From NCBI GenBank assembly GCA_034521575.1, contig JAXHMJ010000001.1, positions 62,001-126,000 of the forward strand: a stretch of DNA of 64,000 nucleotides, written 5' to 3'. The notes beneath the pieces were generated by a model. The model worked only from the letters and a program-made list of their open reading frames with translations, did not search any database and had not been told where the DNA came from. Positions 1-64,000 of this stretch are shown here, in pieces. This stretch comes from a candidate division KSB1 bacterium. Lineage in GTDB: Bacteria; Zhuqueibacterota; Zhuqueibacteria; Residuimicrobiales; Krinioviventaceae. Made by a program: the position numbers and the translations under genes. The stretch's first letter is position 1, and every line of letters begins with the position of its first letter.

Positions 1-2
1 CG

Positions 3-251
3 CGCGCCCGCAATACGGATATGCGGTTTAATCCGGATAAAACTAAACTGCTGGAGGCCGGTCATGCGCCGATTTTGATGGAACCTGTAAAGATGCGCAT
101 GCATCTGAGCCGAAATATTTCTGAAATATACGCGTTGGATCATGCAGGAGGCGACCGAATAGCGGGTCTTCCCGTGAATGGGCAAGACATTGTTATTGAT
201 GGTGAATCTTATCAAACCCTTTACTATGAAATACTATGTAAAGATGACTAG
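3..251 (+). CDS. C-terminal end of an unrecognised protein (5' truncated)
   Basis: The reading frame is open from the window edge to a stop at 249-251, so this is the tail (about 82 residues) of a gene that begins outside the window. The visible part contains ILMEPVKMRM followed by beta-strand-like sequence and no catalytic motif. Such strand-rich tails are common in the accessory C-terminal domains of glycoside hydrolases. Given the GH3 gene starting 12 bp downstream, it is probably the end of another enzyme of the same cluster. The family cannot be named from this fragment. The first in-frame ATG at 21 is probably internal. Confidence 0.6.
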   Translation, partial: RARNTDMRFNPDKTKLLEAGHAPILMEPVKMRMHLSRNISEIYALDHAGGDRIAGLPVNGQDIVIDGESYQTLYYEILCKDD

Positions 252-263
252 TCGGAGGAATTT

Positions 264-2483
264 ATGCGTAATTATCTACTGGCCGGGCTTTTAATTTTTA
301 TTTTCAACTCTGCCGGCTTGGGGCAACTTTACAAAAATCCGGACCTTCCGGTCCAAAACCGTGTTGAAGATTTGCTGCAGCGCATGAATCTGGAACAAAA
401 AGTCGGGCAAATGTGTCAATACGCCAGAAGTGAAGTGTATCAGAATCTGGATGAAGATGATTTTGTTCAGCTGATAAAAGAGGGTAAAGTCGGTACGTTT
501 TTGACGATCACTGATCCACGGATTACCACCCGCCTTCAGAAAACTGCGGTAAATTCGCAGCTCGGTATTCCGCTGCTGTTTGCCACCGACGCGATTCACG
601 GCGTGGCTATGGTTTCGGGCGCAACGGTTTATCCGACACCGCTTACACTGGCTTCCTCCTGGAATGAAGCGATCACCGAAGAGATTGCTCGACAAACCGC
701 TGTGGAAATGAAAGAGATTGGGCTGCACTGGACGTTTTCCCCGAATGTCGAGTTGTCCCGTGATCCGCGCTGGGGCCGAACGGGTGAGACGTTCGGAGAA
801 GACCCGGTTTTGGTGTCACGACTGGGTCAGGCCATGACACGCGGTTATCAGAATTATCCGGAATCCAGAGTGATCGCCTGCGCTAAACATTATGCCGGAG
901 GCGGACAGCCGGTGAACGGAATGAACTTTGCGCCCATGAGTGTGTCGGTATCGCAGCTTTATAACCTCTGGCTGCCGCCCTTTGAGGCTCAGGTACAAGC
1001 GGGGGCGGGCAGTTTTATGGCGGCGCACCATGAGCTGAACGGCGTGCCCTGTCATGTCAATTCCTGGCTGCTCATGGATATTCTAAGGACTGATTGGGGA
1101 TTTGACGGTTTTGTGGTCAGCGACTGGACCGATGTCACCCGGCTGCATGAGCTGCATGCTGTTGCCTTGAACAAAAAGGAAGCGGTGTATCAAACCGTGC
1201 TGGCCGGTCTGGACGTGAATATGCATGGGCCGGATTTTTACGCCCCCCTGCTTGAACTGGTTCGCGAGGGTCGTATCACTGAATCCCGAATTGATCAAAC
1301 CTGCCGCAGAATTCTGACCGCCAAGTTTGAACTGGGTTTGTTCGAGTCGCCGCTTGTCGATGCAAAGCAGGTGAAATCCCGGCTTTTTACTCCGGAACGG
1401 CGTGAACTGGCTCTGCAGGCAGCACGAGAGGGTATCACCTTGCTGCAAAATAAAAATAATTTGCTGCCGCTGGGCCAGGATGCATCTATTATGGTCACCG
1501 GACCGAATGCGCACAATCAGCGACTGCTCGGCGACTGGACGCTGGAGCAGCCGGAGGACCAGGTTTTGACGGTGATGGAAGGACTGGTCTCTGTGTTCGG
1601 GCATGAACGTGTGGATTACGTGGATAGCGGACAGAATCTGTTCAACCCGGATACTGCAATGATTCGGTCTGCCATTGATGCAGCCTCCGGTTATGACGCG
1701 GTGGTGGCAGTCGTGGGATCCAATTCGCTGCGTTATGATTACGACGGCAGAACATCCGGAGAAAACACAGACCGGGCTACGCTGAATCTTTTGGGCAAAC
1801 AGCTCGAGCTGGTTCAGGGTCTGTATCGCAACAATCCCAATACTATTGTGGTATTCATCAACAGCCGTCCGTTGTGTGAACCCTGGATCAAGGAACATGT
1901 TCCGGCTGTCATCGAGGCCTGGGAGCCGGGCTGTATGGGCGGTGTGGCGCTGGCCGAAATCCTGAACGGAGATGTGAATCCCTCCGGAAAACTGCCGGTC
2001 AGTATACCCTATACGGCGGGACAGGCGGTTTATACGTATAATCACAAACCGTCGCATTATTTTCGCAAGTATGTGGATGTGCCCTCAGCGCCGTTGTGGT
2101 CTTTTGGTCAGGGGTTGCATTACACAACGGTCAGCTATGATTCGGTATGGCTCGACCGATCTACCCTTACGGCTAATGATTCTGTCATTATCCGTCTTCA
2201 ATTGACTCATCAGGGGGATCAGCCCTGCGATGAGATTGTCCAGCTGTATATCCACGACAAGGTGTCTCTATTGACCCGTCCGGTCAAAGAATTGTATGAT
2301 TTTAAACGTGTGAGTTTTGACGGAAATCAAACGCATGAAATTCAATTCACGATCCACGGACGGGAATTGGGTTATTATAACAATCAGGCCGAATATGTGC
2401 TGGAAGCGGGTGAATTTGATATTATGATGGGTTCGTCCTCAAGAGATGAGGATGCATTGCATTGTGCCATTGAACTGAAATAA
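264..2483 (+). CDS. bglX: Secreted glycoside hydrolase family 3 beta-glucosidase
   Basis: This 739-residue protein has a signal peptide (hydrophobic residues 4-17, probable cleavage after GLG). GH3 enzymes release terminal beta-linked glucose, xylose or related sugars from oligosaccharides with retention of configuration. The N-terminal TIM barrel shows DPRWGRTGETFGEDP, a KH pair in AKHYAGGG and the nucleophile aspartate in VVSDWTDV (about residue 287). The second alpha/beta sandwich follows (ITLLQNKNNLLPL, then GSNSLRYDYDGR), and a fibronectin-III-like tail (VQLYIHDKVS..PVKELYDFK) ends the protein. Length and domain order match BglX. An SD (gtcggagga) lies just before the ATG. It stands 12 bp behind the preceding gene and 22 bp before the next, so it is part of a polysaccharide-degradation operon. 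The exact substrate cannot be read from sequence. Confidence 0.95.
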   Translation: MRNYLLAGLLIFIFNSAGLGQLYKNPDLPVQNRVEDLLQRMNLEQKVGQMCQYARSEVYQNLDEDDFVQLIKEGKVGTFLTITDPRITTRLQKTAVNSQLGIPLLFATDAIHGVAMVSGATVYPTPLTLASSWNEAITEEIARQTAVEMKEIGLHWTFSPNVELSRDPRWGRTGETFGEDPVLVSRLGQAMTRGYQNYPESRVIACAKHYAGGGQPVNGMNFAPMSVSVSQLYNLWLPPFEAQVQAGAGSFMAAHHELNGVPCHVNSWLLMDILRTDWGFDGFVVSDWTDVTRLHELHAVALNKKEAVYQTVLAGLDVNMHGPDFYAPLLELVREGRITESRIDQTCRRILTAKFELGLFESPLVDAKQVKSRLFTPERRELALQAAREGITLLQNKNNLLPLGQDASIMVTGPNAHNQRLLGDWTLEQPEDQVLTVMEGLVSVFGHERVDYVDSGQNLFNPDTAMIRSAIDAASGYDAVVAVVGSNSLRYDYDGRTSGENTDRATLNLLGKQLELVQGLYRNNPNTIVVFINSRPLCEPWIKEHVPAVIEAWEPGCMGGVALAEILNGDVNPSGKLPVSIPYTAGQAVYTYNHKPSHYFRKYVDVPSAPLWSFGQGLHYTTVSYDSVWLDRSTLTANDSVIIRLQLTHQGDQPCDEIVQLYIHDKVSLLTRPVKELYDFKRVSFDGNQTHEIQFTIHGRELGYYNNQAEYVLEAGEFDIMMGSSSRDEDALHCAIELK

Positions 2484-2505
2484 GTTAAACCTAACAGGAG
2501 GAGCT

Positions 2506-4281
2506 ATGAACCTGTCACGTACTCTTTGTTTGTTAATGTTGTTTGTATTTGCAGTGGTGTTGCCTGCTCAGTATCAGAATTTTGATGTGGCCATCTATTG
2601 TACGGTTCATGATGTCGACAGGCTGTCTGATCTGGATGTGGCAGAGCAAAAATTTAACGCTATTTCTTCTATGCTGCCTGTGGACAAAGTATACCTGGAA
2701 ACATTCCGCGGCATGACACAAATTGAAAAGGAAAAGATACAACGTGTCAAGGATTTTTTTGAGGAGCGTGGTGTCGAGACGGCAGGCGGTATTACCCCGA
2801 CCGGTGATGTGCGTATTGCCGGACATATGGCGCAGTTATGCTACTCGACGCAAAAGCACCGTCAGCTGCTCAAAGATGTTGTGGTATTTACAGCCGGACT
2901 TTTTGATGAGGTGATTCTGGATGATTTTTATTTCACCAACTGTAAATGTGAAACCTGTATCGAGAAAAAAGGTGACCGGTCATGGGTGGATTATCGTTTA
3001 AAGCTGAAAGAAGAGTATTCTAAAAACGTACTGCTGCCGGCTGCCCGCAAGGCCAATCCGAATGTGTCTATGGTTATCAAATATCCCAACTGGTACGAAG
3101 AATTCCAGTTTACCGGCTATAATCTGGAAAAAGAATCGGAAGCGTTTGATGCGATTCATACCGGCACCGAAACGCGGGACCCGTCCTATACGCATCAGAA
3201 TCTACAGCCGTATCAGAGTTATTCTATTATGCGTTATCTGGAACATGTAAAACCCGGCAGGAACAACGGCGGCTGGGTGGATGAATATTCCAGGCGGTCT
3301 CTGGACCGCTATAAAGAACAGTTGGCTCTGACCCTGTATGCCAAAGCCCGCGAGATCATACTGTTTCATTTTGATTCGATTATCCGAACCGTCGATTGCG
3401 GCGACAGCTCCCGGATTTTGATGAACGTGGTTCCGGAAGCCCGCAAAGTATTTGACAAAGCGGATTGTTTTCTGGGTGAACTGGGAGATCCGGTCGGACT
3501 GGCCGCCTACAAGCCCTACCACTCTTCCGGAGAAAAGTATCTGCATTCGTATCTGGGTATGATCGGCATCCCGATCGAGCTTTCTCCCCGATTTCCTGAG
3601 CACCGTGATGTGGTTTTTCTGGCGGAAAGCGCCAAGTATGACCAGGATATCCTGGCTAAAATGAAAGCACATTTGTCGGATGGCGGTACGCTGATTATGA
3701 CATCGGGGTTGTTTCAGGCGCTGGAAGATAAAGGTGTACAGGACATCATTCAGGCTGACGTGACGGACCGTACGCTCCCGGTGAGCCGCTTTTCAGATAT
3801 GAATTTCAGGGATGTGTACTCTTCGGCTCAGCCGGTATACATCCCGCGTATCGATTATCCGAATAATGACACCTGGAAAGAAGTGGTCGGCATGCACAGC
3901 GGCAACAGCTTTCCCCTGTTGTTAAAGTCCAATTACAAAAGCGGCCTGGTGTATATCCTGACGGTTCCGAATAATTACAGTGATTTTTACAATTATCCGC
4001 GTGAAGCGCTGGGTATGCTGCGCCGGTTCATGTTGAATGACATGCCGGTAACGCTGGATGCGCCTTCGGGCGTGTCATTGTTTCTGTACGATAACAATAC
4101 GTTGATTGTGCATTCCTTTCTCTCACACAATACCCGGGTTGGTATTCAGGTAAAATCCAGAGATGCTGAACTGGTTGATGTGATGGGTGGGCGCAATCTG
4201 CGGGGTGCCGAAAGATGGGGGCGTACGGTGTTTGATACATTCATTGCGCCGCATACATCACGCGTCTTTACAATCAAATAA
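2506..4281 (+). CDS. Secreted TIM-barrel-like putative glycosidase, unclassified
   Basis: A 591-residue protein with a signal peptide (residues 1-21, ending LPAQ). I do not recognise a named family. The first half looks like an alpha/beta barrel, with an acidic strand end DEVILDDFYFTNC (D-D pair, roughly residues 138-147), VSMVIKYPNWYEEF and WVDEYSRR, which are candidates for catalytic acids. The second half (RDVVFLAESAKYD to GGTLIMTSG) resembles the glutamine-amidotransferase-like trimerisation domain that follows the barrel in some beta-galactosidases, and a beta-rich tail follows. A small Cys cluster (CKCETC) sits beside the acidic pair. It lies between GH3 and GH92 genes in the same operon and has a strong SD (aggaggagc). 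A carbohydrate-active role is inferred from fold and context only. Confidence 0.75.
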   Translation: MNLSRTLCLLMLFVFAVVLPAQYQNFDVAIYCTVHDVDRLSDLDVAEQKFNAISSMLPVDKVYLETFRGMTQIEKEKIQRVKDFFEERGVETAGGITPTGDVRIAGHMAQLCYSTQKHRQLLKDVVVFTAGLFDEVILDDFYFTNCKCETCIEKKGDRSWVDYRLKLKEEYSKNVLLPAARKANPNVSMVIKYPNWYEEFQFTGYNLEKESEAFDAIHTGTETRDPSYTHQNLQPYQSYSIMRYLEHVKPGRNNGGWVDEYSRRSLDRYKEQLALTLYAKAREIILFHFDSIIRTVDCGDSSRILMNVVPEARKVFDKADCFLGELGDPVGLAAYKPYHSSGEKYLHSYLGMIGIPIELSPRFPEHRDVVFLAESAKYDQDILAKMKAHLSDGGTLIMTSGLFQALEDKGVQDIIQADVTDRTLPVSRFSDMNFRDVYSSAQPVYIPRIDYPNNDTWKEVVGMHSGNSFPLLLKSNYKSGLVYILTVPNNYSDFYNYPREALGMLRRFMLNDMPVTLDAPSGVSLFLYDNNTLIVHSFLSHNTRVGIQVKSRDAELVDVMGGRNLRGAERWGRTVFDTFIAPHTSRVFTIK

Positions 4282-4296
4282 TATTCGTCTTTACAG

Positions 4297-4330
4297 CTGT
4301 TGCCCCTTTGTTCAGGGGCAGCAGTCTTTT
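4297..4330 (+). terminator. Rho-independent terminator between two operon genes
   Basis: An 11-bp stem (ctgttgcccct / aggggcagcag) with a 6-nt loop is followed by tctttttat. It lies 15 bp after the stop of the preceding gene, and the GH92 SD (gggagg) follows at once. It may reduce read-through into the mannosidase gene. It also shows that the ATG at 4300 is not the GH92 start. Confidence 0.8.
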
Positions 4331-4344
4331 TATCGGGAGGCTGT

Positions 4345-7257
4345 ATGTCAAACCTAAAATATTCAATATCCCGCATTGTCGGGGGGATCGCTATTCCGGT
4401 GATACTGTGTTTACTCTTTATCTTGTGTAATCGACCGGTTAATGATTATGCGGCTTTTGTCAATCCGTTTATTGGTACCGGCATCTATTCCCCCGAAGGC
4501 GCGATGGGAGAGGTGAATACATTTCCCGGAGCCGCTTTACCGCACGGAATGGTGCAACTGAGTCCGGATACCGGTCCGCATATTGCCGGTTATTTGTCTA
4601 CCGACTCTACGATTCAGGGCTTTAGTCATACCCATTTATCCGGTACCGGATGTCTGGGGTTGGGACATTTTGGAGTTATGCCCGGAACGGGACAGGTGAC
4701 CGCTGTTGATGAAAGAGGATATAAAACTGCGTTTTACAAAGAATCGGAACAGGCGGAACCCGGATACTACCGGGTAATTCTTGAACCGGACAGCATTGAA
4801 GCGCAGGTTACTGTCACAACACGCGCCGGATTTCATCGATACAGGTTCCCAAACAGTGACAGCGCGCATGTGCTCATTGATGTTACACATAATCTGGCGG
4901 ATGACGATCCGGAAGATGCGACTGTCGAAATACGTGGCGAGAACCGGGTGGACGGTTCGTTAACCCTTCCCAATCCGTTCTGTGGCGGGAAGACCGCCTA
5001 TACTCTGTATTTTTCCGCTCTTACCTCTCGACCGTTTTCCCGATGTGCCACTTGGAAAAATGCAGATATACAATTTGATCAGAAGCGCGAACAGGGTCGC
5101 GATATCGGAACGATGCTGTATTTTGATACGAGTCAGGATAAAGAGATCTTGATCAAAGTTGGAATTTCATTTGTAAGCTATGAGCAGGCACATTTGAATG
5201 TAACGACAGAAATTCCGGACTGGGACTTTACGGCGGTCAGACATAAAGCAAGACTGACCTGGAATGAAAAACTCGACAAAATTAAAGTGAGGGGTGGGTC
5301 CGAAGATGACCGGATTAAATTTTATACAGCTGTCTATCATGCGCTTCTCGGTCCCTATACCGCATCGGATGTGAACGGCAAATATCGTAGTATGGATCAG
5401 CAGGTGCATACCGCGAAAGATCATACCTATTACCATGTGTTTTCGCTGTGGGACACATTTCGTTCCGAGCATGCGTTGCTGACTTTGATTGAACCTCAGC
5501 AACAGAACGATATGATTCAATCGTTGCTCGACAAACAGCAACAGGGCGGATGGCTGCCCAAGTGGGGATTTGCCAACCGTTATACCAATTGTATGATCGC
5601 CGACCATGCCGTTTCTGTGATTTCAGAATCCTATCTTAAAGGGATTCGTGATTATGATACGGAACAGGCCTATGCGGCCATGCGCAAAAACAGCACTCGA
5701 TTGCCCGGCGAGGGAACCGTAACCTTGTTGAGTATTGATGATCAGTTTGAATTGCAGATTAGTCCCGACGGGCGCGGACGTATTGTCTGGAACCAAAAAA
5801 CCAGGCAAAATGCTGCAGAGTTTTCCTGGGACGGCCGGTTCAACGACCTGCGCTGGCATCATCTAACCTTAACTGGTAGTGAGGATCATCATTACCGGCT
5901 CTACCTGGACGCTGAAATCGCAGCGGACATTCCCGCAACTGTCGCACCGCATTTGAATGGGGCGAAATTCAAGCTGGGCGTTCATCGAAAGCCCAATATA
6001 TCCGGCGAATATTTTACCGGGCTGATTGATGAATGGCATCAGTATGCGCACGCGTTGAGCGAAAAGCAAGTGCAAACTCTTTATAACAAGACCTTGTCCG
6101 GCAGTTCTCTGTACGCATCTTTTGACTATGAGATCCCCCGGGCCTTTCGGGTATCCGGAGATCCTGAATATGATCAAGGCAAGTCAAACGCTGCTCTCAT
6201 CATTGACGGCATTGATGATGCAATTAAAGTGGAAACCAAACCGGCATTTACGATTGCATTCTGGTTCAAAACCAGTTTGCCCGTGGATTATCAGGGGCGT
6301 TGTGGACTCGATTATGTGGACAGACCGGGCTATATCCCGCATGATATCAAGTGGCATGGCTGGGGAAGTGTTTCTACAACCCTGGAAGGTGCTTATAATG
6401 ACTGGTGCCTCGCTCAGGTCGCACAGGCAATGGGTAAAGAGAAAGATTTCCACTATTTTATGAAACGCGCCGGGAATTATCAAAATCTGTTGGATCCGGA
6501 AACCGGATTTATGCGTCCACGCAACAAAGATGGATCCTGGAAGTCAGAGTTTGATCCACGCGACTGGGATGGGTTTACCGAGGGTAACTCTTGGAGTTAT
6601 ACATGGTTTGTACCCCATGATGTGGGGGGATTGATCCAGCGAATGGGACGTGAAACTTTTATTCAACGTCTCGACCATCTGTTTGCTGAACATGATTATC
6701 CATCCTGGCATGAACACTTTTCTCATTACTGGCATGGCAACGAGCCTTCCCAGCAGGTACCCTACTATTATACCTATGTCGGTCAGCCCTGGAAAACCCA
6801 GGTTGTGGTGGATGATATTATGAATCATTTATACGGTACCGGACCGGCGGGCATTCCCGGCAATGAGGATGTCGGCCAATTGTCAGCCTGGTTCGTTCTG
6901 AGCGCTATGGGATTCCATCCTGTGGCTCCGGCGCAGTGCACGTATGTATTGGGTCGCCCGCTATTTGACCGGGTTCAAATTGAACTTGATAAACGATATT
7001 ACAATGCAAAACGATTCGAAATTGTGGCTAAGAATAATAGTCCCGCCAACAAGTATATCCAATCCGTAGAGATCAATGGTCAAACCTGGAATCGGACCTG
7101 GTTTGATCATGATGTGATCCGCAATGGCGGAAGCATTGTATTGAATATGGCGAGCATTGTGAACCGGGAGTGGGGCGCCGCTCCTGATGCGGCGCCGCCT
7201 TTTATGAGTGAGAATCAAGTGAAATCCGGGGTCGCTCCGCGCGGCTCCGGGATTTAA
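4345..7257 (+). CDS. Glycoside hydrolase family 92 alpha-mannosidase with inserted LamG-like domain
   Basis: GH92 enzymes are calcium-dependent exo-alpha-mannosidases. The start at 4345 is chosen because an SD gggagg lies 4 bp upstream and the earlier ATG at 4300 is inside a terminator. This gives 970 residues with an N-terminal membrane-spanning signal. GH92 hallmarks are FVNPFIGTG, FPGAALPHGMVQLSPDTG, GFSHTHLSGTG, SLWDTFRSEH, HGNEPSQQVPYYY (catalytic-acid region), GQPWKTQ and GNEDVGQLSAWFV. Residues about 453-648 are not GH92. They are a concanavalin/LamG-like beta-sandwich set between AYAAMRKNST and GRCGLDYVDRPGYIP, both normal neighbours in GH92. The order of LamG motifs in the insert is rotated (see findings). 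The insert may bind carbohydrate. The gene sits in the secreted-hydrolase operon. Confidence 0.95.
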   Translation: MSNLKYSISRIVGGIAIPVILCLLFILCNRPVNDYAAFVNPFIGTGIYSPEGAMGEVNTFPGAALPHGMVQLSPDTGPHIAGYLSTDSTIQGFSHTHLSGTGCLGLGHFGVMPGTGQVTAVDERGYKTAFYKESEQAEPGYYRVILEPDSIEAQVTVTTRAGFHRYRFPNSDSAHVLIDVTHNLADDDPEDATVEIRGENRVDGSLTLPNPFCGGKTAYTLYFSALTSRPFSRCATWKNADIQFDQKREQGRDIGTMLYFDTSQDKEILIKVGISFVSYEQAHLNVTTEIPDWDFTAVRHKARLTWNEKLDKIKVRGGSEDDRIKFYTAVYHALLGPYTASDVNGKYRSMDQQVHTAKDHTYYHVFSLWDTFRSEHALLTLIEPQQQNDMIQSLLDKQQQGGWLPKWGFANRYTNCMIADHAVSVISESYLKGIRDYDTEQAYAAMRKNSTRLPGEGTVTLLSIDDQFELQISPDGRGRIVWNQKTRQNAAEFSWDGRFNDLRWHHLTLTGSEDHHYRLYLDAEIAADIPATVAPHLNGAKFKLGVHRKPNISGEYFTGLIDEWHQYAHALSEKQVQTLYNKTLSGSSLYASFDYEIPRAFRVSGDPEYDQGKSNAALIIDGIDDAIKVETKPAFTIAFWFKTSLPVDYQGRCGLDYVDRPGYIPHDIKWHGWGSVSTTLEGAYNDWCLAQVAQAMGKEKDFHYFMKRAGNYQNLLDPETGFMRPRNKDGSWKSEFDPRDWDGFTEGNSWSYTWFVPHDVGGLIQRMGRETFIQRLDHLFAEHDYPSWHEHFSHYWHGNEPSQQVPYYYTYVGQPWKTQVVVDDIMNHLYGTGPAGIPGNEDVGQLSAWFVLSAMGFHPVAPAQCTYVLGRPLFDRVQIELDKRYYNAKRFEIVAKNNSPANKYIQSVEINGQTWNRTWFDHDVIRNGGSIVLNMASIVNREWGAAPDAAPPFMSENQVKSGVAPRGSGI

Positions 7258-7305
7258 ATGCCTATCGGATTTTTAGTTATATGTTTCTAACCGAGGAGAT
7301 GCATC

Positions 7306-9804
7306 ATGAATTCTTTTCAATGCCGTCTTGTTTTCCTGTTTGTATTTTTGACCATTGCGGTTGTCTATGGCCAAAAAGCAGAGATCAATTACACACCTCT
7401 GCAGTCCGGGAATGAACTTGTTTTTAAAGAGATACCTAAAAACGGATATTATCAGCCCTTGGACCGGGTTGTTTTGACGGTGAACCGGCCGGGTGTTGTG
7501 GTTGTCCGGGATGCGACAGGTGATATTTATCTGAAATCTGATGTCGAGTCTGAGCTTGTTTTTCAGGCCGGTGGTGCATTGGGCACGCACCGCATCTGCC
7601 TGCAGGATTCCGATGGCAAGATATTGGATCAGGCCCGTTTTTATCTGGGTGCACAGACGCAAATTCGGGATAAGGGCGGCCGATACGAACGATTGCTGAA
7701 TACGCTGTACTGGACCATGGTGAAAAACTGGGGTGAAACCGAGGTGGTACGTCTGGACCAGTCTTTTTACAAATTTTTTGTCCGCTGGCTGCGCGACCAT
7801 GTTCATACATTAAAAGGTATGAAATATTTTTATGAGGATTTGAAAAGCGGTATTGATTTGTATGCTGAATATCAACGCGATGACGGGATGATCTATGATA
7901 ATATTTATCCGCGCCGTGAAAAAAAGAATTGGTGGGACAAACGTTTTCAGTATGGCGATTTTATTGAACATATTGACGATAATGCCTACGAGTTGAAACG
8001 CATCCCGGTTGAAAATGATGTTGAATATTTGTTTATTGAAGGGTTGTATTATACCTGGAAGGCCACGGGGGATGATGTGTGGATGCAGTCACACCTGGAC
8101 AATGCCCTGAAAGCGGTCGAGTACTCGCGAACGTCACCGTACCGCTGGTCTTTTGAATATGATTTGCTTAAACGCGGATTCACCATTGATACCTGGGATT
8201 TTCAGCCGGCAGAGGATGCAGCGCGTGTGGGCGGCGACATTATGGTGGTGGATACTGCCAGGACGCGGTTCGGTGTTATGTTCGGCGACAATACCGGTAT
8301 GGCCGCGGCCTGCGAGTATCTGGCTGAAATGCTGGAGACAGCGGGTCGGCACGTCAAAGCGACAGAGATCAGAGAGTTTGGTCAGAGCCTCAAACAGCGT
8401 CTGGATGAACTGGCCTGGAACGGCGAGTATTATATTCATCATGTTCCGGAAGATCGTTCAGTCAGGCGGAATTTCGGCGCAACGGACCAGAGTGAGCAGG
8501 TTTCGCTCTCCAATGCGTATTCTCTGAATCGCACCCTGACACATGAACAATGCGTTGCCATTATCAAAACCTACCAACAGATTCGGGATAGCATGCCGGA
8601 AACATCTCCCGGCGAATGGTATAGCATTTATCCGCCGTTTGAAACCGGCTTTCATCTGCCCAAATGGGAATACATGAATGGCGGCGTTACGCCGATCGTG
8701 GCCGGAGAGCTGGCACATGGAGCATTTGAACACGGATTCGAGAATTATGCTGCCGGAATATTGGAGCGCGTCGCCGGTCTGGCTTTGGAAACCGGTGATT
8801 ATCTGCATTGTGCTTATCGGGGCAAGGCGCCGGCAGCGGTGAATCGGGGTTTTAATCCGGTTTCATTGGCCGATGCCGGCAACTCGGTTTATCCCGGGGA
8901 CGAATCTCTTTTTAACGGCCAATCTTTTTCGGAAACTGCTGTATCGGATCGCCGCGCTGAATTTCATCATATCCCGTTTTATGTGCGTTATGCAGAGGAT
9001 CAGCAAACCTGCATCACTGTCAGCCGTTCGAATGAATGGACGGATCAGAGCAGCGTCAAAATTGAGCAACAGGCAGAATCCGTCTATTTCCTGCACTCCT
9101 CGGACCCGGTGCGGAGTCCGGGAGCGATTACTCTCAATTATGCTGACGGCACCCATTACACAGAGTATATCGTCAATCAGGATAATATCGGCAACTGGTG
9201 GCATACTGCCTCGAACGCATATAAAGCCTGGCGAAGTGACAATGAGGGACACTATGATGCATTGTATGTTTACGGCATGAATAACCCGTATCCGGGAAAA
9301 ACGATTAAAACGATCTCGTTTGCAGCCGGAAGCCCCAAGCGTTACTGGGTACGCGGGATAACCCTTTCGGATTATCCGGTGTATTTTCCGCCGGACATGA
9401 TATCCTACGGAATCCCGGATAATTGGGGCGCGGCAGCTGTGGTTTACGCGTTGATTGAAGGCCTGGCCGGTGTTAAAGACAGGGGGTCGGCATTTGACTC
9501 GGTATTGATTGCTCCGCGCTGGCGCGCAGCCGGTGTATCACAAGCTAACGCGGTGGTGAAATATGAAGCGAGCGGCGGTTATGCGGCGTACAATTATCAG
9601 TGCGGCAAAGACAGTGTTATCCTCGAATTGACCGGAAGCGGAGCCGGAGCAGCGGTGCGGATATTGATCGATGATCAAACCCCGTCCCGGGTTCAGGTTG
9701 ACGGTCAGCCTGTCCCGTTTGAGATCGACAGGGTTGAAGCATCACGATATGCCGTTTTTTCCATCTCTGAAAAAGGGGTGAATACAGTAAAACTGGTTTT
9801 CTGA
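7306..9804 (+). CDS. Secreted alpha/alpha-toroid-like glycosidase candidate
   Basis: An 832-residue protein with a signal peptide (residues 1-22, ending VYGQ) and SD gaggag. The N-terminal about 110 residues are beta-rich. The middle (about 130-500) has regular helical repeats with WLRDHVHTLKGMKYF, DDGMIYDNIYPRRE, ENDVEYLFIEGLYYTWKATGDD, DTWDFQPAEDA and EYMNGGVTPIVAGELAHGAF, as in six-hairpin (alpha/alpha)6 glycosidases. Acidic residues within these motifs are candidate catalytic residues. The last about 250 residues look like one or two beta-sandwiches. I cannot assign a CAZy family. The position next to GH3 and GH92 genes supports a role in glycan breakdown outside the cytoplasm. No gene follows before the 10012 terminator. 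Confidence 0.75.
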   Translation: MNSFQCRLVFLFVFLTIAVVYGQKAEINYTPLQSGNELVFKEIPKNGYYQPLDRVVLTVNRPGVVVVRDATGDIYLKSDVESELVFQAGGALGTHRICLQDSDGKILDQARFYLGAQTQIRDKGGRYERLLNTLYWTMVKNWGETEVVRLDQSFYKFFVRWLRDHVHTLKGMKYFYEDLKSGIDLYAEYQRDDGMIYDNIYPRREKKNWWDKRFQYGDFIEHIDDNAYELKRIPVENDVEYLFIEGLYYTWKATGDDVWMQSHLDNALKAVEYSRTSPYRWSFEYDLLKRGFTIDTWDFQPAEDAARVGGDIMVVDTARTRFGVMFGDNTGMAAACEYLAEMLETAGRHVKATEIREFGQSLKQRLDELAWNGEYYIHHVPEDRSVRRNFGATDQSEQVSLSNAYSLNRTLTHEQCVAIIKTYQQIRDSMPETSPGEWYSIYPPFETGFHLPKWEYMNGGVTPIVAGELAHGAFEHGFENYAAGILERVAGLALETGDYLHCAYRGKAPAAVNRGFNPVSLADAGNSVYPGDESLFNGQSFSETAVSDRRAEFHHIPFYVRYAEDQQTCITVSRSNEWTDQSSVKIEQQAESVYFLHSSDPVRSPGAITLNYADGTHYTEYIVNQDNIGNWWHTASNAYKAWRSDNEGHYDALYVYGMNNPYPGKTIKTISFAAGSPKRYWVRGITLSDYPVYFPPDMISYGIPDNWGAAAVVYALIEGLAGVKDRGSAFDSVLIAPRWRAAGVSQANAVVKYEASGGYAAYNYQCGKDSVILELTGSGAGAAVRILIDDQTPSRVQVDGQPVPFEIDRVEASRYAVFSISEKGVNTVKLVF

Positions 9805-10011
9805 ACAAGATCGGTGCGAGTTGAAACTTTTTGCTATGAGAACAAGTTAGATGTTAGTGTGAATATAAGGAATTGTTACTTGCTTTTTTATAAAAAAAGT
9901 TTTATCTTTTACTTTATTATTGTCAGGTACAGCTCTTTGGGATGCCAGTTATATGGAAGGATTGAAACGAAAACATTATTATCTAAATATTTGCCCCGGG
10001 CCTGAAAATAC
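9805..10011. other. Gene-free spacer, AT-rich
   Basis: No credible gene. A 63-codon open frame here (9814-10005) has neither a family-like protein nor an SD. The spacer separates the hydrolase cluster from the housekeeping block and ends in a strong terminator. Confidence 0.6.
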
Positions 10012-10044
10012 AAGTGCATGCGGATTTTCCGATGCACTTTTTTT
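10012..10044 (+). terminator. Rho-independent terminator closing the hydrolase cluster
   Basis: The stem aagtgcat-g-cgga / tccg-atgcactt has a short loop and is followed by tttttttat. It lies about 210 bp after the last hydrolase gene. An ATG at 10018 falls inside it and so cannot be the next gene's start. Confidence 0.85.
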
Positions 10045-10095
10045 ATATCTAATAGTGCACAAATAAATCTTGATGAAGAAAAGGAGAAACTTACC

Positions 10096-10815
10096 TTGCA
10101 TGTTACATTATCTGTGTTGAAAACGCTGCAAGATATAGATACAAAGCTTCAGGAGCTTGAAGAACGCCGCGGAGATTTACCTCAGCGCGTCCGGGAAATG
10201 AAAGCGAATGTTGAGGAAAAACGCAAAGACCTGCAGGATTTAAAAGATGACCGGGACGACAAGCGTTCTCTAAAATCCACCAGAGAAGGTGAGTTGGAAG
10301 ACAAGGATGAAAAGCTAAAAAAGTTGAAAAAGCAGCTCTATCAGGTAAAAACAAACAAGGAATATGATGCGATCACCAGCGAAATTGAACAGAGCCAGAC
10401 GCTGATGGATGAGATAGAGCTCGAGATTTTAGAACTGGACGAACGCCTTACAGAACTCGATGAGCAGATTAAAGAAGGATCCGGCAAGGTTGATGAAATG
10501 CAGGAGAATCTGGAAAAAAATACAAAAATTCTGGATTCAAAACTGGAAGAGACCAAAGAGCAGGAAGAGGATCTACAATCAGAGCGCGACAAGGTGGTTC
10601 AGGAACTGTCAAAGCCTCTACTCAATACATATGATAGAATTCGTAAAGCCAGAAGAGGCAAGGCGGTAGCTGTATTATTAAATGATACCTGCAGTGAATG
10701 CTCATCACGGGTTCCCCCGCAGCATGCACTGGAGATCCGTACCCACAAGAAAATGCATGTTTGTGAAGTTTGCGGACGCATTCTGGTGTGGTCGGAAGAG
10801 GAAGAGTCAGTGTAA
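10096..10815 (+). CDS. Coiled-coil C4 zinc-ribbon protein (CdsZ / DUF164 family)
   Basis: About 239 residues from a TTG start at 10096. That start has SD aaggag 9 bp upstream, whereas the in-frame ATG at 10018 lies in a terminator hairpin. Residues about 10-180 are a long charged coiled coil, and the C-terminus is a zinc ribbon with CSEC and CEVCG pairs. The family is widespread and usually next to rnpB or RNase H-type genes. Proposed roles concern RNA or nucleic-acid handling, but function is not settled. Here it lies directly upstream of the RNase P RNA gene, the conserved neighbourhood of the family. Confidence 0.9.
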   Translation: MHVTLSVLKTLQDIDTKLQELEERRGDLPQRVREMKANVEEKRKDLQDLKDDRDDKRSLKSTREGELEDKDEKLKKLKKQLYQVKTNKEYDAITSEIEQSQTLMDEIELEILELDERLTELDEQIKEGSGKVDEMQENLEKNTKILDSKLEETKEQEEDLQSERDKVVQELSKPLLNTYDRIRKARRGKAVAVLLNDTCSECSSRVPPQHALEIRTHKKMHVCEVCGRILVWSEEEESV

Positions 10816-10825
10816 ATAATAATCC

Positions 10826-11201
10826 AAAGCAGATCAGGTAATCGCGTTCTCATGTTTGAGAATGAGGAAAGTCCGAACACCAAAGGGCAGGGTGGTCCGT
10901 AACGCGGACCCGTCGCGAGGCGGGGAAAGTGCCACAGAAAATACACAGTCCTTGCTATTCGTGATTTTCCCGGGTAGCAAAGATAACGGTGAAAAGGCGA
11001 GGTAAGAGCTCACCGCATTGATGGTGACATCAATGGCAGGGTAAACCCCACCCGGTGCAAGGCCAAATAGGAGAGGATGAGGCGGCCCGTCTCATTTGAC
11101 TCTCGGGTAGGCTGCTTGAGGTATCGGGCAACCGGTATCCCAGATAAATGATTACCATCCGCCAACTGGCGGATACAGAATTCGGCTTATCGATCTGCTT
11201 T
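10826..11201 (+). ncRNA. rnpB: RNase P RNA (bacterial type A)
   Basis: This is the catalytic RNA that matures tRNA 5' ends. The ends pair (aaagcagatc at 10826 with gatctgcttt at 11192-11201, helix P1). Universally conserved blocks are present: gaggaaagtccgaacacc near 10863, the cagggtgg and ccacagaaaatac segments, gataacggtgaaaaggcgag, gtaaaccccacccggtgcaa and gagaggatgagg. The size (about 376 nt) and the P1 closure fit type A. It lies between the zinc-ribbon protein and recJ. Confidence 0.95.
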
Positions 11202-11221
11202 GGTTTCATATACTTAATCCG

Positions 11222-11238
11222 ATTCCCGAAACGGGAAT
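11222..11238 (+). terminator. Short hairpin after rnpB
   Basis: A perfect short inverted repeat (attcccg aa acgggaat pattern) lies between rnpB and recJ with no long T run. It could protect or process the 3' end of the RNA rather than terminate transcription. Confidence 0.35.
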
Positions 11239-11256
11239 ATGTTCGGAGTGTTCTTT

Positions 11257-12984
11257 ATGGAACAAAAATGGATTGTTAAAGACGGGTTTGATCCCGGGGT
11301 GATCAAAGCGCTTTCCGATGAAATAAAGGCGCCCCCGATAATTGCCCAAATCCTGTACCGGCGAGGTGTGGAGAACAAAGATCAGGCCCAGCGGTTTTTC
11401 CGTGCCTCGGTCAAAGAGTTGTATGATCCCTTTCTTTTGCAGGATATGGACAAGGCTGTTGAACGTCTGAGACAGGCGGTGCTCAGTGATCAGGAAATTT
11501 TGATTTACGGCGATTATGATGTGGACGGTATAACATCCGTCACGGTTTTGTATCTGTTGTTAAAAGAACTGGGCGCTCACGTCCATTATTACATACCGGA
11601 TCGACATGCAGAGGGATATGGGCTTTCCGAAAGCGGGATTCAAACGGCACGGGGAAAAAATATTGATTTGATTGTAACCGTCGATTGTGGAATTACCGGA
11701 CATGCGGAAATAGAATATGCTAAAAATTTGGGGCTGGATGTGGTGGTCACCGATCATCATGAACCCGGACCTGCTATTCCGGATGCGGTTGCTGTGGTCG
11801 ATCCCAAGCGTCATGATTCTTCCTATCCATTCAAAGAGCTGGCTGGAGTCGGAGTGGCTTATAAACTGGCGCAAGGGTTGCTTCAGCGACTTGATATCGA
11901 CGAATCTATTCTTGAAAGGTATATCGAGCTGGTTGCTATCGGGACGGCGGCGGATATTGTGCCTTTGGTGGATGAGAATCGTATTTTCACCAAAGAAGGC
12001 TTGATCCGGCTGAATGACAGCGACAATATCGGATTAAAAGCTTTGATTCGGGCTTCCGGCCTGAACGGACGAAACATTGGTACCGGTCAGGTCGTATTTG
12101 TTCTGGCGCCGCGACTGAATGCAGTCGGCCGGATGGGTAACGCAGAACGTGCGGTTGAGCTTTTGAGCGCTACCGATGAAACGGTTGCTCAGGACATTGC
12201 AAAAATTCTGGAGCACGAGAACAAGAACCGGAAAGATGTCGATGAAGAAGCGTTTGTGGAAGCGATTGAGCTTGCCGAATCGCATTTTACCAATGGGAAA
12301 ACCAATTCTATTGTCTTGAGCAAAGAGGGATGGCATACCGGTGTAATCGGTATCGTGGCATCGCGTGTGGTGGAGCGCTATTATCGTCCCACTGTTCTCA
12401 TATCGGTTGAAGAGGGTATCGGTAAAGGGTCTGCCCGCAGTATTAACGGGTTTGATCTTTATGATGCTTTGAAAAAATGTGAAGATTTGTTTATCGGATT
12501 CGGCGGTCATAAATATGCGGCAGGCTTGACCATTGATTCTGAGAACATTGTGAAATTCAAGGAGCGTCTGGAGCAGATCGCTTTGGAAAAACTCTCCGGT
12601 GATGATCTCATTCCGGCGCTTTTAATTGAACAGGATATTCGGCTGGGACAAATTGATGACGAGTTGGTTGTATGGCTGAAACACCTGGCGCCTTTCGGGC
12701 CAAAGAACATGCGACCTGTTTTTGTCTCACGCGGGCTGCAGATTGTCGGAACTCCGACCATTGTCGGGAGAAATCACCTGAAATTAAAAGTCCGACAGGA
12801 CAACAAAGTGCTGGATGTGATTGCCTTTAATATGGGGGATATGATCTATCAATTACCCTCCGGAGAAGCCGATCTGGATATGGCTTTTGTCATTGAAGAA
12901 AATATTTACATGGGGCGTAAAAGTATTCAGCTGCGCGCCAAGGATTTACGAAAGCAAGGAGAATATTATGGACAAGCGAGATGA
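11257..12984 (+). CDS. recJ: Single-strand DNA 5'-3' exonuclease RecJ
   Basis: RecJ degrades single-stranded DNA 5'-3' in recombination and mismatch repair. The DHH-family metal motifs are visible: YGDYDVDGITS, VTVDCGITG and VTDHHEPG. The DHHA1 part follows (GWHTGVIGIVASRVVE, GKGSARSINGFDLYDAL, GFGGHKYAAGLTI), then a C-terminal OB-fold region. The start at 11257 is preferred over 11239 because SD ggag lies 8 bp before it, giving about 575 residues, the normal length. The 3' end overlaps the ilvE start by 17 bp, which implies coupling. Confidence 0.96.
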   Translation: MEQKWIVKDGFDPGVIKALSDEIKAPPIIAQILYRRGVENKDQAQRFFRASVKELYDPFLLQDMDKAVERLRQAVLSDQEILIYGDYDVDGITSVTVLYLLLKELGAHVHYYIPDRHAEGYGLSESGIQTARGKNIDLIVTVDCGITGHAEIEYAKNLGLDVVVTDHHEPGPAIPDAVAVVDPKRHDSSYPFKELAGVGVAYKLAQGLLQRLDIDESILERYIELVAIGTAADIVPLVDENRIFTKEGLIRLNDSDNIGLKALIRASGLNGRNIGTGQVVFVLAPRLNAVGRMGNAERAVELLSATDETVAQDIAKILEHENKNRKDVDEEAFVEAIELAESHFTNGKTNSIVLSKEGWHTGVIGIVASRVVERYYRPTVLISVEEGIGKGSARSINGFDLYDALKKCEDLFIGFGGHKYAAGLTIDSENIVKFKERLEQIALEKLSGDDLIPALLIEQDIRLGQIDDELVVWLKHLAPFGPKNMRPVFVSRGLQIVGTPTIVGRNHLKLKVRQDNKVLDVIAFNMGDMIYQLPSGEADLDMAFVIEENIYMGRKSIQLRAKDLRKQGEYYGQAR

Positions 12985-13894
12985 ACAGGGAAAGATTTGG
13001 ATGGACGGTGACCTGGTTGACTGGCCGGATGCACAGGTACATGTCATGTCGCATGTTTTGCACTACGGGACGAGCGTATTTGAAGGAATGCGCTGTTACA
13101 AGACACCACAGGGCCCCAGTATTTTTCGTTTGAGAGATCACATTAAACGCTTGTTTGATTCGGCAAAAATTTATCGCATCCCTATTCCCTATAGTCTAAA
13201 AGATATTATGGATGCCTGCAAAAATGTGATTCGTGTGAATGAGTTTGAATCGGCTTATGTGCGTCCGATTGTATTCCGTGGCTATCATAGTCTGGGCGTG
13301 GATCCCGGCAACTGTCCCGTCAATATTGCGATTGCAGCATTAAACTGGGGCAAGTATCTCGGTGATGAAGGATTTATCAAAGGCGTGGATGTACGCGTGT
13401 CAAGCTGGAACCGGATGGCGCCCGATACCATGCCGACGCTTGCCAAGGTAGGAGCCAACTATATGTCGTCGCAGCTGATTAAAATGGAAGCCATGGCGGA
13501 CGGATACACCGAGGGAATCGGTCTGGATGTGTTCGGCTATGTCGGAGAAGGATCCGGTGAAAATGTTTTTATCGTTCGCGATGATGTGATTTATACCCCG
13601 CTGGTCGAATCATCCATTTTACCTGGATTGACCCGGGATTGTGTGTTTACAATTGCCAGAGATCTGGGCTATAAAATTGTCGAACAAAAGATTCAACGGG
13701 AAATGTTGTATGTGGCGGACGAGATCTTTTTTTCAGGTACCGCGGCAGAAATCACGCCGGTAAAAAGTGTGGATCGAATCACAATCGGCAAGGGAGAACG
13801 CGGGCCGGTCACTGAAAACATTCAAAAAACATATGTGGATTATATTAACGGAAATGTCAAAGACAAATACGGTTGGCATGATTACGTAAAATGA
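12968..13894 (+). CDS. ilvE: Branched-chain amino-acid aminotransferase
   Basis: A PLP-dependent class IV aminotransferase that performs the last step of Leu/Ile/Val synthesis (2-oxoacid plus glutamate). The start at 12968 has SD aagga at about 8 bp and gives 308 residues. The longer open frame from 12887 lies inside recJ. Seen: HYGTSVFEGMRCY near the N-terminus, the PLP-binding lysine in PTLAKVGANYMSS, GEGSGENVF, and FSGTAAEITPV near the C-terminus. It overlaps recJ by 17 bp and nusB by 4 bp (ATGA). Confidence 0.95.
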   Translation: MDKRDEQGKIWMDGDLVDWPDAQVHVMSHVLHYGTSVFEGMRCYKTPQGPSIFRLRDHIKRLFDSAKIYRIPIPYSLKDIMDACKNVIRVNEFESAYVRPIVFRGYHSLGVDPGNCPVNIAIAALNWGKYLGDEGFIKGVDVRVSSWNRMAPDTMPTLAKVGANYMSSQLIKMEAMADGYTEGIGLDVFGYVGEGSGENVFIVRDDVIYTPLVESSILPGLTRDCVFTIARDLGYKIVEQKIQREMLYVADEIFFSGTAAEITPVKSVDRITIGKGERGPVTENIQKTYVDYINGNVKDKYGWHDYVK

Positions 13895-14445
13895 CACCTG
13901 AACATCAAGAAAACCTGTTCAATTTTGTTGTGCCTGTCTCCCGGAGACAGGCACGCGAAATTGCCCTTCGCGTGCTGTATGCATTAGAGATATCGGAAAA
14001 TTCTCTAAACCTGGTTCTCAATGAATTGAAAGAATATGAGCAACCCAATGAAGAATTGACCTGTTTTATTGAGCATCTGGTTCGGAAAACCTATGAAACA
14101 CGCGAAGAAACCGACGGACTGATCCGAGCCCGTTCGGCAAACTGGAAATTTGAACGTATCGCTGTGATTGACCGCATCATTATGCGTATTGCCATCTCGG
14201 AATTTTTACATTTTTCTGACATTCCTCCCAAGGTGTCGATTGATGAAGCCATTGAACTCGCCAAGCGTTACAGTACGGAAAAAAGCAGCAGCTATATCAA
14301 TGGTGTGTTGGATGGCGTCTATGAAGATCTGAAACAAAAAAATCGTATTATCAAAACGGGGAGGGGACGCATTGACACTCAACTCCGTAAAAATAATACC
14401 GATAAACACTCACCCCCTTTTACGGACACGGCAACCTCGCATTGA
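13891..14445 (+). CDS. nusB: Transcription antitermination factor NusB
   Basis: NusB binds boxA RNA with S10 in rRNA antitermination. The core (SRRQAREIALRVLYALE, FERIAVIDRIIMRIAISEFLHF, PPKVSIDEAIELAKRYSTEKSSSYINGVLDG) is all helical and typical. The start overlaps ilvE by ATGA. The tail after about residue 150 (KTGRGRIDTQLRKNN onward) is a charged extension that many NusB proteins lack. At 184 residues it is longer than the usual 130-160. Confidence 0.93.
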   Translation: MTPEHQENLFNFVVPVSRRQAREIALRVLYALEISENSLNLVLNELKEYEQPNEELTCFIEHLVRKTYETREETDGLIRARSANWKFERIAVIDRIIMRIAISEFLHFSDIPPKVSIDEAIELAKRYSTEKSSSYINGVLDGVYEDLKQKNRIIKTGRGRIDTQLRKNNTDKHSPPFTDTATSH

Positions 14446-14523
14446 CGGAACATATTTGATTACAAAACGTTAACGGGGTGGAACCCCCGTTGAACTGTAC
14501 ATGTAAATATATGGAAAAGGCTT

Positions 14524-16908
14524 ATGAAGAAAAAGTTTGAAGGGTTATTGACTAAAATTATGGGCGGATCCAGCACGGAACGTGAGCTGAAACGGCTGCG
14601 TCCGCTTGCAGATCATATCAATGAAATTTATGAGACGCTGGCCGAGCTGACCGAAGATGAATTAAAAGCCAAGACCAACGAGTTTAAATATAGATTGAGA
14701 ATGGGGGAAACACTCGATGATATTCTTCCCGAAGCCTATGCGGTGGTCAAAGAAGTCTGCCGACGGCTTGTCGGAAAAAAATGGACGGTTCGGGGAGAGG
14801 AAACCGAATGGAATATGGTGCCGTTTGATGTCCAGATTATGGGCGCCATCGTATTGCATGAAGGCAAAATTGCTGAAATGGCCACCGGTGAAGGTAAAAC
14901 GCTTGTGGCGACCATGCCGCTTTATTTAAACGCCCTGGAAGGCAAAGGCGCGCACTTGATCACGGTGAACGATTACCTGGCTCAGCGTGACTGCGAATGG
15001 ATGGGAGAAATTTATCGATATTTGGGATTGACGGTCTCTGCCATTCACAGCGATCAGGATCCTGAAGAACGAAAAAAAGCGTATCAAACGGATATCAGCT
15101 ATGGAACCAACAACGAGTTTGGTTTTGATTATTTGCGTGACAATATGGCAACGGATGTGTGGTCAGTGGTGCAGCGTCCACTGCATTATGCCATTATTGA
15201 TGAGGTCGATAGTGTTTTGATCGATGAGGCGCGAACCCCGTTGATTATTTCCGGCTCTGTGGGTGCTCCCCGCAATGTCTATAAAGAGCTGCGTCCCACT
15301 GTCGAACATTTGTATAAAAAGCAAAAAGAACTGGTGAGCCGGCTGCTCAAAGAGGGCAGGTCTCTGCTTGAGCAGGATCAGGAATATGCCGCACTGTTGA
15401 TTCTCAGAGCCCGGCGCGGTGATCCTAAAAATAAAGAATTGCTGGAACTGCTGACGTCAGAGTTTTGGATCAAAAAACTGATTGAACGCATACAGGGGCA
15501 GTTTGAGGTCAATAAGGAGATGTATAAAGTTGATCAGGAACTGTATTATACCATTGATGAAAAAAGCCATGTGGTCGATATTACGGAAAAGGGCCGTATC
15601 TTTTTATCCGGCGGCCAGGAACGAAATGTCGCAGATAAAATCCAGACTCTGGATGATATTGATAAAGTGCTGTCTCAGGCAAGTGAGCGCAAAGATGCAC
15701 AACGCTTTTTCACTCAGGACCCCTTTAGCGGTTATTGCAATGGCTTGACGTTTGACGGAAAGCTGGCGCTTTTGGGGCAAGATCATGTAAAAGAAGAGGA
15801 ACTTGCCGCTGTTGAAGCCCTGGATAAAAAACTGAATGCATTGTCTTATAAAGCAGAGTCAGACGGACGGCAGCAAAAGAGCAACAAACAGTCGGCATGG
15901 CATCATTTTTTCAAATTTCCGCGAAAAATGGATCGGGTGGTCGACGGACTGACGGAACAGGGAAAAAGCTACCTGACCGACGGCGAAGGTCTGGAAACAG
16001 AGAGCGTGGATGCGCTGGAACAAATGTTGGCTCAGATCCGCTCAATAGCGGATACTGAATCCGGGAAGAGCATTCCCAAGGGAATGCAGGATCAGCGCCG
16101 AAATGTACAGCGAATCTTTTTCGAGCATGACAAACAAACCGGCGCCCCCGTCGGATTGCGCGAGGAAGGCAAACTTGCTCTGCTCGCTGCCAAACGCGAT
16201 GCTGATTTTATGCAGGTTCCATTGATTATTCAGATCGATGAAATGCTTCAGTCCACCGAAGATCTGGCCAGTGGAAATCAGGATTATTTCGAGTTTACCG
16301 ATAACGGTAGATATGTGACTCATATCGCGGAAAAAGGCCGTATTTCTCTGCTCGGCGGTAATCCGGATCTTTATATTCTTCCTGACAGAAGCCAGGTTGA
16401 AGAACGCGACCGGATGATTCAGCAGTTGCTGGACCGGACATTGAATCAAACATCGTTTGATTACGCTGAACGTGTAAAAGCGGCTGAGCAGATACAGCAG
16501 GAACTGGAGTCGATTCATGCGCATATCGAAAGCACTGACGAAGCATCCCGAGACGAGGTTGTCAAAGCCTATTATGATACTGACTATCGGGATCCGGTCA
16601 CTGATGAACAGCTGCTTAAACTGACCGGGCACGGAAAGGCTTGTTTGCGCAACTGGAGTGAGCAGACCGAATCCATCATCGAACAACTGGATCAGGATCT
16701 GCAAGAGGGGAATGACGTATTTGAGATTAAAAACAACCGCATTGCAGGTCTAATGTCCAAAGAACTTGACTCTCTGCTGGGTGCTTCTTTTCAGGATACC
16801 GCTTCCCGGATTGACGCCTGGAACCAGTCGAATCTCGCCGCGGCGGATACTCCCTCGGTTGTATTGCGGGAACAGTCTGGATGCCGCACTGGGTGTTCCC
16901 GAACATGA
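14524..16908 (+). CDS. secA: Protein translocase ATPase SecA, N-terminal part (frameshifted giant SecA)
   Basis: SecA drives protein export through SecYEG. Nucleotide-binding domain 1 is normal: [14 protein letters not shown], Walker A MATGEGKT (near residue 120), VNDYLAQRD, and Walker B with [15 protein letters not shown] (near residue 226). The PPXD then starts as in Bacteroidetes SecA ([18 protein letters not shown], residues near 260), with the module [17 protein letters not shown] at about 345-361. After this come further degenerate copies of that module (about residues 395-420, 469-490, 533-562, 588-621, 683-711, 733-754). The frame breaks near 16868-16870. Removing one G from ggg joins residue R782 to [13 protein letters not shown] in the next frame, and the residues after the break ([12 protein letters not shown]) are out of frame. 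Read with the following entry this is one gene of about 2,067 codons. Start ATG, SD gaaaagg. Confidence 0.93.
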
Positions 16909-19900
16909 CGGCACCAGTTTATCGCGCCGCTTTGAAGAAGTTGAGCGAATTGATCGCGTTTTTCGGGGTGTTTTTGGAGCGGTCAGCCGTAACGATGTCT
17001 CGGATACCGAAAAGCGCAGATTGCTGCGCCGTTACTTTGAGATGGAAACCGCATTGGGGGAAAAGATCCAGCCTTCACCGGACCTGCCGATCAGCGGGTT
17101 GACCGAATCCGGTCGGCACCATCTGCTGGGTGATGCTGATGAGCGGGCTGCGGTTGCTGAGCGGTTGATCGAGTTGCTTGAAAATCCGGATACGGATCTG
17201 GAGTCGGTTTGTGACATGGCCCCGGAGGGCTATCCCATCCGTGTCAAATCACATGCCCGACATCATCTTGTAGACGGATTGCCGTATTTTGAATATTGGG
17301 AAAATTTAAAAAAATTCCGAAATGATATTCTGCAATTGAGTCAAAAAAAAGTGAAAACCCAGTCCGAATTGATGGGGTTGGTCCCCAAGGAATCCGAACA
17401 ATTGCGCCGTGATGGCATTCAGCTGAACAATCAGGAATTGTCCAATCTTCTCGGACGAATACACGCGCCCAATGCCAATATTACGCCGGAAGAGATTGAA
17501 TATTGGTATAATCTGAGTTTTAACGAACTGCCGCGTAAGAATCTTGAACAACGCCGGGATGAATTGTGGAGTGAATACACCCAGGTGGAAGAGCGTGTTC
17601 AAAACATCAGTCAGCTGCTGCGCGCCTATACTCTGTATCAGCGAGATGTGGATTATGTGGTCAAGACACCGGATGAACATGAAGCCCGCAGGCACGGCGG
17701 CGGTCAGGGACAAAAAGCCGTGATGATTGTGGATCAGTTTACCGGACGATTGATGCCCGGACGCCGGTTCAGTGAAGGACTGCACGAAGCGCTGGAAGCG
17801 AAAGAAAATGTACAGGTGCAGGCGGAAACCCAGACTCTGGCGACCATTACCCTGCAGAATTTCTTTCGAATTTACAACAAGCTCTCCGGTATGACCGGTA
17901 CGGCTGAAACCGAAGCCACCGAGTTCTGGAGCACCTATACGCTGGACGTCATTGTGGCTCCCACTCATAAACCTGTGGTGCGGGATGATTATGACGATGT
18001 GATTTACCGTACGCGTCGGGAAAAATACAATGCATTGATTGATGAGGCTCTGGAGCTGCATGAACAGGGACGTCCGGTGCTCATTGGAACGATTTCCGTT
18101 GAGGTCTCACAAATGCTGAGCGATATGCTGACGGCGCGCGACGTGCCGGTTGCCAATTGGTTGAAAAAGGACAATGTAGAAAAACAGCTGGAAACCGGCA
18201 AGTTCCATACGGTGTTGAACGCAAAGTTTCATAAAAAGGAAGCGGAAATTGTCAGAAAAGCCGGACTGCCCGGTACCATTACCATCGCCACCAATATGGC
18301 CGGACGTGGAACCGATATCAAACTGGCGCCCGGTGTGCGGGAAAAGGGAGGGCTCGCGATTTTGGGCTCGGAAAAACACGAAGCCCGTCGCATTGACCGT
18401 CAGTTGCGTGGCCGTGCGGGGCGACAAGGGGACCCCGGTTCTTCGAGGTTCTACCTGTCGCTCGAAGATGATCTGATGCGGCTTTTCGGATCCGACCGCA
18501 TTACCAATATCATGAGTCGTATGGGCTCTATGGAAGAGGGCGAGCGCATTGAACACCCGCTCATCACAAAATCCATTGAACGCGCTCAGAAAAAAGTTGA
18601 AGAACGCAACTTTGAAATCCGTAAGCATCTGCTCGAGTATGATGACGTGCTCAATGAGCAGCGTAAAATTATTTACAAACAACGTCAGAATCTTTTGGGT
18701 ATTGCTCAACCTCGGGATCTGGTGGAATCCAAAATCAAACGCTTTATCGGTGATGAGCAGGATCGGTCCACCTGGAAACTAAAAGAACTGCTGGAAAATC
18801 TGTATCAATATTTCGGTGTGGAGCTGGACCTTACGGCCGATGAGGCTGCTTCGATGGATATGGATGAAATCCGGGATAAACTCTCCGAATGGGTGGAACT
18901 GCAGACCTACCGCGAACGCCATTACGGCCTTTTGCAGGAACGTCATCGTATCTTTGGTTATTCCAGCATCGGCACTATTATACGAAACCTGGTGCATTTG
19001 AAAATAAAATTGCATGACGGAGGATCACGGGATACAAACAAGTGGAATTTTGAAGGTATTGGTTTTGAAATCTCCCGGATTTTCAAAACGACACCGGTCT
19101 GGTTAGACAATCCACAGGGTCTGGTTGGCGCAGATGCCGATGAGGTCATCAAACGGCTGGCTGATTGGGCTGTTGAGCAATACGGCCAGATGATATCCGG
19201 GCAAAAACAGGTTATCGACCGGATTATGATGCGGCATATTGACTTTGATACAACGCTCAAGGTTTATATCATGGGGTTGATGGACAGCTTTATGCCGGAG
19301 AGCGAGCCTAAAATCAACTGGAATGTTGACGGGTTTTATAAGGAATGGGAACTCTTGTTTGACGGGCAGCCGGATATCCCGCGCAATGAAATTCACAATA
19401 TTGCCAGACCCCGGTTGCGCGAGCTGCTGTGGAACTGGCTGACGGAACAGCAGATTAACCAACGCGATGATTTGACCATACGGCATCGGATATTCGGCCA
19501 GTTTACCCCTGTTCGTTTCATTGATGCGGCGGTTCATTTTGTTTTGGCAGACCATGAAGAATTGACAGACCTGTCACCGCAGCTGAATGACCGGTTAAAG
19601 CAATTCTTTTTGACGGATTTTCAGGTTGATCCAGAATCAAAGCAGATGATGCGTGCTCAGATCAACCAGCAGGCGAGACGGGCCTTTTCCTCTTTTCTCG
19701 ATCAGCAGATCGATGCCTATGATGATTTTATGCTCTCCCGGGCAGACAACCTTGAAATACTGGAAGCGGCCATTGTCAGTAAAACAGACGATATCCTGAG
19801 TCAGCATCAATCAGCCACGGACGCACAACCGGCTTTGCGCAATGCCATGCAACGAATGTTTTCCAGTTATCCGGAACTCGCGGTACCGGAACAGCGTGAT

Positions 19901-20728
19901 CCGGCCGCAATTGCGTCGTTCAAATCCGATCTGATCGCCTGGGGAAACAGTTTCTATACCATGTTCTCGGACCGTGTCGACCGTTTTTACCAGGAACGAT
20001 TGAGTGGTGAAATCGTATTTGATTCCGTGATCAGCATGATCGATGATACGATTTACAATATGATTCGTAATGTTCTCGGCAATTCCGAAACCCTGACTGT
20101 CGATCAGGTGCGACGCCTGGAAAATGAGAGCCGCTTGATTTTTCGACAAACACCGCGCCTGTCGATTGAGGGTGATGAAACGCTTGATCCCAATGCAGCG
20201 ATGGACGAACTGAGCGAATGGTCAAAGAATGTTTATTTCAAGCGCGTTCAGGAAATCGGAAAACAGACCGCCATCCGTTTTGAACGACTGCATATTCTGG
20301 ATAAAATAGACAGGAACTGGCGTCAGCATTTGAGCGGTGTGGATGAACTTCGGGAAGGTATTGGATTGCGCGGGTATGCACAAAAAGACCCGCTGATTGA
20401 GTACAAACGCGAAGCTTTTAAAATGTTTGAAAATACACTGGAAACCACCAACCGCGAAACGGTCAATTCCCTTTTCCGGGCCTTTGATATCGGCGGTGAA
20501 ATGGAAGATACGAATTTGAAACGTATTGAACCGCAGAATTTTAAAACTTCGCATTCGCGGGTTGAAATGTTTAAAAACATGCAAAAGCGGCAGCAAAATC
20601 AACCTCAGCCCGGCCGTTCGCGTCCGTCTGTGAAAACGGTGGTTAAAAACACCAATGTCGGCAGAAATGATCCCTGTCCGTGCGGCAGTGGTAAGAAATA
20701 TAAAAATTGTTGTGGTAAAGTGGCATAA
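16868..20728 (+). CDS. secA: Protein translocase ATPase SecA, C-terminal part (after the frameshift)
   Basis: Continuation of SecA in the +1 frame. It begins with the rest of the expanded PPXD ([15 protein letters not shown] and further material to about 17600). It then returns to normal Sec[95 protein letters not shown] (end of NBD2) and [19 protein letters not shown] second insertion of about 400-450 residues (roughly 18690-20250) fills the helical scaffold/wing region with W...L..F..W....Y-type helical units. The normal IRxRGYxQKDP-type segment returns as [20 protein letters not shown]. The C-terminus carries the SEC-C zinc motif [13 protein letters not shown], which in other SecA proteins contacts SecB or ribosomes. 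No own start or SD exists. Confidence 0.93.
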
Positions 20729-20782
20729 TTCATAACTATTAATTGTTGCTATGAATAGTGGCAATGATAAGAGAACAATGAC

Positions 20783-20810
20783 TTGCGTTTTGGTGAAATT
20801 CTCTTATATT
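20783..20810 (+). promoter_or_regulatory. Possible sigma70 promoter for smg-topA-xer
   Basis: TTGCGT and TATATT are separated by 16 bp in the 130-bp gap between secA and smg. The position, 50 bp before the next ATG, is suitable. Pattern only, no other evidence. Confidence 0.4.
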
Positions 20811-20859
20811 GACGTTTGAGGTATAAAACTAAAAATCCAATGATACGGAGTCTTTATTA

Positions 20860-21327
20860 ATGGATAAAAAACTGTTCGATGTACTGGAAATGGTGCTCAA
20901 GGAATTACAGGAAAGTTTTGCTGGAGAGATACCGGTACAACATGTCATCGACTTTCTCGAAGAACAAGGGTTTTCTGATGATGAGATATCCCTGGCTATG
21001 TCCTGGTTATTGGGAAATGAGGATACCGCTCAGAATTTAATTGATAAACCCGGCAAATCATTGCCGCGTCCTATGTGGCGTTCATTGAACGAAGATGAAC
21101 AGGAAGCCATTTCTCCGAATGCGTTTGGATATCTTTTTCGTCTTCGGGAACTTGATGTTTTAACAGACTCGATGATGGAAAGAATTATTGATCAGGCTGT
21201 GCGTCTTCACACCACTCATCTCGACGTGGAAGATATGAAAGAACTGGTCACAGCCGTTGTGCTTGAGTATGAAGATAATGCGTCTTCAGGTTTTTTCCAG
21301 TTTATATCTAATCAAAATCCGCATTAA
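20860..21327 (+). CDS. smg: Smg / DUF494 family protein
   Basis: 155 residues. The family is recognised by the N-terminal VLEMVLKELQESF followed by a predicted helical DNA-binding-like region (VIDFLEEQGFSDDEISLAMSWL), and by the C-terminal pattern of RELDVLTDSMMERIIDQA and a segment close to LEDLKWLVLMVL (here VEDMKELVTAVVL). In many bacteria smg sits next to dprA and topA. The topA-like gene following 14 bp downstream repeats that order. The molecular function is unknown. Confidence 0.88.
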   Translation: MDKKLFDVLEMVLKELQESFAGEIPVQHVIDFLEEQGFSDDEISLAMSWLLGNEDTAQNLIDKPGKSLPRPMWRSLNEDEQEAISPNAFGYLFRLRELDVLTDSMMERIIDQAVRLHTTHLDVEDMKELVTAVVLEYEDNASSGFFQFISNQNPH

Positions 21328-21341
21328 AAAACCGTGAGGTT

Positions 21342-23429
21342 ATGAACAATAGACTTTTGGTGGTGGAATCTCTTCAAAAAAGAGATACACTCGGCAAATT
21401 TTTTAAAGATGCAACAATAATACTCGCCGAACCTGTTCCGCGGACAGGGATCGGCGAGTTTGGTTTTAAGCAGAAAATAGACGAGACAGTACGGGATTGG
21501 CAGCCGGATACAGCCGGATCGGTCTATTTGGCATTTGATCCGGATACGCAAGGGGACGCGTTGGCGGCATTGTGGAAACTGGCCCTGGAGGAAAGAGGGA
21601 TACGGGTAAACAGGCTGCCGCTTCAGAAAATCACCAAAAAAGCGGTGAAACATGCGTTTGAACAAAAGTATCCTGTAAACTACCAGCTGTTCAAGGTCCA
21701 GCGGGAAAAAGAACGATTTTTACAGTCATTGTCGGATAAAATGTTTGCAAAGAACGGCGACACAGAGACCCCTGAGCTTCCGGTTTTTCTGGAAGCAATG
21801 ATCGGACTGGATTTTTTACGTGACAGCCGATATGCCGTAGATTTTATTCCACGCAATCAAAAATGGATTGTGCAGCTGCAATTGCACGACTGCGAAAAGC
21901 CGTTGACAGCCAGACTTGAATCCCAGACCGGCGAACCGCTGTGTTTTGACAACAAAGAAACGGCAAAAGCTTATATTTATGATTTGAAAAACAAAACAAT
22001 ACGGTTTGAGCAGGTTCTGAAACATGAATCCACTGTGGCACCCGAGCCGCCGTTCAATACTCTGGCGCTGCTTAAAGCGGCGGCGGCATTAAAGTATACC
22101 CCGGATCAAGCGCTTGAAATAATCCGGCAATTATATGAAGGCATTGATATCGGATGCGGAAATCCGCAGGGCTTGATCACATTTTATTTAACGGATTCAA
22201 CCCGGATGAACGAAAAAGCGCTTTTGGATGTGCGGGAGTTTATTCTCAACCACTATGGAGTTGAGTATGTTCCCAAATCTCCGAGATTTAAAGGTGAGGA
22301 CGGGCTGACAGCCGTAATCCCGGTGAACCCGCGGTATACGCCCAGACAGATTAAAAAACACCTCAATCCGGATCAGTATGTTCTGTATGATTTGATCTGG
22401 ACCCGCTGTGTGGCCTCACAAATGGGTGATAGCAAAAGACAGTTTTTTGACTATGTGTTTTCATATACAAATACCAGGGATCATCGGCTTGTGGCCCATA
22501 CTCACCGGGAGCTTGCGCGCGGGTTTTATCAGTTGTTAAACACCCCCGGATCTGCGCATACAAACACCCTGTTTGAGTTTTATCCGGAGCAAAATGTGCA
22601 GTGTCTGGATTTCGCTCTGGTTCGTCAAACTCCTGATTCGCATTCAAAAAGCCGGTTGGAAGTTTTTCTTGATATTTTGAATCATTCGCGTCTTGTTGAT
22701 GCGGATGAAGTTGATCGTTTGTGGGAATCACTTTGTCAATGGGAATTGTTAACTATACAAGGAGATGATATTGCTTTAACATCCCGTACGGAGCAATTGA
22801 TCGACGATATCAAAAATAAATATCCCGGTCTGTTCAATACCGAGTTTATCCGGCTAACCAAAAAGCAGTGGCGGAAAGCCCGTTTGGGAAAAAAAACACC
22901 GGAAAATGTTGCGCAGGATCTTGATAAATTGATTCAAGACTTTTCGTCCGCACTTGTTTGTCCTGTGTGCAGCGGAAAAATAGTCCGGGATGCAAAGGGA
23001 CGGGCGCGTTGCGAACACTATCCCTCCACATGTGGTTATCATGAGACAGGCGGGAAGCATAGCATTAAAATATGTCCAGCGTGCGGTGGAGAACTGGTAG
23101 AACGTCATGGAAAGTATGGCCGGTTTTTTGCATGTATAAATTTTCCGGATTGCACTCACACCGAGTCGTTTTCGATTGGTGTTCGCTGTCCCAATGAATC
23201 GTGTGCCGGAACTATTGTTGAACGTCGCACAAAGTGGGGACAGTTATTTTACGGATGCGATCGTTATCCCGCTTGCAAATTTGCCTCCTGGCTAAAGCCT
23301 GTGAATATGGCATGTATGTACTGCGGGCACAGATATCTTGTGGAAAGCGAGGATAGCGCTGGAATCAAAATGAGTTGTCCCAAATGCAAATCGACTGTTA
23401 AGGAGAGTATGGAATTCCAACGAGTATAG
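21342..23429 (+). CDS. Topoisomerase I (type IA) homologue with degenerate active site
   Basis: 695 residues. The layout is that of bacterial TopA: an N-terminal Toprim (LLVVESLQK, then YLAFDPDTQGDAL), TITKKAV-like PLQKITKKAVKHAF, a central region with LYEGIDIG.., LITFYLTDSTR, YTPRQIKKHLNPDQYVLYDLIWTRCVASQM, and four C-terminal Cys4 zinc ribbons (from CPVCSGKIV near residue 545 to CPKCKS). Catalytic parts are changed. The Toprim DxDREGE becomes DPDTQGD. The Tyr of IT-Y-MRTDST is Phe at position 281 (a Tyr follows at 282) and the next Arg is Leu. The HEAIRP motif reads LTAVIPV, and the SAGRVQS segment is missing. The length is a little short of usual TopA (about 750-900). It is followed by a xer recombinase, a classical topA neighbourhood. 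Strand passage by the known mechanism looks unlikely, but DNA binding is likely retained. Confidence 0.85.
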   Translation: MNNRLLVVESLQKRDTLGKFFKDATIILAEPVPRTGIGEFGFKQKIDETVRDWQPDTAGSVYLAFDPDTQGDALAALWKLALEERGIRVNRLPLQKITKKAVKHAFEQKYPVNYQLFKVQREKERFLQSLSDKMFAKNGDTETPELPVFLEAMIGLDFLRDSRYAVDFIPRNQKWIVQLQLHDCEKPLTARLESQTGEPLCFDNKETAKAYIYDLKNKTIRFEQVLKHESTVAPEPPFNTLALLKAAAALKYTPDQALEIIRQLYEGIDIGCGNPQGLITFYLTDSTRMNEKALLDVREFILNHYGVEYVPKSPRFKGEDGLTAVIPVNPRYTPRQIKKHLNPDQYVLYDLIWTRCVASQMGDSKRQFFDYVFSYTNTRDHRLVAHTHRELARGFYQLLNTPGSAHTNTLFEFYPEQNVQCLDFALVRQTPDSHSKSRLEVFLDILNHSRLVDADEVDRLWESLCQWELLTIQGDDIALTSRTEQLIDDIKNKYPGLFNTEFIRLTKKQWRKARLGKKTPENVAQDLDKLIQDFSSALVCPVCSGKIVRDAKGRARCEHYPSTCGYHETGGKHSIKICPACGGELVERHGKYGRFFACINFPDCTHTESFSIGVRCPNESCAGTIVERRTKWGQLFYGCDRYPACKFASWLKPVNMACMYCGHRYLVESEDSAGIKMSCPKCKSTVKESMEFQRV

Positions 23430-23433
23430 ACTG

Positions 23434-24351
23434 GTGACTTTTAACGACTGTTTACATTCATTTTATAATTATCTGCGTGTTGAACGCAACGCCAGTGATA
23501 ATACCCTGGCTGCTTACAAAACAGATATAGAACTGTTTTTGATCTATTTGAACGATTCAAATCAAGGCCGGGAAATAACTGTTGAGGCGTTGCAGAAAAC
23601 CATGATTCGCGGTTATTTGTCGTATTTGTACCGGCATGATTACAGCAAAACGAGTGCGGCGCGCAAACTGGCGGCTTTGCGCACGTTTTGCCGTTACCTG
23701 GTGAGGCAGGGAGTGCTGAAACACAATCCCACCCTGGGTATTGCAACGCCAAAACTGGAAAAGCGGCTGCCGGATTTTTTGACAAAGGAAGAAGTGCGGC
23801 ATGTGCTGCAGCAGCCGGATGCCGGTACATTTGAAGGATTGCGCGATTTTGTTATCCTGGAACTGTTTTACGCCACGGGATTACGAGTCAGTGAAGTGGC
23901 CGGGCTGGAATATAGAAACGTTCTTTGCAAGGAGGGTGTTATCCGTGTGGTTGGCAAGGGCCGTAAGGAACGACTGGTGCAGACCGGAAAAGAGTTGATG
24001 ACACACCTTGATTATTATTTGGATCGGCTTGTTTCATTGTACAAGCGGGCGTTATCCCCGAAAGACCGACTGTTTGTTGATGCCCAACTCAAACCGCTGA
24101 CCCGATTTCAGGTAGCAGGTCTGGTGCGCAAATATGTGTCCCGTGTGGCGGATGATAAAAAAGCCCATCCGCATGCATTGCGCCATAGTTTTGCGACTCA
24201 TCTCCTAAATGAAGGCGCAGATTTGATGTCTGTTAAGGAAATGCTCGGACATGAAAATTTGAGCACCACTCAGATTTACACCCACATGTCTGCAGATCAT
24301 TTGAAACGGATTTATAAAAAATATCATCAAAGAGATCGTGAATCTAAATGA
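23434..24351 (+). CDS. xerC: Tyrosine recombinase XerC/XerD
   Basis: A 305-residue site-specific recombinase, probably for resolving chromosome dimers at dif. An N-terminal SAM-like core-binding domain (FYNYLRVERNASDNTLAAYKTDI) precedes the catalytic domain. The catalytic residues are in place: Arg in YATGLRVSEVAGL, Lys in VVGKGRKERLV, His-Arg in HPHALRHSFATHLL, His in MLGHENLSTTQ, and the nucleophile Tyr in IYTHMS. The start is GTG at 23434, four bases after the topA-like stop. Which of XerC or XerD it is cannot be decided here. Confidence 0.93.
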   Translation: MTFNDCLHSFYNYLRVERNASDNTLAAYKTDIELFLIYLNDSNQGREITVEALQKTMIRGYLSYLYRHDYSKTSAARKLAALRTFCRYLVRQGVLKHNPTLGIATPKLEKRLPDFLTKEEVRHVLQQPDAGTFEGLRDFVILELFYATGLRVSEVAGLEYRNVLCKEGVIRVVGKGRKERLVQTGKELMTHLDYYLDRLVSLYKRALSPKDRLFVDAQLKPLTRFQVAGLVRKYVSRVADDKKAHPHALRHSFATHLLNEGADLMSVKEMLGHENLSTTQIYTHMSADHLKRIYKKYHQRDRESK

Positions 24352-24427
24352 GGAGGTATAATTTTAAAAAAACATTGTCTTTTTGCATTTTGAAGTTTAT
24401 CTTTACTATTCTGAAAGGAGGCTCCTG

Positions 24428-24754
24428 ATGAGAGTTGAATTCACCGCGAGACACTTTAAGACATCACAACGACTGAAAGAATTCGCAACTGAGCAAGTCA
24501 GGCGGCTAAAGAAATATTACGACGGAATAATGGACGTTGAAATTATTCTGGACTATGTGAAACAGGAACAGATTGCCGAGATTATTGTTATTGTTTACGG
24601 GCAAACCCTGAAAGCAATTGAAAAAAGCGATGATATGTACAAATCCATCACCCTTGCGGTTGAAAAGCTGGAGCGGCAAATTAGAAAATATAAAGAGAAA
24701 ATCCGGCATTTCGATAAGGAACGCATCACTGAAAATATTATAGAAGAGGAATAA
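24428..24754 (+). CDS. hpf: Short ribosome hibernation-promoting factor HPF
   Basis: 108 residues from ATG 24428, which has a strong SD (aaaggagg). The upstream ATG at 24383 adds a non-family sequence and lacks an SD. The protein begins MRVEFTARHFKTSQRLKEFA and has the YfiA/HPF beta-alpha-beta fold with the usual central part (YYDGIMDVEIILDY) and basic C-terminus (KYKEKIRHF). It binds the 30S decoding centre in stationary phase. No long dimerisation tail is present, so it is the short type. It lies upstream of hprK, as in many Gram-negative bacteria. Confidence 0.94.
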   Translation: MRVEFTARHFKTSQRLKEFATEQVRRLKKYYDGIMDVEIILDYVKQEQIAEIIVIVYGQTLKAIEKSDDMYKSITLAVEKLERQIRKYKEKIRHFDKERITENIIEEE

Positions 24755-24763
24755 TTCTTAGAG

Positions 24764-24795
24764 TTAGGGGATGGAAACGTCCCCTAACCACCTTT
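24764..24795 (+). terminator. Terminator or attenuator between hpf and hprK
   Basis: Perfect 8-bp inverted repeat ttagggga / tcccctaa with an 8-nt loop, followed by ccacctttttat. It falls on the candidate ATG at 24771 and bears on which start is used for hprK. Confidence 0.7.
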
Positions 24796-24797
24796 TT

Positions 24798-25826
24798 ATG
24801 GGATTAACAACCAAAGTATTCAAGGAATTCACGAATTTACCGGAACCCAAAGTTTTATCCTTTATCAAAGTAAAGACTTTTTATAATGATATGAAGGATA
24901 GCTTGTCGCTTGAAATTCTGAACGACGGCTATAGCTTTGAACGCAAAATCCGGGAAAAAGAAATCAACCGGCCCGGTCTTGCTCTGGGTGGTTTTGTTGA
25001 AGTGTTTACGTACTGGCGTATACAGATTATGGGGAATACCGAGGTCGGGTTTTTAAATACCCTGCATGGCCAGAAGCGCTTTAGTATGATATCCACCGTT
25101 CTGGGATTTGATCTGCCTTGTGTGCTGGTCACCAACAATAACAAGCTTCCCAAAGAATTTATGGATGTTGCCAATAAAAACGGGATTACCGTTTTCAATA
25201 CACCCATGAATACAACGGAAGCTCACCGGCATATCAGCGAATACCTGGAAGGCAAATTTGCGCCGCATGTGGTTATGCATGGGACCCTGGTTGATATTTT
25301 CAGCGTGGGGGTGTTATTTGTGGGGGCGCCGGGTATCGGCAAGAGCGAACTCTGTCTTGATTTGGTGGAACGCGGGCATCAGCTGGTGGCGGATGATGTG
25401 GTTGAAATTACGCGCAACCGTTTGAATCAATTGCAGGGCGCCTCACGTCAAAATAACCGCTATCACATGGAAATCCGAGGACTGGGAATCATAGATGTCT
25501 TCAAGATGTTTGGAGTCCGGGGAATTCGGGGCAACAAGGATATTCATGTAGTGGTACAACTGGAAAAGTTTTCCAAAACAAAAAAATACGAGCGTCTGGG
25601 ACTGGATGAAAAAGTGACCAGGATCATGGGAGTAGAACTGCCGCTTGTGGAAATTCCAATTGTGGAAGGTAAAAATATCCGCATTGTTGCGGAAGCCATT
25701 GCCCTGGATCATAAACTGAAACAAATCGGTGTGCATCAGGCTGCAGAATTTCAGCAGGAATTGATCAACCGGTTGCGGAAGAAACAAAAGTCAGATGTAG
25801 AGTTGCCGATAGAGGATGAGGAATGA
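24798..25826 (+). CDS. hprK: HPr kinase/phosphorylase
   Basis: A bifunctional sensor that phosphorylates HPr (and in some bacteria other proteins) on serine and reverses this. The N-terminal receptor-like domain (RPGLALGGFVEVF, RIQIMGNTEVGFL) is followed by a P-loop GAPGIGKSELCLDLVERGH, the capping HPrK signature LVADDVVEI, and GLGIIDVFKMFGVRGIR. The start is uncertain. ATG 24771 lies in a terminator stem with no usable SD, so I prefer 24798, giving 342 residues. It overlaps the EIIA gene by ATGA. No HPr gene is visible in the window. Confidence 0.9.
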   Translation: MGLTTKVFKEFTNLPEPKVLSFIKVKTFYNDMKDSLSLEILNDGYSFERKIREKEINRPGLALGGFVEVFTYWRIQIMGNTEVGFLNTLHGQKRFSMISTVLGFDLPCVLVTNNNKLPKEFMDVANKNGITVFNTPMNTTEAHRHISEYLEGKFAPHVVMHGTLVDIFSVGVLFVGAPGIGKSELCLDLVERGHQLVADDVVEITRNRLNQLQGASRQNNRYHMEIRGLGIIDVFKMFGVRGIRGNKDIHVVVQLEKFSKTKKYERLGLDEKVTRIMGVELPLVEIPIVEGKNIRIVAEAIALDHKLKQIGVHQAAEFQQELINRLRKKQKSDVELPIEDEE

Positions 25827-26218
25827 TCAGAGGAATTATCATAGCGCACGGGCATATCGGCGAAGCCTTTATCGATGCGGTTAATTCTATTGTCGGGGAA
25901 TGCGTTGAATTGTACAGCCTTTCCGTCAGTGATATGTCTGCGGCTGATATCCGTGACCGTTTATTGGCCCTGGTCAACGCGCCTCTGACAGAAAAAAAAG
26001 GCATTGTAATCATGGCATGCCTGAAAGGCGGGAGCTCCTGGAATGTGGCCGCTTCCATCGCTGCCGAGAATGATAGAGTCCGGGTATTGAGCGGTGTAAA
26101 TCTATCAATGGTTTTGGCTTTTTTGACAAAGCGCAAGACAATGGAACTGGATGAATTGACTGCTGAAATCCGCAAACGGGGTCAGACCGGAGTTGATATG
26201 TTAAAGTCAGGATTATGA
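25823..26218 (+). CDS. PTS mannose-type EIIA domain protein
   Basis: 131 residues. It has the mannose/fructose/sorbose EIIA fold, with the phosphorylated histidine in IIAHGHIGEA and the second motif MACLKGGSSWNVAASIA. It would take phosphate from HPr. The start overlaps hprK by 4 bp. The following EIIB gene begins 24 bp after its stop. No IIC or IID permease genes are nearby, so the pair may be regulatory. Confidence 0.9.
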   Translation: MIRGIIIAHGHIGEAFIDAVNSIVGECVELYSLSVSDMSAADIRDRLLALVNAPLTEKKGIVIMACLKGGSSWNVAASIAAENDRVRVLSGVNLSMVLAFLTKRKTMELDELTAEIRKRGQTGVDMLKSGL

Positions 26219-26241
26219 AATTTTGCAAAAGGAGAGTCTTC

Positions 26242-26739
26242 ATGTCTTTAGTGTTGGTAAGAATTGATGATCGTTTGATTCACGGACAGGTTGTGGTGGG
26301 ATGGGCCGGAGTGCTGCATCTGGACCGCATTCTGTTGGCAAGTGATGAAGTGGCGACCGTCGAATGGCAGCGTACCATTTATATGTCAGCCGTTCCCGAA
26401 GAACTCAAAGCGTCGGTATTAACCCTAAATGATACGTTAAAGGCTTTGAAAAGTGATGAATATAAAGAGGAACGTATATTATTGCTGGTGGATTCTCCCA
26501 AGAGCGTGCTGTATTTGGTGAAAAAGGGATTGGATATATCCCGGGTCAACGTAGGGGGTATGCATTTCAAACCTGGAAAAAACCAGGTCACTCCGTTTAT
26601 TTTTGTGGATCAGGAGGATATTGAAGCGTTTCGTAAACTCAGGGAATTGAATGTAGAGCTGGAGGGACGTGATGTTCCCAATCGAACAGCAGTTAATATC
26701 CCGAAAGCTCTGGGCCTTGAGGCCGAAGGTGTGAGCTGA
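26242..26739 (+). CDS. PTS mannose/fructose/sorbose-type EIIB
   Basis: 165 residues from ATG 26242, which has SD aaaggag at about 7 bp (the earlier ATG at 26215 lacks one). The family signature LVRIDDRLIHGQVVVGWAG carries the active-site histidine, and ISRVNVGGMHFKPGKNQV, FVDQEDIEAFRKLRELNVELEGRDVP follow. EIIB phosphorylates the sugar during uptake through IIC/IID. No such permease follows; the next gene is unrelated and has its own promoter. Confidence 0.92.
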   Translation: MSLVLVRIDDRLIHGQVVVGWAGVLHLDRILLASDEVATVEWQRTIYMSAVPEELKASVLTLNDTLKALKSDEYKEERILLLVDSPKSVLYLVKKGLDISRVNVGGMHFKPGKNQVTPFIFVDQEDIEAFRKLRELNVELEGRDVPNRTAVNIPKALGLEAEGVS

Positions 26740-26762
26740 ACTCTGCTCCCTTAATAAACCGC

Positions 26763-26791
26763 TTGCTATTCAATCCTGCTCTAATTATATT
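26763..26791 (+). promoter_or_regulatory. Predicted sigma70 promoter
   Basis: TTGCTA and TATATT are separated by 17 bp, 24 bp upstream of the next ATG, in the only sizeable gap of this block. It would start the transcription unit of the Cys-rich protein, proS, the zinc-ribbon protein and era. Confidence 0.55.
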
Positions 26792-26814
26792 ATCTTTATT
26801 TTTTAGGTTGTACT

Positions 26815-27678
26815 ATGCAAAATCCCTATAAACGCACGGATGTGTTTTCCTGCAGCTACAAGGGACACGAAAAATTTCAAAACCGGGTTTCGGTTTATCA
26901 TGTGATGCATGAAAAGCACTGCTATCCGCAGGGCTGTCTGATGTTCCGCTGGCACTGCCAGGTCAAGCGCGGAAAATGTCCGAGAAAATTCAAGTATGTC
27001 GGGCGGCTGTGTAAAGGCTGCATGCATTATCAGGACGAGAAAGTGCATTATCAGCCCCGGCTTTTAATCAGTCTGGCTGAATTTGAATCCTTTAAACAGG
27101 AATTGCAGGATTTTGACGACTGGATCGAAGAAAACCGCAGCCGGGATATAGAGTTGTGGTGCCGGGTCAGCTCGATTAAACCGCGCTTTTATATCAAAGA
27201 ATACGGAAACCAGCGGCATTTTCGTCTTTCCGGGTATCTGACTGTTTTTCAGTACGGTTTTATGGATACAACCCGGTTTGATGAACCATTTTATGCTTAT
27301 ATTTCTCCATCCCAGCAGGACCGGTTTCGTCTGGCAGCCGGAGACGAATTTGAGGCGCGGGGTCGACTGAGTATTGATCATGGACGGCTGTTGTTTCCCA
27401 AACTCTGGGGCATTCATGTGGAAACCCGGTCGGGCGCCCAAACCTGGAACAATTCCCGGGCACTGGTCGCCAAACAATCAGCAACCCGGTTCAAAGAGCA
27501 ACCGGAGCGTTGCATACGCTGTCCGCACGGTGCTTTGATTGATATTATTAAAATGGAGCAGGGTCAAAAACACCTCAAGCGTGCGCTCTACTGTCTGGAA
27601 GGTATCCAGAATCCCGCCCTGTGCTACATTCAGAGCGGGTTTTGCATAGATGCATGTGAAAATACGAACAGGAAATGA
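26815..27678 (+). CDS. Uncharacterised cysteine-rich protein with OB-fold-like centre
   Basis: 287 residues, family not recognised. The N-terminal 70 residues are rich in Cys and His (HCYPQGC, WHCQVKRGKC, LCKGCMHY). The middle (about 115-205) is a run of beta strands resembling an OB fold. The C-terminal 60 residues carry another Cys set (CIRCPHG, LYCLEG, LCYIQSGFCIDAC). This suggests a zinc or Fe-S protein around a nucleic-acid-binding-like core. There is no signal peptide. It lies 19 bp before proS and about 75 bp after the EIIB gene, in an apparent operon with translation genes. Function unknown. Confidence 0.75.
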   Translation: MQNPYKRTDVFSCSYKGHEKFQNRVSVYHVMHEKHCYPQGCLMFRWHCQVKRGKCPRKFKYVGRLCKGCMHYQDEKVHYQPRLLISLAEFESFKQELQDFDDWIEENRSRDIELWCRVSSIKPRFYIKEYGNQRHFRLSGYLTVFQYGFMDTTRFDEPFYAYISPSQQDRFRLAAGDEFEARGRLSIDHGRLLFPKLWGIHVETRSGAQTWNNSRALVAKQSATRFKEQPERCIRCPHGALIDIIKMEQGQKHLKRALYCLEGIQNPALCYIQSGFCIDACENTNRK

Positions 27679-27696
27679 CAATACAGGGAAAGGTCC

Positions 27697-29127
27697 ATGG
27701 CTAAAGGTATAACAAAACGATCAGTCGATTATTCACGCTGGTATCTGGATGTAATTGCAGCTGCTGAACTGGCAGAGCATTCCGCGGTCAAGGGATGTAT
27801 GGTGATCAAACCGCATGGATATGCCATTTGGGAAAAAATGAAGGAACATCTGGACCGGATGTTCAAGGAAACCGGACATCAGAATGCTTATTTCCCCATG
27901 TTTATTCCGGAAAGCTTTTTGAAAAAAGAAGCGGAACACGTAAAGGGATTTGCACCGGAATGTGCCGTGGTTACCCACGGCGGCGGCAAAGAACTGGAGG
28001 AACCGTATGTGGTGCGTCCGACCTCCGAGACCATTATCTGGTCTACGTATAGCAAATGGGTACAGTCGTATCGGGATCTTCCGATCCTGATCAACCAGTG
28101 GGCCAATGTGGTGCGCTGGGAAATGCGAACCCGGTTGTTCCTGCGTACGACCGAGTTTCTGTGGCAGGAAGGCCACACCGCGCACGCCACGGAGCAGGAA
28201 GCCATTGAAGAAACCGAACGCATGCTGGACGTATATCGCCGGTTTGCCAATGACTGTTTGGCGGCTCCCGTGTTTGTCGGTCTGAAAACCCCTGCGGAAC
28301 GTTTTGCCGGAGCCCTGGACACGTATTGTATCGAAGCCATGATGCAGGACAAGCGTGCTTTGCAGGCCGGCACATCGCATTATCTGGGACAAAATTTTGC
28401 CAAAGCCTTTGATGTGACCTTTCAGGATGAGAACAGCGAACTGCAGTATGTTTATGCCACCAGCTGGGGAGTCTCGACGCGGCTGATCGGCGCCCTGATC
28501 ATGATGCACAGCGATGACAACGGGCTGGTGCTGCCGCCCAAACTGGCTGCCACTCAGGTGGTGGTCATACCGATCTGGCGGGATGAAGAACAGGAACAGA
28601 ACCTGCGGTCTGCGGTTCAAACGATGACAGATGCCTGGAAAGGCCGTGTTCCGTTTTACGTTGATGATCGCGATCAATACCGACCGGGATATAAATTTAA
28701 CGAGTGGGAGAAAAAAGGTATTCCCATCCGGGTTGAAATCGGCCCCAAAGACCTGGAGCAGAACCAGGTGGTGCTGGTGCGGCGGGATACGGGTGAAAAG
28801 ATGATGGTTCCGCAGGATCATGTTTTGGAGCGTATTGAAGAGTTACTGGAAGAGATTCAAAAAAATCTTTATACCAGGGCTCTTGAATTCCGTGACGCCA
28901 ATACGTTCACTGAGGATGATTATACGCGGTTTCAGGAAAGAATAGAGGAACCCGGTGGATTTTTCTGGGTGCATTGGTGCGGCAGTCCGGACTGCGAAAC
29001 GGATTTCCAGAATAAAAGCAAAGCCACAATCCGTTGTGTCCCGATGGACGGTGAAAAGGAAACAGGAAACTGTATTGTCTGCGGTCAACCCTCTGAGCAG
29101 CGAGTGCTGGTTGCCAAAGCATATTAG
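27697..29127 (+). CDS. proS: Prolyl-tRNA synthetase (archaeal/eukaryal-type)
   Basis: Class II aminoacyl-tRNA synthetase charging tRNA-Pro. At 476 residues, without the large editing insertion of bacterial-type ProS, it belongs to the short (type 3) form found in archaea, Bacteroidetes and others. Seen: motif 2 region [31 protein letters not shown], the Pro-specific [12 protein letters not shown], motif 3-like [25 protein letters not shown], an anticodon-binding domain, and the Cys-containing C-terminal domain ([18 protein letters not shown]) of that type. It is 11 bp before the zinc-ribbon gene. Confidence 0.97.
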
Positions 29128-29138
29128 GAGGACAAGGA

Positions 29139-29615
29139 ATGAAGAATCAAGAAAAGAAAAAAGAAACTGTAGAGATTGAGGTGCCTTCCAAAGCGATACG
29201 TGTCAAACATGCTACTTGCCCCAAGGGCTGTAATCTGATGGATACGGAGCATTTGATCAATGGTTATCCTTCGGTCACCGTTTACGCCAAAACCGGCGAC
29301 AAGGAAGGTTTGATTTATTTGGATCCGATTTACGGCAGCTATAAGAATTTACCGGAAATCGAGATCAAAGAGGGGGAATGTGCTGATCTTTACTGTCCGG
29401 TTTGCAAAATTTCTCTGGTACATGAGAAAGAGACTTGCTCAAAATGCGGCGCGCCCATGTTTGCGATTTATCTGCCGCATGGCGGTGTGATTGAAGTCTG
29501 CACCCGAAACGGCTGTCAGTCCCATAATCTGAAATTTACAGATTCTGAAGAAATGGGTAAAAAGCTGTTTGATGATAAATTGTATGATATTTCACTGCGG
29601 GACATCAACCATTGA
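29139..29615 (+). CDS. Small zinc-ribbon protein of unknown function
   Basis: 158 residues, not assigned. Cysteine groups occur at CPKGCN near the N-terminus, CPVC and CSKCG in the middle, and CTRNGC near the end, enough for two metal sites. There is no signal or membrane segment. It overlaps the era start by 4 bases (TTGA) and follows proS by 11 bp. It is likely translated together with era. Confidence 0.8.
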   Translation: MKNQEKKKETVEIEVPSKAIRVKHATCPKGCNLMDTEHLINGYPSVTVYAKTGDKEGLIYLDPIYGSYKNLPEIEIKEGECADLYCPVCKISLVHEKETCSKCGAPMFAIYLPHGGVIEVCTRNGCQSHNLKFTDSEEMGKKLFDDKLYDISLRDINH

Positions 29616-30508
29616 GTCAGTATCGAGCCGGATATGTCGCTGTGATCGGACGGCCGAATGTGGGCAAGTCGACGCTGGTCAACCGCATTCTGAAATTCCC
29701 GCTTTCTATTACCACAGCCAAACCGCAAACCACGCGTCACCGCATTCTCGGTATTTACAATGAAGAAAATCTTCAGATTATCTTTCTCGATACGCCGGGA
29801 CTGATCGATCCCAAATACCGGATGCAGGAAATGATGATGAAAGCGGCGCGCGGGGCTGTCCAGGACGCGGATGTGGTGCTGTTTCTGGTACAAGCCGGGG
29901 ACAAAATATCCAAACGCGATGCCGAAACGGCAGAACTATTTAAAAATATTAACAAACCCTGTATTCTGGTCATCAACAAAGCGGATTTGCTGCATGACAA
30001 GAACCGTATGCTGCCGCTTATGGAACAGTATCAGAGTATGAATCTGTTTGAGCAGATCATACCCATATCTGCTTTGAACGGGGATAATGTGGATGATATC
30101 AAGGAAGCGGTTCGGCAATACCTGCCGTATTCGCCGCCCTTTTATCCCGATGATATGATTTCCGAACACCCGGAACGCTTTTTCGTCAGCGAATTGATCC
30201 GCGAACAGGTTTTTCAGTATTATCGGGACGAGGTGCCGTTTTCGACCGCGGTGGTGATCGACGAATTCCGCGAACAGTCTGATCGCAAAGATTATATCAA
30301 AGCCCGTATCGTTGTGGAGCGGCAGTCGCAGAAAAAAATAATTATCGGAAAAAACGGCAAAGCGATCCGCGAAATGGGGAAACGCGCGCGCAAATCCATT
30401 GAAGAGTTTCTGGAACGTCCTGTTTTTCTGGAATGCTGGGTGAGTGTCCGGGAAAAATGGCGGAAAAAGGATGTCTTTCTCAAAGAGTTTGGTCTGGACC
30501 GCAATTAA
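29612..30508 (+). CDS. era: GTPase Era
   Basis: A ribosome-assembly GTPase that binds the 3' end of 16S rRNA. The start codon is TTG, overlapping the previous stop. The G-domain has G1 GRPNVGKSTL, G3 DTPG, G4 NKAD and G5-like ISAL. The C-terminal KH domain follows (KDYIKARIVVERQSQKKIIIGKNGKAIREMGKRARK). The 298-residue length is normal. Confidence 0.96.
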   Translation: MSQYRAGYVAVIGRPNVGKSTLVNRILKFPLSITTAKPQTTRHRILGIYNEENLQIIFLDTPGLIDPKYRMQEMMMKAARGAVQDADVVLFLVQAGDKISKRDAETAELFKNINKPCILVINKADLLHDKNRMLPLMEQYQSMNLFEQIIPISALNGDNVDDIKEAVRQYLPYSPPFYPDDMISEHPERFFVSELIREQVFQYYRDEVPFSTAVVIDEFREQSDRKDYIKARIVVERQSQKKIIIGKNGKAIREMGKRARKSIEEFLERPVFLECWVSVREKWRKKDVFLKEFGLDRN

Positions 30509-30522
30509 CCGGATATGGCTGC

Positions 30523-32157
30523 ATGTCTATTTTTTCTCACGAGTTTAAATTTAAAAAACTGATCCCCGCGCTGGTGGGACTGGGATGGCTCATCTCCTGT
30601 GCCCCCGTGGCTTATCGGCCGGCGCCCTATATTCAGAGTCCGGTCATCCGGGTGGGTTTGATCGAAGGCACGGATTCGCTGGTGTTTTCTTGCGAACGTG
30701 CGATCACGGTCTTTGCGAATGGACATAAGAAAGGCATGCTGCCCGGCGGGGAAACGTATACACTGATTGTCGAAAATTCTGAAAAGATTGCTGTTGAATA
30801 TCAGGTTCAATATGCGGAATATCCGAATCGGCAGGACGCGGAGCGCATGAAACGTCAGCTGTCGCGCTACGGAATTCAAGCACGGATCAAAGAGACCGGC
30901 GGTGAATTGCAGGTGGGTCACCGAGTCATAAAAGGAAACCTCAAATATGTTCTCTACGATCAGCGCTCCTGGAAAAGCAAATCCGGCGCAGAAAAATATA
31001 TTAATGAACTGGGCGCTGCCAAAGCACGGGTGGTAGCTGATTACGGGGTGAATACTGTTTATCAGATCGTGGCCGACGATAAAAAGTTTAAAGTGGCGGG
31101 TAAAGTACGCCTGGCCGGCGGTCCCATAACGATATCGAATGTTCCGGTGGGACGCGGATATCACTGGTCCCGGCGGGAAACCCGGGTGTATGAGGGGGAT
31201 CTTGAGATTCAGACAGGCGAAAACGGCGGATTGGTCGTTATCAATGTCCTTCCGCTGTCTCTGTACCTAAAGGGTGTGCTGCCCGGTGAAATGCCGGCAT
31301 CGTTTCCGCTGGAAGCTTTAAAGGCTCAGGCCATTGCCGCCCGCACCTATTTTCTGCACAACTATACGCGTGTGCACAAATCACATCCGTTTGATGTCTG
31401 TGATGACGTTCACTGTCAGTCGTATGTCGGCAAAAACAACAATGAGAAAATCCGGCGCGCCGTGCGCGAAACGCGCGGGCAGGTGCTGCAGGTCGGTGAC
31501 GAGTTGTGCAATACGCCCTATCACGCCATGTGCGGCGGACATACCGAAAATGCGGATAATGTCTGGCGCGGCGATGCCAAATCGTACTTGTCCGGGGTGT
31601 TTGATGTGGAACATCCGCGCGCCATGGCATCAGCCATGGACTTGAGCCGGGAACAAGACCTGGAACGCTGGCTCGATTCGGAGCCGAACGTGTTCTGTAA
31701 TATCGTAAAGGCGGGTAATCCGGAATTCGCGCACTATGCGAAAAAGTTTTTCCGCTGGTCGGAAACCTTTACACGTCAGGAACTGGAACAGAGTATCGAA
31801 AAATATACCGAAAAAAAACTCGGGACACTGGTGGACCTGATTCCCCTGACACGCGGAGTTTCAGGGCGCATCATTGAGCTTGAAGTGATCGGTACCAGCC
31901 GGACGTTCAGCATCAAGCGAGAATTGAACATTCGCAAGGCCCTGTCTCCGAAAACCCTGTACAGCGCCTGTTTTGTCATCGAACCGGTGGGGTCTGAGAA
32001 TGAGGTGTATGAGGCGTTTACATTCAAAGGCGCCGGCTGGGGACACGGTGTGGGCATGTGCCAGATCGGCGCCGCCTGTATGGCGCACGCGGGGAAAACC
32101 GCGGAACGCATTCTGGAACATTATTATCAGGGGGCGCGGGTGGTTGCATTGTATTAA
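30523..32157 (+). CDS. SpoIID/LytB-domain lipoprotein
   Basis: 544 residues from ATG 30523. A lipobox LISC lies at about residues 21-24, so it is a predicted lipoprotein. A SPOR-like segment (VQYAEYPNRQDAERMKRQLSRYG) occurs near residue 80, then a SpoIID catalytic domain with LKGVLPGEMPASFPLEALKAQAIAARTYFL, FDVCDDVHCQSYVG and HAMCGGHTENADNVW, and a C-terminal GAGWGHGVGMCQIGAACMA. SpoIID is a lytic transglycosylase of denuded glycan strands in spore formers. In this apparent Gram-negative it probably acts on periplasmic peptidoglycan. It is 14 bp after era. The earlier ATG at 30433 is inside era. Confidence 0.88.
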   Translation: MSIFSHEFKFKKLIPALVGLGWLISCAPVAYRPAPYIQSPVIRVGLIEGTDSLVFSCERAITVFANGHKKGMLPGGETYTLIVENSEKIAVEYQVQYAEYPNRQDAERMKRQLSRYGIQARIKETGGELQVGHRVIKGNLKYVLYDQRSWKSKSGAEKYINELGAAKARVVADYGVNTVYQIVADDKKFKVAGKVRLAGGPITISNVPVGRGYHWSRRETRVYEGDLEIQTGENGGLVVINVLPLSLYLKGVLPGEMPASFPLEALKAQAIAARTYFLHNYTRVHKSHPFDVCDDVHCQSYVGKNNNEKIRRAVRETRGQVLQVGDELCNTPYHAMCGGHTENADNVWRGDAKSYLSGVFDVEHPRAMASAMDLSREQDLERWLDSEPNVFCNIVKAGNPEFAHYAKKFFRWSETFTRQELEQSIEKYTEKKLGTLVDLIPLTRGVSGRIIELEVIGTSRTFSIKRELNIRKALSPKTLYSACFVIEPVGSENEVYEAFTFKGAGWGHGVGMCQIGAACMAHAGKTAERILEHYYQGARVVALY

Positions 32158-32193
32158 AGCATGCTTTTCAGAATTGATCAGAATCGATTGTCT

Positions 32194-32501
32194 CTTTCAA
32201 GACCCCAAACACTGAAATTACTTTTTCTTTTTATTAAAAAAGCTAATTACCCATAACAATATGATTGCGCCAACGACCGCGGCAATAATTTGCACAATCA
32301 ATCCTCCGGTAATATTAAGCAATGCGAATAAATAACCACCCAACACTGCACCGATACAGCCTATTATCAAATTTACAACCAGACCAAATCCTTTACCTTT
32401 AAGAATAAGTCCTGCAAGCCAACCTGCAATCAGTCCAATAATCAGAAAATAGATGATATTCATATTCTTTCCTTTCTTTTTGTGTTTGGGGTCTTTGAAA
32501 G
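32194..32501. repeat. Inverted repeat pair flanking the GlsB-like gene
   Basis: Left arm 32194-32212 (ctttcaagaccccaaacac) and right arm 32482-32501 (gtgtttggggtctttgaaag) are reverse complements except for one inserted base. They enclose the 246-bp gene and leave only 6 bp on its 3' side. They do not carry T runs typical of terminators. Confidence 0.75.
32218..32463 (-). CDS. GlsB/YeaQ/YmgE-family membrane protein
   Basis: 81 residues with three predicted membrane helices and the glycine-rich family pattern (IIGLIAGWLAGLILKG, LIIGCIGAVLGGYLF). These small proteins are linked to stress response in several bacteria; biochemical function is unsettled. It is convergent with the SpoIID gene and enclosed by inverted repeats, just before the insertion sequence. 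SD aaaggaaag. Confidence 0.9.
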   Translation of the reverse strand: MNIIYFLIIGLIAGWLAGLILKGKGFGLVVNLIIGCIGAVLGGYLFALLNITGGLIVQIIAAVVGAIILLWVISFFNKKKK

Positions 32502-32596
32502 AAAAGCAACATCCTTGACTAATTTAACAAGGTAAAACAATGTTTTATTCATGAGATTGCAAAAATTATTAATACCTAAATTGATCGATTTATAAG

Positions 32597-32643
32597 GGCA
32601 CCAAATAAAACCGGCGCAAAATGTTGCCGGTGCCGTCTTTTTC
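32597..32643. terminator. Hairpin near the IS left end
   Basis: Nested stems (ggcacc...ggtgcc and ccggc...gccgg) are followed by tcttttt on the plus strand and by ttttattt on the minus strand. They could end transposase transcription and block transcription that enters from outside. Confidence 0.6.
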
Positions 32644-32789
32644 TATTTGTTTTCATCTGAAATAACTTCTTATTACGCAATCAACCTTGCTTTTTGAACT
32701 GATTTTTCATTAAAGTCAGAGAATTATCAGTGTAACGGCATACTTCTCCCATTGTTTAGCTCTTTAATACGATTAATTTTTATTATGTT

Positions 32790-34181
32790 TTACGTCACAA
32801 ATGCGGGTTCATACTCCTCAATGAATGACCATAATTTTAAAATCTTCAGGGAATCATAGACTGTCTGTGTTACCCTTAGTATAATTTTTCCGCCTGTTGT
32901 CACAATTTTGGCTGCAAAATCAATCATGATCCGACGAAAGGTATTGGGGTAAGCGGTAACTGGCACTGCTTCACAGGGGATGTCCCTTTTATATGCTTCA
33001 AAAAGAAAATGGCTAATGATCATCAAATAGTAAAAAACTCTATTCATACCGAAACGCTTAAATGGTAACTGTTCTCTTCCAGCAAATTCTTTCTGTGATC
33101 GGTGTACTAATTCAGCTCTACCTCGACTGTGGTTTAACTCGATAATCTTTTCGGCCTTGAGATAATTGCCACTACCAGCATTGATTAGTTTTTCATCCAG
33201 CTCACTGTTTCGGCCTATATTGGTATAGATTACTGAATCCGGTTGTGCAAAATCAAATAAGAGTTGACCATTTTCCTCAGCTTTCTGCGAGGTAAAAATA
33301 CAACGGCGAAATGTCTTCCATGATTTGAGGCGATTAGCAAATTCGACAAAAGTCCATGTCTGTCTATAAGAACGAAAAGCATCATAACTAAGATTGTTAA
33401 CATATTGTTTAATATCGTTATATATTTTCCCGGCACAAACATAATGAATACCAAGGCGTTGTTCAAAGAACCGAAAGTTCTGGTCATCCATAAAACCACT
33501 GTCTGTTAGCAGAATGATTGGAACATCTTTATAGCGACGTCGAATAGCTTTGACCAGACGCCCCACTGACTTTATAAAGTCGCTGCCATGATTACAATGA
33601 ACATCTCCGGCTCGGAACAGCGCATCAACAACATAAGGCCCCCAACTAATTTGCATAGGCTGGAATCCTTTTTTATTTTTATAGGTCACATTTGAGCCTT
33701 CACGCTTTTTAGCGCCGTCATTGTCGAAAACTACGCTGTCACCAAAAAGAATAACTTCTTTGGGTTGTTCAATAATAAGTCGCCAAATAAACATCTCCAA
33801 CAAAAGAGACCGAAATATCATTTGCCCAACAAAACTGAACTTGCGAAACATCCTTTTGATTTGATGGGATGTTGCCATTTGTTCCGGGCGATTTTCGAGC
33901 ACTGCAGCATAGGCTTCATCGTTTTTTCGACGATCAAAAGAACAGATTGACATATCCGTACCATCAATAAACCACGCAAAAAGCTGTTTGACAAACTGAC
34001 GGTATCCCAGTCCTTTAGAAGAGCCTTTTAAAAAGCTAAAAACGTTTTCAAATAGAGAATAGAATCGAATTTGGTCAATATATCTAAGAAAAAACAACAG
34101 ACCACCACGACCGCTAATTTTATCTTTTGTGATCTCAATTTTTGATATTTTAGGTTGCGTTGTATCGGTTTTTTTCTGCAT
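32790..34181 (-). CDS. IS1380-family transposase
   Basis: 463 residues. DDE-type transposase (DDE_Tnp_1 / group 1) with Asp in ILFGDSVVFDND, Asp in IILLTDSGFMDDQNF and Glu in HRSQKEFAGREQLPF, and the typical C-terminal NRVFYYLMIISHFLFE. The frame is intact and full length. A long hairpin (ccttttgggttt...aaacccaaaagg, 34192-34268) lies just upstream and may keep outside transcription from expressing it. Confidence 0.93.
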   Translation of the reverse strand: MQKKTDTTQPKISKIEITKDKISGRGGLLFFLRYIDQIRFYSLFENVFSFLKGSSKGLGYRQFVKQLFAWFIDGTDMSICSFDRRKNDEAYAAVLENRPEQMATSHQIKRMFRKFSFVGQMIFRSLLLEMFIWRLIIEQPKEVILFGDSVVFDNDGAKKREGSNVTYKNKKGFQPMQISWGPYVVDALFRAGDVHCNHGSDFIKSVGRLVKAIRRRYKDVPIILLTDSGFMDDQNFRFFEQRLGIHYVCAGKIYNDIKQYVNNLSYDAFRSYRQTWTFVEFANRLKSWKTFRRCIFTSQKAEENGQLLFDFAQPDSVIYTNIGRNSELDEKLINAGSGNYLKAEKIIELNHSRGRAELVHRSQKEFAGREQLPFKRFGMNRVFYYLMIISHFLFEAYKRDIPCEAVPVTAYPNTFRRIMIDFAAKIVTTGGKIILRVTQTVYDSLKILKLWSFIEEYEPAFVT

Positions 34182-34306
34182 ATTATGGCTACCTTTTGGG
34201 TTTTGTTGTTATTCTTTTTATTGGTTACACAACTAAAATAATAACAAACTATTATAAACCCAAAAGGTTTTTTATTTTTTTAAAAACCGCTCAATTTAGG
34301 TAATAG

Positions 34307-35584
34307 TCAATTGTAATGACTTATCAACGCTTCCAGATATCTGGACTTGACCTGCTGGCTGGCCAGGACCTGTTTCACGGGCGGCAGTTTCAGAATCACG
34401 CCAAACACCGCTGCCAGGGCGCGGTGGCTTTTTAGTACCTGATTGTCGAAAATCAGATTCTGCAGTTTGCCGCGTTCAATGGCCATGACCACCACCCGGT
34501 GGGCGCCGTCCATGGGCGTGATCACCCGCGTTTCACGCGATTTCAGCTGAATGCTTTGATTCGGACAGGCGCGTACACAGAGACCGCAGCCCAGACAAAT
34601 ATCCACATTCAGATGCGCTTTTTTACGGTTGGGCTTTTTCGGATCATTCGCCGAGACCAGGGATACAGCTTCCACCGGACAAACGTTGACACATTTGCCG
34701 CATCCATTACAAGAGTCGCTGTCAATGTCCGGCAGGAAATTGGTTGTATGCACGGGATTCAAAATGGCAAACCGGCGGGCGGCGATCATGGCTTCGCAGC
34801 AGCAGCCGCAGCAGTTGCAGATAAAATTGACGCTGTTTCTGACATTTTCACCAAACTGCACCAGATTCTGATCCTGCGCTTTCTGCAGCAGATCCAGACC
34901 CTCGCTCACATCCACCTCGCGTGCGTGTCCGTGTCGAATCAGCGAGTCAGCTGAGCTGTTAAACGTCATGCAGATGTCTTTTTCCGCGGAGCAATCGCGT
35001 CCCATATGCTCCATTTTGTGGCGGCAGTAGCAGAGACTGATCCCCCGATGACTGGCGGTCTTGATCACCTCGCTGGCGCGTTCGTAATCCAGGACATGCA
35101 GTGCGTTTTCTGCGGATAATGCCTGTTCATTGACAAATGTGCGGCCCAGCTGGGTTTCGCCGTCGGTGAACAGGTTTTTGATAAACTCCTCTTCCACGTT
35201 CATGTACTCGTAAAACAGTTCGCTGAGCACTTTTTGATCAATGTCGCCGCGCACGCGCATCATGGAAAATTCGAAAAATCCGGCCATAGGCGGCGGCAGC
35301 ACGTACTGCGTCTCACCGTTCTGAGGCATGTCCACGAGAATGGCGCGCGAGGCCAGTTCGTCGAGTACGGTTTGCGCACGGGCCTCGTCCATTTTCCAGA
35401 TACGCGCCGCTTTGCTGACGGTGAATGGTTTGATGGGAAGCAGAGAAACAAGTTCCGCTTCTTTTTCACTGAACAGGATTTTTAGAATATCGAACAGCCG
35501 CTCCGACGGCGGTGCGCCCTGTGGAAAGCGGTTTAGACGTTTACTCAGGTCGCTATACACGGATTTGAGGTTGTGATGGGCCAT
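34307..35584 (-). CDS. Fe-S protein with winged-helix-like N-terminus and two 4Fe-4S clusters
   Basis: 425 residues. Residues about 1-90 look like a helix-turn-helix or winged-helix region. A Cys-containing middle part (ISLCYCRHKMEHMGRDC, then FICNCCGCCC) follows. Near the C-terminus are two ferredoxin motifs, CNGCGKCVNVCPVEAV and CLGCGLCVRACPNQSI. Proteins of this layout occur in anaerobes as ferredoxin-like electron carriers or sensors; the partner is unknown. The stop (TGA) lies 2 bp from the IS target repeat, so the gene is whole but its natural 3' flank is now separated. A divergent or same-strand partner is not evident. Confidence 0.85.
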   Translation of the reverse strand: MAHHNLKSVYSDLSKRLNRFPQGAPPSERLFDILKILFSEKEAELVSLLPIKPFTVSKAARIWKMDEARAQTVLDELASRAILVDMPQNGETQYVLPPPMAGFFEFSMMRVRGDIDQKVLSELFYEYMNVEEEFIKNLFTDGETQLGRTFVNEQALSAENALHVLDYERASEVIKTASHRGISLCYCRHKMEHMGRDCSAEKDICMTFNSSADSLIRHGHAREVDVSEGLDLLQKAQDQNLVQFGENVRNSVNFICNCCGCCCEAMIAARRFAILNPVHTTNFLPDIDSDSCNGCGKCVNVCPVEAVSLVSANDPKKPNRKKAHLNVDICLGCGLCVRACPNQSIQLKSRETRVITPMDGAHRVVVMAIERGKLQNLIFDNQVLKSHRALAAVFGVILKLPPVKQVLASQQVKSRYLEALISHYN

Positions 35585-35663
35585 GGGAGTACCTGTTTTG
35601 CGTGTCAGATTTTATTCACAAATATATATTAAATAGACGGCTCTTTTGTTAAAACCAGGTGAT

Positions 35664-37217
35664 TTAATCAAAAGAATTTTTATACCATTCTTTAATTTTT
35701 TGTATTTCGTCTGCAGTCAAGGCAGAAAATTCTTTTTCCCGGGCCCGTTTGGATAGAGTGCCATTATTCTGTTCCAGAAAACGCACCAATAATGCTATGG
35801 TTTTGTCGGGCATGTCAAATTCTTCATTTAAAAGATTTTTGAACTTGTCGTATTGTTGCAGATACTGTATTTCTTTTGGTATGATGTTTTCTATGGTATC
35901 ATATACACAATCATAGAGAAATTCAGCTTGCGGGGTTGCGTCAAAATAGCGGTAATAATCTATGGTATCATTTAAAACGTTGACGTTATGATTCGGTGTT
36001 ATTTCCCAATCTATAAAATCAAGCAGGGACAGTGAATAGGTTTCCAGCACAGTCCGATATTGATCAATATGATCCAGAATAGACGCAGAAACCGGAAAAA
36101 TGATGCCGTGTTTGGTAAATCCTTTGCGTGCCAGAATGTGGTGAATGAGGTATCGATGCAGCCGCCCGTTTCCGTCCTCAAACGGATGGATAAAGACAAA
36201 TCCGAACGACACCATGGCCGCAGCAATAACCGCGTCGAAATCTGTCTGTTCCAATACGTTACTGGTTTCAACAAGTCCCGAGATTAATGTCTCCAGGTCC
36301 TGCCATTTTGCGGAAATGTGGTCCGGTAATGGTTCGCCTGTTAAACGGTCATGCTCTCCCACAAATCCGCCTTGTTTGCGAAATCCCATGTTGACAAATC
36401 TCGAATCTTCAATCACCAGCTGCTGCAGTCTGAGCAGTTCCTCCTGATTCAGTGGTTTGCTGCCGGCTTGTCCAATCGCTCTTCCCCAGCGCGCCGCACG
36501 TCTGCTTTTGGGACTTTCACCTTCAATCGTAAAAGAAGCCTTCGAGTCTTTGAGCATTAAAAATGCAGAGGTACGCTGCAGGATATCCTTGTGTATGTTT
36601 TTCAGGTTTTTGCTTTGTTGATCAGATAAATGTTTATTGATATAATGTTCCAGTTTATCCGTTTTATTGACGAGCGGACAAAAATTACGGGTTCCCGGCA
36701 GATTATTTAGAATGCGATGACGACTGGAACGAATCCCCGCGTTGTGTGCATATTGCTGCTTTTCATTCACCAAGGGTACATACTTGATATTGATATCAGC
36801 ATCAGTAACGGGCAGTTGTTTGTCCATTAACCATTCATAAAGGAACCAGAGTTTCCGGCTGTATTGTCCGGTTGATTCGGTCTGCACCAGTTCCTGTGCT
36901 TCTTGTTCTGATAATTTACTGAAACATTTTTTAAAGAAAAGGAGATTTATCCCTTCATATTTTAGAGCAAAAACCAGATGTTTATGCAGGGACTCTTGGG
37001 GCTTGTATTGTGAGCTCTTTACAGTCCAGCCGTTTTGAACATATGATCTGTGCTTATCACTGATCAGAAATATCGTATGCGGTAACGGAACCGGCAACTC
37101 GAGGCGATCAATAATGGCGGCATACCCCACTATGGTGCCCGATTCGGGAAGGATTCGGCCGTGAAAAGAGGTTGTTCTTACCGAGATGTTCATAGTTCGG
37201 TTGATTTTCCAGTTCAT
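35664..37217 (-). CDS. Fic/DOC-family AMP-transferase-like protein
   Basis: 517 residues. The Fic active site HPFEDGNGRLHR (about residues 343-354) is complete, so AMP (or another nucleotide-monophosphate) transfer is likely. An upstream motif SFTIEGE (about 227-233) matches the class II inhibitory signature (S/T-x3-E-G/N), suggesting a self-inhibited enzyme. The N-terminal about 100 residues are of unknown type. The C-terminal part ends in a winged-helix-like segment (ALLVRFLEQNNGTLSKRAREKEFSALT) that could bind DNA. Three repeats lie just upstream. Such genes are common in accessory regions. Confidence 0.9.
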   Translation of the reverse strand: MNWKINRTMNISVRTTSFHGRILPESGTIVGYAAIIDRLELPVPLPHTIFLISDKHRSYVQNGWTVKSSQYKPQESLHKHLVFALKYEGINLLFFKKCFSKLSEQEAQELVQTESTGQYSRKLWFLYEWLMDKQLPVTDADINIKYVPLVNEKQQYAHNAGIRSSRHRILNNLPGTRNFCPLVNKTDKLEHYINKHLSDQQSKNLKNIHKDILQRTSAFLMLKDSKASFTIEGESPKSRRAARWGRAIGQAGSKPLNQEELLRLQQLVIEDSRFVNMGFRKQGGFVGEHDRLTGEPLPDHISAKWQDLETLISGLVETSNVLEQTDFDAVIAAAMVSFGFVFIHPFEDGNGRLHRYLIHHILARKGFTKHGIIFPVSASILDHIDQYRTVLETYSLSLLDFIDWEITPNHNVNVLNDTIDYYRYFDATPQAEFLYDCVYDTIENIIPKEIQYLQQYDKFKNLLNEEFDMPDKTIALLVRFLEQNNGTLSKRAREKEFSALTADEIQKIKEWYKNSFD

Positions 37218-37251
37218 TCAGGTCTGTTTTTCTACCCAAAATAATGGATTA

Positions 37252-37317
37252 TTCTGAAAAATGCACGCAATTTCTGAAAAACGCCCGTTATTTTACGTAT
37301 TTCTGAAAAACGAACGC
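37252..37317. repeat. Three short direct repeats upstream of the Fic gene
   Basis: ttctgaaaaa[t/c]g is followed by variable c/a-rich bases ending in cg. Copies start at 37252, 37272 and 37301. They lie 35-100 bp before the Fic start and so are in position to be operators, perhaps for the Fic protein's own winged helix. Confidence 0.6.
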
Positions 37318-37351
37318 TGTCTTTGATCTGCAATCGGCAGTGATAGGACAA

Positions 37352-39701
37352 TTAATAAAGCGTCCGGGCCAATATCTCGCGCTGGGTCTCCGGCGGCAGA
37401 TTGACAAAGCGCTCGGCAAATCCGCCGACCCGCACGATCAGGTTTTGATAGTTTTCCGGATGCTGCATGGCGTTTTCCAGATCCTCGCGCGAGATCACAG
37501 TGAGCATGGCCTGGGCGCCGCCCTTTTGCCAGTAGGTCTGCAACAGGATTTTTAGTTTATCCCGATAGGTGGTCAGCATGTCCTTTGAGAATTTCATATT
37601 CTGCACCGCACCGGCGTGGTTGTCTGTGGGCGCTTTGACAATCGAGTTTAAAAATGCCGTGACCCCGTTCTGGTCCATGCCGCTCATGGGGGTATTGCCG
37701 TTGTTGAGATAATCTTTGCTCCGGCGACCGTCCGGCGAAGCCGCGGTGTTTTGTCCCAGCACCACATTGGCATCGTTGTTGATGATGACGATCAGATAGG
37801 AATGCAGACCGGTGTTTTTTTTCTGCTGCCGGGTATAATTGCAGATGTGATTGTCTATATCCATCAGCATATCATCCGCCGTGTCGTTGTCATTGCCGTA
37901 TTTGGGGCAGTTTAGCATCATACGCCGTTCTCTTTCATAGCCCTCAAAGTTCTTCAGCAGCATGTTGCGCACCTGATCCAGGGTAAATAATTTACTATCA
38001 TACACCAGCTCGCGCAGTGCCACCAGCGCATCCGATGTATTGGTGTTGCCGTAGGATTCCAGCGTGCCGCCCAGATAGCGGATGCCGCCGTCAAATACGG
38101 GTTTGCCACGCTCAATACAGTCGTCAAACAGCATGGAAAAATACAGAAACGGAGCGTCTTTGGCGGCATAAACGTATTCCAGCTCCTCATGCCGCGCCAG
38201 CTGATCGACGTGATATTCGATCTGTTCTTTGTAAGCATTGTACAGATCGTCAAACGCTGCAAAATCATTGTATGTTGTCAAACGTTCAGCAGGCAGGCCC
38301 ATGCGTTGTCCGGTCACGGGATCGATGCCTTTGTGCAGGGTCACCAGCAGCGCCTGCAGCATGTTGATCACGGCGCTGGGGGTGCCGAAACTGCGATGGT
38401 CCAGCACATACTCGCCGCAGCCGAACTGGATGACATGTACCGCTTCTTCATAGGGAATATCAAACGCCTGCATGGCCGCCGGGATATTGACATCGTCATT
38501 GTAAAGCATGGGATAGGTATAGCCCTCGGCCAGAATGTCCAGAGCGGTCTGATAGAGCTGCGGATTTTGTCCGTCGTAAAAGCGCAGCGCCAGTTGCGGC
38601 ACGATATCGCGCACGCGCCGCGAGGTTTCCATGACCGCCAGAGCCAGACGGTCGGCTTTTTTCTCATGTTCACGTCCGCGTCCGCCGATGATCATACGCT
38701 GGTCATAGCGCGAGCCGCGGTCCACCATCATGCGCCAGAGACCGGTCAAGAGTTCGAGCGCCTCTTCCCGGGTCCGGGCGCCGCTGTCAATATCCTGGAC
38801 GTATAAATCACCCAGGTCATGATCGAACCGGCTGTAGTTCAGGGATCCGGAAAGGATATTGTACATGAACATCATCTGCAGTCCCTCGCGGAAATTCCCG
38901 GGTTTTTGCTGCGACAAATTGCGCAGACCGGTACCCATGTCTGAAAGCTGCTGTTGTCGTTTTGGGTTGGAGCTGTTGCGCCGCTGCGTTTCGCACATGT
39001 CCGCATAGTAAACAAACACATCGGCCAGAACATCGAGGGCTTTGAGCATGGCGGTGTAGAGTTTGACGGATTTTGCCGGGGCGCTCTGTTTCTTTTCCTC
39101 GATTTCCGCTTTTAATCCGGGAATACCGAGTCGGATCAGTTTGCTGTAATTGAGCTGCGAACCGGACATGCGCCACAGGGTAAAGGCGATCCCGGATTCA
39201 CCGAAATAGTCGTCGCTGGGCAGAATGGTTTTCATGTCCGCCGGATAAGCCGCTTTGCATTGAGCGATGCTGTTTTCGGTTTTCCAGTAATGCATCAAAT
39301 TCATTAGAGTACGCCGGTTTTGCGCGCTCAGCTCCGGATCATTCAGCAGATCCTGCAGGGCATGGTCCAGCATATAATAACCGAATTTGCCTTCCGGGGG
39401 CTGAGGGGAAAAGCCGATCTCGGGAAAGGTCATGCGCCCGGCAAACAGATCGTCATCCTGTATATCGCAGACCGATGGCTTTCCATTGTATATTCAGACA
39501 TTCGGCTTCACGCTGCTCGATATCATGTCGGGAAAAGGATTGATACGTACGGGTAAATTGTGTATACAGGTTCACTTTATCGTTGGGGGTTAGAGAATTT
39601 TCATACATGGTATAGGCCCTCGCTTTGTTGACAGCAAATGGTGCAGCGGCTGAAAAAAGACAATATTTTGCGGTTCGGTCCAGAAACGTACGGCGGTTCA
39701 A
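37352..39701 (-). CDS. Glycyl radical enzyme (pyruvate-formate-lyase-like) with apparent Tat signal; one frameshift
   Basis: Two overlapping frames make one gene of about 780 codons. The first (39701-39453) begins MNRRTFLDRTAKYCLFSAA and runs to REAECLNIQWKAIG. The second continues from about 39480 as CDIQDDDLFAGRMTFPEIG to the end. A one- or two-base indel near 39480 separates them. The glycyl-radical motif RVGGFAERFVNL is at the C-terminus and the thiyl cysteine is in FGCGEYVLDHRSFG. This gives a single Cys followed by Gly-Glu (compare GCVE of dehydratase-type GREs), unlike PFL's paired Cys. The substrate is therefore unknown. The N-terminus has a twin-arginine pattern (RRTFL), a hydrophobic stretch and A-R-A, unexpected for a GRE. 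An activase gene lies 15 bp upstream. Confidence 0.85.
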
Positions 39702-39716
39702 TGGTTTGTTCGGGTT

Positions 39717-40619
39717 TTAACCGATGTTTACGTTTTTACAGCCCAGAGACTGGAGTTGATTGACCCATTCGCGGGCTTTAGCTTTGGATACGCTTTGCGC
39801 ATCCAATGGATAATGGCTGCCGGTCATATGATATTTTTTGCGGCCGTAATCGTGATACGGCATAATTTCGACCTTGCGAATGCATGTGTGTGTTTGCGAC
39901 AGATCCGCAATGGCCTGAAAATGATCATCGGTGTCATTGATGCCCGGCACCATGATGCAGCGCAGCACCAGATCGGCATTGTTGGCAGCCAGAAAACTTA
40001 GATTTTCCAGTATGATTTGATTAGAGACGCCGGTGTACCTGTCATGCAAATGGTTATCTGTGAGTTTGTAATCGTATAAAAAATGATCCACCAGCGGCAG
40101 GAGAGCGGCAATCTGGTCCCGGGGCGCATAGCCGGCGGTCTCCAGGCAGGTGTTCAGACCCTCGCGTCCGGCGGCATTGAGCAGTTCCCGGGTAAACTCG
40201 AACTGGTACAGCGGATCGCCGCCGGAAAGGGTGATGCCGCCGCCGGAATTGTTGTAATAATCACGGTCCCTGAGCACGCTGTGCATAATGTCGTCCACAT
40301 GCGCGCGGTATCCGTAGAGGTTCAGAGCGCCCTGCGGACACTCGCGGATACAGGCTCCGCAGGCGGTACACTGTTCATGCCGGACTTTTAGATGATCGCC
40401 GTCCCGGCGCAGAGCGCCGGGTTCACAGACCGGCGTACAGCTAAAGCACTGCCGGCACGCCCCGGCGTCATAGCCCAGCTGCGGTTCCGGGGATCGGGAT
40501 TCCGGATTGCAGCACCAGACGCATTTCAGGGGACAGCCTTTGAGAAATACGGCCGTGCGGATTCCGGGACCGTCGTGCAGTGCAAACTTTTGTATGTCGA
40601 ATATCATGCCTGTTTTCAT
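39717..40619 (-). CDS. Radical-SAM glycyl-radical-enzyme activase
   Basis: 300 residues. The 5'-deoxyadenosyl radical generator has CPLKCVWCCNPE (CxxxCxxC) near residues 29-40 and FDIQKFALHDGPGIRT just before it. Two ferredoxin-type Cys sets (CRQCFSCTPVCEPGAL and CTACGACIRECPQGAL) follow, then GGGITLSGGDPL and LETAGY. This matches the PflA group with extra Fe-S clusters. It would install the glycyl radical on the enzyme encoded next. It overlaps the preceding lacI by 4 bp (ATGA). Confidence 0.95.
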   Translation of the reverse strand: MKTGMIFDIQKFALHDGPGIRTAVFLKGCPLKCVWCCNPESRSPEPQLGYDAGACRQCFSCTPVCEPGALRRDGDHLKVRHEQCTACGACIRECPQGALNLYGYRAHVDDIMHSVLRDRDYYNNSGGGITLSGGDPLYQFEFTRELLNAAGREGLNTCLETAGYAPRDQIAALLPLVDHFLYDYKLTDNHLHDRYTGVSNQIILENLSFLAANNADLVLRCIMVPGINDTDDHFQAIADLSQTHTCIRKVEIMPYHDYGRKKYHMTGSHYPLDAQSVSKAKAREWVNQLQSLGCKNVNIG

Positions 40620-41666
40620 CGTTCACCGTTTGGGGTTGATTGTTTTGCAGCGCCGCAGGTATTGCGGATAATCAGTTCAGGGCGTTTCAGGATCTGTTTG
40701 TTTTCGTTCAATGGCCGCGTGCCGTTTATTTTTTCAAACAGCAGCTGCGCCGCCGCGGTTCCTACCTGACGTTTCGGATACGCCATAGTGGTCAGGGGTA
40801 TATCCATAAAAGAAATATTGTGCACATCGCCGAATCCGACAATGGCAACCTGATCCGGGATTGCATATTTTGCCTCGTGCAGCGCATGGTAGAGCCCCGG
40901 GAAAAAGCCGTCCGTGCTTAGAAAAAACGCGGTGGGCGGATCGCTGCTCTTCAGCAGGTCCAATGCCGGTTCGGCACAGTTGTATTGATCGTTGAGCGTG
41001 TCATAATCGCCCCGGATGATGATGTCCTGTCGCAACGGGATTCCCGCCTCTTTCAGGGCCTGTTCATAACCTTTGCGGCGATTGTTCAAAGGGGTACAGG
41101 AGGGACCGGTGATATAGGCGATGCAGCGGTGTCCCTGTTCAATTAAATGCCGCGTGGCGGTATATCCGCCGTACACATCATCACAGACCACAGAGTCGGT
41201 TGTATACTGTTGCGAGTATTTGTCAATGAGCACAAAGGGGATTTTGTAATTCAAAAGCTGTTGGATATTGTCGTCGAATCCTTGGTCCAGGGCCGGATAC
41301 ACAATCAGTCCGTCCACCCGGTGCTGCATGTATTTCAGCAGGTAGCGGGCTTCGCGCTGCGAATTTTCACGTGAATCGCCGAACATGATCGATATAGTCG
41401 TGCTGCTGCGCTACATCCTCGATGCCCTGCAGAATTTCGCAGATGAACGGATCGCCGAGATAATTCACCAGCACGCCCAGGGTGGCGGTTTTGCCGCGCG
41501 AAAAGCCGCGCGCATTGATATTCGGGACATAGTGGTGCTGCTCGGCAATCCGGCGGATTCTGTGTTTGGTCTCGGGACGAATGCGCGGATCGTCGTTCAG
41601 GGCCCGGGATACCGTGGTATGCGACACCCCGGTGAGCTCGGCGATTTGTTTGATGGTTATCGACAT
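40616..41666 (-). CDS. LacI-family transcriptional regulator (frameshifted)
   Basis: About 350 codons in two frames. The N-terminal helix-turn-helix (ITIKQIAELTGVSHTTVSRALNDDPRIRPETKHRI) lies in the first frame, ending after QGIEDVAQQHDY. The ligand-binding domain (MFGDSRENSQREARYL to RPELIIRN) continues in the next. One extra base near 41391-41397 accounts for the break. The start MSITIKQIAEL (ATG 41666) is preferred to the ATG nine bases earlier. It is the first gene of the GRE operon and probably responds to a sugar-like ligand. If the frameshift is real, regulation may be lost. Confidence 0.85.
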
Positions 41667-41670
41667 AGAA

Positions 41671-41745
41671 TGCACACGTGAACTTTGGTTGTTAGAATTT
41701 AAGTTTTTCCGGTGAAAATGTCAAGGGATTCATGCACACGTGAAC
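41671..41745. promoter_or_regulatory. Two copies of a CACGTG-centred LacI-type operator
   Basis: tgcacacgtgaac occurs at 41671-41683 and 41733-41745, 62 bp apart and in the same orientation. The core CACGTG is palindromic and flanked by tg.a on one side. The first copy sits just upstream of the LacI start, the second in the promoter region. The arrangement suits autoregulation by the LacI protein with DNA looping. Confidence 0.6.
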
Positions 41746-42013
41746 ATTTATCAGTCTTTCTCGCCCTTTGGCCTCCGGGCCGGGGGCGCATGCCGGCATT
41801 GAACGACAATGAAATGTACTGGGTCATGCTCTGCATTATTTTGTATTCAACCGCTCCTGGTATTGCAGGTGTGACTGTCCGGTCATTTTGCATCTCACGC
41901 AAAGAAGCAAAGCTCGCAGAGAATTTGATAATAAATATTTCCCCCCTGTTTACTGTTTACTACCTACTTTTTTCTATCTACTATTGCAAGCTCACCAATC
42001 CCCGTCCACTCTT
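41746..42013. other. Gene-free region between the GRE operon and a small membrane-protein gene
   Basis: About 270 bp without a credible gene. It includes the low-complexity stretch cgcaaagaagcaaagc and pyrimidine-rich runs near 41950-42000. No clear promoter pair was found. Confidence 0.5.
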
Positions 42014-42550
42014 TCACAGAAAAACAACTCTAAACACCCAAACCAAAACCCAAATCCAGGCCGCGCTGAACGCCAGAACGGCCAGTCCAATCAGCAGGAT
42101 TCCCAGTAAATAGATCGCTTTGAGTACAATCGACAGTGGATCGTACCCCAGTTTGCGCGCCGCGGTTTTGCGCGTTTTCCTGTCATTTGTGTTGCGGTAA
42201 ATGTGTTTCCAGTAGGGTGTGAACACCGCATCGTCCGTCATGTGCCGGTCTGCAAAGTCAATCCATTGTTCGTCCTCCAGAACAAGCCGGGACAGCTTTT
42301 CTGCGGCTTTTGTCCGGCGCTCCTCGTCCGGGACCGTTTTTTCCACCTCTGCGTACACCGGTTCTTTGATGATAATCTGCTGGCGGTCCCGGGTGGTGGG
42401 ATAAAAGGTGCCTTCGGACACGTGCATCTCTGGATTGGGTTCCAGGCGGGTTTCATAATCAACAATTTCTTTTAGCCGAACCCTTTTCGTCGCTTTTAAT
42501 TCGACTTTAAGTTGATTTAAATATTGTGGAATTTCATTATGAATAGCCAT
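42014..42550 (-). CDS. Hypothetical protein with C-terminal membrane helix
   Basis: 178 residues, no family recognised. Residues 1-140 are charged and soluble; residues about 142-172 form one or two membrane helices (AIYLLGILLIGLAVLAF then AWIWVLVWVF). It may be a tail-anchored protein. It lies 12 bp downstream of the sulfatase remnant, on the same strand. Confidence 0.65.
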   Translation of the reverse strand: MAIHNEIPQYLNQLKVELKATKRVRLKEIVDYETRLEPNPEMHVSEGTFYPTTRDRQQIIIKEPVYAEVEKTVPDEERRTKAAEKLSRLVLEDEQWIDFADRHMTDDAVFTPYWKHIYRNTNDRKTRKTAARKLGYDPLSIVLKAIYLLGILLIGLAVLAFSAAWIWVLVWVFRVVFL

Positions 42551-42562
42551 CGTGACTCTATA

Positions 42563-43089
42563 TCAAAAGCCTTTTGCATGCCTGCAAATTATGTCAATTT
42601 TTTCCCTGCGACGGTCCGTCGCCTGTAGAGAAAAAAACGGATCATGGTTACGTTTGATCCATTGTTCCAGTTGTTTGCGCAATGCATCGCGTTTATCCCT
42701 GTAACTTTTATCCCCGGCCAGATTCACCAGTTCATGAGGATCATTGTTCAAATCGTAGAGTTCCTCATCTGTCGGCTGATACAGATTGTATTTCCCATGA
42801 CACCGGTTTTATGCGGATAATAACCGGTCAGCATGGACGAACGGCTCGGAGAACACTGCGGTGTGGTGCAAATCGCCTGACGAAAACGCACGCTGTGGCG
42901 GGAGAGTTCGGTCAGATGCGGCGTCCTGAAAAACGAATTGACATGCTGCATGGTTTGCCAGTGCTGCTGATCGGAGAATATGAACAGGATATTCGGCTGA
43001 CGGCTGTCCGTCCGGCAGGCGGCCGATAATGCAGCGGTTCCTGCGATGGATGATTTGATAAATTGCCGGCGCGAAATGTAATGAGACAT
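42563..43089 (-). pseudogene. Sulfatase remnant with the middle deleted
   Basis: The start shows a twin-arginine signal (ISRRQFIKSS) and the N-terminal sulfatase part with PNILFIFSDQQ and the formylglycine site CSPSR, ending at KTGVMGN. The sequence then jumps to a typical C-terminal sulfatase tail (LYQPTDEELYDLNNDPHELVNL) in another frame. About 300 or more residues that form most of the catalytic domain are missing between, so no active enzyme can be made. The arrangement is stub joined to stub, with junction near 42785-42800. Confidence 0.85.
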
Positions 43090-43164
43090 GGTATGCTGTT
43101 TTCCTTTTTCCCGAATAAAAAACAAAGTGTTGTATTATTCCAATTCCGGAGCCGTCTACTCGGG

Positions 43165-44049
43165 TTATGTCATTCCCTTGTAATCGTAATGCAGCCTCAT
43201 ATGGTCCGCTGCGATTTCATCAAATACGCGTTTCATGTGATCATCCCAGTCGGACCATCTGGGAATGGCTTTTTGCGATTTTGTATTGACCTTGCGGTTG
43301 CCCATTTTGTTCAGATAATGGCGAGTCTGTTCATCGGTAATCCCGATGAACCGAGTGATCTCGTACAGACCTTTTCGCTCCGGATCATGAAAAATATCTT
43401 CAAATTTGACTTTGAGGGTGTTGTCCAGATCCTGGAAATCTCTGTGAATGAAGCCGTCTTTTTTCTGCCATCGCCAGGCGATTTTGGCGAACCGGTCCAT
43501 CTGATCCCATTGTGCGTAATAAGGATCGGATGGAAACATATCGGCACGCAGACGGGGAGAGGTGTCGGTTGTCTTGTACCAGATCCGACTGATACCCGAA
43601 CGCACGTAATCGCGTCCGTCGCGAACGATATAGATGATCTTTGCATCGGGGAAAACATGCCGTAAAGGTTTGAGCAGTGAAAAATAACGGTTATTGGACT
43701 CGATATAGAGATCGAGGTTTCGCCGTTTGTGTTCCCGGCAGCGCACTCTGCGGTGCTTTTCGATTTCGCGAGCCGCGCTTTCAAATGACACCCGTCCCTG
43801 CGCATAATCCAGGGCCAGATCTAGAAAATCGGGACACGGTTCATGCAGGGACTGCACCGCGGGAAACAGATTGAAAAATTTTGCAAAAAACATAGTGCCG
43901 GTTCGGCCGGTGGAAACGATAAAGACCTTGTTGATATTGCTCCAGTCCTGTTCCGGAACCAGCTCGGCTTTTAAAAACAATGTATCGATCTCGCGAATCG
44001 AGCGGTAGAAATGTCCCGTTAACCGGATCTTGAGTGTTTTGTCGGACAT
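43165..44049 (-). CDS. Sulfotransferase-family protein
   Basis: 294 residues. A PAPS-dependent sulfotransferase: the 5'-phosphosulfate loop is VSTGRTGTMFF (near residues 45-55) and the 3'-phosphate site is IYIVRDGRDYVRSGISR (near residues 138-154). The target may be a carbohydrate or a lipid. Its position next to a sulfatase remnant suggests a sulfated-glycan locus. It is complete and on the same strand as its neighbours. Confidence 0.85.
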   Translation of the reverse strand: MSDKTLKIRLTGHFYRSIREIDTLFLKAELVPEQDWSNINKVFIVSTGRTGTMFFAKFFNLFPAVQSLHEPCPDFLDLALDYAQGRVSFESAAREIEKHRRVRCREHKRRNLDLYIESNNRYFSLLKPLRHVFPDAKIIYIVRDGRDYVRSGISRIWYKTTDTSPRLRADMFPSDPYYAQWDQMDRFAKIAWRWQKKDGFIHRDFQDLDNTLKVKFEDIFHDPERKGLYEITRFIGITDEQTRHYLNKMGNRKVNTKSQKAIPRWSDWDDHMKRVFDEIAADHMRLHYDYKGMT

Positions 44050-44160
44050 TTGACTGTTTTCCTGTCTTTGGCTGTGTTTAAACTGTTACTGACCACGGGT
44101 AAAAAAAAGTGTTATAGATGCAGGATAAAACAGACCGTACTATAGTATGTACTGATATCC

Positions 44161-46025
44161 TCAATTTACATCCTTTTTTTCGTGCAAATGGTCGCGTTTT
44201 CTCTGGCTCAATAAACAAATATCCTTGAGATTTTGCGTGCTTTTTGCCTGCAGCCATTGTTTTTCAAAATTTTTATTCCAGGTAATCTGTGCAATGGCGG
44301 ACAAGGCCTGCAGATGAAACTGGCGTTCGTCTTTTGAACCGATCAGAACAAAAACCGCTTTCACCGAATCATACGGATCGGAATAACGCACACCCTTCCT
44401 GGCGCGCATGACAAACATTTTGAAAACATGATTTCCTTCAATAATGATATGCGGAACGGCCAGAAACGGGGTCAGCGCCGTACTGGATTCTTTTTCACGT
44501 TCCTCAAGGTAATTCAGCAGCTCAACCGGTTTTAATCCGAGGTCTCCGGAAAACTGTTTAGCCATGAGTTGAAAAAGATCTTTACGGTTCATCGGTCTTT
44601 CCAGATCGATAAATGTACTGTCTTCAACCAAATGATGGAATCGGTCTGTGACAATATTGTCGCGTTTCTGCAGGATTTCTTTCAGTTCGGTTTCCAGATT
44701 GGCAGAAGATATTTTACGATTCACAATCCTTTCGATCAAATAGATCAGTGCGTACTCACTCTGATATTTTTTTCTGCCGTAAAGCAGATAAATTAACAGG
44801 CTCACGGCAATGATAAGGGCCAAACTTTCAACTGCAGCCACGCCCACTTTGAATATCAAAAAGCTGAACAACAGGATGGAAAAGATCTGGACATAGGGGT
44901 AAAACGGCACTTTAAAAGTAGGCTGATAGTTCTGCAATTGACTTTCCCGGATCACAATAACCGAGATATTGGTGAGTATATAGGAAAAGATATGATCGAA
45001 GATGCGATTTTGACCAGCAGTTCCAAGGTGAGAAAAAAGGAGCCGGTGATAAAGAGTGCGGTCAAGATAATGGATAATATCGGTGTTTTGTATGTTTTAT
45101 GCACCGAGGCAAAGGTTGGCGGCAGCAGCTTGTCATGGCTGAGAGCCACGGGATATCGGGATGCCGCCATGATCCCGGCGTTGGCTGTTGAAATGAACGC
45201 CAGCGCCGCAGCTACAGAGATCATGATATAACCGCCTGTTCCCAGGAATGTCTTTGCCGAATCCGCCACAGGTGTCAAAGAACGCACCAGACCAACCGGA
45301 TTTGAGGTGCCGACCACCACAATCAGCAGCAAAACATACAATCCGGTGACCACAACAATGGATGAAATGACACCGTGCGGGATCGATTTTTTGGGATTTT
45401 TCACTTCTCCGCTCAGACTGGCAATTTTCAGCAAACCGCCGAATGAGACAAAGACAAAGCCGGCGGTCAGAAAGATGGAGCCGGAACCATTCGGTGCAAA
45501 ATGCGTAAAGCGGTTAATGTCGATCTGGTTGAATCCGGCAATGATGTAGGTGAGAATAATAAACAGCAGCCCAATGACAATGATAACTTCAAATTTAACA
45601 GCCGTGTCGACACCCCGTATATTGAGCAGGGTGAAGAAAGCCGTCACCGCGATCGCAGACAAGATCAGACTGAATCCGGTGATCGAAAACAATATCTCTG
45701 CTATTCCGAAAATGGCAAAAGCTGTTTTCAGGGACAGGGAGAACCAGCTGAACAATCCGATGATCATGCCGACTACCGGCCCAAAACTTCGGGTGACGAA
45801 AAAATAATCGCCGCCCGGTTTGGGCATGGCGGTGCTGAGTTCAATAATGCTTAAAACTCCGATCAACGCGGCAAGACCGGCAATCGCATAGGACAGAAAC
45901 ACAGCCGGACCGGCTTTTTCAAAGGCAATTCCGGGTAAAATAAAGATTCCCGAGCTGATCATGACGCCGGAAGCGATACAGAATATATCAAACGTGGATA
46001 TTTGTTTTTTCAGGTTCATAATCAT
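44161..46025 (-). CDS. APC-family amino-acid permease with C-terminal EIIA-like domain (frameshifted)
   Basis: Two frames form one gene. The first part (44952-46025) is the APC transporter start: FCIASGVMISSGIFILPGIAFEKAGP, many membrane helices, ending near IASSI. The continuation lies in the next frame (SYILTNISVIVIRESQ...) and leads to KVPFYPYVQIFSILLF, more helices, and a soluble domain with TPFLAVPHIIIEGNHVFKMFVMRARKGV and VFVLIGSKDERQFHLQALSAIAQI. That domain resembles PTS EIIA(Ntr) with the histidine in VPHIII. Break near 44990-45000. A known architecture couples transport to PTS phosphorylation. The GTGA overlap is accidental. Confidence 0.8.
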
Positions 46026-46360
46026 GTATACAGTGCGAGGTTCAGTGTCTAAAAATAAGTGTATGAAAAATATTCAGAGACTGAACAAGAGTTTTGATCA
46101 TCATACCTAAAAAAATGCTTAAACATGTACCTCTGACGCAAGGCAAAGGAAAATGATCTGCAAGATTATCGCGGTTCGCGCGCCAGGAACCGGGGCTTGT
46201 TTATTCTGTATTGATCAGTTATTCAAACAAGATCGATTTGCTCTGAAATAATGACCTGTACACGCTTGTTTTTATAATAAAGAAAAGTTTTACAGATCAT
46301 AGTATGACCGGAGATATAGACCGGAATTTACAACAGCCTTGAATGAAACAGGAGCATCGA
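46026..46360. other. Divergent intergenic region
   Basis: About 330 bp without a gene, between the APC and HAD genes that diverge. A TATAAT box (46273-46278) lies about 80 bp before the HAD start with only a weak -35 (atgacc at 46251). Nothing else can be supported. Confidence 0.5.
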
Positions 46361-47109
46361 ATGTCGCATTCGGATTTTTCCATTATTCGTTTGGAACATT
46401 ACAGCGCCGCTGTACTGGATATGGACGGTGTGATCACACAAACCATGCGTCCGCATTTTCACGCCTGGAAACGCATGTTTGACGACTATCTGCGCAGCCG
46501 GAATGTGGATTTTGAGCCGTTTACCGAGGAGGATTATTATAATGACGTGGACGGCAAGCCCCGTTATCAGGGCGCCCGCAGTTTTCTGGAATCCAGAGGC
46601 ATTGACTTGAATCAGGGCCGTCCTGATGATTCGCCCGGAACAGAGACCGTCTGCGGTCTGGGAAACCGGAAAAATCATTATTTTCTGGACTATTTAAAAG
46701 AAAACGGTGCGGATCTTATGAATCCACGGTTAAATTTATCAAAGAATTCAAATCGCGGAAAATCCGTTGCTGCGATTTCATCCAGCCGTAATGCCAGGGC
46801 GGTGTTGCGGCAGCCGGCGTCATTAATCTGTTCAACGAGATCGTCGACTGGGTGGACGCCCGTGAACAATCACTTAAGGGCAAACCCGAACCGGATATTT
46901 TTCTCGAGGCCGCCCGGCGTCTCGATGTAGAGCCAAAGAATGCAATGGTTGTTGAAGATGCGCTTGCCGGTGTAGAGGCCGGCAAAGCCGGAGGATTCGG
47001 ACTGGTGATCGGCATTAACCGCTCCGGCGACAATACGGAACTGAAAGACCATGGAGCAGATCTGGTGGTCAATGATTTATCGGAAATCAGGAGGACAGAA
47101 CATGAATAG
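46361..47109 (+). pseudogene. Beta-phosphoglucomutase-like HAD protein, multiply frameshifted
   Basis: HAD start VLDMDGVITQTMRPHFHAW (nucleophile Asp) and cap region are in frame to about LKENGADL. Next to it in another frame is YESTVKFIKEF, then ISSSRNARAVL in the first frame, then VINLFNEIVDWVDA and LKGKPEPDIFLEAARRL in a third. At least three to four indels in 46690-46860 break the protein. Order and sequence are those of a beta-PGM/maltose-kinase-type mutase that isomerises sugar 1-phosphates, sensible beside GH65. The SD caggag supports ATG 46361. The end overlaps the next start by 8 bp. Confidence 0.8.
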
Positions 47110-50100
47110 ACAGTCGGCCGGCATCCTGCCGTCAGCGTTGCAACAAAAAGATCAGATTCTGGAACAGCTTGAAGAAAACCGTCCGGCCATTTTCCTGGAC
47201 TATGACGGCACATTGACACCGATTGTTGATGATCCGGAACAGGCGTTGCTGCCGGATCAGGTCAAACAGCAGATCGAAAGACTGGCCGAACACTGGACGG
47301 TTGTCATCTTGTCCGGACGCGATTTGCAGGATGTTGTAAACATGGTCGGGATTGACAATTTAATCTACGCCGGGAGCCACGGTTTTGATATCCAGGGCCC
47401 GGACGGATCGTACCATATTGAACCGGGAAAGGAATACCTGCCGGTGCTGGAACAGGCCGAAAAGCATTTGGAGAAAAAACTAGAGAAACTAAACGGCGTA
47501 CGTCTGGAGCGCAAACGTTACGCCATCGCACTTCACTACCGCGGCGCGGAGCAGGATGCCGTATCCGAACTTGAAAAGCAGGTGGATGCAGCTGTTGAAA
47601 CATTTTCCGGTCTGAGAAAAACCGCCGGCAAAAAAATATTTGAACTGCGTCCGAACATCGACTGGGACAAGGGCAGAGCGTTGTTGTACTTGCTTGATGC
47701 ATTGTCCATGGACGAATCCTGTACCATGCCCCTGTACATCGGTGATGATGAGACGGATGAAGACGGATTCAGGGCCCTGTCTGACCGGGGAATCGGTATT
47801 CTGGTCACAGAGGGCGATCAGGAAACCGCTGCTTCCTATACTCTGCAGGACCCGGATAAAGTCGCAGAATTCCTGTCGATACTTGAAAATCAGGCTGAAA
47901 AAGAATCTGAATTAAATATCTGGTCGTTTGCCTATACCGGATTTAAACCCGATTCGGAAAAACACCGCGAAGCCCTGTGTACGGTGGGCAATGGATATTT
48001 TGCCACACGTGGGGCCGCGCCCGAGTCATCCGCCAATGAGGTGCATTATCCCGGTACCTATGCGGCCGGAGTGTATAACCGCCTGAAAAGCACAGTATCG
48101 GGCGAGACCGTGGAGAATGAAAGTCTGGTGAATGTGCCCAACTGGCTGCCGCTCAGCTTTTGCATTGATGACGGTGAACCTTTTGAAGCGGATTCGGCGG
48201 ACATCATAGAGTATCATCAGGAACTGGACCTGCAGTGCGGCATACTGGAAAGAACGGTGCGCTTTCAGGATGAGCAGGGCCGCCGCACCCGGCTTGTTCA
48301 GCGATGGTTTGTGCACATGCGCCACCGGCATGTGGGCGGACTGGAAACCACCATTGAGGCGGAGAACTGGTCCGGAACCTTGCATATCCGTTCGGCTCTT
48401 GACGGCAGAGTGGAAAACACACTTGTCGAACGTTATCGTCAGCTCAACAATCATCACCTGGAGCAGCTCGGAACCGGTGTTACTGATGACAGATTAATGT
48501 GGATTCAGGTCATGACCAATCAGTCAAAGATCCGTATTGCCGAAGCGGGACGCATCCGGCTTTTTATGGACAAAGAACGTATCGAGAAAACGGGGCGGAT
48601 GATTCAGGAGCCGGGTTATATCGGTCAGGAGTTTGATGTCGATGTGAAACGCGGCAATATCCTGAGGATTGAGAAAATCATAACCTTGTACAATTCGCGC
48701 GATTCGGCTATCTCTGAATGTCTGATGCAGGCGCAGGAACATTTGCGGCATACCGATGATTTTGTCTCCCTGATGAACACCCATATCCTTGCCTGGCAGC
48801 ACCTCTGGGAACGCTGGCGCGTTTCTCTGGAAATCCCGGGCCGGCGCATACAACAGGTGCTGAATCTTCATATCTTCCAACTGCTGCAGACTGTTTCCCC
48901 GAAAACCGTGGATTTGGATGCCGGGGTTCCGCCGCGCGGACTGCATGGCGAGGCTTATCGGGGATTAATTATGTGGGATGAACTGTTTATTCTGCCACTG
49001 TTGAATATGCGCATTCCCGACATTTCTCGTACGCTGTTGATGTACCGTTATCGCCGTCTGCCTCAGGCCTGCTGGGCGGCCTCGGAAGCCGGTTATCAGG
49101 GCGCCATGTATCCCTGGCAAAGCGGCAGCGACGGTCAGGAACAGGCGCAAACCCTGCACCTCAACCCGGAATCCGGCCGCTGGATTCCGGACCATACACA
49201 GCTGCAGCGGCACATCAATATCGCCGTTGCTTATAATATCTGGCAGTACTATCAGGTTACCGGCGACATGGATTTTATGTGTTTTTACGGGGCGGACATG
49301 TTCTTCAAGATTGCACGATTCTGGGCGGACAAGGCTGAATACAATGAATCAACGCACCGGTATGATATCCGAAAGGTGATGGGCCCTGACGAATTCCATG
49401 AGAAATATCCTGATGCTTCCGAACCCGGAATCGACAACAATGCTTATACCAATATCATGGCGGCCTGGGTGTTCTGGCGGGCTCTGGATTTGCTCGAGGA
49501 GCTTCCTCAAAACCGCAAACGGTTTATTATGGAAGATTTGAACCTTGAGCAGAAAGAAATTGATCACTGGGATGAACTGAGCCGAAAAATTCGGGTGGTG
49601 TTTCATGATGACGGCATCATCAGCCAATTTGAAGGCTATGGTGAACTAAAAGAGTTTGACTGGGAGGCATACAAGAAAAAACACGGAAATATTCATCGGC
49701 TGGACCGCATCCTGGAGGCTGAAGATGACAGTCCCGATCGCTACAAGGTATCCAAGCAGGCGGATGTTCTGATGCTGTTTTATTTATTGTCTGCGGATGA
49801 GCTGCGTCATCTGTTTGACCGTCTGGATCTGCCGTTCAGTTATGAAACCATTCCGAACAATATCGAATATTATCTCAAACGCACGTCACATGGGTCCACG
49901 CTCAGCAGTCTGGTGCATGCCTGGGTGCTGATGCGTTCCAAACGCGAAATGTCCTGGCGTTTGTTTCAGGATGCGCTGGAGAGTGATGTGCGAGACGTAC
50001 AGGGCGGTACCACCCCGGAGGGTATTCATCTGGGCGCCATGGCCGGAACCGTTGACCTGATCACACGATGTTATTCCGGAATCGAGGCGCGCGACGGGGT

Positions 50101-50305
50101 GTTGTGGTTTCATCCGCGTCTTCCTTCTGAACTAAAATCATTAAAATTCGGGGTTGAATACCGCAAGACGCGAATTTTTGTGGATATCGCCAAAAATCAT
50201 TTGCGATTGACCAGCGGAAACGATTCCCGGGAGACCATTAGAGTGGGTTATGACGGCACAACCCTGCTGCTAAAGCCCGGTGAGGAAAAGCAGGTGAATT
50301 TTTGA
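47102..50305 (+). CDS. Trehalose-6-phosphate phosphatase fused to GH65 phosphorylase/hydrolase
   Basis: 1,067 residues from ATG 47102 with SD aggagg. Residues about 20-270: HAD phosphatase OtsB with FLDYDGTLTPIVDDP, LSGRDLQDV and YIGDDETDEDGF. From about 290 onward: a GH65 protein with its N-terminal beta-sandwich (NGYFATRGAAPES), (alpha/alpha)6 barrel, general acid in KVMGPDEFHEKYP, phosphate-binding-type YKVSKQADVLMLFYLL, and GTTPEGIHLGAMAGTVDL. It likely dephosphorylates trehalose-6-P and phosphorolyses or hydrolyses an alpha-glucoside. The upstream HAD mutase would use the resulting glucose 1-phosphate. The order HAD-TPP-GH65 is the same as in mycobacterial OtsB1 (Rv2006), where all three are fused. 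Confidence 0.92.
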   Translation: MNRQSAGILPSALQQKDQILEQLEENRPAIFLDYDGTLTPIVDDPEQALLPDQVKQQIERLAEHWTVVILSGRDLQDVVNMVGIDNLIYAGSHGFDIQGPDGSYHIEPGKEYLPVLEQAEKHLEKKLEKLNGVRLERKRYAIALHYRGAEQDAVSELEKQVDAAVETFSGLRKTAGKKIFELRPNIDWDKGRALLYLLDALSMDESCTMPLYIGDDETDEDGFRALSDRGIGILVTEGDQETAASYTLQDPDKVAEFLSILENQAEKESELNIWSFAYTGFKPDSEKHREALCTVGNGYFATRGAAPESSANEVHYPGTYAAGVYNRLKSTVSGETVENESLVNVPNWLPLSFCIDDGEPFEADSADIIEYHQELDLQCGILERTVRFQDEQGRRTRLVQRWFVHMRHRHVGGLETTIEAENWSGTLHIRSALDGRVENTLVERYRQLNNHHLEQLGTGVTDDRLMWIQVMTNQSKIRIAEAGRIRLFMDKERIEKTGRMIQEPGYIGQEFDVDVKRGNILRIEKIITLYNSRDSAISECLMQAQEHLRHTDDFVSLMNTHILAWQHLWERWRVSLEIPGRRIQQVLNLHIFQLLQTVSPKTVDLDAGVPPRGLHGEAYRGLIMWDELFILPLLNMRIPDISRTLLMYRYRRLPQACWAASEAGYQGAMYPWQSGSDGQEQAQTLHLNPESGRWIPDHTQLQRHINIAVAYNIWQYYQVTGDMDFMCFYGADMFFKIARFWADKAEYNESTHRYDIRKVMGPDEFHEKYPDASEPGIDNNAYTNIMAAWVFWRALDLLEELPQNRKRFIMEDLNLEQKEIDHWDELSRKIRVVFHDDGIISQFEGYGELKEFDWEAYKKKHGNIHRLDRILEAEDDSPDRYKVSKQADVLMLFYLLSADELRHLFDRLDLPFSYETIPNNIEYYLKRTSHGSTLSSLVHAWVLMRSKREMSWRLFQDALESDVRDVQGGTTPEGIHLGAMAGTVDLITRCYSGIEARDGVLWFHPRLPSELKSLKFGVEYRKTRIFVDIAKNHLRLTSGNDSRETIRVGYDGTTLLLKPGEEKQVNF

Positions 50306-50806
50306 TTATTGTCAAAACCATCAAGGGCAAAGGTGTGCCGAGCGTTGAAGCATCAACGCGATCATGAAAAGCCCTGGGAGAAGACGTACTCGATCAACTT
50401 GGCGGTGAGAAAGAAAAATTGACTTCAGTGCGCTGCACTCTGGCTGTGCCGGAAGACCGTCGTCCCGAACAGAACAAGCCGAAATCCTCAGGCAAAATCG
50501 AATACAATGTCGGTGATCAGGCTGCCCCCCCGCGATGCCTGGGGAACAGCACTGAAACGCATTGTTCCGAGATTCCCTGATCTGGTAGCACTGGACGGAG
50601 AGGTCAGCAATTCGACGGGGGCTGAAAAATTCCGCGACGAGTATCCAGACCGGTTTTTCGAGATGTATATTGCCGAACAAAATATGGCCGGGGCTGCAAT
50701 CGGATTGAACCGGCCGCTTGTCTCGACGTTTGCCGCTTTTCTGACACGCGCTTTTGATCAAATCCGTCAGTGCCTGCGAAATATTTTCATGATTGCCGCC
50801 GTATAA
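50306..50806 (+). pseudogene. Transketolase remnant, truncated at both ends
   Basis: The segment starts within a transketolase (VKTIKGKGVPSVE), carries LGEDVLDQLGG, RDAWGTALKRIVPRFPDLVALDG, FFEMYIAEQNMAGAAIGL and STFAAFLTRAFDQIR, and then loses homology. It begins immediately after the GH65 stop with no start. It is interrupted near 50340 and at a run of seven C at about 50525-50531 (six would keep frame). Residues for the N-terminal TPP domain and the C-terminal domain are absent. Confidence 0.85.
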
Positions 50807-51326
50807 TGCGGCAGGTATGCCGTGTTTTCCAGCAGCACTTTTTTTACGTATATAAAATCATAATCTCTGTTTTTTCGCTCTGTCGATAGTGAACAAAAAT
50901 CTCATGCTACCGGCTGGCCCATATGGTCATTTGCGTTCCAGAGTTGGAATTTTTTTCTTGTGTTGATGATTTAAGAATTTTTCAGCAAATAAACAAGGAG
51001 AAAACCGAGTTTTATATAAGAGACTGGATAAAATGATCTATAGTCGATGTATAGGATGAATTGTATTTAGATTTTACTGCTTTATATTAGAGGTTACGAG
51101 TTTTTCTCAATAAAAATATTGCGTCCTATCTGTTTTTTCCGCATATTAGTTTATTAAAGGGTTGTTTTGTTTGCACTGTTTTGCAGTAAAACGAATCCCC
51201 TGTCAAGCGGGGTTGTGGTCAAATGGATCGGAGAGTTGAAAAATATCGCCGATACGCGATAGTTTATTGAAGAGTCGTCTGTTGTTAAAATAATTTTGAG
51301 AAATCATTGGTTATACATGTAGCTGC
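50807..51326. other. 520-bp gene-free region
   Basis: AT-rich. It contains a short hairpin tgccgc..gcggca (about 50796-50815), a small cccctg..cgggg hairpin near 51200, and SD-like aaggag near 50995 without a following open frame. I see no convincing gene or promoter. Confidence 0.5.
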
Positions 51327-52826
51327 ATGATAACAAAACAAGGAGACCGTGATGAATACCTGAACGCTATGATGCGCGGTGGCTGTTTGTTGATTATTGC
51401 TGCAATGATTGGTTTACCCATGACGGCGGAAAAAACGTTTTCCCAAAGCATCGAAGCGACATTGTTCGGAAAAGCCGATTCGGTTAAACTGGCGATCACA
51501 GAGACCGGAGCTAACGTCCTGGCGCCGAAAAATTACGGCGAGGCCATAGACTATTACAATGATGCCAGAGAGGATTTTGACAAGGGCAGAAATTTAGAGG
51601 ATATCCGCAAAAAGCTGCGTGCGGCTGTTAACTATTTTAAGCAGGCTGAAAAATCGGCAAAACTGGCCCGCCTGACTCTGACCAACGCCATCAAAGCCCG
51701 GGACGATGCCCTGAATGCGGATGCGCCCCATTACGCAACGGAGCTCTGGGACGATGCGGATGAGGAATTTGCCGATGCCGCCCGGGAACTGGAAAAAGGC
51801 GATGTCAAGGATGCTGAAAAACGCGGCGCCAAAGCGGAAACCCTCTTTCGCCAGGCGGAACTCAAGGCGATCAAAGCCAATTATCTCGATGAGACGCGCA
51901 AACTGATCGAAACCGCCAAAGACATAAAAGCCGAGAAAAAGGCTCCGATTACCCTGGCCAAAGCGGTTTCTCTGATCGAACAGACGGAAAAGGAGCTGGA
52001 GCAGAACCGCTATGACACCGATTATCCGCGCAGTCTGGCCCGACAGGCCAAATATGAGGCCAAGCATGCCATTTACCTGACCCGGACCATTAAAACACTG
52101 GAAGCGGAGGATAAAGAATTTGAGCATCTCCTGTTGGCTGCGGAGCAGCCCCTGATCCGGATTGCCGGGGCTATCGATCTCGTACCTGAATTTGATAACG
52201 GATACGATCAACCCACATCCCGTATTCTGGAATATATTAAAGCCATGCAGGACCGTAATACGGCACTTGCACAGGATCTTGCGGACCGCAACCAGCAGAT
52301 CAGTGATCTTTCCTCCCGCATCGCCGAACTGGAAGAAAAACTGGGCGGTGTGGAAAAGGAAAAATCAGAGCTGGCCCTGCGTATCGAGGCTCAGGCGCGG
52401 GTTAAAAAACAATACAATGATGTAGAGAAAACATTTACAAAAGAAGAAGCACAGGTGCTGCGTACACCCGAAAATGAACTGGTGCTGCGGCTGCTGGGAC
52501 TCAATTTTGCCTCCGGTAAATCTGAAATTGAACCGAAATATTTCAGCCTGCTGAGCAAGGTGCAGAATGCCATCAAAACCTTTGAAGGCTGTACCGTCAA
52601 AGTTGAAGGTCATACCGACTCGTTCGGCGGCGACGATTTGAATCAAAAACTGTCGCAGGAACGGGCCGAAGCGGTCAAGGCGTATCTGATGGCCAATATG
52701 GGACTGGATGACAGCCGCATCGAGGCGGTCGGTTACGGCGAAAACCGTCCCATTGCCAATAATGAAACCAGGGAAGGACGTGAAAAGAATCGACGAATCG
52801 ATATTATTATTCAGCCGAAACTGTAA
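51327..52826 (+). CDS. OmpA-family outer-membrane/peptidoglycan-associated protein
   Basis: About 490 residues. A signal-type helix (GCLLIIAAMIGLP) opens the protein. A long helical region (residues about 40-350; KARDDALNAD, AEKRGAKAETLFRQAELKA, EKLGGVEKEKSE) resembles DUF4398-type coiled coil. A C-terminal OmpA domain follows with LNFASGKSEIEP, VEGHTDSFGGDDLNQKLSQERAEAV, YGENRPIANNETREGREKNRRIDI, which binds peptidoglycan. The SD aaggag (51340-51345) points to an ATG at 51352, but that frame stops after three codons. One missing C (CCC to CC near 51358-51360) would put it in frame, so the true start is likely 51352. Confidence 0.85.
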   Translation: MITKQGDRDEYLNAMMRGGCLLIIAAMIGLPMTAEKTFSQSIEATLFGKADSVKLAITETGANVLAPKNYGEAIDYYNDAREDFDKGRNLEDIRKKLRAAVNYFKQAEKSAKLARLTLTNAIKARDDALNADAPHYATELWDDADEEFADAARELEKGDVKDAEKRGAKAETLFRQAELKAIKANYLDETRKLIETAKDIKAEKKAPITLAKAVSLIEQTEKELEQNRYDTDYPRSLARQAKYEAKHAIYLTRTIKTLEAEDKEFEHLLLAAEQPLIRIAGAIDLVPEFDNGYDQPTSRILEYIKAMQDRNTALAQDLADRNQQISDLSSRIAELEEKLGGVEKEKSELALRIEAQARVKKQYNDVEKTFTKEEAQVLRTPENELVLRLLGLNFASGKSEIEPKYFSLLSKVQNAIKTFEGCTVKVEGHTDSFGGDDLNQKLSQERAEAVKAYLMANMGLDDSRIEAVGYGENRPIANNETREGREKNRRIDIIIQPKL

Positions 52827-52866
52827 ATGCTGATGTCATTCTGGCTTGGGCAGATATGAACTGTTG

Positions 52867-52899
52867 TGAAATCCGGGTGTGCTTTAAACCCGGATTTCA
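52867..52899. terminator. Bidirectional terminator between convergent genes
   Basis: Perfect 12-bp stem (tgaaatccgggt / acccggatttca) with a 9-nt loop, between the OmpA gene (+) and the phosphatase remnant (-). Confidence 0.85.
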
Positions 52900-52905
52900 T
52901 ATATG

Positions 52906-53716
52906 CTATTCAATGTCAATCACGATCCAGGTCAGATCATCCTGTTGCTCTGTGCTGGGCTCCTGCCATGCTTTGAGTTTTTGCAGTAATTGAGAACCAA
53001 GCTGAGCGGGCGGACTATCGGCATGCGACTGTACGAACTTGCTCAAGTGATTTTCATCGAACAATTTCCCCGCTGCATTCTCGGCTTCGGTCAATCCATC
53101 GGTATACAGCAGGAAACGATCTCCTTTGCTGAATGAAAATGTGTGTACCGGATAATCGACATCATCGACAAAACCGAAAAGCAGACCATTGCTTTCGATA
53201 AACTCAACCTGTTGGGCCTGTGAATCCCAATAGAGCAGCGGCGGATGGCCTGCTGCCTGAAACAACCACAAGCAAAATGAATAGACCAATAAAAGTCAGT
53301 AAATTATTATAGATCATAAAGGTTTTTGCTTCACCGCTTACAAGGTACCAACTGATGCCGGTAATTGCGATGACCACTCCTGCCGAAATCATGGTTTTCA
53401 TAAACACGCGCATTTTACCGCGGGTTAATTCCAGCCATGCAAGCAGGGCAAAAACAAGTATCAGATAACTGCTTGAAATTTCAAAACAGGGGAGGATGGA
53501 TTGAATGAAATCTGGTAGTTGGAAGCGCACCGCAGGTGAGAGGATCAACAGGCGTAAACCATAGAGGCCACTCCAAATCGCCAGCCAGATCAGGATACGC
53601 GTCCTTTCGGCGCGTCGCATGATAGCAATCAACGCCGATGATAGACTTACCATCAGAAATAGGGTGCCAAAAATGATTTCGCCGAGGTGATAGCTAACAG
53701 GTTCGATGCTGGTCAC
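52906..53716 (-). pseudogene. Membrane-bound SpoIIE-type phosphatase remnant with the middle deleted
   Basis: Upstream part (53716 to about 53260): six membrane helices like a 7TM sensor module. It then changes frame and continues as the end of a PP2C SpoIIE-type domain (AAGHPPLLYWD, ERFLLYTDGLTEAEN-like KGDRFLLYTDGLTEAEN, DDLTWIVIDIE). The N-terminal half of the phosphatase domain and any linker are missing, with the junction near 53250-53290. An intact enzyme would act on an anti-sigma-factor antagonist. Two separate stubs joined, like the sulfatase. Confidence 0.8.
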
Positions 53717-53977
53717 TCCAAAGGATTGATGAAATTGTTTTAAATCTAGTATGTGATTTTTTTATAATTTGATATCTGTTTATATAGATCTGTTAAAAAT
53801 TAATAATTTGTTTTGCATTATAATAGAATAAATTTTTATGATAATTGCAAGTTAATTTAAAGAATGCGATGCACCGGGTGCCTGGTAATTTTAATTTTGG
53901 CTTTATATCTGTTATTTCTGTCTTGAAATCCATCTGTTTTTTTCCGATATTTCCATTTACACAAACCTCAGGAAACA
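53717..53977. other. Gene-free region before the M14 pair
   Basis: About 260 bp, AT-rich, no gene. A short gcaccgggtgc palindrome lies at about 53871. No clear promoter was found. Confidence 0.45.
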
Positions 53978-55573
53978 ATGATGGCACAACGACTTTTAGT
54001 TTTAATGATTCTTTTTTCCGGCTGTATGTTATTGGCCAATCCGTTCACCGGGGCTTTCCTGAATGAACAGCAAAAACGCCTGCAAGCGTTGCAGAAACAT
54101 GATCGGGCTACGCTGGAATCTGTTGCCGCCACGCCGGGCGGACATCCGTTATGGACATTAACTGTTGCCGCAAAAGATACCGGGCTTCCGGCTGTTGTTC
54201 TTTTCGGCAATGTCGACGGTGATGATCCGGCCTCTACTGAACTGGTTCTCGGTTTGCTGGAGCGCTGGCTGCATGATTACGATCGGGTGGACAGCATTAC
54301 CCAATTTCTCGATTCTACGGTTATTTACGCCTTTCCGAATATCAATCCGGATGCGCAACAAGGGAGTTTACCGCTGAATGCCCGATCGCTGGATCTGGAC
54401 CACGACGGATTCAAAGATGAAGACGCACCGGAGGATATCAACGGCGACGGCTTTATCACCCATATGCGTATACTCGATCCGGCCGGCGCCTGGATGGCCG
54501 ATTCGTCCTTGTCCGGATGGATGCGAAAAGCCGATCCGGCTCGCGGCGAATACGGCGCCTGGCGGGTCTATCGCGAAGGTGTTGACAATGATGCCGATGG
54601 CCGATGGAACGAAGATTCCGAGGGCGGCGTGCATATCAACCGGAATTTTTCGTACCAGTATCCGCGATTTGAATTCGGCGCCGGCCTCGATCCCATGTCC
54701 GAGCCGGAAACGCGCGCCATTGCCGATTTTGTATTCGAACACGAAAATATTGTCGCTATGTATGCAATTACCCGGGCCGGCAATCTGGTGCAGCCCTGGT
54801 CCTCAGCCGGGGACGGGGAGCCGAATAATGTGGCGGCAGAGGATAAGCCTTATTTTGAAAGCATGGCAGACCGGTTTCAGAACATCGCCGGCAAACCGGC
54901 CTGGAACAGCGAACAATCCAGCGGCCGGCTCGATCACTGGGCCTATTTTCACGCCGGCCGCTGGTGTTTCAGTGCGCCGGTTTGGGTGCCGCGCGTTGCC
55001 GCGGATTCCGCGGATACGGGGGACTGGCCCCCGGAGAAACGGCTGTGGACCCGGATTGAGGAGCAGAACGATTCAAGCCGGTTTGTCCCCTGGCAGCCTG
55101 TTCAGCACCCGGATTTCCCGGATAAACGCGTCGAGGTCGGCGGACTAAAACCGTATGCCGATCAGCCTGACGCAGCTGACATGGATTCTCTGATTGATGT
55201 GCATCATGATTTTTTGCTCGAGTTGCGCCGACAGTTGCCGTATTTACAGGTTGAGACGCATGTGGAGCCGCTGGGCAGCGGTATATTTCGGGTGCGCCTG
55301 TGCGTGCAAAATCGCGGCGCCCTGCCCACACAGCCGCTTCCCGGCACTGATTTGCGGTGGAACCGGGACCTCACAGCGCAGCTCGAATGGGGTGAGGGCC
55401 AAATATTGCTCAGCCATGAACCGTTCATTAAACTGCCGCGCCTCGAACCCGGTGAGGCGCACGAACTGTCCTGGCTGCTGCAAGGTTCAGAGCCGGTCAG
55501 TATCACCGTCGGCAGTCCGTCCTGCGGTTTTATCAGCAAGCGCCTGTCCCTGCGGAAAGGAGGTGCAAAATGA
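53978..55573 (+). CDS. Secreted M14-peptidase-like protein lacking zinc ligands
   Basis: 531 residues with a signal peptide (residues 1-20). The fold is that of M14 carboxypeptidases, as shown by FPNINPDA, HINRNFSYQYP and the general layout, but each catalytic site is replaced. The usual GxxHxxE zinc motif is GNVDGDDPAS, the second His region (typically HSYG) is ITRAGN, and the active Glu is absent in FSAPVWVP. An EF-hand/TSP3-like calcium loop is present (DLDHDGFKDEDAPEDINGD, about residues 138-157). It probably binds rather than cuts a target. It overlaps the second M14 gene by 4 bp (ATGA). Confidence 0.82.
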   Translation: MMAQRLLVLMILFSGCMLLANPFTGAFLNEQQKRLQALQKHDRATLESVAATPGGHPLWTLTVAAKDTGLPAVVLFGNVDGDDPASTELVLGLLERWLHDYDRVDSITQFLDSTVIYAFPNINPDAQQGSLPLNARSLDLDHDGFKDEDAPEDINGDGFITHMRILDPAGAWMADSSLSGWMRKADPARGEYGAWRVYREGVDNDADGRWNEDSEGGVHINRNFSYQYPRFEFGAGLDPMSEPETRAIADFVFEHENIVAMYAITRAGNLVQPWSSAGDGEPNNVAAEDKPYFESMADRFQNIAGKPAWNSEQSSGRLDHWAYFHAGRWCFSAPVWVPRVAADSADTGDWPPEKRLWTRIEEQNDSSRFVPWQPVQHPDFPDKRVEVGGLKPYADQPDAADMDSLIDVHHDFLLELRRQLPYLQVETHVEPLGSGIFRVRLCVQNRGALPTQPLPGTDLRWNRDLTAQLEWGEGQILLSHEPFIKLPRLEPGEAHELSWLLQGSEPVSITVGSPSCGFISKRLSLRKGGAK

Positions 55574-57313
55574 AGCGGTTTCTGATTGTAGTTTGTTTCT
55601 TAATCCACCTGCCTTTCTGTCAGGCGCAGACCATTACCAGCGCTCTCAAAGCCATGGGCGCGCCGAACAATCCCGAGGTGGACATTGCCTGGAACCGATA
55701 TTATGATTACGCTGAAATTCAGGATATCTGCCGCCAATTGGCCAAAGCGCATCCGCAGCTGGTTCAGATGTCGTTCATCGGCCGTTCCGTGCAGGGACGC
55801 GAATTGACCCTGTTGACCGTGACGAATGCAGAAACCGGCCCCGATACGCAAAAACCGGCAATGTACGTGGACGGAAATATTCATGCCAATGAAATACAGG
55901 GCAGCGAGGTGGCGCTGTACACGGCCTGGTATCTGGCGGAAAATTACGGTGAGATCGAATGGATCACGGATCTGGTGGACACCCGCACCTTTTACATTGT
56001 GCCGTCCATCAATCCGGATGCCCGCGATTATTACATTCATGAGCCCAACAGTCCGCATTCACCGCGCACCGGCCTTTTGCCGCGCGATGACGATGGTGAC
56101 GGCCGTTACGACGAAGACCCGCCCGATGATCTGGACGGGGACGGCAATATTGTCATGATGCGCAAAGCCGATGCGAATGGCCGCTGGACGACCGATCCGG
56201 AGGATCCGCGCCGAATGGTGCGCGCCGAACCGGATGAAAAGGGCGAATATACACTCATCGGCTGGGAGGGCCTGGACAATGACGCTGACGGAAACGTCAA
56301 TGAAGATGGACCCGGGTATTACGATCCGAATCGAAACTGGGGCATCGACTGGCAGCCGGAATCGGTTCAGAACGGCGCGGACCAGTATCCGTTTTCGATT
56401 CCGGAGAAACCGGGTGGTGGCTGAACTTGTGCGCGCGCATCCGAATATCGGCGCCGGACAGAGCTATCACAATGCCGGCGGTATGATTCTGCGCGGTCCC
56501 GGAAATCCGGATGCGGAGCTGTATCACCCGGATGATGCCGCGCGCTTTGATCATATCGCCGAGATCGGCAAGGCGCAGCTGCCGCATTACCGCTATCTCG
56601 TTGTCGGAAAAGACATGTACACCGTTTACGGGGGAGAACTGGACTGGTTTTACGGCGCCCGCGGCATTTTTATGTTTACCAATGAATTGTGGTCCTCGTT
56701 TGATTATTTTCGCGAGCAGGGCAGGGGAAGCGGCTGGTTCGGCCGACAGGAGGATGTGTATAAATTTGATGAATTGCTGCTGTTCGGCGAGGGCATTATC
56801 GACTGGAAACCGGTTGTGCACCCGCAGTACGGCGATATTGAAATCGGCGGTATCCGTAAAAACTGGACGCGCACCGCACCGTCCTTTCTGATCGAGGATA
56901 TGTGTCATCGCAACATGGCGTTCACCCTGTTTCACGCCTATCACCTGCCGGAGATTGCTGTGGATTCGGTACAGGTGCAGCCGATCGGCCAGTCACTGCT
57001 GCAGATCGATGTGGTGATCCGCAACGACCGTATGCTGCCGACCCGCTCTGCGCGTGAAGTGCAGCATCAATTCACCCGACCCGACTGGGTGACGCTCAAC
57101 GGTGCAGATGTGGTTGCCGGTTTTGTGGTCACCGATCCGTTGCATGATCGCGCTGTCGAACAGAAATATCATCCGCAGCGCATGCATGTGCAAACCGTTC
57201 CCGGTATGGGGACGGTGCAGGTGCGCTGGCTGGTGCGATCCGCTCAGAATGTTACGGTGAGTTTCGATTCACATCGCGGGGGACACATCGAGCGAGCGAT
57301 AGAGTTGCGCTGA
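55570..57313 (+). CDS. Secreted M14 zinc carboxypeptidase (one frameshift)
   Basis: About 580 codons, signal peptide ending FCQAQ. The zinc site is intact: GNIHANEIQGSE (HxxE) and the third ligand in GQSYHNAGG. The substrate-binding DPNRNW and the catalytic Glu in MFTNELWSSF are present. EF-hand-like DDDGDGRYDEDPPDDLDGD repeats occur at about residues 176-194. The frame shifts near 56410-56415: removing one A from an AAA run joins SIPE to NRVVAELVRAHPNIGAG. A C-terminal beta-rich domain follows (DVVIRNDRMLPT). With its degenerate neighbour it forms a pair, perhaps exported to the outer surface or periplasm to trim peptides. Confidence 0.88.
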
Positions 57314-57388
57314 TTAAAAGTGTGAATCGCTGATAAAATGACAGAGGGTGTGCGTTTGAATGAAATTTGATGCCCGGTTCTTGATCGC

Positions 57389-57764
57389 TTACAGGATGTG
57401 GATAACCGGAATTGCATACAATACGCTGCCAATTACGAACAAAACAAGCAGAATCCACGAAAACAGTCTGTGTAAGGTAAAAAACACAATCTGTTGCACC
57501 GCGCGCAACAGCCAGAACAGACTGATCCCTGCTAATAAAGCTGATCCCAAATCTGTTGTAAGCAACTCTAAAGTGTGAAACAGGGACAGGTAAGCAAACA
57601 AAAAGAAAACAAACGTCAGACACAGATTCAATATCTGCATGATATTGCGGTTGATAACCGTCAGCGAGGTCCTGTTTCCAGCCGAATAAATTCCAGAACA
57701 GGAGATGAAACACACCAAAGGCTATATGAAAAATACTTCCGATGATGATCAACAGGTTATTCAT
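57389..57764 (-). CDS. Small integral membrane protein (frameshifted)
   Basis: The N-terminal part MNNLLIIIGSIFHIAFGVFHLLFW (frame 1, from 57764) continues in another frame as ILNLCLTFVFFLFAYLSLFH, SALLAGISLFWLLRAVQQIVFF and WILLVLFVIGSVLYAIPVI. This gives about 125 residues with four membrane helices and a break near 57665-57675. Family not recognised. Confidence 0.6.
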
Positions 57765-57873
57765 GGTGATTGTCTTTTCCGGTTTCGAAAGTCAACAATG
57801 AATGAAATACTGTATCGATATCTCAACTGCGTGAGAAATAATGCGGAGGCTGTCACCTGCGCATGTTATCTAC

Positions 57874-59140
57874 TTACCTTTTCAAAGGTGTATATTCGAA
57901 ATTTTTAAAAACTACCCTGCCGTCACCAATGGAACACAGTCCGATTCTCAGACTCAAAAATCCGCTTAGAACGTTATGATGAAATCCGGACATTTCGAGC
58001 GAGTTTTTAATTTTAATCCAGGTGTCTCCGTCAACACTGTAATACATATCTACGATATTGTTTCGAGTTGACAAGACGAAGATAAGCATGATTTTCAATG
58101 ACATTTGTTTCAGTCGGAAACTGCCAGCCGCGCAGATTGGCCAGAATATTGTTCGGATCAGCCAGGATGCCGGAACAGGCGTCGTTGTTATAAAACAGCA
58201 CCAATCCGCCGACGGCGTCGCCTGTGATCCTCAATTCCACCTGTGCCATATAGGAATGATGCGACGGCACGCAGAGCAGGGGAGAGCTGTTTGCAACCGA
58301 TTGCCCTTTTCCCTTTATCATCAAATTCTGGTTTGCCACTTGAAACCGATCGGTGTCATACTCGCCAAAGAATTTCCAGTGCGGTCTCAGGATTGCTCCT
58401 GAAAAATCGTCACTCAGGGAAAATGCCTGTTCGGACGCTTGTCCGGCCGGGCGCTGGATGGGCTGGTCAATCTGAATGCTGTCCGGTATTTTATACCAGC
58501 CGTCGTCGGTCCATTCGATGGGTGCCAGCAGGGTCTGTCGTCCCATGTTATAGTGATCTTTTTCATATCCATGAAAAATCATCCACCAGCTTTCATCCTT
58601 TGCTTTGAACAGGGTCCCGTGTCCGACAGACCACCACCTGTCCAACCGATCCTCTGCTCTCGCAATAGGGTTATAGGGCGAATTTTCCCAGGGACCGAGA
58701 GGCGACCGGGAGCGCGCTGAAATGACCATATGGCCGGTCGGCGGACCTGATGTTCCGCCTTCAGCCACGGTCAGATAATAATACTCTCCGCGTTTGATCA
58801 GTTTGGGGCCTTCCAGACAGAAACATTCAATCGTCCATCGTATTTCACCAGATCCGGCGCCCACACCGAACCCACGTATTTGTGCAGTGCATTGGCAACC
58901 GAGAGTCCAGTTGATCAGATCTCTGGAATGCCAGATTAACAGTCCGGGATAATATTCGAACGAGGAATGCACCACATAGTAATCGTCCCCGTCCCGCAAA
59001 ATGCTCGGATCCGGGTAATCTCCCGGAAAAATGGGGTTCATAAATGTACTGTTATTGATCTGAGCCGGTTCGGTTTGATATTGCGCATGTGCTGAAAAGC
59101 AGATCAGAATAACGCATGCGAGCAGAATTTGTTTTTTCAT
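57874..59140 (-). pseudogene. Family 43 glycoside hydrolase, frameshifted and internally deleted
   Basis: The start MKKQILLACVILICFSAHAQ is a signal peptide, then NPIFPGDYPDPSI with the catalytic base Asp. After INWTLG the frame shifts: the natural continuation VANALHKYVGSVWAPDLVKYDG lies in another frame. From there the sequence jumps to ECFCLEGPKLIKRGEYYYL (general acid Glu), so about 100 residues of the propeller, including the pKa-modulating Asp, are gone. A C-terminal DUF1349-like domain follows, with a further frameshift near 58070-58090. It originally cleaved beta-xylosides or alpha-arabinosides. Confidence 0.8.
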
Positions 59141-59149
59141 GATAATTTC

Positions 59150-59330
59150 CTTTGCTAGAGTAGTTTTTTGTCAAGCGCAGTATCTTTTCAGCTTGTGCAT
59201 TCGCGAATGTGATTTTGCCTTGATGATCTAATAGTATAATGCCAATCGGACTGGCGTGCATGACTCGGTCCAGCAATTGCTGTAAACCAGGTTCGCGCAA
59301 TGATGGATTAAAGGGAATTTTCTTTAGCTC
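59150..59330 (-). pseudogene. PAS-domain fragment
   Basis: Sequence LDRVMHASPIGIILLDHQGKI then TFANAQAEKILRLTK on the minus strand matches the first strands of a PAS sensor domain. It ends abruptly in the promoter region of the GH43 remnant and has no own start. It is probably what is left of a sensor kinase or regulator. Confidence 0.7.
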
Positions 59331-59904
59331 TTGTCCGCCCAGCGCGGTGAAACAACCACGCCGATCCGAAAAAAAGGGCGGCAAAGAATCCATTCAGGAT
59401 CGATGTTTTCAACGGCTGCGTGGCGGCAAAGCCGGCGGCCAACGTGATGACGGAGACGATGAGGTGAGCGAGCGCTGTTGCGAACAACGCCCGGGCCATC
59501 CCGCGCGGGTGAAAACGCGCGAACAGGACGCCGATCATTCCGACGGCGAGTACTCCGAAATACATCAAGTTGGCATCGTTATGTTCGGCTCCGATGATCC
59601 CAACCGCTCCGTTGATCCATAGCAGCAAGACCGCGGCCGCAAGCGCCGCCGCAGCACCGGCTCGATACGCGGCGTTGACCGTTTTTCTTACAGCGAGCTC
59701 GAACGGGATACCAAAACCGAGAATAAGCGCCCCGATTAGTATAAAGTCTCTTGCCGTCCAGTTCACATTATCAGATATCTGCATGGCCAACAGAGGCAGC
59801 AGCAGAATGAGCCCCGCGACCGTCCAGGCCGCCATTCGCAAGCGGCTCCCGCCGCGACCCTCTCTGTTTTCTGTATTGTTCGCCAAGGTCTTGTTTGTGT
59901 TCAT
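59308..59904 (-). CDS. Hypothetical membrane protein, six predicted helices
   Basis: 198 residues with about six membrane helices (MAAWTVAGLILLLPLLAM, FILIGALILGFGIPFEL, AAAALAAAVLLLW, MYFGVLAVGMIGVLFARF, ALFATALAHLIVSVITLAAG, FFAALFFGSAWLF). Small, alanine-rich, with a basic tail (HRAGRTRAKENSL). No family assigned. Its end overlaps the PAS fragment in another frame. Confidence 0.75.
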   Translation of the reverse strand: MNTNKTLANNTENREGRGGSRLRMAAWTVAGLILLLPLLAMQISDNVNWTARDFILIGALILGFGIPFELAVRKTVNAAYRAGAAAALAAAVLLLWINGAVGIIGAEHNDANLMYFGVLAVGMIGVLFARFHPRGMARALFATALAHLIVSVITLAAGFAATQPLKTSILNGFFAALFFGSAWLFHRAGRTRAKENSL

Positions 59905-59967
59905 CGCGCCTCTATAAAAGTCATGCTTTGCACAGATGGATATGAGAGCAGGAAAGAGTTTAATAAA

Positions 59968-60813
59968 TTACAATTCTATATCCATACAACACTTTTTATA
60001 TTTTTTGCCACTGCCGCATGGACAGGGATCGTTGCGTCCTATTTCTTCGCCCGGCTTTTTAATTGTTGAGGCGTAATTCTTGAGCCGATAATATTTATAT
60101 AAATTTTTCATCAAATTATATCTCGCTTTAAACAATTCCCTTGTTTCATATTCATTTGAAAGTGTTTTCATGATTATTGAAGATCGTATGGGCAAACCGG
60201 CCTGTTCCTGCAGGCGCCATTTGTTTTCTCTGATATTATAAATTATATACATTTCCTCTCTTTCTTCTTCCATAAATGGAAATAGCATTTTGTTTCTCTG
60301 GTATCGAGAAATAAACAAATGTATATCGTTACAATTACAGTCGCTGCGAACACAATACATATCTTTTATCTTGAGTGCGACATCGTTGACATCAATTTGA
60401 AGGATCGGCCAGTAAGGCAGAACTTCATTGAACGCAATTAACAATCCCTCATTTTCAATTTCATGGCTTGGATACTGAATATCCAGGGATGATAAATCAG
60501 CTTGTTCTGTATAATAGTTTTTCCGTTCAAGATACAGTTCACTCAAAAATAGCCAATCATCAGCACTAAACTCATTGATTATTTCATGAAAACCGTTTTC
60601 GTTCTGATGGTTATCACTGTCTTTGGCAATCTCCATATTTAAAAGATCCAATTTGATGTCTTTTTGTTTTATTTTTTTGTCATTCATTTGATCTATAGAG
60701 AGATTGATGGCGCAACAGGTACATAACGGATTCGTACAAACGCTATAGTCCGCTGCAAAAAACCGGGAAGCGTCTTTGTATTCTATCCTGTTTATTGATT
60801 GTAGTTTGATCAT
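59968..60813 (-). CDS. SEC-C motif protein
   Basis: 281 residues. The C-terminus is [18 protein letters not shown], the SEC-C zinc motif (as in SecA). The N-terminal part has a second Cys cluster (CTNPLCTCC). The middle is mostly helical and has no known domain. SEC-C proteins are frequent in bacteria and usually unknown in function; a link to nucleic-acid or protein quality control is only inferred. AT-rich sequence compared with its neighbours. Confidence 0.85.
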
Positions 60814-60896
60814 AAATTCCCGAAAATAAATGGTTTAAGAATTGCTGTAGTTGTTGGTTTGTGTAACTTTATATTCATATTCGGCCCGATTGCGTG

Positions 60897-61283
60897 TCAT
60901 TTCCCGCAGCACCGTTTGTACTTTTTTCCGCTATTGCAGGGACACGGCTCATTGCGTCCGGTGCCGGGATACTTTTTACCTTCCGGGGATGCCGCCGTGG
61001 GCGACTGCGCATCCAGCCCCGACATGCCGGGAAACATCTTGTGATGCAACGAGATCATGGGAGTGATAATCGGCTTTTGGAAAGAAGCAAACTCGGCATC
61101 GTCCATTTTGAGCTCGCGACGCAGTTGGGTGAGCATCTCTTCTCGCTTTGACTCGGGCGATAACGCTAGATTCCAGCACATCTGAGAGATTGACAGCGCT
61201 ATTTGCATCTGCTCATAGGAACCGTCCGTTTCCTCAAGCAGGGGTTGCGCGTACTTTAACATCGATTCTGCTATGACTCCCAT
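60897..61283 (-). CDS. Short SEC-C motif protein
   Basis: 128 residues ending GRNEPCPCNSGKKYKRCCGK. The N-terminal 90 residues are helical (SMLKYAQPLLEETDGSYEQMQIALSISQMCW). It is a second, stand-alone SEC-C protein beside the first, about 80 bp upstream of it. Function unknown. Confidence 0.85.
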   Translation of the reverse strand: MGVIAESMLKYAQPLLEETDGSYEQMQIALSISQMCWNLALSPESKREEMLTQLRRELKMDDAEFASFQKPIITPMISLHHKMFPGMSGLDAQSPTAASPEGKKYPGTGRNEPCPCNSGKKYKRCCGK

Positions 61284-61366
61284 ACCACTTTTCTCCTCTT
61301 GTCTGGTCGAATTGTTAGTTATTACTGCCTCAACACACTCTTAAATTTTTATAATCCTGCATTCAG

Positions 61367-62896
61367 TCAAGTGGGCAGTGCATAGTGAATTCCCACACCC
61401 GGACCGAGCGGTATCCCTAAAAGCAGCCAGACCACCAGGAGCAGAATCCAGGCAATCAGGAATGTAATGGAATAGGGGACCATGGTGGAAATGATGGTTC
61501 CGATCCCGGCTTTGGGATCATATTTCTGAACAAAGGCAATGATCAGCGCAAAGAAACTCATCATCGGCGAGATCACATTGGTCACACTGTCGCCAATGCG
61601 GTAGACCACCTGGGACAATTCCGGCGAATACCCCATGATCATAAACATGGGAATAAAAATGGGCGCCAGGATGGCCCATTTGGCGGATGCGCTGCCCATG
61701 AGCATATTGATAGCGGCGGAAAACAGGATGAACAGGATCATCATGGGAACCAGTCCGATGTTGAGCGACATCAGGAAATTGGCTCCCTTGACAGCCAGAA
61801 TAATTCCGAGATGGCTCCATTTGAAATAGGCCACAAACTGGGCTGCAAAAAACACGAGCACCAGGTAGGTGGAAAGCGTTTTCATGGAAGCGGACATGCC
61901 TTTTATCACATCCCCGTCGTTTTTAAAGGTGCCGGTGACAAACCCGTATGCAACGCCCATGGCTGCCGTGAGAACAAACAGCAGAGCGACCACGCCCCGG
62001 ATCAACGGTGAGCTGAGCACGCCGCCGTCGCTTCCCCGGAAAAAACCGTTTTCAGGAATGATCCCGATCAGAATGATGACGACCAGAACAATCAGCGTGA
62101 GCAGGGCAATCAGCAGTCCCTTTTTTTCCGTTTTTGACAGGGTGTCCAGGGATTCTTTTTGGTCCTTGTCTGGTTCATACTTGCCCAGTCTGGGTTCCAC
62201 AAGCTTTTCAGAAACGAGCGTGCCGGCGATAGCGATCACAAAGGTGGACGCGACCATAAAAAAATAATTGGCGGTGGGATTGACCGTATAGGCGGGATCC
62301 AGGATTCTGGCGGCTTCCTGGGACAAGCCGGCCAGCAGCGGATCAACCGTGCCCAACACCAGATTGGCGCTGAATCCGCCCGACACCCCGGCAAAGGCGG
62401 CGGCCATTCCCGCCACAGGATGCCGGCCCACTGCCAGAAAAATCACCCCGGCAAGCGGTATCAGCAACACATAGCCGACGGAAGAAGCGACATTCGACAG
62501 GATACCGGCTAAAACAATCACGAACGTCAATAACAGTCTGGGAGAATTCAGCACCAGCAGCCGAATGACCGCATTGATCAGTCCGCTTTGTTCGGCAATC
62601 CCGATCCCCAGCATGGCGACCAGTACAATTCCCAGCGGCGCAAAGCCCGTAAAGTTGTCCACCATGTTCAGCAGAATGCGGTGCATGCCGTCAATGGACA
62701 GGAGGTTGACCGGTTCGATAATGTCTTTGGTGCCCGGATGAACCACCTGCCATCCCCATTCATGGCCCACAGCCGACAGGATCAGTGTGGCCAGTGCAAA
62801 ACATGCAAACAATGTGGCCGGATGCGGCAGGGCATTGCCTGCCCGTTCCGTCCAGTTTAATAGTCGTTGAAAAACGCTTGTTTTGGGTTTAACCAT
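61367..62896 (-). CDS. abgT: AbgT-family transporter
   Basis: 509 residues from ATG 62896, with the preceding aaaagga as SD. The longer open frame from 63010 lacks an SD. AbgT proteins take up p-aminobenzoyl-glutamate in E. coli, and other members act as antibiotic efflux pumps. About 12 membrane helices are visible (VRLLVLNSPRLLLTFVIVLAG, VASSVGYVLLIPLAGVIFLAVG, etc.). The family sequences GHEWGWQVVHPGTKDI and GVSGGFSANLVLGTVDPLLAG are typical. A soluble linker DKDQKESLDTLSKTEKKG occurs in the middle. Confidence 0.9.
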   Translation of the reverse strand: MVKPKTSVFQRLLNWTERAGNALPHPATLFACFALATLILSAVGHEWGWQVVHPGTKDIIEPVNLLSIDGMHRILLNMVDNFTGFAPLGIVLVAMLGIGIAEQSGLINAVIRLLVLNSPRLLLTFVIVLAGILSNVASSVGYVLLIPLAGVIFLAVGRHPVAGMAAAFAGVSGGFSANLVLGTVDPLLAGLSQEAARILDPAYTVNPTANYFFMVASTFVIAIAGTLVSEKLVEPRLGKYEPDKDQKESLDTLSKTEKKGLLIALLTLIVLVVIILIGIIPENGFFRGSDGGVLSSPLIRGVVALLFVLTAAMGVAYGFVTGTFKNDGDVIKGMSASMKTLSTYLVLVFFAAQFVAYFKWSHLGIILAVKGANFLMSLNIGLVPMMILFILFSAAINMLMGSASAKWAILAPIFIPMFMIMGYSPELSQVVYRIGDSVTNVISPMMSFFALIIAFVQKYDPKAGIGTIISTMVPYSITFLIAWILLLVVWLLLGIPLGPGVGIHYALPT

Positions 62897-63224
62897 ATCC
62901 TTTTCAATCTTTTCGTGATGATTCTGATTATGGGTAAAATACGGCAACAAGCAGAAAAAGGCAAGGGCAAAGTCATTTCCCGGGAACTGATAAACCACAG
63001 AGGACTGCACCGGCGAATTGTTATGGCGCAGTTTTGCGAATCGACGATGGAATGTTTTGGATCGCCCGGAACCTTGATTCCGGAGGGGTGCGGGGAAAAG
63101 ACATCCGTTGCCAGAGTGCCGGTTAAAGACTTTTGCAGCTCAGTTTTGAATCATGGTTTTCATGCGCTGTCTACCGGGATGGAACAGGAGAAAAGAGGGG
63201 GATGGGGCGTCTTTTATTATTGAT
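62897..63224. other. Gene-free region with one copy of a direct repeat
   Basis: About 330 bp without a supported gene; a plus-strand open frame (62867-63223) has no recognisable protein. It includes the left copy (63060-63082) of the direct repeat described below. Confidence 0.5.
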
Positions 63225-63382
63225 CTCCGGGTATGATTAGCGGTATAATATTCCGCTTGTTTTGTCTATAGATTTTGAAATCGCTGTCTATTGTAAAAAT
63301 GATGCTATCATGGCACTTGTCATGTTTATTGAGATATGCGACCAACGGGCCGAGTGTCCACAATGACTCTTTTATTTTTCAT
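63225..63382 (-). pseudogene. PIN-domain toxin remnant (VapC-like), middle deleted
   Basis: Immediately after the antitoxin, the minus strand reads MKNKRVIVDT, then (after one extra base) GPLVAYLNKHDKCH, the PIN N-terminus with its first catalytic Asp. It jumps to DSIIFTIDSDFKIYRQNKR and IIPLIIPGDQ, the PIN C-terminus with IIFTIDSDF. Roughly 80 residues, with middle acidic residues, are gone. The toxin nuclease is therefore inactive. Confidence 0.75.
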
Positions 63383-63618
63383 TCACCATACCCTTGCAAA
63401 TACTCTTTATTCCCGGACAGGTTTCGAGGCGCCTCTACGCTCCCAGCCAGATCCTTTGTAAAATCTAAAAATGATCCTTCAAACCGGGGATCATCTTTGG
63501 AAAAATATTCCAAAAGCGCAATACGAACAATTTCAGATTTGCTCATTCCTTTGTTTTTAGCATAGGAATTGAGCTGTGCTTTCAATCCGTCCGGTACTTT
63601 GAATGTCAAAGTGTTCAT
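63379..63618 (-). CDS. Ribbon-helix-helix antitoxin (CopG-like)
   Basis: 79 residues. The N-terminal RHH fold shows TLTFKVPDGLKAQLNSYAKNKGMSKSEIVRIALLEYF, followed by an unstructured C-terminal tail that in such antitoxins blocks the toxin. The overlap with the PIN gene start is typical of a toxin-antitoxin operon. Confidence 0.85.
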   Translation of the reverse strand: MNTLTFKVPDGLKAQLNSYAKNKGMSKSEIVRIALLEYFSKDDPRFEGSFLDFTKDLAGSVEAPRNLSGNKEYLQGYGE

Positions 63619-63718
63619 GTTTTTACCTCATCAGATATTACTTTTATGACAATAAGGTAATATATTTTCTGTAAAAGTCAATTGTTTTTAAAACAGATCG
63701 CCCGGAACCTTGATTCCG

Positions 63719-64000
63719 TGTGGGTGCTGTAAAGCTACGGGATGTATATGCTGTCGGTGCGACGAATATGCAGAATCGATTTTAATGTATTTATTTTTGC
63801 ATTTCACACAATTGAGAATAATCAATTCAAAAAAACAGAAAAAATTCAATTTTTTATTGACAATACCGTTTCTTTTATCTACTTTTCTATTAGGGAGTTA
63901 AGAGAGGGAGATTCCAACTATTATAGGGATTTGATAATCTTGCCAAAAAAAAAGACATGTTCATTTGAAAAACTGTATCTTTTTGATATGGCGGTCACTC
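63719..64000. other. Intergenic end of window
   Basis: No gene found. It contains the promoter below, so the next gene is likely to the right of the window. Confidence 0.5.
63857..63885 (+). promoter_or_regulatory. Predicted sigma70 promoter toward the window's right edge
   Basis: TTGACA (63857-63862) and TACTTT (63880-63885) with a 17-bp spacer. Confidence 0.5.

Follow-up and report, generated by a model that had tools for sequence, protein, structure and literature searches.

Precedents exist for permuted ConA-like folds, for inserted domains and for inserted domains in permuted form. The natural permutants to which PMC2213659 and PMC3281007 refer, a Fibrobacter lichenase and concanavalin A/favin, share the ConA-like fold, but they are free enzymes or lectins. 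Likewise cpA16M-84 (PDB 1ajk) is a permuted ConA-like jelly roll, but a man-made free enzyme that does not sit in a host loop. The HABAS domains of bacterial RNA polymerase are an insertion domain found in circularly permuted topologies, three of which are related by permutation (PMC11515920); as far as the cited sections of that report go, they differ from the case described here in being small beta domains in RNAP, with no LamG and no junction record of the event. The globin domain of androglobin is also a natural circularly permuted domain within a larger protein, but the cited part of that account concerns a metazoan globin with an IQ segment at the join (PMC11077535). NnGH92 is a GH92 enzyme with carbohydrate-binding modules, one of which, a CBM32, is itself inserted in a loop, although the excerpts cited here place it in the N-terminal CBM-like domain and not in the catalytic domain (PMC10167667). 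For region B (Zygosaccharomyces bailii, wine yeasts), the cited passages propose that a circular DNA integrated at several sites with its order circularly permuted; 4 of 6 insertions show 2-3 bp of microhomology, but the element is a 17-kb multigene segment in yeast chromosomes and not a single domain in a bacterial gene (PMC3053389). Domain insertion and permutation can co-occur, according to the cited part of PMC13114784, and how natural circular permutants arise is, according to that of PMC3281007, not fully understood.

In the window, by which we mean the whole 64,000-nucleotide stretch of DNA that was analysed, a GH92 glycosidase gene carries an insert that we read, with a probability of about 0.85, as a single LamG domain (ConA-like jelly roll), complete but circularly permuted, that occupies a hypervariable loop of GH92 without loss of host residues (Table 1). 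The swapped halves, the single 192-codon unit, the joined native ends, the intact frame, and the lack of an insert at this site in the GH92 relatives examined are all shown by the sequences and profile matches. The insert has the same halves and core motifs as the Laminin_G_3/LamG-like ConA-fold family (Pfam PF13385), from which it differs by the swapped order of the halves. Among the open-licence papers searched, no listing describes a permuted LamG or a LamG inside GH92. What is new is the word TTGCCCG shared by both junctions, and the in-frame closure that is obtained only with one copy of it. Older permutants are unlikely to retain their breakpoints. Here a full permuted domain stands in a host gene, is absent from all relatives examined, and is bounded by matching 7-bp breakpoints that are still readable, so that one-step integration can be weighed against duplication and deletion. 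A LamG cut point carried within an enzyme could also serve domain-insertion engineering.

Table 1. Features of the GH92 gene and its insert (positions in the window).
Feature	Position	Strand	Remarks
GH92 glycosidase ORF with insert	4300..7257	+	intact, 985 aa
GH92 N-terminal domain	4456..5169	+	aa 53-290; Pfam PF17678, 238.3 bits
GH92 catalytic domain, first segment, through MRKNSTR	5170..5700	+	PF07971 in two stretches; alignment with 17 relatives
Insert, read as circularly permuted LamG domain	5701..6276	+	192 codons, aa 468-659
Left copy of 7-bp junction repeat TTGCCCG	5701..5707	+	
C-terminal LamG half, first in insert	5740..6108	+	C-half profile, 66.2 bits
Join of native C- and N-ends (about NKTLSGSS)	6079..6105	+	read from sequence; matches linkers of tandem LamG pairs
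N-terminal LamG half, last in insert (QGKSNAAL...FWFKTS)	6169..6276	+	profile match; 24.0 bits alone with N-half profile
Right copy of TTGCCCG	6277..6283	+	encodes LP where GH92 resumes
GH92 catalytic domain, second segment	6277..7152	+	PF07971
Glu761, probable general acid, motif TEGN	6580..6582	+	motif common to solved GH92 chains; role from the cited part of PMC10167667
Asp857, probable general base, motif GNEDVGQ	6868..6870	+	aligned with solved GH92 chains; role from the cited part of PMC10167667

The original prediction placed an insert at 5695-6300; the insert is there, but its exact borders are those of Table 1. In the whole protein the Pfam profile Laminin_G_3 matches aa 476-592 and covers profile positions 37-151 only, and the missing first part of the profile stands downstream of this C-half match. 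The LamG score of the insert, 51.9-56.2 bits, compares with a Pfam curated cut-off of 27.6. Both halves are present, since after rotation the Pfam profile is covered from 17 to 151 and our own profile from 47 to 218, and the core motifs IDGIDDAIKV, FTIAFWF, RWHHLTLT, RLYLDA, GLIDEW and ALS are kept. The native order, N-half then C-half, is absent from the insert. The profile matches follow the predicted order of C-terminal half, short join and N-terminal half, which makes the insert a permuted LamG and not an ordinary member of the family. The proposed cut point between FWFKTS and TVTLLS holds, as does the proposed join of the native ends, LYNKTLSGSSLYASF. The insert comprises one full period in which nothing is lost or doubled, its native ends are joined, and it can be rotated in frame without meeting stops. 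The one detail not confirmed is the assignment of LYASFDYE to LamG strand A: it is plausible by eye, but the profile match begins at QGKSNAAL and AlphaFold gives no confident strand there.

Rotating the insert into native order raises its Laminin_G_3 score from 56.2 bits (profile 41-151) to 67.3 bits (17-151), a gain of 11 bits. Our own LamG profile was built from the 17 LamG domains that met coverage limits. When all 192 rotations were scored with it, the value rose from 69.4 bits as found to 106.2 bits near the native start, a gain of 37 bits that is somewhat biased because the 17 domains had been retrieved for their resemblance to the rotated insert; the Pfam gain is the figure independent of this bias. 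With the same profile the N-half alone scores 26.8 bits. Shuffling the last 61 residues in native order gave 64.5 ± 0.85 bits, with a maximum of 72.2 (n = 500), and substitution of 183 GH92 61-mers for the second half reached at most 68.9 bits. These rotation scores, the fold prediction and the relatives without the insert bear out the claim of a circularly permuted LamG inside GH92.

Structure prediction had been suggested as a check; a fold other than LamG, or halves that form two domains of their own, would have counted against the reading. Two AlphaFold runs on the 192-residue insert (62 and 86 rows) gave mean pLDDT values of 77.6 and 79.6 and pTM values of 0.75 and 0.79, and both returned one compact ConA-like jelly roll, with no separate half domains and no non-LamG fold. 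The models thus support the view that the swapped halves fold together as one jelly roll. The last strand, FTIAFWF (183-191), falls in blocks at pLDDT 87-92, about 90, in both runs, and the strand A region, about insert residues 136-160, is not confidently modelled (block pLDDT 43-57), the residues around 141-160 being poor in both. Fragments of the N-half were dropped as alignment rows because MAFFT placed them on the wrong half, and their place was taken by rows that cross from a tandem LamG into its neighbour; the second run was supplied with 66 of 72 such out-of-step tandem rows and 19 C-half rows. We do not expect these out-of-step rows to bias the prediction toward the permuted fold, because the two halves of each row should lie in different domains of the protein it comes from.

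The top match in both VIA-align 2 comparisons was the engineered circularly permuted lichenase cpA16M-84, 1ajk (first model: Z 11.7, rmsd 3.1, 131 aligned; second model: Z 11.2, rmsd 3.2, 143 aligned). This alignment spans model 3..192 on chain 1..213. Other rows, among them pentraxins and lectin-like sialidase domains, mostly stop at 129-175; the laminin entry 5xau also covers 1..192, with 117 aligned in the first comparison. Because 1ajk leads the native-order folds by only about one Z unit, a near tie by the tool's standard, the fold argument leans on coverage and not on rank. The Foldseek E-values are weak, at best 3.8e-4 and 1.7e-3. The models also support a position of the new ends at the short loop joining two consecutive native strands, an arrangement in which the predicted domain can be accommodated in a host loop without forcing the host apart.

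For the host itself, GH92 ORFs were picked from 35 BLAST rows, with overlapping copies and short fragments excluded, and aligned with the gene; these relatives, 17 in all, come from its family and from its own genome. Minus the insert the GH92 protein has normal length, and the insert sits in a loop that varies in length and is bounded by MRKNST and a segment ending GYIP. The host does not lack any residue, in agreement with the predicted clean insertion between GH92 segments. A comparison of GH92 genes with and without the insert had also been suggested. We made it by pairing matches across the site (140 rows among the matches listed, after removal of the query gene, of a pair in G062:C109 and of rows distant from the site), which yielded, among the matches listed, 62 other genes in 31 genomes. 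None of the 62 has the insert, and their extra length at the site is at most 45 nt relative to the host gene minus insert. The 31 genomes include the gene's own, from which three other GH92 genes are listed. The permuted insert in GH92 was seen in one genome only.

The junctions read CGA-TTGCCCG-GCGAGG on the left and AGT-TTGCCCG-TGGATT on the right. In 200,000 random draws of a breakpoint pair, one in the GH92 gene and one in the insert circle, at least seven bases were shared by chance in a fraction of 4.65e-4. A single count of TTGCCCG leaves an uninterrupted reading frame through the rotated 576-bp unit, and the circle closes in frame; with TTGCCCG taken as a target duplication, the remaining body of 569 bp is out of frame and has stops. 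Because only the single-copy count closes in frame, the sequence makes it most likely that the incoming unit brought its own TTGCCCG and met the same word in GH92. The shared word and the in-frame closure favour integration of a circular or tandem-derived 576-bp unit. Past the 7-bp repeat, the flanks 5684-5707 and 6265-6283 share a further imperfect stretch, CAAAAACAG / CAAAACCAG, and the homology used at the junctions may have been longer and gapped. The GC3 of the insert is 0.52 and its codon use is near that of the host gene and its neighbours, which suggests either an age sufficient for adaptation or an origin in a similar genome.

We tentatively propose, at somewhat less than even odds, that the insert originated in one step. 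The partner that recombined with the GH92 gene at the common TTGCCCG would have been a 576-bp LamG unit, in the form of a circle or of a one-period, out-of-step copy from a tandem LamG array. Insertion and circular permutation would then have been simultaneous, and the junctions would be the scar of a single event at a 7-bp microhomology, a reading that we hold with the same reserve. If it is true, LamG tandem arrays supply permuted plug-in domains, and a fused duplicate in the same gene is not a necessary stage of circular permutation. The same product would be reached in several steps if a native-order LamG had entered the loop first, a tandem duplication had followed, and deletions had then removed the first and the last half of the doubled domain. 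Duplication and deletion is the usual route proposed for circular permutation ('proposed duplication/deletion' in the cited part of PMC3281007), and the TTGCCCG repeats could mediate deletions too. However, there is no LamG-sized insert, single or double, at the site in the 62 paired GH92 genes among the matches listed, and the route needs two deletions, both with an endpoint at the same 7 bp, that between them spare exactly one period. We regard it as a possible but rather unlikely course of events.

The direct repeat of 7 bp on both sides of the insert is also what a transposition-like insertion with target duplication would leave, the word TTGCCCG then coming from GH92 alone and being copied. 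This is very improbable, since closure of the 569-bp body shifts the reading frame of the second half and brings in stops, and on the reading frame we rejected a transposon target-site duplication. Nearly as improbable is a pair of half-domain remnants that do not form one domain and make up a partly degenerate insert tolerated by the host. The strand A region is indeed weak in both profile and model, but the insert has exactly one period, core motifs in both halves, an open frame, a compact model and a last strand at pLDDT about 90. Least probable of all is an assembly artefact in which LamG reads were misjoined into GH92: one genome only carries the insert, but the artefact needs a pair of misjoins, each at a 7-bp overlap and separated by 576 bp, with both frames kept and one exact LamG period between them, in an assembly of 5 contigs.

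A tandem-LamG ancestor, which the original prediction had suggested looking for, was sought in 82 genomes of the phylum and not found. When the same 82 genomes were searched with the insert for a donor LamG, nothing close turned up; the best match apart from the gene itself had an E-value of 1.2e-6 and 34% identity. Against the collected loci, the rotated insert reached at most 28% identity across the full domain; among solved-structure sequences it gave weak matches only, mostly designed beta-trefoils, and viral scans with the whole protein and with a native LamG gave no relatives. The scan of genome contigs yielded one distant native-order LamG (L044, 31%). It lies mid-protein in an ORF of 999 aa from a Singulisphaera-labelled MAG (L044:2684-5683), and is possibly an inserted domain without permutation. 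From viral contigs we collected 72 non-redundant tandem LamG pairs; stretches of them taken with an offset of half a period align with the insert over its whole length, which fits a tandem ancestor. One viral contig (L101, minus strand) has a tandem LamG array whose successive units are apparently letter-for-letter alike over some 230 residues, and arrays of this type, with nearly identical units, could give rise to circles or out-of-step copies.

Using separate half profiles at 364 loci, we read the order of the halves in 406 ORFs with half-domain hits, 403 of them with a C-half, a survey that is not random because many viral loci were chosen by motif search and some overlap. A case was called closed if a C-half was followed by an N-half and by no later C-half, with protein on both sides. 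The window gene, which appears in four overlapping loci and is thus counted four times, is the sole closed case, and no other was found among the 406 ORFs. The order C-half then N-half is also seen in four viral ORFs (L295, L318, L287 and L293), each of which runs off its contig and is probably a cut tandem array. Two further LamG matches, in genomes G008 (L054) and G002 (L030), were considered as permuted and rejected: L054 is in native order, and L030 is not among the closed cases. A search of the 82 phylum genomes with a permuted profile ranked the window gene best by a wide margin, at 149.9 bits against 115.1 bits for the next match, with a profile that included the insert itself; several of the next-best matches, some of which were inspected, lie in very long ORFs. 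A lone LamG-type ORF of 233 aa on viral contig IMGVR_UViG_3300008516_000114 (L072:53-751) starts with MALELDG and ends with GLVGYWRMNE...DLSGYGNHGT, the usual first-strand motif; it is apparently a natural LamG permutation with a different cut point.

The probable true start of the host gene is the ATG at 4345, with GGGAGG just upstream. The GH92 catalytic domain scores 585.2 bits with Pfam, split in two with a partial LamG between, and the protein matches TIGR01180 at 613.4 bits. With the motifs of the general acid Glu and of one base Asp conserved, the enzyme is, judged by its residues, probably active; an Asn replaces the second base candidate (Asp642 of Bt3990, numbering mapped in this analysis). 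Binding of glycans would be the simplest putative role for a LamG in a catalytic-domain loop, and we consider it conceivable, if on balance doubtful, that the insert is a glycan-binding module held on the predicted mannosidase. The neighbouring ORF at 264-2483 encodes a GH3 enzyme. Two large ORFs near it, at 2506-4281 and 7306-9804, flank the GH92 gene; neither gives a Pfam or NCBIfam hit at E 0.001, and they may be uncharacterised members of a glycan-degrading cluster.

Follow-up and report, generated by a model that had tools for sequence, protein, structure and literature searches.

The open reading frame at 21342..23429 on the forward strand of the window (the whole stretch of 64,000 nucleotides analysed here) encodes a catalytically degenerate relative of DNA topoisomerase I (TopA). 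On the evidence of position and sequence the gene is the displaced ancestral topA of the class (Zhuqueibacteria), still in its ancestral operon. We consider it probable, at roughly 70%, that this smg-linked topA has been replaced in DNA relaxation, and that its product is now a non-cutting factor that binds single-stranded DNA (ssDNA). All of the evidence on the degenerate TopA is sequence evidence, and most of the relatives are represented by draft genomes. Type IA topoisomerases are enzymes under strong constraint, and a literature search for dead type IA paralogues found no full-length dead enzyme conserved across a bacterial order. Here, all the stages of replacement (intact, dead but full-length, toprim-less and deleted) occur at one fixed locus within one class, in a series that amounts to a natural dissection of the role of the zinc tail apart from catalysis. 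The replacement also offers a testable origin for the E. coli protein YrdD, the function of which has been described as unknown or merely suggested.

A topoisomerase I with its catalytic centre taken apart

The frame is uninterrupted and specifies 695 aa. The product matches the Pfam families Topoisom_bac (7e-25, residues 175-424) and Zn_ribbon_Top1 (5e-24), both over the cut-off, and a Pfam search gave no Toprim match. Against the TopA equivalog model TIGR01051 it scores 164 bits, falling short of the cut-off of 456, compared with 809 bits for an intact class TopA. Its homologous core and C4 ribbons, encoded at the topA locus, nevertheless mark it as a descendant of the TopA superfamily. It presumably belongs to the same toroidal type IA fold family as the E. 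coli-type enzyme (EcTOP1, PDB 4RUL), but the two are only 24% identical over part of the core and their C-terminal domains differ. (An AlphaFold model of the whole protein, made from four sequences, had a mean pLDDT of 50, too poor for a fold search.)

Residue equivalences were taken from an alignment (A1) and are given in E. coli TopA numbering; all features are on the forward strand. The start of the toprim domain (residues 1-10, 21342..21371) keeps the equivalent of E9, in VVES, and K13, D111 and D113 are likewise retained, so that both metal-binding Asp residues of DxDxE are present. The third acidic residue of the triad is gone: AFDPDTQGDA (21531..21560, with DPDTQGD as residues 66-72) stands for ATDPDREGEA, E115 having become Q. 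At 21777..21824, LPVFLEAMIGLDFLRD is found in place of the class-enzyme LSAGRVQSVALRLI, with the loss of R195. Around the nucleophile position (22170..22211), GLITFYLTDSTRMN replaces GLITYMRTDSTR; F281-Y282-L283 align with Y319-M320-R321 of E. coli, the active-site Tyr319 of the MRTDS context thus being Phe281 and Arg321 being Leu283. Finally, GLTAVIPV is found for DAHEAIRPT (22302..22334), and His365 is gone. The alignment therefore bears out the features that the original prediction had listed, namely Phe at the nucleophile position, DPDTQGD, LTAVIPV for HEAIRPT, the missing SAGRVQ and four zinc ribbons. From what is known of E. coli TopA, a protein without the residues of type IA chemistry is not expected to catalyse by that chemistry.

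Losses of the same kind are seen in 14 positional orthologues from other genomes of the order (Residuimicrobiales). R321 is lost in all the orthologues examined, and E115, R195 and H365 are, like it, essentially lost (from all or nearly all orthologues in the order). The canonical Tyr persists in two relatives (G007 and G012), the other catalytic residues of which have been lost. Might the protein still be catalytic, through changed chemistry or a relocated nucleophile? The original prediction had offered Tyr282, one residue further on, in this role. FY or CY does occupy the 281/282 place in G000, G001, G008 and G002, both toprim Asp residues are kept in G000, and E9 is kept or replaced by Asp in most orthologues of the order; but these four are the only ones among 12 orthologues examined to have the +1 Tyr, the place being taken by Pro in most of the others. 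Moreover, R321, E115, R195 and H365 are lost also where the +1 Tyr is present, and three of the four genomes with it have lost the second toprim Asp. A takeover by Tyr282 is thus not supported, and we regard residual catalysis of any kind as very improbable.

A chance pattern, a sequencing error or a mixed-up frame in the window can be ruled out, as the same losses recur in orthologues from other assemblies. When orthologues were aligned, as had been proposed, the losses turned out to be common to the order; elsewhere in the class the orthologues are intact. It had been anticipated that intact orthologues would signify sequence error or decay. Such orthologues do exist outside the order, but its members have the losses in common and have preserved the reading frame, so that neither sequence error nor plain decay applies.

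The locus in the order and the class

The degenerate topA lies 14 bp downstream of smg (DUF494; 20860..21327, identified by Pfam at 2e-16 and by synteny) and 4 bp upstream of a conserved neighbour, the xer tyrosine recombinase gene (23434..24351), both in the same orientation. It is the positional orthologue of the class topA, and the classical topA-xer position that had been assigned to it is upheld. The operon secA-smg-topA-xer-hpf-hprK is conserved in the order; of five outgroup genomes, from other orders, in which the locus was read, four have it too. In the class, smg is a conserved operon neighbour of topA; in E. coli it adjoins yrdD. The outgroup TopA proteins are of the ancestral type, about 750-790 aa long and intact in all motifs (one does not have the exact string ITYMRTDS, though M and R are kept in the alignment).

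Within the order, the state of the locus was compared across 22 genomes, leaving aside G009 and G017, which could not be judged. Degenerate topA frames remain open across five families. The product is full-length in families f1 and f4 and in one f3 genome, whereas f5 and three f2 genomes have lost the toprim domain, leaving a product of about 480-572 aa. The gene is missing altogether from G010, G011, G014, G015 and G018, in which smg and xer are adjacent or within 155 bp of each other. Because it has been lost outright in at least five members of the order, its function must be dispensable. In G021 (L049 3310-4960) the dead TopA ends after two ribbons, some 190 bp before xer, which is possibly a further step of reduction.

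The neighbouring secA (about 14520-20728 of the window) is itself unusual: SecA of the order is about 2060-2080 aa long (other examples are L068 2852-9073, L070, L072 and L073), compared with 1050-1080 aa in the rest of the class. By Pfam, the DEAD part is separated from the preprotein-binding part by some 700 extra residues, and a further 550 or so separate the P-loop part from the wing/scaffold part.

An E. coli-type TopA elsewhere in the genome

Where, then, is the working enzyme? A search of the genome with PF01131, in line with the original call for an intact topA, gave a single other place, on contig C5 at 603.9-606.5 kb. The gene there is an E. coli-type topA with intact LATDLDREGE, SAGRVQ, ITYMRTDS and HEAIRPT, and its product shares 62-63% identity with E. 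coli K-12 TopA in the first and last thirds and 42% over a middle piece. A genome devoid of a working topA is thereby ruled out, and this second TopA is likely to be the working enzyme.

In the assembly the C5 gene falls into three frames. Since the sequence can be read across the breaks, the E. coli-type topA of relatives is intact in most genomes, and secA of the window is split as well, the breaks are, on this sequence evidence, most likely indel errors of assembly. True inactivation is disfavoured, the three frames being 56-71% identical to the G019 protein and secA being frameshifted too. The secA break lies at about 16865-16915 of the window, where a tblastn alignment with SecA of G011 switches frame; relatives have one frame, and an indel error is probably responsible. 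Near the E. coli-type topA of the genome (L005), the neighbouring reading frames at 7449-9912 and 9831-10783 resemble single genes broken by frameshifts, which again suggests indels in the same assembly.

The distribution of the E. coli-type enzyme was surveyed with the protein of G002, which aligns end to end with E. coli TopA. It was found in 20 of the 22 genomes of the order, mostly at 63-80% identity (some matches are fragments at contig ends); the two genomes giving no match are 73% and 78% complete. No E. coli-type TopA was found in 41 other genomes of the class, where matches were of 33-49% identity and of the ancestral type, and none of 19 further genomes of the phylum gave a match reaching the E. 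coli-type score. In a tree, E. coli TopA was placed among the E. coli-type copies of the order. The dead proteins are so long-branched in a tree of all three groups that their placement is unreliable, and we relied instead on locus and tail similarity. The distribution and the intact motifs suggest that the E. coli-type TopA, at its separate locus, took over relaxation. The old TopA, freed from catalysis, would then have lost the environment of its nucleophile and, to a large extent, the chemistry of its DNA gate and toprim domain.

What selection has kept

The degenerate protein has four complete zinc ribbons, with 16 Cys in all, between residues 540 and 682. They are encoded at 22959..23033 (ribbon 1), 23073..23153 (ribbon 2), 23187..23276 (ribbon 3) and 23313..23387 (ribbon 4), with four Cys in each as judged from the alignment. 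In ribbon 2, F595 corresponds to F616 of E. coli TopA, and in ribbon 3 F636 occupies the stacking position. The equivalent residues of the E. coli enzyme are F616 and Y728, which make stacking contacts with bases of ssDNA (PMC4678816).

To gauge retention, 13 dead proteins were scored at the 237 sites that do not vary among 16 class enzymes. The proportion kept was 83% in the zinc tail and 52% in domains II/III, as against 41% in the toprim domain and 23% each in the SAGRVQ region and in the stretch after domains II/III; of the class-invariant zinc Cys, 97% were kept. In ribbons 2 and 3, the Phe that precedes the third Cys by three residues was retained in 11 of 11 cases. Two congeneric pairs were suitable for estimation of dN/dS (NG86 with bootstrap; a third pair was saturated and uninformative). 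The values were 0.197 (bootstrap 0.12-0.34) for the C-terminal 380 codons of G001/G006, and 0.232 (0.16-0.31) over 479 codons of the toprim-less form in G016/G020. Ratios of 0.20-0.23 indicate that the surviving degenerate genes are under purifying selection. Constraint is laxer, by up to about fourfold, than for most neighbouring genes, which gave values from 0 to 0.21.

One might suppose that a redundant topA is simply eroding, slowly and without function, towards loss. Five genomes without the gene and others without toprim are what such erosion would give, and the relaxed constraint and the two ribbons of G021 would be equally in keeping with it; these same points (relaxed dN/dS, the shortened tail in G021 and outright losses) count against a retained role in ssDNA binding. 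Neutral decay, though, should bring dN/dS near 1 and scattered stops. The frames are instead open in five families, the zinc Cys are almost all in place, and dN/dS is close to 0.2, the bootstrap range staying under 0.4 even for the toprim-less form. We therefore think functionless decay unlikely; dN/dS and Cys retention likewise disfavour the idea that the window holds a pseudogene.

These observations lend indirect support to non-enzymatic DNA binding, because catalytic loss is order-wide and the ribbons and stacking aromatics are under purifying selection. This was the better of the two options in the original prediction, although the accompanying term 'paralogue' has to be dropped, since what stands in the ancestral operon is the ancestral topA itself. 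In the reading that we prefer, the zinc-ribbon tail remained under strong purifying selection after the swap and, by comparison with E. coli TopA and YrdD, the aromatics of ribbons 2 and 3 would stack on bases in underwound or transcribed DNA. RNA polymerase is a possible site of action, and the degenerate core would serve as a scaffold.

A different emphasis would make the dead TopA chiefly a scaffold, working through a protein partner (the acquired TopA, Xer, Smg or RNA polymerase) and not via ssDNA. Many of the sites retained in domains II/III (52% of the class-invariant set) are structural, the gene sits in a tight operon with smg and xer, and TopA zinc domains are stated to bind RNA polymerase (PMC4678816). 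The full retention of the ssDNA-stacking aromatics does not fit easily with such a role, and we give it a low probability.

YrdD as a possible end point

The preferred reading, of an old TopA kept for its ssDNA-binding tail, has a possible counterpart in E. coli YrdD (b3283). Like the 695-aa protein, YrdD has four co-linear zinc ribbons, smg as a neighbouring gene (the K-12 order is smf-smg-yrdD-tsaC) and an E. coli-type TopA alongside, encoded elsewhere, by a gene that adjoins cysB. It differs in being only 180 aa long and consisting of ribbons only, whereas in the 695-aa protein about 535 residues of degenerate topoisomerase core are still attached, so that its ribbons do not stand alone. 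The smg-linked TopA of class outgroups (L018-L034) agrees with the 695-aa protein in locus, domain order and four-ribbon tail, but there, as in Neisseria, the catalytic centre is intact. In Neisseria meningitidis the order is dprA-smg-topA, and this topA encodes the only topoisomerase I and is essential (PMC5817196).

Over 159 aa, YrdD shares 43% identity with the tail of a class TopA (L018; 1e-43); it is 37% identical to the 695-aa protein (7e-28), compared with 30% over 103 aa (7e-7) for the tail of E. coli TopA itself. Because it matches the class tail far better than the tail of E. coli TopA, and is encoded beside smg, yrdD looks like a remnant of a smg-linked topA and the product of the same process carried to completion. 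Our literature search found no paper deriving yrdD from smg-linked topA. Earlier work described the resemblance of YrdD to the C-terminal parts of TopA proteins, that of B. subtilis among them, giving its function as unknown (PMC545778); Zn-dependent ssDNA binding by YrdD has been reported, as cited in PMC4678816.

The old gene of the window may thus represent a half-way stage towards YrdD, which would be the end state, with the tail alone left in a cell that has an E. coli-type TopA. A bolder proposal, which we offer tentatively and hold to be somewhat doubtful, is that the dead full-length topoisomerase is a dedicated factor for ssDNA or transcription bubbles beside the new TopA, and that YrdD is a factor of the same kind, reduced to ribbons and reached independently after the same swap.

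We also draw attention to a second, short TopA of 615 aa in one genome of the class, G025 (L083, C14:637996-639654), which is present beside the main TopA and has DPDREGE and ITYFRTDS, without the exact SAGRVQ string.
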